From Flammeovirgaceae bacterium (GTDB lineage Bacteria; Bacteroidota; Bacteroidia; Cytophagales; Cyclobacteriaceae): a stretch of DNA of 35,046 bases. The stretch is taken from positions 1 to 35,046 of the forward strand of contig QIMC01000390.1 in assembly GCA_003232185.1 (NCBI GenBank), written 5' to 3'. The notes below the pieces were generated by a model that ran no database searches, was not told the origin of the DNA, and was given only the letters and a program-made list of their open reading frames with translations. Both the position numbers and the translations under genes were made by a program. Shown piece by piece: positions 1-35,046 of this stretch (positions are counted from its first letter, which is position 1; the number at the start of each line of letters is the position of its first letter).

Positions 1-350
<350 letters not shown>

Positions 351-484
351 AAGGATTTACCACGTGCAATTTTTAATAACGTTACTCCAGTTACTTCCAT
401 GTCAAAGAAATTGATTCACGCCACCGAGCGTGAGACTCACCGTAAGGGTGAGTAAAGCCCGCCTTCGCCAAGGCTATGGCGGGT
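351..484 (+). other. 23S-5S spacer with hairpins
   Basis: No gene is visible in this part of the rRNA spacer. It contains a hairpin with arms ACTCACC (435-441) and GGTGAGT (447-453), and a second with arms CCCGCC (458-463) and GGCGGG (478-483). These may help process the transcript or belong to the same class of dispersed palindromic repeats that fills the next 130 bases. Unusually for a 23S-5S spacer, the whole interval from the 23S end to the intact 5S is about 280 bases, which is explained by the 5S-like relic that follows. Confidence 0.6.
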
Positions 485-621
485 AAAGATTATATGGTGT
501 CCCGTCCCGATAACTATCGGGAATCGGGAGGCGCCGGGGTCCACCCCTGCCTTTGGCAGGCAGGTCTATCATTCCGAACAGTTCGGAAGGTATACCAGGG
601 ATGCCCTGGGAGCTGTAAACC
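485..621 (+). pseudogene. Broken partial duplicate of the 5S rRNA 5' half
   Basis: Three blocks repeat the intact 5S gene exactly and in order: 485-499 equals 622-636 (15 bases), 531-545 equals 643-657 (15 bases), and 570-581 equals 664-675 (12 bases). The segment between blocks one and two is 31 bases here against 6 in the true gene. Between blocks two and three it is 24 bases against 6. After block three the similarity stops, and the 3' half of 5S is missing. Each unmatched segment contains a perfect short palindrome. The relic cannot form a normal 5S rRNA. It is best read as a tandem duplication invaded or rearranged by palindromic repeats, but an assembly chimera is not excluded. Confidence 0.75.
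505..609 (+). repeat. Cluster of four short perfect palindromes inside the 5S relic
   Basis: Four hairpins occur in about 100 bases: TCCCGATA/TATCGGGA at 505-522 (2-base loop), CCTGCC/GGCAGG at 546-560 (3-base loop), TTCCGAAC/GTTCGGAA at 572-588 (1-base loop), and CCAGGG/CCCTGG at 595-609 (3-base loop). An 8-base palindrome, GGTATACC, is also present at 589-596. The first two resemble GC-rich palindromes that I associate with dispersed intergenic repeats in Cytophagales genomes; that is from memory and was not searched. They would fold strongly in the rRNA transcript. Confidence 0.75.
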
Positions 622-629
622 AAAGATTA

Positions 630-740
630 TATGGTGATTATTGCGCCGGGGTCCACCTCTCTCCATTCCGAACAGAGCAGTTAAGCCCGGCCGCGCTGAT
701 GGTACTGCCTTCACCGGTGGGAGAGTAAGTCGTCGCCAGC
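630..740 (+). rRNA. rrf: 5S ribosomal RNA
   Basis: This is an intact 5S gene of about 110 nt. The terminal stem pairs TGGTGA (632-637) with TCGCCA (733-738). The conserved internal segment CCATTCCGAACAGAGCAGTT starts at 663, and the GATGGTACTG and GGTGGGAGAGTA segments typical of bacterial 5S follow. The ends are set from the terminal stem and may be off by a few bases. It follows 23S on the same strand and is followed by a strong terminator, so it closes the rRNA operon. Confidence 0.93.
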
Positions 741-750
741 CTTTATTAAA

Positions 751-781
751 GGGTACTACTGAGAAGTAGTGCCCTTTTTTA
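751..781 (+). terminator. Rho-independent terminator of the rRNA operon
   Basis: A 10-base-pair stem, GGGTACTACT/AGTAGTGCCC (one G-U pair, GAGA loop), is followed directly by TTTTTT. It lies 10 bases after the 5S 3' end and is a textbook intrinsic terminator. Confidence 0.92.
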
Positions 782-797
782 TTGCCTCCACAAACTA

Positions 798-950
798 ACT
801 TCTTTAAAAAATCGTTCCATAGCTGTGCCTCCGCTAAAGCTATGGCGACACGCGGAATGGCTATGTGCATATTTTTTGTCCCGAGTACTCGGGACCTGGG
901 AACAAAAATACCTGCGACTTATACCACACAGTACACTGAACTTAACACTA
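798..950 (-). repeat. Left copy of an inverted palindromic element (truncated)
   Basis: This stretch is the reverse complement of 2883-3039, with about 95% identity by eye and a few 1-3 base indels. It contains the perfect 18-base palindrome GTCCCGAGTACTCGGGAC, flanked by poly-T and poly-A, and further GC-rich inverted motifs. No convincing protein is encoded. Compared with the right copy it keeps the outer end, 12 bases of the 14-base terminal repeat at 939-950, but lacks about 57 bases at the other end, where it abuts the rRNA terminator. Most of the gene-free stretch between the terminator and the lipoprotein gene is this element. I see nothing else clear in 951-1144 beyond AT-rich sequence that may hold the lipoprotein promoter. 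Confidence 0.85.
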
Positions 951-1144
951 AAATGTAATCAGTTAAGGCTCAAAATGAATTTCTAATACATAATTCGGTT
1001 AAAATAGTATGCTGTACCTGTATTTATCCTTCGTCAAACGAGTTCCTTATTCTTCGGTTGTTTTGATATGCTTATGCTGGTGGATTTTCCGATTTTTACT
1101 TATAAATGCTAACATCTGTCCTGTATATTACCGATGTTTGTACA

Positions 1145-1606
1145 ATGCTACTAAAAGATCTGCACAATTTATTCCTGATATCGGGGCTCCTTTTAGCGGT
1201 ATCATGTTCTACACCTGAGCAACCGGAGTTTATTAATATAAAAGATCTCAAGGTTCATGAATTTACTGATGAACAGATAACACTTACAGGTGTAGCCATA
1301 CTTTTTAATCCCAATAGATACTCTATTACCGTAAAAGAAATTGATATTTCTGTTCAAGTAAATAATCATGCGATTGGGAAAGTAAAACAAATTGGCGAAG
1401 TCAAAGTCCCTTCTAATTCTGAATTTGAGGTCCCGCTAAATGTCACTTTTGCCCCCCAAGATGTTTACGACAACCTCCTAAGCGGCTTAATTAACTATAT
1501 AATGAAAGGTAAGTTCGCGGTACACTATACTGGATATATACGAATAAAGGTGTCTGGCTTGGTTTTTAAAGTAGCTGTAGATCATAAGGGAAATGTAAAG
1601 ATCTAG
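1145..1606 (+). CDS. LEA-type (LEA_2/WHy-like) lipoprotein
   Basis: This is a predicted small secreted lipoprotein of 153 residues. I chose the start at 1145 because it gives a compact signal sequence (MLLKDLHNLFLISGLLLAVSC) with a lipobox AVSC. An earlier in-frame ATG at 1106 would add 13 residues with no clear benefit. The mature part (INIKDLKVHEFTDEQITLTG and onward, with a FNPNRYSI segment) resembles the LEA14/WHy beta-sandwich family: an Ig-like fold with an N-P-N motif and alternating beta strands. Family members are tied to desiccation or stress and envelope functions, but no specific role can be given here. It converges on the M16-family gene with one base between the stop codons. It is enclosed by the inverted element copies. 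Confidence 0.75.
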   Translation: MLLKDLHNLFLISGLLLAVSCSTPEQPEFINIKDLKVHEFTDEQITLTGVAILFNPNRYSITVKEIDISVQVNNHAIGKVKQIGEVKVPSNSEFEVPLNVTFAPQDVYDNLLSGLINYIMKGKFAVHYTGYIRIKVSGLVFKVAVDHKGNVKI

Positions 1607-1607
1607 G

Positions 1608-2870
1608 TCAACCTACCACTACTTTACTTAAATTCTCCAGTACTAAATATTCTTGAGCCAATTGCCGGATTTTTATACTGTCAATTTCCATTATAGTTTG
1701 GACATAATTCTGATAAAAGCTATAGTCCAGTCCGCCATAATGAATGGTTTTAAACTTATCAGCCAGGGCAAAAGGGGTATCTGTTTCAGATATAAATGTG
1801 CCCAGCATGTAGTTTTTTACCGTGTCAAGTTCTTCGTTTGAGACCAACTCATTTTGCAGGATCTTGATTTCTTTTATAATTTCATTAATAGTTTGATCTC
1901 TGAATTCTTTTTTCACTTCTGTACTGATAACTAACATACTGTTGTGTTTGAGACAACTAATTCCAGAATGTATGCCATATGTGTACCCCTTATCTTCTCT
2001 GATATTACGCATCAATCGGGAACCGAAATAACCTCCAAGAATCTCGTTTACTACCAGTATAGCATTGAAGTCAGGGTGGTGGCGATTAATAAATGTCATT
2101 CCCATCCGTACTGAGGATTGCAAGCTTTCCTCTTTTTCTATTAGCAAACTCGATGGGTTATATTTATATGGCAATACTGTAGATTCTAATCGAGAAAATT
2201 TTGGAATTTGACCAATTAACTCATTGATCCTTTTCAGATCATCTTCGGTCACCTTTCCTGCAACTACTATTTCGAAATTCCCTTCCAGTTGCTTAGTATA
2301 GAACTCAGAGACCAGCTCAGCTGTGGTATTGTCAATATCTTCGCTATTCAAAGATCTTCCGTATGGATGCTCTTTCCCAAATACGTTTCCAGTAAATTTT
2401 TGAGCAGCAATGAAGCTGTTCTTTTCAAGGTCCACCAATAATTGTTGCTTCTTCAGCTGTTTTATATTTTGGAGTTCAGCATCTCTGAAGGCAGGCTTAC
2501 TGATAATTTCTACGATTACTGGTAACAAAGTAGCAAGGTGCTTGGTTAGCAGGTGGATAGACAGGGTAATGCGGTCAAATCCTGGGATCACTTCCACAAA
2601 AGCACCTAGGTTATCAAATACCATAGAAACTTCTTGCGCTGATTTCGATATGGTACCCTCTGTGAGCATTTTTCCAGTGAAATAGCTAAGACCGGGTTTG
2701 GTTTCGAACCATTTTCCTGCCTTGAAAATGATTTCCAGTCGCATCACTGGTTGTTGTCCAGCATTTAAGTAAAACAAGGGAACCCCATTGTTCAAGCACA
2801 CTTCTTTTGCCTCTTGAAGTGATACCTGATCAATTGGTTGTATGATCGGGGCAATTGTTCTATCCGGCAT
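1608..2870 (-). CDS. M16-family (insulinase-like) protein lacking the zinc site
   Basis: At 420 residues it has the length of a single M16B half (two about 200-residue domains). M16 proteases carry HxxEH near residue 60 in a context like GLAHFLEHMLFKGT. Here the same position reads GLSYFTGKMLTEGT, so the zinc ligands and catalytic Glu are replaced (Y63, G66, K67). The second-domain motif RNIREDKGYTYGIHSG is well kept; in M16 pairs it belongs to the substrate-binding non-catalytic chain. It is therefore probably the inactive partner of a two-subunit peptidase, like the mitochondrial processing peptidase alpha type. No catalytic partner is in the window. No signal peptide is obvious. The start codon lies 10 bases from the right-hand repeat element, so its promoter is inside or beyond that element. 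Confidence 0.88.
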   Translation of the reverse strand: MPDRTIAPIIQPIDQVSLQEAKEVCLNNGVPLFYLNAGQQPVMRLEIIFKAGKWFETKPGLSYFTGKMLTEGTISKSAQEVSMVFDNLGAFVEVIPGFDRITLSIHLLTKHLATLLPVIVEIISKPAFRDAELQNIKQLKKQQLLVDLEKNSFIAAQKFTGNVFGKEHPYGRSLNSEDIDNTTAELVSEFYTKQLEGNFEIVVAGKVTEDDLKRINELIGQIPKFSRLESTVLPYKYNPSSLLIEKEESLQSSVRMGMTFINRHHPDFNAILVVNEILGGYFGSRLMRNIREDKGYTYGIHSGISCLKHNSMLVISTEVKKEFRDQTINEIIKEIKILQNELVSNEELDTVKNYMLGTFISETDTPFALADKFKTIHYGGLDYSFYQNYVQTIMEIDSIKIRQLAQEYLVLENLSKVVVG

Positions 2871-2880
2871 AAAAATGCTG

Positions 2881-3096
2881 GCTAGTGTTAAGTTCAGTGT
2901 ACTGTGTGGTATAAGTCGTAGGTATTTTTGTCCCTAGGTCTTCGAGTACTCGGGACAAAAAATATGCACATAGCCGCCATTCCGCGTGTCGCCATAGCTT
3001 TAGCGGAGGCACAGCTACGTAAGTATTTTTTAAAGAAGTATGGGGCAAAAAGAGCAAGACTTGGTTTGGCTAAAGTATGCTTAACTTAACACTAGC
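2881..3096. repeat. MITE-like element, right copy, with 14-bp terminal inverted repeats
   Basis: The ends are a perfect 14-base inverted repeat: GCTAGTGTTAAGTT at 2881-2894 and AACTTAACACTAGC at 3083-3096. The 216-base body is non-coding, and 157 bases of it recur inverted at 798-950. Both ends carry CTAG, a target duplication used by some IS5-group elements. The outer end of the left copy reads CTAA, which also fits a YTAR-type target. This makes a non-autonomous (MITE-like) element plausible, but no transposase is present and the family is not identified. One end overlaps the last codons of porV. Confidence 0.7.
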
Positions 3097-4315
3097 TGTC
3101 AAAGTTGAATAATAAACTGAATCTAAGGGTTTCAGCAAGCGGATGTTCTTGCTCAGTAGGGATTAAATAGGCAAAATCAAGCCCGAATACCTGGTACCTG
3201 AAACCTAAACCTATGGTAAAATATTTCCTGTTTCCTTTATTTTGGTTCTCGTAGAAATAGCCAGCACGGGCTGCAAACAGGTCATTGTACCAATACTCGG
3301 CTCCTATAGAAATCATAACCTCTTGCATTTCTTCACTAAACCCATCGGGTGCGTCAAAAAATGAACCAAACATTCCGGAGATTACGCCGCGGTTGGGATC
3401 CTTTCCTTTTGAAATTTCAGGATCTCCATTTGGATCAAATACAATATCTCCATTTTCGTCAGTTTCATAGATTGGAGGAGTTGGAACCATTAATTTGTTG
3501 AAATCCAAGGATAATGTAATGGTATTATACGCATCGAAGTTAGCCGTCCACGCTGTTCCCAATCGTAAATTCGTGGGTAAAAAATCTTTGGTTTCATTAT
3601 TTAGATAAGAGATCTTACCTCCAATGTTGGAAATAGATCCTGCAAATGAGATACTGGAAGTACTGGCACCCATTTGGAGGTCAGTTTTGTAATACACTGC
3701 AATATCTCCTGCAACTGATGTACCGGCCTTGACATCACTTCCTAAAGAAGCAATGTTTTGACTGATATTGCTATGAATAAATCGTAGACTAACTCCCACT
3801 CCAAGCTTTTCACTCAATTTACGTGAATAGGTGCCCCCTAATGACCATTCACGGGGTCGTACACTTCCATTTGAGACACCATTATCATTGAACAGGTCTA
3901 TATCCCCCAAATCAAAGTATCGTAATTCCATACCTACTGCTTGATCATCTGATAACTTGTAGTAACCTGATAGGTAAGACAAGGACATGTCGTTTACGAT
4001 TTTGCCTAACCAAGGAGTATAGTTTAAAGAAAACCCCATCTTCTTTTCTGCAAACGCCAGTTTCCCAGCATTCCAAAAAATGGCATTCGCATCTGCGCTG
4101 AGCGCCGATCCGGCATCTCCCATGCCTGCCGCTCTGGCATCAGGAGTAATTGACAAAAACCCGACTGCGGTGGTAATAACTCTTCTGGTGGTGTCTTGCC
4201 CTACAAATTGACCAAAACTAGAGTGAATTGAACCTAATTGTATCAATCCAAGAATTGCACCAAATATTAATTTATTATTCATTCCTATTCTTTTCAGGAT
4301 CACAAATTTAATCAT
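3092..4315 (-). CDS. porV: PorV, type IX secretion outer-membrane protein
   Basis: PorV (LptO) is a FadL-like beta-barrel of the outer membrane. It binds SprA, receives folded T9SS cargo and shuttles it to the PorU sortase complex. The 407-residue product has the family hallmarks: GFLSITPDARAAGMGDAGSA near the mature N-terminus, the segment ANAIFWNAGKLAF, beta-strand-rich repeats, and an aromatic end RFSLLFNF. The start at 4315 overlaps the porU stop (ATGA), suggesting translational coupling. An internal start at 4282 (MNNKLIFGAILGLIQLG) gives a cleaner signal peptide and has AGGA just upstream, so it is a real alternative. The TAG stop lies inside the terminal repeat of the adjacent MITE-like element. 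It follows porU directly in the same operon. Confidence 0.93.
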   Translation of the reverse strand: MIKFVILKRIGMNNKLIFGAILGLIQLGSIHSSFGQFVGQDTTRRVITTAVGFLSITPDARAAGMGDAGSALSADANAIFWNAGKLAFAEKKMGFSLNYTPWLGKIVNDMSLSYLSGYYKLSDDQAVGMELRYFDLGDIDLFNDNGVSNGSVRPREWSLGGTYSRKLSEKLGVGVSLRFIHSNISQNIASLGSDVKAGTSVAGDIAVYYKTDLQMGASTSSISFAGSISNIGGKISYLNNETKDFLPTNLRLGTAWTANFDAYNTITLSLDFNKLMVPTPPIYETDENGDIVFDPNGDPEISKGKDPNRGVISGMFGSFFDAPDGFSEEMQEVMISIGAEYWYNDLFAARAGYFYENQNKGNRKYFTIGLGFRYQVFGLDFAYLIPTEQEHPLAETLRFSLLFNFDS

Positions 4316-7300
4316 TTTATTAATATCATTTTTCTATTTTCGATATTTTTGTCACTACTGGTCAATGATTTAACAATCACCTGATATAGATAAATACCCC
4401 TTTTTAGCTCAATCCCATTACTATTAGTGCCATTCCAGGTGGTACCTTCTATAGAGGACGGACTATTTTCATAATTAGTCAAAATTTGATGTACAAGCTT
4501 ACCCTGCTGATCAAATATTCGAACCTCTACCTCTAATGTCGCTCCTGGTTGATTGTGGTCTATAAGAAAAGTAGTAGATTCTCTAAAGGGGTTTGGGTAA
4601 TTCAATACCCGGCTTAACTCTAGTCTGTCACCATCAAAAACATAAAAGTCCAGACTTGCGTCATTCGAATTATTATATACATCCCAAACTTTCACATTTA
4701 TGGTTTGTTTCCCTTCATCTAAATCATCAATAGGGTAACGCACCCAACCACTTTGATAACTATCTAAATCAGCCGTAAAAAAATCATTCAGAACAAACTC
4801 TTTTTGGGAGTTTAGTAACGCTGATATATCTTGTCCAATTCCTATATTTGAGATATTTATTCCGCTTTTATCAGTTATCCTGGCTAAGAGCACTGTGCTA
4901 TTCCCAGTAGATCCTCCATCAACAAATGAAGTATCGTCCATAAATAACGTGATTTGGGGCGGTACATTGTCTAAAGGGGCATTATTATTACTTCCGCCAA
5001 TGATAAATGAGTTTGTAGCTCCGCCTGCATCCTCTAACCCATTGGAACTGAGAGCATATAGACTGATTTTCCCTTGACCTGTCTGATAATTAATATTTTT
5101 AGGAACCACAAAATTTACCTCGAATTGCCCGGATTTAATACTAGCCTGTCCCCTGAAGATTACACTGTTCCGCTCCTTGAAAGTGAAGGTTCGCCCTCCC
5201 TCGCTTCCCAGTGTTTCGGTAGTAGTTTCTTTATCAAAAACCGTTATTTCTGCCGTACCTTCATAATTCAGTATTGGCTCTCCTGCCTCATTGGTAACTG
5301 TTCCCTTCATTCGTACCATACTGAGTGCGTGAACAGTATCTCCAGCAGCTAATCCATCCGCTGCAATTTCAGTAATTCTCAGGTTTTTCCTGGGATAAGA
5401 CAACTTCATAGAAGGGTCACCTAAAAGAGCAAAATTGCGATTGGCGACTATAGCATAACTATCATTTTTGGTGTATTTAAATATATCTCCCAGTGTGGGA
5501 TATCCGGAGTCCGTAAGCTCCAGGGCAATTTCATAAAAGGCCCTGTTTAATATGAAATTTTTGCTGGCAAATACAGGACGTGCAGTGGTTACCAGTCCTA
5601 TCGCACCTCCTTGTGGATTAATAATTAGTTTTTCAGCTCCTGATATCCGTTTTGGGTCATCATGCCTCCCAAACTCACAGGTTGCAGTAACAAATAAGGG
5701 CAATCGATCAAAGTTGTCCCAGCTATCGATCATTTGATGATCTAGAATGGTTTCATCTGCCCATCGAAATTCACTGCCGTGACCAGTGTAATTGATTATC
5801 AATGCTCCTTTTTTAATGGCTTCTTCAATGGCCTGATTAACAGCATCTGCTGATTCGCCATTAGGTGTTTGATCCTGAGGGAATGCATCCATGTAAATTT
5901 TATGGACATTGAAGTCTTGATTGGAGGTATCAACCATAGTGGCCAATCGGTCAGCATCTCTTTGATGAAGATTAAAATCTCCGTCATCTGCTACGTAATA
6001 AATATCCTGACGCCAAGAACCCAGAGTTGCGGGACTGGAAGCGTAATGAATCAGTTTGTCTACTACTCCTCGGGCCTCCTGTACTGTAGTGACTGGTAAA
6101 CGCCCTACGCTGATATCCAGAATATGCCCTCCTACACCCGATAACTCCTCCGACCAGATGCCTTCATCTTCATCTAAGAACCCAAAGTAGTCGTCTGAGT
6201 TGTGGCTATATATTGGATCCACCGAGTTTCGGGATTGATAAGTTGGGACATAGTTGGTATTGTTTTGGATAATGTTCTTGTAATCAAATGAACATCGCCC
6301 AAATAGTAGTAAATATTTTAGATCAGAACTCCTCTGATACAGATACCTGGCAAAATCCCTAATAGCTGTGACATCTTGCCCCCCTGAACTAAATTCATTA
6401 TAGATTTCCTGAGGTGTGACCACTTGTACTTCCAAGAGATCGTTTTGAGTACGAAAAGCTGCAAGTCTTTCAGCTTCGATTGTAAACATAGGGTGCGCAA
6501 CTATTAGCAGATTAGGAACCCGCATTCCGTGCAGATCCTGGTTGGCAACAGGTTGCGAAGCCAATGGCAACGGAAAATCACTACCTGAAAACACCACATA
6601 TTCCTTTAGAGACTGAGTAAGAGCTCCAAATTTTGCTTGGTTTTCGGCCAGGGTAAATTCCTGTATAACCGAGTTTCGGGGATCACTAATATCCCAAATT
6701 ACGGTTTCTTGATTAACATTATTTATCCGAAAGGTGCTGGTGGTATTATTCAAGCCGGCGGGAGAACTGAAGAAAGTGACAGAACCGTACTGTTCTAGGG
6801 GGCTTTCATAGGATACCATTAGATTGTCGAACAGGCCATTCCCTGCAGCGCTGAAGGAGACTCGAATGTCGAAGGACCCCTGCTGATTAACTTGACTTTG
6901 GTCGACCACCAGGGTATCGGTTGCTACCACTCCTTTGTCATCGTAAATACCAGACCCTACTCCAGAAACTTCAATGAATCCGATATTTGATCCGTTAAGG
7001 CTGAAACTGAAGTTGGCTTTTTCCTTACTGCGATTAAGCACGGTAGAGATGACCTTAACAGATGTACCCTGCGTTAGCGGGGGGATATCCGAAAAATGTA
7101 TATCCAAAGCTTTTGAAGCACTAACCAGTTCTCCATACCATTCCCGGCCAGAACTTAAAATATTGCGAAGTTCTGACTCATGATAAGCATAACCAATATA
7201 ACTGCTAACTATAGGGTGGTCATTGCCCTTGTTGGTCACTATTTCCATTCGTTTGCCAGGCTGACTACCTATAGTGAGAAAGTAATAGACAGTATCTGCG

Positions 7301-7707
7301 TAGAGGTTTTTTTGATAAACCAAGTGTCCATCGTTGTTAATGAACTCCAGGTTTGGACCTTCAGCAAAGAATAAAAGGTAATCAGCTGGATCGAATGAGT
7401 CATCATCTAAACCTACGCTGTAAAATGCGCTTTCTTGAAGATCATCTGGCCTGCTGGCTTGATTGCTCTGAGGCAACATACCTCCACCTTGACCAAAAAT
7501 CTGAATATTATCCGTTTTCAAGGTTGCCGGGTTAAATCCTGCATTTTTTAGGGTTTCAAAATCTACTTTATAGATTCCTTTTGAAGTGACTCCCAACTTC
7601 ACCCACTGACCTGAAGCCAATACCGATGAATTCTGAGCCACTACCGTAAAGCTCAGGCAGCACAGTATTACTATATGATAATATTTTAAGGCACTAAGGG
7701 AATTCAT
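4312..7707 (-). CDS. porU: PorU, type IX secretion sortase (C25 gingipain family)
   Basis: PorU is the cell-surface cysteine protease that removes the C-terminal signal of T9SS cargo and attaches the cargo to the surface. The 1131-residue protein has an N-terminal signal sequence (about residues 1-24), a long beta-rich region, and the C25 catalytic domain in roughly residues 395-760. The catalytic pair is visible as H643 in YTGHGS and C677 in TATCEFG, about the spacing seen in gingipains. The C-terminus has a VLNYPNPF segment and a beta-sandwich typical of the T9SS C-terminal domain; PorU itself carries one that is kept. It lies 22 bases after pssA and overlaps porV, so one transcript probably serves pssA, porU and porV. 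Confidence 0.95.
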   Translation of the reverse strand: MNSLSALKYYHIVILCCLSFTVVAQNSSVLASGQWVKLGVTSKGIYKVDFETLKNAGFNPATLKTDNIQIFGQGGGMLPQSNQASRPDDLQESAFYSVGLDDDSFDPADYLLFFAEGPNLEFINNDGHLVYQKNLYADTVYYFLTIGSQPGKRMEIVTNKGNDHPIVSSYIGYAYHESELRNILSSGREWYGELVSASKALDIHFSDIPPLTQGTSVKVISTVLNRSKEKANFSFSLNGSNIGFIEVSGVGSGIYDDKGVVATDTLVVDQSQVNQQGSFDIRVSFSAAGNGLFDNLMVSYESPLEQYGSVTFFSSPAGLNNTTSTFRINNVNQETVIWDISDPRNSVIQEFTLAENQAKFGALTQSLKEYVVFSGSDFPLPLASQPVANQDLHGMRVPNLLIVAHPMFTIEAERLAAFRTQNDLLEVQVVTPQEIYNEFSSGGQDVTAIRDFARYLYQRSSDLKYLLLFGRCSFDYKNIIQNNTNYVPTYQSRNSVDPIYSHNSDDYFGFLDEDEGIWSEELSGVGGHILDISVGRLPVTTVQEARGVVDKLIHYASSPATLGSWRQDIYYVADDGDFNLHQRDADRLATMVDTSNQDFNVHKIYMDAFPQDQTPNGESADAVNQAIEEAIKKGALIINYTGHGSEFRWADETILDHQMIDSWDNFDRLPLFVTATCEFGRHDDPKRISGAEKLIINPQGGAIGLVTTARPVFASKNFILNRAFYEIALELTDSGYPTLGDIFKYTKNDSYAIVANRNFALLGDPSMKLSYPRKNLRITEIAADGLAAGDTVHALSMVRMKGTVTNEAGEPILNYEGTAEITVFDKETTTETLGSEGGRTFTFKERNSVIFRGQASIKSGQFEVNFVVPKNINYQTGQGKISLYALSSNGLEDAGGATNSFIIGGSNNNAPLDNVPPQITLFMDDTSFVDGGSTGNSTVLLARITDKSGINISNIGIGQDISALLNSQKEFVLNDFFTADLDSYQSGWVRYPIDDLDEGKQTINVKVWDVYNNSNDASLDFYVFDGDRLELSRVLNYPNPFRESTTFLIDHNQPGATLEVEVRIFDQQGKLVHQILTNYENSPSSIEGTTWNGTNSNGIELKRGIYLYQVIVKSLTSSDKNIENRKMILIK

Positions 7708-7729
7708 TGTTTTTTAACTAAGCTGACTG

Positions 7730-8428
7730 TCAACGTCGTTGATATTGCCACATAAAAGACAATACCAAGTACAACAACATGATCACCGGAATGGCAGTAA
7801 TTCCCATTGCCAGGCCAGTAATCAACGAGATCAAAATTAGGATATACCTGTATTTATTGTCGGTCCAACCTAAATTTTTAAATTTGAAACCAAACAATCT
7901 GATTTTCGACACCAGTAGGTAGCATAAAATAGCCAGCATCAAAAGCCAAAAAGTCGGGTTTTCTAACCCAAGACGTAATTTTTCACTATTTTGGTAAATA
8001 AGAGCAGGGAAACTGCTAATGAACAAAGCGATTGCCGGAGTGGGTAACCCAATAAAATTAATACTCTGCTCTGAGTCAATATTAAACCTGGCCAATCGCA
8101 GGGCAGAAAACAAGGTCAGTGCAAATGAAAAATATGGCCAGGGGTCAGGTAAATAAGCTGAGCTGAGGGAGTAGAGGATGGTTGATGGCAATAAACCAAA
8201 TGATATGAGGTCAGCCAAGGAATCCAATTGCTTTCCTATGTCCGAAGAAACTCCAAGGCTCCTGGCTACTAATCCATCAAGTAGATCAAGCACTGCACAA
8301 ATCCAGATCATGTATACCGCCAACTGGATTTGAAGATTCAAAGCCCAGACAACCCCCAAACAGCCACATAGCAGATTGGTAAGAGTAATCAGATTAGGTA
8401 AAAAACGTAAAGGGCTCTCTTTGACCAT
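7730..8428 (-). CDS. pssA: CDP-diacylglycerol-serine O-phosphatidyltransferase
   Basis: This is an inner-membrane enzyme making phosphatidylserine, the precursor of phosphatidylethanolamine, from CDP-diacylglycerol and serine. The CDP-alcohol phosphatidyltransferase motif is complete: D48, D51-G52, A55-R56, G65, D69, D73 (D-x2-D-G-x2-A-R-x8-G-x3-D-x3-D). About seven or eight hydrophobic helices follow the motif order. I set the start at MVKESPLRFLPN (8428), giving 232 residues, because it leaves one base after the upstream hydrolase stop and matches family N-termini. An upstream in-frame ATG at 8506 would overlap that gene by 77 bases. Assignment to serine rather than glycerol phosphate or inositol as acceptor rests on the general look (PNLITLTNLLCG start) and is fairly secure. 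Confidence 0.9.
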   Translation of the reverse strand: MVKESPLRFLPNLITLTNLLCGCLGVVWALNLQIQLAVYMIWICAVLDLLDGLVARSLGVSSDIGKQLDSLADLISFGLLPSTILYSLSSAYLPDPWPYFSFALTLFSALRLARFNIDSEQSINFIGLPTPAIALFISSFPALIYQNSEKLRLGLENPTFWLLMLAILCYLLVSKIRLFGFKFKNLGWTDNKYRYILILISLITGLAMGITAIPVIMLLYLVLSFMWQYQRR

Positions 8429-8429
8429 T

Positions 8430-9074
8430 CTATACAATTGCACAAAAAGGATTGGTTCTTTTTTCTTGGCCCACAGTAGTTGATGGCCCATGACCAGAAT
8501 ACACAATTACCTCATCAGGCAATGAAAACATCTTTTCATGGATGCTCCTAATCAATGTCTGATAGTCACCTCCGGGCAGGTCCGTACGTCCGATACTGTT
8601 TTGGAAAAGAACATCGCCTCCAAAACATACCTTGGAGTCGTCATGATAAAACGCAAGATGCCCCGGAGAATGGCCCGGCATCAAAAGTACCTTTAATACT
8701 GTATTTCCAAACTTCAGAGTACCTGGTGATTTAATAAAGATATCAACATCAGTTTCCTGATATTTTGGAAATCCATAATTAGGGGCATAAACCTTTACCG
8801 AGGCCAATACTTCCATTTCTCCTTCGGGGATCGCCAAGGGGACCTGATACTTGTCTTTTACGTATTGGTTTCCCAGAACATGATCAATATGGCAATGTGT
8901 ATTGACAACCTGAGTGATTTTGATTTTATTATCGCTGATAAATTGGGATAAAGCATGTTGTTCTGGTAGTTCATAGCATCCTGGATCCAAGACTATACCC
9001 TCACCTGTTTCATCATATATCACATAAGTATTCTCCTGAAATGAACCGAAAACAAAGGACTCTGACTTTAACAT
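8430..9074 (-). CDS. Metallo-beta-lactamase-fold hydrolase (glyoxalase II-like)
   Basis: A cytosolic metal-dependent hydrolase of 214 residues. The metal-binding HxHxDH is present as H60-C-H62-I-D64-H65. Further ligands lie in MPGHSPGHLAFY, GGDVLF and YSGHGP, all in normal order. The family includes hydroxyacylglutathione hydrolase-like enzymes, but the true substrate cannot be read from sequence. I chose the start at 9074 (MLKSESFVFGSFQENTYV), where the family conservation begins; an ATG at 9155 would run into the divergent gene. It heads the minus-strand unit with pssA, one base away. The 74-base gap to the divergent oxidoreductase (9075-9148) must hold both promoters; I see no perfect Bacteroidota promoter in it. 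Confidence 0.88.
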   Translation of the reverse strand: MLKSESFVFGSFQENTYVIYDETGEGIVLDPGCYELPEQHALSQFISDNKIKITQVVNTHCHIDHVLGNQYVKDKYQVPLAIPEGEMEVLASVKVYAPNYGFPKYQETDVDIFIKSPGTLKFGNTVLKVLLMPGHSPGHLAFYHDDSKVCFGGDVLFQNSIGRTDLPGGDYQTLIRSIHEKMFSLPDEVIVYSGHGPSTTVGQEKRTNPFCAIV

Positions 9075-9148
9075 GTACCTGATAAATGATTGATGTAAAT
9101 TTGTGTAATAATTAGCAAATATCCACATCACATACTTTAATTTGGTGC

Positions 9149-10213
9149 ATGACATGGGATTACTTCATAGTAGGCCAGGGTCTGGCAGGGTCAATTTTGG
9201 CATACAAATTGCTCAAGCATGGTCTAAAGGTATTGGTATTCGATGACCCGGGTTTACTAAAATCAAGTACGGTTGCTGCTGGGATTTACAATCCGTTTAC
9301 TGGCAGAAAACTGGTCAAGACATATATGGCTGATCAACTTTTTCCATATCTACTGAGCTTTTATAAGGATCTGCAGCGGGAAATGGGGGTTCAATTACTT
9401 TATGAGTTACCTATGTACAGGCCTTTTCTTTCGGTGGAGGAACAAAATGAATGGGGAGCTCGATTGTTTGAGGATGGTTATAGTCAATATATTAATGGTA
9501 TCATAAAGCCAACCGAGGCACTTAATCAAGTGGTAAACCCTATGGGGGGATTGATGTTAAGAAAATCCGGATTCGTTGACACAGCAATATTGATCAATTC
9601 AATGACTGAACTTCTCAAGCAGCACAGCGCTTACCGATCCGAGCGATTTTTGTATCAAGAACTTAAATTATCTGAAGACCAGGTGGAGTACCAAAGCCAT
9701 TTGGCAAGGAAAGTGATATTTTGTGAAGGTCCATCATTGGGTAATAATGTATTTTTCAATTGGTTGCCGCTAATACCCGTAAAAGGAGAATTACTTGAAA
9801 TTGAGCTCCAGGAGCCACTAAACTGTATTGTTAATCGAGGAGTATTTATTCTACCGGTAAATGGCAGTCACTGTAAAGTGGGATCAACATTTGATCATGA
9901 GCACCTTAACTGGAAAGTAACTGAAAAGGCCAAGATCCAGTTACTTCAAAAGTTGAACAAGTTGATTAGTATTCCTTATCGTGTAACAGGACATACTGCT
10001 GGTGTCAGACCGGCATCTGCTGACAGGAGACCGTTCATTGGTTTGCACCCCAAGCACGAACCTTTAGGTATATTTAATGGTTTAGGAACCAAGGGTGTTT
10101 CATTGGCTCCTCATTTTGCAGAGGAGTTTTTTAATTATTTGGAGGGAGGGAAGCCTTTGGCTAAGGATGTGACTATTAGTCGCTATTTTTCTTTATATTA
10201 CAATAAAAATTAA
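9149..10213 (+). CDS. FAD-dependent oxidoreductase (DAO family)
   Basis: The 354-residue product starts with a Rossmann dinucleotide-binding fold: YFIVGQGLAGS (G9, G11, G14 of GxGxxG), then VFDDPG as the beta-2 end. It ends with GVRPASADRRPFIG and GLGTKGVSLAPHFAEEF, which match the C-terminal FAD-contacting part of the D-amino-acid oxidase/glycine oxidase superfamily. There is no signal peptide, so it is cytosolic. The segment AAGIYNPFTGRKLVKTY is typical of a Bacteroidota branch with no assigned substrate. The next gene begins 8 bases downstream on the same strand, so the two are probably co-transcribed. Confidence 0.85.
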   Translation: MTWDYFIVGQGLAGSILAYKLLKHGLKVLVFDDPGLLKSSTVAAGIYNPFTGRKLVKTYMADQLFPYLLSFYKDLQREMGVQLLYELPMYRPFLSVEEQNEWGARLFEDGYSQYINGIIKPTEALNQVVNPMGGLMLRKSGFVDTAILINSMTELLKQHSAYRSERFLYQELKLSEDQVEYQSHLARKVIFCEGPSLGNNVFFNWLPLIPVKGELLEIELQEPLNCIVNRGVFILPVNGSHCKVGSTFDHEHLNWKVTEKAKIQLLQKLNKLISIPYRVTGHTAGVRPASADRRPFIGLHPKHEPLGIFNGLGTKGVSLAPHFAEEFFNYLEGGKPLAKDVTISRYFSLYYNKN

Positions 10214-10221
10214 TCCAATTT

Positions 10222-13200
10222 ATGGCGCTCAGATCTATCTTATGCTCTGTGCTGGTAGTATTTTTTGTCTGCATTTTCGAAGATTCCAAAGGGCAGGATT
10301 ACACCGGTGATTTTGGAAAGAACAGGGTACAATACAAGAGATTCAACTGGCATTATTACAGCTCGGATAATTTCGATGTGTACTTTTATGAAGGCGGCAA
10401 ACAAAATGCTAAAAAAGCTGCCGAGTACCTGGAAGATGAATACGACCGCATCACCCAAGATGTACTAGGGTATGCCCTTTATTCTAAGGCGAAAATATTT
10501 ATCTACAATTCTATTTCTGATCTGCAACAAAGCAATATTGGTATAAACAACAAGGACTTTACTTCCAGTGGCCAAACTGATTTCGTGAAGCCTCAAGTGG
10601 AAGTTGCCTATCCGGGAGACGCTGTAGAATTCAAGCAAGAGTTAATTTTTCAGGTTTCTAAACTGCTTATCCGTGATATGATGTATGGAGGTAGCTTAAC
10701 GGAGATGTTTCAAAGCTCATACCTGTTTAACCTCCCGGACTGGGTAATTGATGGAGGTGCGCTATTCATTACCAATGGCTGGTCGGTGGAGATGGACGAT
10801 TACATGCGGGACTATTTCGAGACCAGGAAATTCAAGAAGCTAGGTAAACTTGGAGGAAAGGAGGCAGCTTTAGTTGGGCAGTCAATTTGGAATTATATCG
10901 CAGAAAATTATGGGCTTAACAATATCTCGAATATTTTAAACCTGACCCGAATCAATCGCAGTGAAAAAAATAGCATAATCTATACTTTGGGTATAACCTA
11001 TGATCGTTTCATCGCTGAATGGATGGCCTATTATGTAAACATGGCTGATCAGGTGAATGTTAGCTATCAGACTCCCAACAAGGGCTTTGCAATTCTTGGC
11101 GAGAATAAGAAGGGCTTGATCTACAATCAAGCAAAAATAAGTCCTAATGGAAACATTCTGGCTTATTCTACCAATTTCAACGGTAAACATGAAGTTCGAA
11201 TTAGAGACTTAACATCGGGGCGCGAAGAAACCGTTGTGAGAGGGGGCTATAAAGTGATTAATCAAGAGGTGGACGAGGATATTCCACTATTATCCTGGAA
11301 AGACAATAACACTTTGGGTATAATTAATGTTGATAAAGGTAACTATCAATTAATTCTACATGATATTGGCTCAGGAAGGTCTCAAAAACGAACCTTAAAG
11401 AAAATCACTCAGATAAAAGATTTTGAATTTCATGAGAACGGAAAGACAGCTATTGTAAGTGCAGATAGTAAAGGGCAGAATGACCTGTTTCTGCTTTCTT
11501 TGAGCAAAAACTCTTTAAGAAGGATTACTAATGATTCTCATGATGATTTAAATCCCAAGTTCTTGCCCGGCACCAACAATGTGGTCTTTTCATCTAATCG
11601 AACCAACGATACCTTAAAAAGAGAATCTCTCAAACTTAAAGATGTAGAGTCGAATTTTAATCTTTTTATACTCAACCTGGATTCACTGAGTAACGTACTG
11701 CACCGGGTAACCAATACATTGAGTCACGATATTCAACCGATGCCTCAAGACACTAATGTAATACATTACATTAGTGATCAAAAAGGTATATACAACCTGT
11801 ATAAATATGAATTAAGTAGCAAACTGTATACTCAAATATCCAAGCTCTCCAAAAGCATTAAGCATTATGACATCAATTTCAGAAAGGGTTCAATGGTCTA
11901 TGTGATAAACTTTGCAGGAGCGGATCAAATCTTCTATCAGGGAAATTTCAATCTGAACCAGAATAACTTTACCCCTCAAACTCGACGCCAGGAGATTAAG
12001 CAGGCCTTGTTTGTTTCCGGTCGAATAAGGGACCGTAAACTACGGGAGCTTGAACAATTAGAGAATGATCCTGGGCTCCAGGATACGTTAAAACTTGATC
12101 TATTCCAACCTACAGACAGCATCTCAATGGATGACACAAGCGAGCCCACTGGTGCAATTGATACTGACAATTATGTATTCGATACGGATGTCTTGGAGGG
12201 TATTAATCAGGAAGAAGAGGAGCCTAGTTCTATTTTGCAAAATTTCAGAAGGTTATCCAGAGAAAGTGAAATTAACGGCCCTTTTAATTACGAACCTCGA
12301 GTGGGATTCGACAACATTGTTTTTTCCTGGGTAATAGATCCGTTAATTGGATTTGGTATTCAAGCGGAAGTTACAGTCAATGATCTATTAGAAAACCATA
12401 AGTTTTATGGTGGGGTATTGGCAACCACCGATCTCCGAAGTGGTAGCTACTACGGAGAGTATCATTATTTAAAAGATCGCCTGGATTACCATGCGGGGTT
12501 CAGTCGACGGACTGTTTACCGAACTATCAATGACCCTATTGACGATTTTGACATCAAATATGTTAAGAGCAGGGTGGAGATTGGGGCCAGTTACCCCATA
12601 AATATCAGGAGTAGAATTAGAGTTACACCATTTTACACTGGAACCAGATCATATGACCTGGACCCCGATAAATTGAGTTTTCCTCCAGGAACTCCAGGCC
12701 AACAGGATCCTGCTGATACCAAACGCGATTATTTTGGGGGTCGGTTGGAGTATGTATACGACAATACGGTGGTGAATGGATTGAATTTCGAAGGGACCAG
12801 GCTCAAGGCCTTTTTTGAACATTATGAAAGTTTCAATAACAGCCAATTGAATTTTAATACCTTTAAAATTGATGTTAGACATTACTATAAAATTCATCGG
12901 GATTTAATATTTGCCGGCCGGTTGTTCTATGCGCGTTCCTTCGGAAATGACCCCAAAGATTTTTTGCTGGGGGGGATGAGCAACTGGATGTTTAACGATA
13001 CGGATAATGAAAATAATGAAGGAGATCCGTTAAATGATCCAGTTGATAAGGACAACAGTGACATACTTTTTGTTGAGTATGTAACTAATATGCGGGGATT
13101 CGACTACAATAAATTTAGCGGAAATAATGCATTGTTATTTAATGCGGAACTAAGGTTCCCAATAGTCAAATTTTTCAATAGTGGCCCAATCGCATCAAAC

Positions 13201-13482
13201 TTTTTTCGAAACCTACAACTAATTGGGTTTTATGACTTTGGCTCTGCTTGGACTGGCAATAGCCCTCTGGCCGATGAAAATAGTCTGAACACAGAGATTA
13301 TTGAGGCAGGTAACTTTAGGGCCAGAATCAATAACTTTGGAAGTGCCTGGCTGGCTAGTTATGGAACAGGTATCCGAACAGTACTGCTCGGATACTACCT
13401 GAAATTTGATGTAGCCTGGCCAATAGAAGATTTCGAAGTTGGCTCTCCCAAATTTTACCTTACCCTTGGATATGATTTTTAA
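10222..13482 (+). CDS. Degenerate peptidase-MA + TolB propeller + outer-membrane barrel protein
   Basis: This is a large (1086 residues) predicted outer-membrane protein with a signal peptide (about residues 1-24). Residues 30-290 resemble a peptidase MA/gluzincin domain, with LPDWVIDGGALF where active relatives have a W-x-x-E-G motif. The HExxH helix is degenerate: Q139-E140-L-I-F143 in place of the two His. Residues about 290-590 look like a TolB/WD40-type beta-propeller, with repeats such as ISPNGNILAYSTN and LNPKFLPGTNNVVFSSN. The rest, from about 690, is strand-rich and ends LTLGYDF with a terminal aromatic, as in BamA/surface-antigen barrels. The acidic region around residues 630-675 is probably a linker. 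Function is unknown; a surface-exposed structural or binding role is an inference. It is cotranscribed with the oxidoreductase. Confidence 0.8.
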   Translation: MALRSILCSVLVVFFVCIFEDSKGQDYTGDFGKNRVQYKRFNWHYYSSDNFDVYFYEGGKQNAKKAAEYLEDEYDRITQDVLGYALYSKAKIFIYNSISDLQQSNIGINNKDFTSSGQTDFVKPQVEVAYPGDAVEFKQELIFQVSKLLIRDMMYGGSLTEMFQSSYLFNLPDWVIDGGALFITNGWSVEMDDYMRDYFETRKFKKLGKLGGKEAALVGQSIWNYIAENYGLNNISNILNLTRINRSEKNSIIYTLGITYDRFIAEWMAYYVNMADQVNVSYQTPNKGFAILGENKKGLIYNQAKISPNGNILAYSTNFNGKHEVRIRDLTSGREETVVRGGYKVINQEVDEDIPLLSWKDNNTLGIINVDKGNYQLILHDIGSGRSQKRTLKKITQIKDFEFHENGKTAIVSADSKGQNDLFLLSLSKNSLRRITNDSHDDLNPKFLPGTNNVVFSSNRTNDTLKRESLKLKDVESNFNLFILNLDSLSNVLHRVTNTLSHDIQPMPQDTNVIHYISDQKGIYNLYKYELSSKLYTQISKLSKSIKHYDINFRKGSMVYVINFAGADQIFYQGNFNLNQNNFTPQTRRQEIKQALFVSGRIRDRKLRELEQLENDPGLQDTLKLDLFQPTDSISMDDTSEPTGAIDTDNYVFDTDVLEGINQEEEEPSSILQNFRRLSRESEINGPFNYEPRVGFDNIVFSWVIDPLIGFGIQAEVTVNDLLENHKFYGGVLATTDLRSGSYYGEYHYLKDRLDYHAGFSRRTVYRTINDPIDDFDIKYVKSRVEIGASYPINIRSRIRVTPFYTGTRSYDLDPDKLSFPPGTPGQQDPADTKRDYFGGRLEYVYDNTVVNGLNFEGTRLKAFFEHYESFNNSQLNFNTFKIDVRHYYKIHRDLIFAGRLFYARSFGNDPKDFLLGGMSNWMFNDTDNENNEGDPLNDPVDKDNSDILFVEYVTNMRGFDYNKFSGNNALLFNAELRFPIVKFFNSGPIASNFFRNLQLIGFYDFGSAWTGNSPLADENSLNTEIIEAGNFRARINNFGSAWLASYGTGIRTVLLGYYLKFDVAWPIEDFEVGSPKFYLTLGYDF

Positions 13483-13549
13483 GACATTGGCATTCCTTGG
13501 ATTTCAGGAAGAATAATTTGTATATTCCTTTCAAACCTTCAAATATTTT

Positions 13550-14428
13550 ATGATCAAGTCGATGACGGGCTATGGTACGGCTCAGCTAGAAAATGACACA
13601 CTTAGCATATCTGTGGAAGTGAAGTCACTGAACTCAAAGTATCTGGATACAATGATTAAACTTCCCAAAGTATTTTTTGATAAGGAAGTTGATGTCAAGA
13701 AATTCGCTACGGAAAAATTGGAAAGAGGCAAAATCGCGGTAGTCATAAATTACCAGAGGAAGGACTCTGAAGTCGCTAAAATTTCCATCAATGAAAAGTT
13801 ACTAAAGACGTATTATAAGAAGTTGAAAAATATTGCATCCGAAGTAGGGGCTCCTACTGATGGATTGTTAAAAATGGTCCTGGAGTTTCCAGAAGTGATG
13901 AGAGCAGAAGAGCCAAAGGATAAGCTACAAGATGATTGGCAACGGGTGAAGGATATAATACTTGAAGCGATCAACAAATGTGAAGAGTTTAGGGTCACAG
14001 AGGGTGCCACGCTAAAGAACAAATTGGTGATTTATATAGATAAAATTGAGTCCTATCTGACAAAGGTTGACAAAATGGATCCCTTACGTACTGAGGCAAT
14101 TAAAAAGAGGCTACAAAAACACTTGATGGAGATCGATGGTAACGAAAAATTTGATCCAAATAGATTTGAGCAAGAGATGGTGTATTACCTTGAAAAACTG
14201 GATATCAGTGAAGAAAAAGTAAGATTAAAGACACACTTGGACTATTTCCTGGTGATTTTAAGTGAAAATACATCACAGGGTAAAAAGCTTTCATTTCTGA
14301 GTCAGGAGATGGGTCGTGAGATCAATACCATAGGATCCAAAGCCAACGATGCAGAAATTCAAAAACTAGTGGTTGGGATGAAGGATGAGCTGGAAAAACT
14401 TAAAGAACAACTACAAAATATCCTATAA
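13550..14428 (+). CDS. yicC: YicC family endoribonuclease
   Basis: The 292-residue product starts with MIKSMTGYGTAQLE, the near-invariant YicC N-terminus, and ends with the DUF1732-type region (KVRLKTHLDYF, LSFLSQEMGREINTIGSKA). YicC proteins form hexameric RNases that act on RNAs in the cytosol; E. coli YicC affects the small RNA RyhB. Length is normal. It is separated by 67 bases from the gene upstream, enough for its own promoter. It converges on the tonB pair across a 193-base region full of hairpins. Confidence 0.93.
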   Translation: MIKSMTGYGTAQLENDTLSISVEVKSLNSKYLDTMIKLPKVFFDKEVDVKKFATEKLERGKIAVVINYQRKDSEVAKISINEKLLKTYYKKLKNIASEVGAPTDGLLKMVLEFPEVMRAEEPKDKLQDDWQRVKDIILEAINKCEEFRVTEGATLKNKLVIYIDKIESYLTKVDKMDPLRTEAIKKRLQKHLMEIDGNEKFDPNRFEQEMVYYLEKLDISEEKVRLKTHLDYFLVILSENTSQGKKLSFLSQEMGREINTIGSKANDAEIQKLVVGMKDELEKLKEQLQNIL

Positions 14429-14433
14429 AAATA

Positions 14434-14453
14434 CCCTGACGAAATCGCCAGGG
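14434..14453 (+). terminator. Possible terminator after yicC
   Basis: The stem CCCTGACG/CGCCAGGG (one mismatch, AAAT loop) starts 5 bases after the yicC stop. It is followed by CTATATTTA rather than a clean T run, so it is only a weak candidate intrinsic terminator. Confidence 0.4.
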
Positions 14454-14465
14454 CTATATTTAATC

Positions 14466-14598
14466 CTCCTTCGCGTTCACTTGCGTCAACGCTGAAGGAG
14501 CTCGGCGGACGAAAAGATTGGTTTTAATTCACTGACGCTTTACGTCGAAATATTAAAATAAATTCAACTTAATACCTCGCATGCTCTGCATCGAGGTA
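14466..14598. repeat. Two hairpin repeats between convergent genes
   Basis: Two imperfect palindromes fill the space between yicC and the tonB gene. The first pairs CTCCTTC-GCGTT (14466-14477) with AACGC-T-GAAGGAG (14488-14500), one bulged T, followed by CTCGGCGGACGAAAAG. The second pairs TACCTCG-C-ATGC (14573-14584) with GCAT-CGAGGTA (14588-14598), one bulged C and a TCT loop. The second lies 24 bases beyond the tonB stop on the minus strand and may terminate it. The first resembles a dispersed palindromic repeat. No gene is seen here. Confidence 0.6.
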
Positions 14599-14621
14599 GT
14601 TTATTGTGGTGGTATTTCTTT

Positions 14622-15296
14622 CTATTGCAGTCTAAATATAATTGGTAGCTGCATTCTAACTCGCACCGGGCGACCACGTTGCTTACCAGGCTTCCATTTT
14701 GGTGCTCCATTCAACACTCGGATAGCTTCTTCATCACAACCAGCACCAATTCCTTTTAAAACCTTTACTTCAGTTAGTGTTCCGTCTTTGCCTACCACAA
14801 ATGAAACATAAACTTTTCCCTCAATACCCATTCGTCTAGCTTGGGCAGGATATTTCATTTGTTTTGAAATGTAGCCATAGAAAGCTTTCAGACCGCCTGT
14901 AGGTGTAGGTTGATCTTCAACGAATTGAAAGATTTCATCAGCAGCTTCTTCATCAGGAGCTTCTTCAAAAATAACATCTTCAATTACTGTTTCTTCAGTA
15001 ACTTCAACGTCAAGGTTTACATCGATCTCTTCTTCAATTTCCTCTTCATCAGGAACCTCGATAATTTCCGGAGGTGTTACCTGAGGAGGAGGAGGAGGAG
15101 GCTGTTCGGTAATTGGAATATCCTGTAGCTCTTCAAAATCAGCATCTAAACTTCCTAGGTTTACTAAATCGCTGTCATCATAAGACCTCCACTCAAAGGC
15201 TGTTACTGCAAATAACAAGCTGAACATCATTCCTATGCTCATATAGAAGCTGGACTTTCTAAAAAGGTCAGCATCTGGGTGTTTTTTGTATTCCAT
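14622..15296 (-). CDS. TonB family energy transducer (paralogue 1)
   Basis: TonB links the inner-membrane proton-motive force, through ExbB/ExbD, to outer-membrane TonB-dependent transporters. The 224-residue product has one N-terminal membrane helix (about residues 17-34) and a periplasmic linker with a run of six prolines near residue 66, followed by a very acidic Glu/Asp stretch. The C-terminal TonB domain is in about residues 135-224 (MKYPAQARRMGIEGKVYVSF, GIGAGCDEEAIRVL, PKWKPGKQRGRPV). It is a tandem paralogue of the next gene upstream, and the C-terminal halves are largely identical. It has its own promoter candidate at 15335-15367. No exbB or exbD is in the window. Confidence 0.93.
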   Translation of the reverse strand: MEYKKHPDADLFRKSSFYMSIGMMFSLLFAVTAFEWRSYDDSDLVNLGSLDADFEELQDIPITEQPPPPPPQVTPPEIIEVPDEEEIEEEIDVNLDVEVTEETVIEDVIFEEAPDEEAADEIFQFVEDQPTPTGGLKAFYGYISKQMKYPAQARRMGIEGKVYVSFVVGKDGTLTEVKVLKGIGAGCDEEAIRVLNGAPKWKPGKQRGRPVRVRMQLPIIFRLQ

Positions 15297-15334
15297 ACTA
15301 TAAAATTATATAAAGGGTAGAATACCCACTAATT

Positions 15335-15367
15335 CAAATATACGAAAGAAATCATCTACTGTCCAAT
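15335..15367 (-). promoter_or_regulatory. Bacteroidota-type promoter for tonB paralogue 1
   Basis: On the minus strand, ATTG (15367-15364) is followed by 21 bases and then TATATTTG (15342-15335), a perfect TAnnTTTG -7 element with a 3-of-4 -33 element at an accepted spacing. It ends 39 bases before the start codon. It indicates that this tonB copy can be expressed separately from the upstream copy. Confidence 0.7.
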
Positions 15368-15396
15368 ATCTTTTTTACCAAATGTTGCTAAGCCGT

Positions 15397-16059
15397 CTAG
15401 TTAAGCCTAAAGAAAATAGGTAGCCTCATCCTTGTCTTTACCGGATGGGCTCCTTGCCTGCCTGGATTCCACTTTGGCACCAGACCTATTACCCGAATTG
15501 CTTCTTCATCGCAGCCGGCGCCTATACCTTTTAATAGAGTAATATTGGTTATAGTGCCGTCTTTTTCTACTACAAAACTAACATATACTTTTCCTTCAGT
15601 TTTCGTACTAATGGCCCTTCTTGGATATTTAATGTGCTCGCTAATAAATTTATAGAAGCTACTCATACCACCTATAGGTTCTGCATAAACTTCTGGAAAA
15701 TCATACATAATATCCGGTTCTTCATCGATAGGGGCAGCAATGACCAGCTCTTCTATTTTGTCGTCTTGTAAGGTCTCGACATCGAAAATGTGTGGTTCGA
15801 TGTCGATTTCTACCTCATCAGGAACTTCAATTACCGCACGAGGAAGAATAGGCTTCGGAGGTTGTTGAATGGTAATCGTTATATCAATCAAGTCATCAAA
15901 ATTATCTTTCAGGTGATAAGGTTCTATCACGATTGCTTTATATGGGCTTTTCCATTCAAAGGCAGTAACTATAAACAGAAGGCTTAACATCAAACCGATA
16001 CTCATAAAGAACATTGATTTTTTGTACAAATCGGAATTCAGATTTTTCTTTAGTTCCAT
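15397..16059 (-). CDS. TonB family energy transducer (paralogue 2)
   Basis: A 220-residue TonB paralogue. The single N-terminal helix (MFFMSIGLMLSLLFIVTAFEW) and the C-terminal domain (KYPRRA, EGKVYVSFVVEKDGT, LLKGIGAGCDEEAIRV, PIFFRLN) closely match the neighbouring copy. The linker differs: the six-proline run is reduced to QQPPKPILPRA, and the Glu/Asp-rich part is shorter. So the duplicates kept the membrane anchor and receptor-binding domain while the spanning linker diverged, which may reflect different partners. It lies 58 bases after the VanZ-like gene, in the same direction as the sprA cluster. Confidence 0.92.
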   Translation of the reverse strand: MELKKNLNSDLYKKSMFFMSIGLMLSLLFIVTAFEWKSPYKAIVIEPYHLKDNFDDLIDITITIQQPPKPILPRAVIEVPDEVEIDIEPHIFDVETLQDDKIEELVIAAPIDEEPDIMYDFPEVYAEPIGGMSSFYKFISEHIKYPRRAISTKTEGKVYVSFVVEKDGTITNITLLKGIGAGCDEEAIRVIGLVPKWNPGRQGAHPVKTRMRLPIFFRLN

Positions 16060-16117
16060 AAGTCAAGATTTTAGTAGATCAGAGGGTTATACACCCATAC
16101 TATAAAATACCAAAAAA

Positions 16118-16489
16118 TCACCTGCTTTCCAATAGCTTCATTAGTTTAACAATTCCGAGATAGATAAAATTCCCGGAGATGATACCCACAATATTGGCAA
16201 TAACATCCAGCCAACTGAAACTCCTGGAAGGGACTAATAATTGCAATGTTTCTAGTAGTAGCCCGTAAGCTGCTAATAAAAGGAAAACCTGGATCAGTCG
16301 TCGTTGATGCCGAATACCACTTTTAATAAGTAATAAAAGGCCTAAAGCCATAAACATCAGCGAGTGGGCGAGCTTGTCAAACGAAATATGCCAATCAGGT
16401 GACTCTGGAATCCGATGGGATGGGATTAGAGTAAGTATTAAAATAACAATGGCCCACAAGATTGCAGGCCAGTAGGTTTTGACTTTCAT
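16118..16489 (-). CDS. VanZ-like membrane protein
   Basis: A small integral membrane protein of 123 residues with about four hydrophobic helices (ILWAIVILILTLIP, AHSLMFMALGLLLLI, VFLLLAAYGLLLETLQL, IANIVGIISGNFIYLG). The pattern DKxxHxxxFxxLG, then ETLQLLVPSRSFSWLDVIAN, is that of the VanZ family, named after a teicoplanin-resistance accessory protein. Most family members have no known function, and this should not be read as antibiotic resistance. It starts 6 bases after the gcvH stop, so it is co-transcribed with gcvH and probably sprA. Confidence 0.82.
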   Translation of the reverse strand: MKVKTYWPAILWAIVILILTLIPSHRIPESPDWHISFDKLAHSLMFMALGLLLLIKSGIRHQRRLIQVFLLLAAYGLLLETLQLLVPSRSFSWLDVIANIVGIISGNFIYLGIVKLMKLLESR

Positions 16490-16495
16490 TTCTGT

Positions 16496-16879
16496 TTAAG
16501 CACCTATTAACGATGCATATTCCGCTCCACTGATAAGGCCGGTTCGATCATCATCAGAAAGATTAATTCTAATCATCCAACCTTTTCCATATGGATCATT
16601 ATTCACCTCTTCCGGGGCGTCCGCGAGTGCTTCATTTACCTCTGAAACAATCCCACTCAAGGGCATGAAAAGATCAGATACTGTTTTTACAGCTTCAACA
16701 GTACCAAAAATCTCTCCTCTGGCAATTTTTTCACCCTGAGTTTCTATTTCAATGTAAACGATGTCACCAAGCTCTTGCTGAGCGAATTCAGTAACCCCTA
16801 CCAATGCAGACTTTCCTTCTTCGTCGATTAAAACCCATTCATGATCTTGGGTGTATTTAAGGTTTTCCGGAATATTCAT
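16496..16879 (-). CDS. gcvH: Glycine cleavage system H protein
   Basis: GcvH carries the lipoyl arm that shuttles the aminomethyl group between the P, T and L proteins of glycine cleavage, in the cytosol. The product is 126 residues, the normal family length, with the lipoylated lysine K65 in GTVEAVKTVSDL. TQDHEWV near the start and NNDPYGKGWMIRI near the end are family signatures. I chose MNIPENLKYT at 16879; an in-frame ATG at 16921 adds 14 atypical residues. It follows sprA by 47 bases. The sprA-gcvH order is, to my recollection, widespread in Bacteroidota, though no functional link is known. Confidence 0.95.
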   Translation of the reverse strand: MNIPENLKYTQDHEWVLIDEEGKSALVGVTEFAQQELGDIVYIEIETQGEKIARGEIFGTVEAVKTVSDLFMPLSGIVSEVNEALADAPEEVNNDPYGKGWMIRINLSDDDRTGLISGAEYASLIGA

Positions 16880-16893
16880 GTACTTTGTTTTTT

Positions 16894-16922
16894 CAAAAAT
16901 ACATTCTTTTTGGAAATGCAAA
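16894..16922 (-). promoter_or_regulatory. Candidate promoter for gcvH
   Basis: On the minus strand, TTTG (16922-16919) and TATTTTTG (16901-16894, a perfect TAnnTTTG) are separated by 17 bases, shorter than the usual 19-21. It lies 14 bases before the gcvH start. The short spacing keeps confidence low. Confidence 0.35.
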
Positions 16923-16926
16923 AATA

Positions 16927-19900
16927 TTATTGAGCTAAACTGAAACTGATTTGAGTCCCAAATCTGGTAGTGGCCCGTTTGAATGAGTTGGTTACTTTTG
17001 GTTCGTTGATGTTTCGTTCGAAATAGAGCTGTAAATTAAGCCGGTCATTCACCACATAACTAATAGTAGGACTTAGTTGGAAGTTTAAGTTACCACTGGT
17101 TATGGTATTGGATTCTTCAAGTTTTCGTTGAATGGTCTCGCTCTCACCGATGCTCAAGGCCAGCCTGAAGGTAAGATCGTTTTCGAGGGTAACTGTTTTT
17201 CCTCCCATTTTCCAGGGAATTTTAAACCCTTGTTTTCGATAACCGATATCAACTACAAAATCCTGTCTATTTAGTTCCGTAACCTGAGCGTTGGATAACT
17301 GAAGGGCTAAATTCCGCTCTTTTCTATATTCAATTCTAAAGTCAAGCCTGCTTTTAGTACGCAAATTTATACCTATTAAGGGTGCAAAACGTTCGGTAAT
17401 AACTACCTGGTTGATTACATACAGAGGTACCCATTCTCCATTGTCATTAAATATGGATGATAAGGGATAATCCTCTATATCATTATCCAGGGTGATCAAG
17501 CTGGGGTCAAGGTATTGCCCTGAAGCTGTGAACCCAATTACATCATAAGTTGAAGTATAGCTGTGGGTTATATTTATGGAAGAGAATACATTAGACCATT
17601 TAGGAATTTTGCTCAATCCTGCATAATCAAGTCGCCAGTTGGGCATTGGAGTTCGAGGGAAAGGTGTTAGTTTGATTGAATTAGGATCCTTTCCTGAATA
17701 GGCCGCAAGGAAAGCGGGGATCAGAACATCCTGTGATTGTGACCCATAGGATCCCCCAGGGGTAGCATTTTCCGACTCCAGTCGTTGTTGGATAATGCTG
17801 ATGTTGTTTTCAAATTCATTGAATACCGGGCTTGAATTATCAGATCGGCTTCCATTAAAGGCTGTTTTCAAGGTAAAATATGAAATGCTATAGCTTCCTG
17901 TCCGGGTGGGATTAAAAGAGGTAATCGTCTCACGATCGTCATCAAACCGGAATATTTCATTGTAGACTGCTGACTTTAATTTTCGCATGCTCAAATCTAT
18001 CCGCAGGTCAGGAAGTGGTTCGACCCTTCCAGTAATATTTAAATCAATGGTACTGGATTGACCAAATGGTTGAGTAAGGAATGGGCTGGGTGCCAACCAT
18101 CCGTTTTCTACAACCTTATCCTTGATTGCAAGACTTTGACTACCCAATACAAATGACCATCCCGGCGCATTAAACCCTTGATCCAGTCCAAACAAGTGGG
18201 CATCTGGCATAAATCCGGACAAAATAGTGCCTTCCCGTTTGCTATAAGTCGCATTAACTGACCGCAAGGACATAAATACCCGCATAATTGCTTTTATCAG
18301 GCCATTATTTGGTCCAGCCTGTGCCGTTGTGTCATTGGGGTCGGGTCGGGAGCGCCCACGTGCTGGCTGGTTAATATTTTTAAGGAATTGAATTTTGTTA
18401 TAGAGTTTTACTAAATCTACCCTGCTGGTAATGTTTCGGTCTCGGTTATTCTGAACAATATTACCCAAAGTGTCTTTTTGATTGCCCTCATTGAAAGGAT
18501 TAAAGGCCCCTGAGGTCCAGGTGTAGTTGACATTATATCCAAGATCTGCATTCAGCCAATCAGTAAAAGGAATCTTATCCAGTGGAAGACGGTAGTTGAG
18601 TGCCAAAGTTTGGTCGAAATTCTTTAATCGCCCCATGTCGAACAAATTACTCCTTACCTGTTCACGTTTTTCACTAGTATCAAGCTCACCGTCAGGCTCA
18701 TCTATTATGGCCAATGCCCGTGCTGAATAGTCCAGAGACAGATTGCGTGACAAGTTCCATCTAAGGTTATAGATGCGACTAAATGTAAAGCTTTTTTCAA
18801 AATTTGGATTTATACCATTAGTAGTAAGATTGTTGTTCTCATCCACTCCCCATAGCTGAGTTTTAATAAACCGGCGGTCTACATCGGCTCTAAATGAAAA
18901 ATTACTAGGCATTAGTGAAATATTAATGTCTTTGATCAACTTCAAATATGGAGAACTGAACGACTCCGAATCCTTTAAAGGCGCAATATTCCATTCTTTA
19001 GGACTAAAATTGTAAGATAATGCACCTTTATAGGACTTGTAATAATAAGTTTCCATTTGGAAACTGTGGCGCTTAATATCGCTAAAGGCATAGGTAAGAG
19101 AAAAGTTTTCTATATCATACACTCTGGATTTGCCCTCTTCATTGGTTTTAACCTTTCTGACGTTGGTAAAGTTAAGGCTTCTCCGAGTGGTCTTGTCTTG
19201 GGCAATTTTACGATACTCTTCCCGCTCAGCTTCGTCACCGATAGAGGCCAGGGAGTTTTCCAGGGTAATATCAGGGTCTCTGGGATCGAATTGGGGGGTG
19301 ATTGTAGTTGTTTGGTAACTGGCATACATTGGAACATGAAGCCCTAGTTTTTCCGGAAGGAACTTATCCAGGTTTAAGTTTGCAGAAACATCAAATTCAG
19401 TGGTTTCTTCACGGGCACGCTCAGAGATTCTATCCTGAATGCTACCAAAACCGAAGGTAGTATGTCGTATCGAAGCACTTACATTTCCAAGATCCGCCAG
19501 TTTCATGTTCAGGCTGGCATTTGCTGCCCATCCCGCGGTTTGGTCGAAATCACTTACCCGCAATTCATTGGCCCAAATACAAACAGACTTAGGAGCGCCA
19601 TCCAAGGATTCCGGGTTTCTTATACCAATCATCATGGCATAGACAGTGGACATATCAGGATTTCCCAAAACCCTGATTCCATGGCGACCTACAATATGAG
19701 GTCCATCTTGAGGAAACGGAAGATTGATTTCTGCATTCAATTGGTTTCTAAGGCTTTTTAGTTGATACAACTCATTAATATCCAGGTCGATCTCATTCTC
19801 AAGCGGCCATATCTCACGGGAATCAGTGCTTCCATCCGGAGTCATTTTCAAGGGAATTTGAATTTCATAGTAGTTTTGAGTGAAGTCTGTACCTATGCGT

Positions 19901-22900
19901 AGGAATGCAGTTAGCTCATCATCTTTAGTATCTAGACTTTCGGCATGTAGGAACATCTTGATTCGGCCGTAATTGACCAGATCGAAATCTACATTTTTGA
20001 AAACTGCCCGGGCGTCCCGGTCAGGTAAATCCTCTACACACAACTCAATAGATTGCTCATTGAGACGCCTATTAAGCGTGGAGAGATTATCCCGATCCCT
20101 CTGAAACCCCGGAGGAACTACATATCCTGGGTTCTTTTCTTCACTAACTACCGAAATAGTAAATCTGGGGTCTTGGGTATCCCTGTCCTCAAAAAACCCT
20201 GTTTCTTCCAGGTTTTTATTAAAACGTCGCCATTGACTACCCACCAAATGAAAATCTGCCATACGCAATACCACAGGATCAGTGAAGCCTGTCATATACA
20301 TTCTCATATATCTGATAGATTTAAAACCTTCGATACTGCCCTGCTTGCGGTCCGGCTGTCTTACCGGTATACGAAATAAGTACCAGGAGACTTGGTCTCC
20401 ATTAATTGTGTTGGTCACTTTGTCTTGAATGTTTTGATTTCCAACTACCAAAGCTGCTGGAGTTAGGTCAATATTGTATTCGTAGTATTCCTCCAGGTCA
20501 CTAATGGTATTATCGATATTCAAGTCCTCATTCTCAGGGAAATTACTTCCGGAAGGGATAAACGATTGACTGGCATCAGTTGCTACCGGAGAATTGTTTT
20601 CCATACTATTAAAATCCTGGTACCGTTCTACGATCTGTTGATTTTCAGCATCCTTGTCGGCATCTAAAAAATAGGTGAAATCATCCCCTGAAATATCCCC
20701 CTCTATTTCCAGCCTAATTGGTTCAGGCAACAATGAAACTCTTTGTTTAAATTCGGAGAATAGCGTATCGCTTAACTCCGTTTCACTGTTAACTCCATCC
20801 AGCCCAATATCCTGATTGTCTCTGGCACTTATATCGTTGTCAAATGCATTGGTCAAGAATTGTTGCGTAGTAGTCCGCCCCCAGGCACTGGTATTGATAT
20901 TGCCATTGCCCTCTGTTATTATCCCATCGGCTGGCATTCCATTTTCGAACCCATGACTATCATCCGGAATTACATCTTCAGATACACTTCCAAGGTTCAA
21001 TATTAGTTTCCCACTCAAATCAGTATTATTTACAGGGTTATCACCCACCAATACCCGTCCATTTGGACCTGCAATAAAGGGATCCATTAACCAAAACTCA
21101 ATGAATTCAATATTGGTTTTGTCGAAATCTACATCAGAGGTAATGGCCCGGGTCAGTCCCCCCCAATTCTTCTCTGGTTCCGGCAAGCTGCCATTGTTCA
21201 GTATATCTGGATTATAGTTATACGGCCCACGCTCAGTGGGGAAATAGGCAATATCAAAAATGGGTAAATTAATATTTACTTGTTCACGGTCTTGTTCTGC
21301 AAAAATCTCTTGTGGTACCACCGACCTGGAGTAGTGGTTGTCAGTGTCTATATTCTCGGGGGTATTGTTGTCATTACTGCGATAAAATACATTGTCCACT
21401 ATATACCAGGCGACCTTTCCCCGTTTATATCCAGAGTCGAGATTATTTGCACTTGGCGTGCCAAACCTGCCATCATCGGTAACCGGTGTACTGGCCAGCT
21501 TCCAGTTCAACACACTGGTAAGATTAAATGGGGTTACAGCTGCTTCAAAATCATCCAGATAGGCCAATCCTTCCCCTCCATTTCGGTTGGAGGTACCAGG
21601 AAGTAATTGTGCAAATTCGGCATTGAACACCACGTTTGAGGGCTCTTTGGTACTGATTAATGGCAAGGCATCTACCAATTGAGTAAGAAATCGTGATTCT
21701 TTTCTATAATTAAAGTCCAGCCCCCATTTAACATTACGCACCGGTTCACTTCCTACGCTGATCCTGGTGATCAATGGGCGCTCATTCAGGTAGAGCAAGG
21801 TTCCTCCTAGGTTTACATCATCACTGAATCGATAGTCCAGTCTGGTGCCCATGAGGCTCCTGGTTTGAAAGTTGAACAGATCAGCCTTTTCATAACTTAT
21901 TTTGATCTGTTTTCCGGATATCAATATCCCTTCATCGATGAGGATTACCTTCCCCAAATTGTAGTCTACCCGATAATGGACTCCTTCAGTAAGTATGGTA
22001 TTTCCAGCAGTAACGGTTACTGAGTTTTCCGCAATATTGATCCCGGGCAGTACGATTTCATTGGAGGATCCAGCTTGCAATTGGCCTTTTAAAAAAAACT
22101 TGTTTAACAAAACGTTTTGCTCCGCATCGTTTTTTGTGCCGGAATACAGCTCATTAAAAACAAACCGGTCTTTAAGCTCCTGTTCATTGTCGGTAAAAAG
22201 TTTTTCCAGATCACTACCAAATGGTTCCAAAACCGGGAAAATAATTTGCCCAACATCAGCTTTAATAGTAAGCCCATCAACAAAATCAAAATTCCCATCC
22301 GGTTGTGGATCGAGATTAGAATTCAGTTGGTCAAGGTCCAATAACTCCACCAATGGAATGTTTTTGGTATTTACCCCTTCATGAAGACTCGGATTGTCTT
22401 GTCCGGTTATATCATCCCTGTAAATAATTCGCAACTGGAAACCTTCTTGGGCTACTTGATTGGCGTTAAGGCTATAAACGTTTTTCATCATCAAGTCCCA
22501 GGTATTCGCGGAAGTGTTGATTTTTCCGGGCCTCAGCAGTTTCAGGAATATTACCTCGTCTTCAGGCCGATTGGCATAATCGTCTGTAAGTTCACCTACT
22601 TTGTAATTCGTTCCATTGATATTGTACTCATAGGCAACTGCTAATACTTCATCATTTTGAAGCTTTCTAAACAGACTGATATACCCGAGCTGTTTGCTTA
22701 TGTTGTATTCTCTTTCGTTGAGTTTACGTGCACCTCTAATTACTTCAAAATCAGAAGATTTATTGAGGCCAAGCGCAGTCAATTCATCACTTACAGTACT
22801 TACATTTCTAAATGCCGGATCGTCTACGATATCCAGAAGATCATTGGCGTTGTTGTTGTTAGGTGCATCGGGATCATTACTGGTAAAGATATCGGTTCTT

Positions 22901-24042
22901 TGAATGACTGCACCTTCCGCGAGATCCATGTAGGCAGCAAAATTTCGCAGGGTTTCGGTATCGTTATTCCTGTTTAATATATACACTTCGACCCTGGTGA
23001 CATTCACCCTGGATATGATCTGAGGTAAAGAGGTTAACCAAGAGTTGTAGTGGTCTCTAAAGAAATGTCCAAGAAAGAAATGCCTATTTTCGTCATACCC
23101 TGCCGATGATAGCTCAAACTCCCTGGCTTGAGATCCCCCTTCGATGGTAATGGCATCAGTGCTCCCTCTTTGCGTGGAAAATACTCCGGTAACAAACAAT
23201 TTTCCAAACTGAAGTTCAGTTTTGACTCCAAACAGATTTTGTGAGCCCCTGATCAGGCTGTTATTGATGCCCATACTGACGTTGCCAATTTCAATTTTTT
23301 TGATGATGTCCTCTTCAAACCCTGTATATTCAACACGAAGGTCATTTTCGAAATCAAAAGAAGTGTTGTTGTCAAAGTTGGCGGTAACTCTCAGTTTCTC
23401 TCCAATTTTTCCAATCACGTTCATACCAATACGTTGGTCAAAGTCAAAAGTGCCTTGTTTTTGCCGTCTAATAGGAATTGCGGGGTTGAAAATACGCTCT
23501 GATCTAAATCCAAAATCAAGGGTAACAGACCCATTGGGTTGAATGTCAACAAAACTGCCACCAAAAATTCGATCAAATACCGGGCTAATAGGAATTTTGG
23601 GTATCAATCTCTTGCCGCTCACGGCACTCTCTCCGTCCAACTCAGCTGATTTGGTTTTCCAATAATCCCGAATCATGTTTCGCTCTATCAAACGTGAATA
23701 TTCTTCAAATGTCATAATGGTGGGTGGCCTGAAATCCAATCCATCCATTCGTTCATAGATGCTGTAGTTCAATGCAGTATCTACCTCGACATCCAGACTT
23801 AAGCCAAATGGGTTCTGGTTGATCAAAGATGATTGTTCAACTTTGTCGGAGAAGGGATCACCCAGACGGTCGCGAGCATCATAAGTAGGTTGTCTACTTT
23901 GTTGATAACTGGGAATGGTATCGGTAACCTGTTGAAATTGAATCAGATAGTAGTTTATGCCCTGTGATTTATGACATGCACCAAGCATTAGTAGGAGTAT
24001 TAAAACTCCTGATATAATATACTTGTAGGTATTTAGCTGCAA
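16927..24042 (-). CDS. sprA: SprA, type IX secretion outer-membrane translocon
   Basis: SprA (Sov in Porphyromonas) forms the giant 36-strand outer-membrane barrel through which T9SS cargo crosses, working with PorV. The 2371-residue product has the expected huge size and the family's repeated strand-rich blocks: PNGSVTLDFGFRSERI and QRIGMNVIGKIGEKL near the N-terminus, GLAYLDDFEAA mid-protein, and a strand-rich C-terminus ending FGTQISFSLAQ. The N-terminal signal has a hydrophobic stretch ending LGAC (C23), which resembles a lipobox. In gliding Bacteroidota SprA also supports adhesin secretion for gliding motility. It starts 5 bases after ruvA and is followed by gcvH, an arrangement I recall from other members of the phylum. 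Confidence 0.96.
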   Translation of the reverse strand: MQLNTYKYIISGVLILLLMLGACHKSQGINYYLIQFQQVTDTIPSYQQSRQPTYDARDRLGDPFSDKVEQSSLINQNPFGLSLDVEVDTALNYSIYERMDGLDFRPPTIMTFEEYSRLIERNMIRDYWKTKSAELDGESAVSGKRLIPKIPISPVFDRIFGGSFVDIQPNGSVTLDFGFRSERIFNPAIPIRRQKQGTFDFDQRIGMNVIGKIGEKLRVTANFDNNTSFDFENDLRVEYTGFEEDIIKKIEIGNVSMGINNSLIRGSQNLFGVKTELQFGKLFVTGVFSTQRGSTDAITIEGGSQAREFELSSAGYDENRHFFLGHFFRDHYNSWLTSLPQIISRVNVTRVEVYILNRNNDTETLRNFAAYMDLAEGAVIQRTDIFTSNDPDAPNNNNANDLLDIVDDPAFRNVSTVSDELTALGLNKSSDFEVIRGARKLNEREYNISKQLGYISLFRKLQNDEVLAVAYEYNINGTNYKVGELTDDYANRPEDEVIFLKLLRPGKINTSANTWDLMMKNVYSLNANQVAQEGFQLRIIYRDDITGQDNPSLHEGVNTKNIPLVELLDLDQLNSNLDPQPDGNFDFVDGLTIKADVGQIIFPVLEPFGSDLEKLFTDNEQELKDRFVFNELYSGTKNDAEQNVLLNKFFLKGQLQAGSSNEIVLPGINIAENSVTVTAGNTILTEGVHYRVDYNLGKVILIDEGILISGKQIKISYEKADLFNFQTRSLMGTRLDYRFSDDVNLGGTLLYLNERPLITRISVGSEPVRNVKWGLDFNYRKESRFLTQLVDALPLISTKEPSNVVFNAEFAQLLPGTSNRNGGEGLAYLDDFEAAVTPFNLTSVLNWKLASTPVTDDGRFGTPSANNLDSGYKRGKVAWYIVDNVFYRSNDNNTPENIDTDNHYSRSVVPQEIFAEQDREQVNINLPIFDIAYFPTERGPYNYNPDILNNGSLPEPEKNWGGLTRAITSDVDFDKTNIEFIEFWLMDPFIAGPNGRVLVGDNPVNNTDLSGKLILNLGSVSEDVIPDDSHGFENGMPADGIITEGNGNINTSAWGRTTTQQFLTNAFDNDISARDNQDIGLDGVNSETELSDTLFSEFKQRVSLLPEPIRLEIEGDISGDDFTYFLDADKDAENQQIVERYQDFNSMENNSPVATDASQSFIPSGSNFPENEDLNIDNTISDLEEYYEYNIDLTPAALVVGNQNIQDKVTNTINGDQVSWYLFRIPVRQPDRKQGSIEGFKSIRYMRMYMTGFTDPVVLRMADFHLVGSQWRRFNKNLEETGFFEDRDTQDPRFTISVVSEEKNPGYVVPPGFQRDRDNLSTLNRRLNEQSIELCVEDLPDRDARAVFKNVDFDLVNYGRIKMFLHAESLDTKDDELTAFLRIGTDFTQNYYEIQIPLKMTPDGSTDSREIWPLENEIDLDINELYQLKSLRNQLNAEINLPFPQDGPHIVGRHGIRVLGNPDMSTVYAMMIGIRNPESLDGAPKSVCIWANELRVSDFDQTAGWAANASLNMKLADLGNVSASIRHTTFGFGSIQDRISERAREETTEFDVSANLNLDKFLPEKLGLHVPMYASYQTTTITPQFDPRDPDITLENSLASIGDEAEREEYRKIAQDKTTRRSLNFTNVRKVKTNEEGKSRVYDIENFSLTYAFSDIKRHSFQMETYYYKSYKGALSYNFSPKEWNIAPLKDSESFSSPYLKLIKDINISLMPSNFSFRADVDRRFIKTQLWGVDENNNLTTNGINPNFEKSFTFSRIYNLRWNLSRNLSLDYSARALAIIDEPDGELDTSEKREQVRSNLFDMGRLKNFDQTLALNYRLPLDKIPFTDWLNADLGYNVNYTWTSGAFNPFNEGNQKDTLGNIVQNNRDRNITSRVDLVKLYNKIQFLKNINQPARGRSRPDPNDTTAQAGPNNGLIKAIMRVFMSLRSVNATYSKREGTILSGFMPDAHLFGLDQGFNAPGWSFVLGSQSLAIKDKVVENGWLAPSPFLTQPFGQSSTIDLNITGRVEPLPDLRIDLSMRKLKSAVYNEIFRFDDDRETITSFNPTRTGSYSISYFTLKTAFNGSRSDNSSPVFNEFENNISIIQQRLESENATPGGSYGSQSQDVLIPAFLAAYSGKDPNSIKLTPFPRTPMPNWRLDYAGLSKIPKWSNVFSSINITHSYTSTYDVIGFTASGQYLDPSLITLDNDIEDYPLSSIFNDNGEWVPLYVINQVVITERFAPLIGINLRTKSRLDFRIEYRKERNLALQLSNAQVTELNRQDFVVDIGYRKQGFKIPWKMGGKTVTLENDLTFRLALSIGESETIQRKLEESNTITSGNLNFQLSPTISYVVNDRLNLQLYFERNINEPKVTNSFKRATTRFGTQISFSLAQ

Positions 24043-24047
24043 TGCTT

Positions 24048-24641
24048 TTAGGATGATTTAAGAACCCGCTTTATTAGCTCTTCCACAGTTATATCCTTGT
24101 TGGCATTTTTCAGGTTGTTGATAATGGCTCTTTCGGCCACGTTTTTGTTAATTCCTAGGGTGACTAAGGCGGATAACGCTTCTTTTTGAAGGCTATTGTG
24201 TGAATCCAGGTAATTTTGTCCGGTGTGAACTACCAGGTTTTCTTTTAACAATTTGTCTTTTAGCTCTAAAATAATTCGTTGTGCAGTTTTGGCCCCTACA
24301 CCTTTTACACTTTGAATTAAGGGTGCGTTCTCAGTTAGTATGGCATTTTGAATTTCCTGTGGCGATAAGGAGGACAATATTAATACTCCCGTAGCAGGCC
24401 CTACCCCGGAAATAGAAATCAGAGCCATGAATAGATTTTTCTCTGACTGATCGATAAACCCATAAAGAGTATGGGCATCTTCTTTTATGTGGGAATAAGT
24501 AAATAACTTGACCTTACTCAAATTTTCAATAGCTGAGTAGGTGCCAAGTGTTATTTTTAATTGATATCCTATACCTCCAACATCAATTACCACAAAAGCA
24601 GGTTCTTTGACCACCAAAGAACCTTCAATATATGCAAACAT
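24048..24641 (-). CDS. ruvA: Holliday junction branch migration protein RuvA
   Basis: RuvA binds four-way DNA junctions as a tetramer and recruits the RuvB motor during recombination and repair. The 197-residue product begins MFAYIEGSLVVKEPAFVVIDVGG (OB-fold domain I), has two helix-hairpin-helix motifs (SISGVGPATGVLIL and VKGVGAKTAQRIILEL), and a C-terminal three-helix domain (EALSALVTLGINKNVAERAI). I chose the start at 24641 rather than an ATG two codons earlier (24647), as family members begin at this Met. It lies 53 bases after maeB and 5 bases before sprA. RuvB and RuvC are not in the window. Confidence 0.95.
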   Translation of the reverse strand: MFAYIEGSLVVKEPAFVVIDVGGIGYQLKITLGTYSAIENLSKVKLFTYSHIKEDAHTLYGFIDQSEKNLFMALISISGVGPATGVLILSSLSPQEIQNAILTENAPLIQSVKGVGAKTAQRIILELKDKLLKENLVVHTGQNYLDSHNSLQKEALSALVTLGINKNVAERAIINNLKNANKDITVEELIKRVLKSS

Positions 24642-24694
24642 GGTCAATCATTTGTTGCCTCTAAAGTTAATACAATTTGACTTTAAGCTGTGAC

Positions 24695-26962
24695 CTAGGT
24701 CTGGTTAATTTGTGCTTCTACTACTGCAATTGCCACCATATTCACAATCTCCCTAACCGTACTGCCCAACTGCAAAACATGAACCGGTTTATTCATGCCC
24801 ATAAGGATAGGGCCTATGGCTTCAGAGCCTCCTATTTCCATAAGTAACTTGTAAGCAATATTGCCTGACCCGAGGTCAGGGAATATCAAAGTATTGGCTC
24901 CGTTTCCGGCCAATTCACTGAAAGGGTAGTTAGATTGTTGAATTTCAGTATTCAGAGCTACATTGGCCTGAATGTCACCATCGATGATCAGATCAGGATA
25001 CTTCTTTTTTGCTAAAGCAGCAGCTCGTGCGGCTTTAGCAGGTACTTTACCTTTACTGGATCCAAAATTGGAATAGGAGAGTACCGCCATTCTCGGTTCG
25101 ATGTTAAAGAACCTTACTGCATTGGCAGTAAGTCCGATGATGTCAACCAGGTCTTCGGCGGTAGGTTCGACATTAACGGTTGTATCGGCTAAAAAATAAG
25201 AGTCTTTCTTGTCTGATATGATGTACATGCCAGCCACTTTATTGACTTCAGGTTTTGTGCCAATAACCTGTAAGGCCGGGATGATGGTTTTCGGATAGTC
25301 CTTGGTAAGCCCGGATATGAAGGCATCTGCTTCTCCCTGCTCAACCATCATGGCTCCGAAATAGTTTCGGTCCCGCATTAGCTTTTTACCTTCAAAAAAA
25401 GTTAATCCTTTTCGTTTTCTTTTCTCATAAAGTATTTTGCCATAGGCCTCAGCTTTTTCCTCCTTTTCAGAAGTATCAATGATTTGACAGTTACCTAAAT
25501 CAAGGTTGTAGGTTTTTGACAATTGCTCGATATGTTCTCTTTTACCCAGTAATATTGGTATTGCAATTCCTTCTTCCAGGAGGATCTCTGCCGCTTTTAG
25601 TATCTTGTAATTATCGGCTTCCGCGAAAACCACCTTTTTAGGATCCTTTTTTGCCCTGGTAATCATATGGCTGGCCAGTTTATGATGGATCCCGATACGT
25701 TTTTGAAGATCCTGGTGGTACTGCTCCCAGTCTGTTATGGAAATCCTACTGACGCCGCTGTCGATAGCAGCTTTAGCAACTGCAGGAGCAATAGTGGTTA
25801 TGAGCCTTGGGTCAAGCGGTTTTGGGATTAAATAATCCCTTCCGAAGGTCAGTGACTTCCTACCATAAGCTTTGCTTACTATGTCGGGTACCGGTTCTTT
25901 GGTTAGTGCAACCAGGGCCTTTACAGCAGCCATTTTCATTTCCTCATTAATGGCAGAAGCCCTTACATCTAAGGCGCCTCTGAATATATAGGGAAAACCC
26001 AATACATTATTTACCTGATTTGGATGGTCAGATCTTCCGGTTGCCATAATTATATCTTCTCGGGCCGCCATAGCCTCCACATAGGGAATTTCCGGATCAG
26101 GATTAGACAAGGCAAAAACGATAGGATTTGCCGCCATAGTTTTAAGCGCTTTTCCGGTTAAAATATTTCCCTTTGACAACCCAAGAAACATGTCTGCCCC
26201 GACCAGTGCTTGTTTCAAAGTAGCAACCTTCCTGTCCGTAGCAAAGGCAGCCTTTATGGAATCCAGTTTGGGGCGATCTTTATGAATGACCCCTTTACTA
26301 TCCAGCATTACAATATTTTCTTTTCTGGCCCCTAAAAGCACATACAATTTAGTTGAAGCAATAGCAGATGCGCCTGCTCCGTTAACCACGATTTTCAATT
26401 CGTTGATCTTTTTGCCAACTAATTCGACCGCACTCAATAACGCAGCCGCAGAAATGATAGCGGTACCATGCTGATCATCATGCATAATGGGAATCTGCAT
26501 ATGCTCCTTTAGTTCCTCTTCGATTCGAAAGCTTTCCGGTGCTTTGATATCTTCCAGGTTAATGCCACCAAAAGTGGGTTCAAGTGATTTGACGATTTTA
26601 ATAAATTGATCAGGATCCTCCTCATCGATTTCTATATCGAAGACATCAATTCCCGCGAATTTTTTGAACAGTACTCCTTTACCTTCCATTACTGGCTTTG
26701 ATGCGCTGGCTCCAATATTACCCAAACCCAGAACTGCAGTCCCATTAGTAATGACTCCTACAAGATTTCCCTTGGCAGTATATCGATAAACATCATCCGG
26801 GTGATTAGCAATTTCTAAACAGGGCTCAGCAACTCCTGGTGAATATGCCAGGGCCAGGTCTAACTGTGTGCTTAACATTTTTGTAGGTACAACTTCGATT
26901 TTTCCAGGTACACCTTGCTCATGATAGTCCAGAGCATCCTGTTTTTTGATCTTCATACTCAT
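24695..26962 (-). CDS. maeB: NADP-dependent malic enzyme with phosphotransacetylase-like domain
   Basis: This enzyme oxidatively decarboxylates malate to pyruvate, yielding NADPH, in the cytosol. The 755-residue length fits the MaeB fusion. Residues about 20-160 form the malic enzyme N-terminal part ([11 protein letters not shown] with Y40, [19 protein letters not shown] at 161-167). A Rossmann NADP domain follows (VNGAGASA, G195-A200). From about residue 430 there is a phosphate acetyl/butyryltransferase-like domain ([39 protein letters not shown]). In MaeB that domain is regulatory, binding acetyl-CoA, rather than catalytic. It starts the run leading into ruvA and sprA. A second Met at 26956 is an equally possible start. 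Confidence 0.95.
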
Positions 26963-27065
26963 AATTTATCGCGTTATTGGGAGAGGCACAATTTAAGTGT
27001 TTAATGCTAATTATTCCTATTATGAAGGCCACATTCGTTGGCTATCTGACCAAGTGCCTGGGTGT

Positions 27066-28130
27066 TTAGGAAGAATGCTCGGATTGAGTCTGGAAAGTCC
27101 TTAAAATGGTTTCCAATTCCCTCAGGGTATTTCTTTTTTTCTTACCTGGAGAATAGACAAACCCTTCTACATAGTATAATCTGCCGATTGATTGATCTAC
27201 AAAAACATAGCCCAAAAAAGGACCTCCCATGGAGTTGTTTTTTAGCTTCCAGGCTCCTCGAACTTCGACTGCGAATTTTTCACCAAGATTTAAACTGATT
27301 GAATCTATTGGAACCAGAGGCTCAGTTATCATATAGGATAGGCTATCGTCTCCCAAGAGCAGTTGTTTCCATGCCTTGTTTCTGAATGCAATGATCTTCT
27401 CTCGATTGAAAGCCTGTTCTTCTGAATAGTCTTTGTAAGCAATGAATAGATTTTTATCCACTTTGTTGTCCATCAATCTGATCCAGATACTGTGATCAGT
27501 TTCTATCCCAATTTCGTAACCGTAAGGTACCTGTAAGAAAAATTGATGATTTTCAAGTAGTTTATTTTCAATTCCTTGCTCTCTAGGAGCTTGATAAAGG
27601 GCCTTTCGATAACGTGATTTTTGAACATTAACAAAGTAGTTTTGGATAATGGTCCTATTGGCGACCAGATGATCTATCAACAAGTCACTATTACGCTGGA
27701 ACAAATGCATAACTGCCTGGTCTCGGGCAAATAGATCATCTTGCTTAGTATAATAGATGTTGGAGTCAGCCAGGATTTTTGCTTGTGACTCTTTGGTAAA
27801 GTAATTGCGTAAGATAATGTCACCACGGCTGTTTCCCTCTAATGTAGAGACAAATACCAGATTTCTGGCATTTCTCAATACACTATTGAACTTATCCGGA
27901 TCTACACGAACCAGGTTAAATAGTGGTTCATCCTGAATTAAACCGGGGAATGGAGCTTTGAAAATATTTCTAATCTCATCTCCCAGCGCACCGGCCCACT
28001 TAGTGGAATCCATAATTAAAATGATCTCACCAGCTCCCCCTGTAGCACGTGGCAATATAGCCTTGTTGTCAAGAAAGGAACATCCGTAAAACAACAGGCT
28101 CAGAAGGACAGCAGTTATTTGGGCTTTCAT
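27066..28130 (-). CDS. DUF4837 family lipoprotein
   Basis: The 354-residue product begins with a lipoprotein signal (MKAQITAVLLSLLFYGCSFL, lipobox FYGC). The body matches my recollection of DUF4837: ATGGAGEIILIMDSTKWAGALGDEIRNIF at the start, YGYEIGIETDHSIWIR in the middle, and GPFLGYVFVDQSIGRLYYVEGFVYSPGKKKR near the end. It is predicted to sit in the envelope; the function of the family is unknown. It stands between the transglycosylase gene (122 bases away) and maeB (103 bases away), so it may be a single transcription unit. A weak promoter candidate lies at 28148-28177. Confidence 0.85.
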   Translation of the reverse strand: MKAQITAVLLSLLFYGCSFLDNKAILPRATGGAGEIILIMDSTKWAGALGDEIRNIFKAPFPGLIQDEPLFNLVRVDPDKFNSVLRNARNLVFVSTLEGNSRGDIILRNYFTKESQAKILADSNIYYTKQDDLFARDQAVMHLFQRNSDLLIDHLVANRTIIQNYFVNVQKSRYRKALYQAPREQGIENKLLENHQFFLQVPYGYEIGIETDHSIWIRLMDNKVDKNLFIAYKDYSEEQAFNREKIIAFRNKAWKQLLLGDDSLSYMITEPLVPIDSISLNLGEKFAVEVRGAWKLKNNSMGGPFLGYVFVDQSIGRLYYVEGFVYSPGKKKRNTLRELETILRTFQTQSEHSS

Positions 28131-28147
28131 AGTGGAAAGTACTCTAT

Positions 28148-28177
28148 AAAATTTAAAAATAGCAAGACGTGGACAAT
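28148..28177 (-). promoter_or_regulatory. Candidate promoter for the DUF4837 gene
   Basis: On the minus strand, ATTG (28177-28174) is followed by 18 bases and TAAATTTT (28155-28148), 7 of 8 matches to TAnnTTTG. Spacing is one base under the usual range and it lies 17 bases before the start codon. Upstream of it a perfect 8-bp hairpin, AGAAATTG/CAATTTCT (28194-28212), may end the transglycosylase transcript. Confidence 0.4.
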
Positions 28178-28252
28178 AGAACAGTCGATTGAGAGAAATT
28201 GAAGCAATTTCTTTAAACCAATCGTTTATTAGTTCACCAGTGCTAAGAATCG

Positions 28253-29620
28253 CTAACCAATGATCAATGTTTGGCCAGGCTTGATGGTGCTGTTTTGCAG
28301 ATTATTCAGCTGTTTGATCCTTTCAATAGTGAGGCCTCTATACTTGAGTGAAATTTCCCACAAGGTATCGCCAGGCTGAACCAGATGGGTTTTAGAAGAA
28401 GGGATATTAATTGGGCTGGATTTGCTACTAGCAACGGCTTGTTGTTGGCCAGGTTTGACCCAAATGGTTAGCATTTGGCCTGAGCGGATCAGATTGCCTC
28501 TGACATTATTCCATTTTCTGACATCTGATACCCGAACACTATACCGTTGTGCTATGGTGCCCAATACCTCTCCGGATCGTACCCTGTGTCGAACCTTGTG
28601 ACGCCCATAAATACTTCCTGGTTGTGTAGCCGCTAACTTGGCCAACTCTTCCTTTCCTTTGATCGAAGCGGAGTCAAGAATCTCTTTTCTGTGCGCTAAT
28701 AAATGGGGCATTTTATCTATTGGGATCCGCAAAGGATATTTCTTGGCATGAGCTGGTATCGCTCCTCTTCGAAGTGCCGGATTTAGGGTTATTATGTCTT
28801 CTACGCACACGTCTATTTGTTGGGCAAATGAATTGAGGTCAACATAGTGACTTACCTGTATGGTGTCACTTTTAATGGGATAAAATACATAATCAACTTT
28901 CAAATTGTGATCATCCAGATGATTAAATACATAGATCATCGCGGTGAATTGAGGCAGGTAAGAACGCGTCTCCCGGGGTAGGAAATCGTAAATTTCCCAG
29001 AACTTCTTTTTGTATCCTGACTTTCTTATGGCTCTTCGTACCTTCCCAGGCCCTGCATTGTATGAGGCAAGTACCAGTTCCCAATCTTTAAAGCGATTGT
29101 AGAGACTTTTTAAGTAAATACAAGCCGCTTCCGTAGATTTATATGGATCCAAACGTTCGTCTATGTAGAAGTCCTGATACAAATTAAATAGCCGGCCGGT
29201 TGCTGGCATGAATTGCCAGAGCCCTGCAGCTCCCACTCTTGACCGGATTGTTGGGTTCAGACCGGACTCAATAATAGACAAGTATTTTAGTTCATCCGGA
29301 AGTCCGTGTTTTTCAAGATAATATTCGAATATGGGAAAATACAAATTGATCCTTTGCATCATCAGCTTAGTATATTCCCGATCCCGTACGGTGAAGTAAT
29401 CAATGAACGATTTAACTACCTTATTATACGATATAGGCACCTCGGATGCTAAACAGCTAATTCGGTCCCCTACTTCATGATAGGATAGATCTGGAACATA
29501 CTCATATTGAATTTCAGGAAGTATATTTTTGGAGGTATCGGCATTAATATATCCACTTGCAGTAAAAGCTGATAGTGTTATGGACAATAAAAGCAAGATA
29601 TGTCTGTGAACCTTCATCAA
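28253..29620 (-). CDS. mltD: Membrane-bound lytic murein transglycosylase, MltD type with two LysM
   Basis: This enzyme cleaves peptidoglycan glycan strands, giving 1,6-anhydro products, in the periplasm. The 455-residue product has a signal peptide (about 1-22) and a family 1 lytic transglycosylase domain (about residues 100-240): catalytic E118 in SIIESGLNP, then GAAGLWQFMPATG and ASYNAGPGKV. Two LysM repeats follow, one starting HRVRSGEVLGTIAQRYSV and one at the C-terminus starting HLVQPGDTLWEISLKY. LysM binds peptidoglycan. The gene follows gatA by 8 bases and is probably co-transcribed with tatA-gatA. No lipobox is seen, so it is likely soluble or loosely bound despite the MltD-like layout. 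Confidence 0.92.
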   Translation of the reverse strand: MMKVHRHILLLLSITLSAFTASGYINADTSKNILPEIQYEYVPDLSYHEVGDRISCLASEVPISYNKVVKSFIDYFTVRDREYTKLMMQRINLYFPIFEYYLEKHGLPDELKYLSIIESGLNPTIRSRVGAAGLWQFMPATGRLFNLYQDFYIDERLDPYKSTEAACIYLKSLYNRFKDWELVLASYNAGPGKVRRAIRKSGYKKKFWEIYDFLPRETRSYLPQFTAMIYVFNHLDDHNLKVDYVFYPIKSDTIQVSHYVDLNSFAQQIDVCVEDIITLNPALRRGAIPAHAKKYPLRIPIDKMPHLLAHRKEILDSASIKGKEELAKLAATQPGSIYGRHKVRHRVRSGEVLGTIAQRYSVRVSDVRKWNNVRGNLIRSGQMLTIWVKPGQQQAVASSKSSPINIPSSKTHLVQPGDTLWEISLKYRGLTIERIKQLNNLQNSTIKPGQTLIIG

Positions 29621-29628
29621 GCTAGAAT

Positions 29629-31056
29629 TTAATTATCTCGACCTTTAAGTATATCATTTGAAAGAGCGTATAAGCCTTTTTCATTAAAATCCGCAGCTAT
29701 AATCTGAAATCCAATAGGAAGCCCATTCTTGTCTGTGCCATTTGGAATGGAAATAGCGGGGTTCCCTGATACTGAAGCTTGCACGGTAAATAGATCAGAC
29801 CAATACATCTCCAACGGGCTATCGGAAAACCGGCCAAGTTCAAAAGCTGTGGTAGGTGATGTTGGCATAACCAAAAAATCAAACTGATCGAACAACTCGC
29901 TGGTTTTTTCTTTTATTAGCTTCCTGACTTTTTGTGCCTTGGTATAGTAAGCATCATAGTAACTGGCACTAAGCACGAAAGTACCCAACATTATTCTTTT
30001 CTGTACTTCTTTGCCAAACCCTTCACTTCTGGTGTGCTTATAGAAGGCTTCCAATGAATCCTGCTCATTGGAACGATAGCCATATTTTACCCCGTCATAT
30101 CGAGATAAATTGGAGCTGGCTTCTGCTGTAGTCAACAAATAGTAGGTAGGCAGAATATAATCCATCAACGGAAAATCTACTGCTTCTACCTGATGTCCCA
30201 ATTCCTTCAAATGCTCCAGTTGTAATTGGGTCCGATCTCTTACTTCTTTTTGCACCCCTTCATTTTCCAGCGAATCCTTGATGAACCCTATTTTGGCAGG
30301 GCTATGTCTATCAAAAGAAGAATATGAAGTCACCGGTGTTCTGGAAACTGTACTGTCGTATTCATCAAGGCCGGCAATAACTTCCAATATCAGAGCATTG
30401 TCCTCAATGTTTTTAGTGAGAATTCCAATGGAATCAAAAGAGGAGGCGTAGGCCACCAACCCGTAACGTGAGATCCTTGAATAGGTGGGTTTTAATCCTA
30501 TAATTCCAGTAAAAGCTGCTGGTTGCCGGACTGAACCTCCGGTATCTGACCCCAAGGAGGCATGGCACATACCACGTTGAACTGCTACTGCAGACCCACC
30601 TGAGGATCCACCAGATACTTTTTGAGGATCAATGCCATTGTGAACCGGTCCATAAGCGGAATTCTCATTGGATGACCCCATACCGAACTCATCACAATTC
30701 TGCCTTCCAATAATGATGACATCTTCATCTAACAACCGTTGAACTGCAGTACCAGTGAATTGTGATTCGAATCCTTCAAGAATTTTGCTGCCTGCTTGAA
30801 GCGTATGATCCTGATAACAGAGCATGTCTTTTAGCCCCACCACCAAGCCAGCTAAACGGCCCGCAGTTCCCGCAGAAATTTTATGATCAACCAAAGAGGC
30901 CTTTTCAATAGCCTCTTTGCTGTATACTTCCAGGAATGCGTTAAGATTTGATTCCTGGTCAATAATTTTGAGGCATGATGCCACCACTTGGCTACAGGTG
31001 ATAGCCCCAGACTTTAGGTTATCTTGAATTTCCCTCAGTGAGGTAAATGACTCCAA
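29629..31056 (-). CDS. gatA: Asp-tRNA(Asn)/Glu-tRNA(Gln) amidotransferase subunit A
   Basis: GatA hydrolyses glutamine to supply ammonia for converting misacylated Glu-tRNA(Gln) or Asp-tRNA(Asn), within the GatCAB complex in the cytosol. The 475-residue product has the amidase-signature triad: K76 (GLKDML), cis-Ser S151 in SGGSSGGSA, and the nucleophile S175 in SDTGGSVRQPA. The segment GLKPTYSRISRYGLVAYASS is characteristic of GatA rather than a generic amidase. It starts 5 bases after the tatA stop and is followed by the transglycosylase gene. GatB and GatC are not in the window. Confidence 0.95.
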   Translation of the reverse strand: MESFTSLREIQDNLKSGAITCSQVVASCLKIIDQESNLNAFLEVYSKEAIEKASLVDHKISAGTAGRLAGLVVGLKDMLCYQDHTLQAGSKILEGFESQFTGTAVQRLLDEDVIIIGRQNCDEFGMGSSNENSAYGPVHNGIDPQKVSGGSSGGSAVAVQRGMCHASLGSDTGGSVRQPAAFTGIIGLKPTYSRISRYGLVAYASSFDSIGILTKNIEDNALILEVIAGLDEYDSTVSRTPVTSYSSFDRHSPAKIGFIKDSLENEGVQKEVRDRTQLQLEHLKELGHQVEAVDFPLMDYILPTYYLLTTAEASSNLSRYDGVKYGYRSNEQDSLEAFYKHTRSEGFGKEVQKRIMLGTFVLSASYYDAYYTKAQKVRKLIKEKTSELFDQFDFLVMPTSPTTAFELGRFSDSPLEMYWSDLFTVQASVSGNPAISIPNGTDKNGLPIGFQIIAADFNEKGLYALSNDILKGRDN

Positions 31057-31061
31057 AGCTA

Positions 31062-31265
31062 TTATTTTTGATCCTCGGTAATTGACTTGGATCCTTCTTC
31101 AATCTCATCTTTGATCTCTTTGGTTGCGTCCTTAAATTCCCGAATACCCTTGCCCAGTCCTTTTGCAAGTTCAGGAATTTTTTTAGCTCCAAAAAGTAAC
31201 AAAATGGCAAAGATAATTACAAAGATCTCTGGTCCTCCCAGTGAAAATGCTAATAAAGTGTGCAT
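31062..31265 (-). CDS. tatA: Sec-independent translocase protein TatA/TatE
   Basis: TatA polymerises in the inner membrane to let folded twin-arginine proteins cross. The 67-residue product has the short N-terminal membrane helix (EIFVIIFAILLLF), the hinge FGAKKIPELAKGLGKG, and an amphipathic charged helix to the C-terminus; length is normal. TatC is not nearby, which is common for the phylum. It heads a tight unit with gatA and mltD and has a well-formed promoter 40 bases upstream. Confidence 0.93.
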   Translation of the reverse strand: MHTLLAFSLGGPEIFVIIFAILLLFGAKKIPELAKGLGKGIREFKDATKEIKDEIEEGSKSITEDQK

Positions 31266-31305
31266 GATATTAGTTTATCGGTGATTGTATTTTGTTACCA
31301 ATTAG

Positions 31306-31336
31306 TAAATATATGCAATAATAGCCTGTACGCAAA
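31306..31336 (-). promoter_or_regulatory. Bacteroidota-type promoter of tatA-gatA-mltD
   Basis: On the minus strand, TTTG (31336-31333) is followed by exactly 19 bases and TATATTTA (31313-31306), 7 of 8 matches to TAnnTTTG. It ends about 40 bases before the tatA start codon. Composition and spacing fit the primary sigma factor consensus of the phylum. Confidence 0.65.
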
Positions 31337-31404
31337 TCGGCACTGATACTATTTTATATATTATCTTACAACCCTGTGATACAGAGGCAACTTGTTTTAA
31401 TTTA

Positions 31405-32607
31405 CTACTTTGGTTGGAGCCAGGCTAATGGATCAAGTTTATTGAAGTTTTTCCATACTTGAAATTGTACTTCTGATACACCATCAATATCAGTAAACAC
31501 CTCTCCAATAGGATCTTTGGTCTTTACATGGTCTCCTGTTTTTACTAAAGATTTCCTTAAATTGGCATAAACAGTTCGGTATTCTCCGTGCTGTATGATG
31601 ATTACTATTCCATTCATCCCAGGGATTGAAGCGATTTTAGAAACTGCGCCATCGAATACGGCCCGTACTATTTCAGATTTTTGCGTTTGAATGTCTACAC
31701 CGGGGTTTTCAATCTTAACACCTTTGAGTACCGGATGTGGTTGCAAACCGAACTTGCTGGAAACGAAACCTCTTGCTACTGGCCAGGTAAGTTGCTTTTG
31801 GTTGCCTTGGAAATTTGATGATAATTTGATGCCATCTGGAGTTAATTCAAAGTCACCACTGGAGTTTTTGCTTTTCTCCATTTCCACCCTGATTACCTCA
31901 GCGATCATTCGGTTTAACTTGCCGATGGCCTTTTTTCGCTTTTTTACATCCCTGGTGAGATCCGTTTCCTTTAATGCCAGTTGTTTAACTAACTGACCTT
32001 GCTGTTTTTTAGCAGTAATCAAGCCTTGGTTGTGTAGCTCCTGTTGTGCTAATAATTGTTGTTGCTGCTTTTTCCTCTTGTTTATGACTGTAAGCTGTTC
32101 TTTTAACTCGATTTGGACTAATTGTATTTCTTTGGCCTGGTCCTGTCTTGATTTGGTGTATTGCTGTAGGTATTTTGCTCTCATCACCAATTGACTAAAA
32201 GAAGCAGAGGAGAACAAATAGAACAGGCTTCCATAGTTGTTCTGTGCTTTGCTTGCCTGGTAGATCATTTGGGCATATTCATCTTTTAGGTTATTTAGGT
32301 CCTTTTCAAGGCTCTTTGCCAAACCCTTACTCTCCTTGATATCGCTATTGAGCAGACGGATATTACTTCTGTAGGTACGAATTAAGGATTCCTGGCTTCT
32401 GATTTGTTGATTTAGAGCTGTTAGCCGCCCAATGCTGGTCTTTTTTTGACTTGAAGTTTGTTTTAGAATCTTTTCAGCTTCTTTGATCTTAGTTAGATTT
32501 TCCTGCTTTTCTCGCTCTAACTTCTTCTTTTCTTGCTGACCGTGCAAAGGGTGTAATAAAAAAACCATCCCGATCAGGAATATGATAAGAATTTTACTTC
32601 CGTACAT
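31405..32607 (-). CDS. EnvC-like coiled-coil protein with degenerate M23 (LytM) domain
   Basis: A periplasmic protein of 400 residues: signal peptide (about 1-23), long coiled coil rich in Lys, Glu and Gln (about 25-245), and a C-terminal LytM/M23 fold (about 270-400; KFGLQPHPVLKG, VKTGDHVKTKDPIGEV). Active M23 enzymes have HxGxD and HxH zinc ligands. Here the first reads N301-P-G-V-D305 and the last His is N349 in TVYANL, so zinc hydrolysis is unlikely. This is the layout of EnvC, which activates cell-wall amidases at division, and an activator role is the best inference. I chose the start at 32607 (MYGSKILIIF), which overlaps the upstream gene by 14 bases and gives a good signal peptide. 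Confidence 0.88.
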   Translation of the reverse strand: MYGSKILIIFLIGMVFLLHPLHGQQEKKKLEREKQENLTKIKEAEKILKQTSSQKKTSIGRLTALNQQIRSQESLIRTYRSNIRLLNSDIKESKGLAKSLEKDLNNLKDEYAQMIYQASKAQNNYGSLFYLFSSASFSQLVMRAKYLQQYTKSRQDQAKEIQLVQIELKEQLTVINKRKKQQQQLLAQQELHNQGLITAKKQQGQLVKQLALKETDLTRDVKKRKKAIGKLNRMIAEVIRVEMEKSKNSSGDFELTPDGIKLSSNFQGNQKQLTWPVARGFVSSKFGLQPHPVLKGVKIENPGVDIQTQKSEIVRAVFDGAVSKIASIPGMNGIVIIIQHGEYRTVYANLRKSLVKTGDHVKTKDPIGEVFTDIDGVSEVQFQVWKNFNKLDPLAWLQPK

Positions 32608-33343
32608 ATCTTCTGGGTATTTCAAATGGAAAACGTAAGGTTGAAGCCAGTTTAACATTTCCATGTTTTATTTTTATCTCGGTACTTTTCAATTCATTGT
32701 CTTGTTCATAACCTAAGCTGATCAAGCTCAGGAACGGTATTGATATGGCTTCTACCCGCTGGTAGTTATCAAACTCCAGAATCATCTTATTCTTGTTTGA
32801 TTCCTCAGAAACTTCTACTTTTTGCAGTTTCATCCACTCTTTGCTGAAGTAGTTCTTAATAGAATAAGATCCGCTCTCTTGTCTTATTATATAATGATGT
32901 TTCGAACTAACAATTTCGTTTAGCTCCTGGTATTCAAGTGGCATGTTTCCCAAGATCAATGATTGTATCAAATCATAGCTTATTTCGAATTGGAATTGTT
33001 CACTTAAGCTATTAAAATCATAAACCAAATATTCTCTGTTCAACCTGTTCATGAACACCATAGAGTCTTTGTTGATTATAACTCGGGCTACTTCAATCCC
33101 CAAAAATGGTGTTAATGACATCCATATGATGCTGTCTTTCCTAATTCTAATGCTGGCGGAAGTACTGACATTGCGATCAGCGTCCTTATATTGGATTCTG
33201 GTCTTTGTATTAAGGTATTCGAATTCAGGAACAGCAAAAACAAGCTTGTTCTTCTCAATAAAATCTGGGTCTGTAATGGTCACTTTTCGACTACAGGCGC
33301 TGGCAATAACTAAAAAAAGAAAAACCCAAAATCGACTATTCAT
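32594..33343 (-). CDS. DUF4292 family lipoprotein
   Basis: The 249-residue product begins with a lipoprotein signal (MNSRFWVFLFLVIASACSRK, lipobox ASAC). The rest is strand-rich and carries the DUF4292 pattern: a segment NVSTSASIRIRKDSIIWMSL followed by LGIEVARVIINKDSMVFMNR. This resembles the LolA/LolB-like half-barrel layout, though a role in lipoprotein or lipid handling is only an inference. Start 33343 was chosen for its signal peptide; an ATG at 33361 adds six residues. It overlaps the TPR gene by 8 bases and the EnvC-like gene by 14, a sign of coupled translation of all three. Confidence 0.83.
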   Translation of the reverse strand: MNSRFWVFLFLVIASACSRKVTITDPDFIEKNKLVFAVPEFEYLNTKTRIQYKDADRNVSTSASIRIRKDSIIWMSLTPFLGIEVARVIINKDSMVFMNRLNREYLVYDFNSLSEQFQFEISYDLIQSLILGNMPLEYQELNEIVSSKHHYIIRQESGSYSIKNYFSKEWMKLQKVEVSEESNKNKMILEFDNYQRVEAISIPFLSLISLGYEQDNELKSTEIKIKHGNVKLASTLRFPFEIPRRYVRK

Positions 33344-35046
33344 ATAACTTACGATCTGCAATTTTTTTGTCGATCAATTCAGAGGTGTCATCCATGCCTT
33401 TTGCTCTATTCCATTGTATAACAGCATTTTCTATGTCACCTAATTTGAAAAGTACGTCACCATAGTGTTCGATAATGGTGCCACTAGCGTCTTTCTTTAA
33501 CGCCAGTTCCAAATATTTCTTGGCTTCTTTATAATTCCCTTGCATATATAGTACCCAGGCATGAGTGTCTAAGAATGTGGGTTCGTCTGGATTGTTTTTA
33601 ATTAATTTAGCCGACATCCGTTTGGCTTTGTCCAGATCTTGTTTTCGAAGTGACAGAAAATAGCTATAGTTGTTGAGCACATGATCATTATCGGGCTCCG
33701 TTTTTAAGACAGCTTCATAAGCTTCTTCTGATTTTTGATAATTCTCTAATTCATTGTAGGCATCTCCCAATAAAGAATTGAAAACTACCTGCATATTCGG
33801 GTCATTTTTTGATAGATTTTTTCCCTGTTCTAATACCATCACAGCAGATTCAAAATTGTCATTGGACAGATTGGCAGAACCATTGTAATAATATAGAGAT
33901 GGCTGATTGGGAAATACCTCTATTGCCTGATTGGAATGTTTTTCCAGACTGTCTATCTCAGACATTTCAGCTTCAATCTGCAAAACATTCTGCCATATGT
34001 TAAAATTGCTATTATCCAGCACAAGTGCCTGTTGATAATATTTCATAGCCTTAATCTTGAACTGGTCGTTATTGGTAAGATTGGCCAGGTTTAAATATAA
34101 GTCTCCATTTACAGCGTGTGCGTTTCCATCATCTGGATGAGCTAATAATATATTTTCTGCCAGTGCAATAGAATTCTGTTGCACAATTTTATCCGGAAGT
34201 TGCTTCATATATTCCACCAATACATTCAATTTTGGAGTGAGTTCTAGTGAAGGATTAGTAAAGGCCAGAATCATTTGTTCTATGCCCAGGTTAATTTTTC
34301 CCTGTCTTTTATATACCTCTGCCAGCAGTAACCGTGCACGGGCATCATCTGGATTATTTTTAAGGTATACATCCAGGTAGGGAATAGCATCTTGTTCCCG
34401 GTTGTTAGACAGATAAAGCTCGGATAAGTTGAGTACGAAATCAGGTTCGTCTGGAAAAAGGACAATCATTTCTTTGATTTGACCGATAGCTTCTTCCAAC
34501 TTATTTTGTTTGAGATAAATACGTTGTTTTGAGAATACCAGCTCTTTACTTTTTCCAAACCTGTCTTCTATTTTATCATAGGTGGCTATAGCAGCATCAA
34601 AATCACCTCCATATACGTACAAGGCCGCCAAATCGAATAGATAAGAATCGGTATCTGGGATGGTAGCTAACATGGTTTCATATACCTGAGCGGCCGCAGC
34701 AAAATTGGATTGCTTAGAATATACGTCAGCGTTTTGTAGATAATAGAACTTATTAGTTGGATCCATCTGTACCGCACGAGCGGCGTAGTTCAATGCTTTA
34801 TCAGGCTCTCCACTCAAAAGTAATATTTGGCCCACTTTGTAATAGCAAGCGGCATTATTGGGGTTAAGTTCCAGAGATTTTTCGAAAAATATCAGGGCTT
34901 TGCTGAAGTCTTCAATCATGAAGTACTTTTGCCCTTCCAGAAAGATAACTTCTGCTTGTAGGTATGACCTTTGGTTGGATTTTAATTCTTCCTCTTTGGC
35001 CTTTTTTTTACGCCCCTGAGCATCAGCAGAGTGAATTGAAGCCTGG
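33336..35046 (-). CDS. TPR-repeat protein, 5' end outside the window
   Basis: The reading frame stays open to the right edge, so the Met at 34919 is internal and the true start is off the window. About 569 residues are visible. The edge-proximal part reads ASIHSADAQGRKKKAKEEE, which looks like the end of a signal peptide followed by a charged stretch. The rest is at least ten 34-residue tetratricopeptide repeats (for example AACYYKVGQILLLSGEPDKA and SLLGDAYNELENYQKSEEAY), a scaffold for protein binding. It probably works in the periplasm. It is the first visible gene of a unit with the DUF4292 lipoprotein and the EnvC-like factor, suggesting a joint envelope function. No catalytic domain is visible. 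Confidence 0.9.
   Translation of the reverse strand, partial: QASIHSADAQGRKKKAKEEELKSNQRSYLQAEVIFLEGQKYFMIEDFSKALIFFEKSLELNPNNAACYYKVGQILLLSGEPDKALNYAARAVQMDPTNKFYYLQNADVYSKQSNFAAAAQVYETMLATIPDTDSYLFDLAALYVYGGDFDAAIATYDKIEDRFGKSKELVFSKQRIYLKQNKLEEAIGQIKEMIVLFPDEPDFVLNLSELYLSNNREQDAIPYLDVYLKNNPDDARARLLLAEVYKRQGKINLGIEQMILAFTNPSLELTPKLNVLVEYMKQLPDKIVQQNSIALAENILLAHPDDGNAHAVNGDLYLNLANLTNNDQFKIKAMKYYQQALVLDNSNFNIWQNVLQIEAEMSEIDSLEKHSNQAIEVFPNQPSLYYYNGSANLSNDNFESAVMVLEQGKNLSKNDPNMQVVFNSLLGDAYNELENYQKSEEAYEAVLKTEPDNDHVLNNYSYFLSLRKQDLDKAKRMSAKLIKNNPDEPTFLDTHAWVLYMQGNYKEAKKYLELALKKDASGTIIEHYGDVLFKLGDIENAVIQWNRAKGMDDTSELIDKKIADRKLYE

Follow-up and report, generated by a model that had tools for sequence, protein, structure and literature searches.

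The window analysed here (the whole 35,046-nt stretch, QIMC01000390.1) carries, in this order, porV, porU, pssA, an MBL-fold gene, an FAD-dependent oxidoreductase gene (DAO), the long ORF under study (hereafter the target), yicC, two tonB-like genes, a vanZ-like gene, gcvH, sprA and ruvA, the last assigned by inspection. The contig starts with the 3′ end of a 23S rRNA gene (1–351) and a 5S rRNA gene (630–741); a 118-aa ORF (514–870, minus strand) lies antisense to the latter and is probably spurious. Two adjoining TonB-C-domain proteins alike in make-up, likely tandem duplicates, are encoded at 14622–16059, between the target region and vanZ/gcvH/sprA. Parts of the window gene order recur in loci from the same order (Cytophagales), most of which have DAO directly upstream of the target, and the two genes are probably co-transcribed within the order. 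In the wider class (Bacteroidia) it is mostly the MBL-fold gene that still adjoins the target. The main features are:

9149–10213, plus strand: FAD-dependent oxidoreductase (DAO; PF01266), ending 8 bases upstream of the target
10222–13482, plus strand: target ORF, an open frame of 1086 codons encoding a pseudo-peptidase domain, a TolB-like propeller and an Omp85 barrel (1086 aa)
10222–10296, plus strand: probable N-terminal signal peptide, residues ~1–25, with putative type I cleavage
10309–11091, plus strand: gluzincin-fold (Peptidase_MA-like) N-domain, residues ~30–290, apparently catalytically dead (PF13485 matches of homologs, structure matches)
10648–10662, plus strand: former HExxH, now F143-Q144-V145-S146-K147 (lined up without gaps with HELVH in intact homologs)
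10750–10752, plus strand: former third zinc ligand, now D177 (E in homologs; W174-x-x-D177-G178 against W-x-x-E-G)
11107–11961, plus strand: TolB-like beta-propeller, residues ~296–580 (TIGR02800, TolB structures, strands at 300–573)
11983–12261, plus strand: helix 588–614 and disordered acidic linker 619–679 (pLDDT <50 at 619–679)
12274–13479, plus strand: Omp85/BamA-type barrel, residues 685–1086, with 16 long strands (NF047779, strand list, BamA matches)
13093–13101, plus strand: Omp85 loop-6 type motif R958-G959-F960 (MRGF; conserved in orthologs)

The initial annotation had described a 1086-aa chain of three modules here, and its coordinates, length and make-up are borne out by the open frame, domain matches, AlphaFold and Foldseek; the three-module architecture is near certain. 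In the full-length AlphaFold model (pLDDT 82, pTM 0.78) an alpha/beta domain (44–283) is followed by the propeller (300–573), a disordered stretch (619–679), the least conserved part of the protein, and a barrel from residue 685. Structure prediction, put forward earlier as a check of domain limits and strand count, gives a BamA-type barrel of 16 strands, this being the number of long strands in the DSSP list of the model. NCBIfam searches matched TIGR02800 (TolB propeller; E 5.5e-15) and NF047779 (Omp85_fam; E 2.4e-12), Pfam returned weak propeller matches alone, and no POTRA match was found in either collection. Foldseek against the PDB paired the propeller with TolB structures (E ~1e-9) and the barrel with BamA barrels (E ~1e-9, TMt up to 0.64). 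Barrel residues R958 and G959 are each conserved in at least 92% of dead and intact orthologs taken together, and two further Omp85 barrel motifs (E976-R978-P980 and F1003-D1005-G1007-W1010) are conserved as well. At the N-terminus, the model has a hydrophobic helix (2–16) and a low-confidence stretch (13–29), homologs have similar leaders, and inspection of the target leader revealed no lipobox-type sequence. Signal peptide and barrel point to an outer-membrane location.

The N-domain modelled alone (pLDDT 83) matched clostridial and Vibrio collagenase peptidase domains and M1 aminopeptidases in the PDB (best E 2.9e-4), all of which are gluzincins. The same model matched large uncharacterised baculovirus proteins in BFVD (E ~1e-4), probably reflecting the common gluzincin fold.

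Of 59 nearby genomes, 58 carry a relative of the target, full length in most cases, and two close relatives come from MAGs assigned to Flammeovirgaceae and Cyclobacteriaceae. Across the phylum, 220 of 297 genomes have a match, some of these being partial or propeller-only; this distribution argues against a chance ORF. A profile search gave matches in 242 of 247 class genomes, the weak ones (e.g. in families f24 and f25) spanning the propeller alone. The complete chain of three modules occurs widely in Bacteroidota, and the combination of propeller and barrel is itself a named Omp85 subfamily (PMC4104836), so the earlier view that these modules are normally found apart does not hold for this phylum.

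Orthologs from outside the class match PF13485 (Peptidase_MA_2) above its cut-off (e.g. 50.7, 56.3 and 56.4 bits vs 32.4), and the same proteins also match PD40 and, in one case, Omp85; the target N-domain itself has no PF13485 match in the Pfam search. Within an ungapped block running from G132 to Y155-G156-G157, HHELVHA of the homologs corresponds to I142-F143-Q144-V145-S146-K147-L148 of the target, so that F143, Q144 and K147 stand in place of H, E and H, and D177 in place of the glutamate that serves as third ligand. Every outside-class ortholog (16/16) and every shorter paralog (14/14) carries H/E/H/E at 143/144/147/177, as against 0/83 of the in-class orthologs. On the tree (FastTree, with residues 130–180 left out) the state of the site changes once, and because Peptidase_MA proteins more widely have the site intact, this single change was probably a loss and not a gain. 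Compared with PF13485 gluzincins, the target N-domain has the same fold and none of the four site residues, while outside-class orthologs also keep HExxH...E; judged from its sequence, the domain is a dead relative of Peptidase_MA and not an active member. The initial annotation had listed Q139, F143 and D177 as lost ligands. Loss of the site and the position of D177 stand, but the ungapped alignment rules out the HExxH register Q139-E140-x-x-F143, which lies one helical turn upstream of the true site. A second, shorter three-module relative (~1,020–1,050 aa) with an intact HELVHAF..EGMAEY site is found sporadically in the same class, and some genomes have it alongside the dead form.

Within the order, mean pairwise identity is highest in the N-domain (46.6%, vs 42.4% for the barrel and 33.6% for the propeller), and the dead domain, as the best-conserved module, appears to have been repurposed rather than left to decay. 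Comparison of the target with an 86%-identical relative gave dN 0.055 and dS ~1.8 for the N-domain, a ratio of 0.03 that is rough, dS being near saturation, yet far below 1; by this measure the domain is under purifying selection in its dead form. The earlier proposal that it binds rather than cuts is well supported, the site being lost in every in-class ortholog sampled and the domain best conserved within the order, and such conservation suggests that the dead N-domain binds a client or partner.

Outside the class, a gene for a TamB/AsmA-type protein (~1,500–1,580 aa), rnr (RNase R) and the target share a strand in 15 of 26 loci (8 families); the 26 loci were chosen among the best phylum-search matches, and the 15 share ancestry, are not independent and may be one ancestral arrangement. 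An RNase R gene thus sits between two envelope genes here. Two of six array TamBs scanned match Pfam TamB (7e-36 and 7e-23) and the others match at the DUF748/AsmA start only, the family membership of array proteins with no Pfam TamB match coming from clustering. No such array is present in the window or in any in-class locus examined. In-class genomes tested carry TamL next to or alongside TamB, TamL being a gene separate from the target in the same genomes. A tree of array TamBs with in-class TamBs groups by taxonomy, with long branches, although best scores favour the non-TamL TamB as the candidate in-class ortholog.

The best explanation identifies the target as an outer-membrane protein of WD40-Omp85 type that acts in outer-membrane building, the functional part being tentative, at a little under an even chance. 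Barrel class, absence of POTRA domains and tamB linkage together suggest an accessory of outer-membrane assembly or lipid transport resembling TAM or BAM; the Omp85 barrel and the tamB-rnr-target arrays outside the class likewise back the ‘envelope assembly’ role suggested initially. The gluzincin-fold domain and TolB-like propeller would take the place of POTRA domains beneath a BamA-type barrel working as a platform for assembly or insertion. In Omp85 proteins the domains that precede the barrel normally lie on the periplasmic side, as the N-terminal part of the target presumably does. Its partners in outer-membrane building or maintenance would be TamB-like proteins; the intact form would cut, and the dead form would do no more than hold a client or partner. 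The tamB linkage belongs to the intact form, and a different partner is possible for the dead form; the step from this linkage to the function of the dead form is the weakest link in the argument.

A role in periplasmic quality control, in which misfolded outer-membrane proteins are degraded by the intact form but captured by the dead form, to be passed to another protease or to BAM, is possible, with perhaps half the weight of a role in outer-membrane building. The Peptidase_MA fold and the intact site of relatives are in keeping with it, as is the conservation of the dead domain if it serves in binding; no protease gene consistently adjoins the target, so that any such partner would be encoded elsewhere. 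Against it, neither a substrate nor a partner protease is known. This role also overlaps the best explanation, and sequence cannot separate the two.

The initial annotation had taken proximity to type IX secretion (T9SS) genes as a reason to test a link to secretion, and nothing beyond gene neighbourhood supports that link. Within the order the target does lie between porV-porU and gcvH-sprA, as would suit an accessory that uses its dead domain and propeller to keep a T9SS component or cargo in place at the outer membrane. Outside the order, however, a porV-porU neighbourhood was found in only 1 of 10 class loci (20-kb loci), and the phylogenetic profile against sprA, also proposed earlier, shows no matching co-occurrence. 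SprA (TIGR04189) was detected in 230 of 297 phylum genomes; of those listed with no target match in the phylum search, 17 from family f25, 2 from f24 and 1 from f27 all have it. Among those re-searched with a sensitive profile, nothing beyond propeller-level matches appeared. At least 18 SprA-positive genomes (families f24 and f25, plus f27) have no full-length relative, and the target is therefore dispensable for T9SS-bearing genomes. The SprA profile disfavours a role in the T9SS core, and an accessory role seems unlikely. The case is a caution against inferring function from adjacent T9SS genes.

The N-terminal regions of Omp85 proteins being generally periplasmic, a surface position of the target N-domains would by analogy be less likely than a periplasmic one, and the tamB linkage also suggests a periplasmic partner. 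Export of the N-terminal domains through the protein's own barrel, for display on the surface, is slightly less probable still than T9SS accessory function, despite the resemblance to PlpD, a patatin-type Omp85 protein with an N-terminal effector domain fused to the barrel and for which export of this domain has been suggested (PMC4104836). That the in-class N-domain relies on other residues for catalysis or metal binding is the least probable of these alternatives, and highly improbable: the domain is strongly conserved and acids E71, E127 and D192 are conserved within the order, but residues of the former site vary widely among in-class orthologs and the alignment has no N-domain His or Cys conserved within order or class, which disfavours a relocated metal site.

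Among known systems, the target is closest to the WD40-Omp85 subfamily defined by Heinz and Lithgow in 2014, who liken it to a BamA-BamB fusion (PMC4104836). As in the target, a TolB-like propeller lies N-terminal to an Omp85 barrel with no POTRA domains, and by this domain make-up the target fits the subfamily. The text of that paper mentions no peptidase domain in the subfamily, and neither the lost site nor the tamB array. No experiments on any member were found in the literature covered. The propeller has the same fold as TolB and a similar sequence but is fused to a barrel and a peptidase-fold domain, and the target scores 55 bits against an equivalog cut-off of 343.

TamB is the known partner of the Omp85 proteins TamA and TamL (PMC4494059, PMC12045153), and term searches of these papers gave no WD40-Omp85-TamB link. 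As in TAM, an Omp85 barrel gene is arrayed with tamB in 15 of 26 outside-class loci, but not in the window or in the in-class loci examined. Unlike TamA and TamL, the target has no POTRA domains; unlike TamL, it is not a lipoprotein; and rnr lies between tamB and the target in the arrays. Without POTRA domains and a lipid anchor of TamL type, it falls outside the definition of a TAM member. The pairing of propeller and Omp85 barrel is already known (PMC4104836), and what is new is the Peptidase_MA N-domain, whose site was lost once in the class while the domain stayed conserved, together with the tamB-rnr-target array outside the class. The target could conceivably exemplify a third type of Omp85 machine coupled to TamB, in which a barrel lacking POTRA domains carries a gluzincin peptidase and a TolB propeller in the periplasm, and which became a pseudo-peptidase platform for assembly or lipid transport at the base of the class, although this fuller reading is rather unlikely as it stands. 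The analysis accounts for a nearly universal yet uncharacterised outer-membrane protein of the order, provides a clean natural experiment in which a domain has long stayed conserved after a single loss of its peptidase site, and links a non-POTRA Omp85 protein to TamB in testable form.
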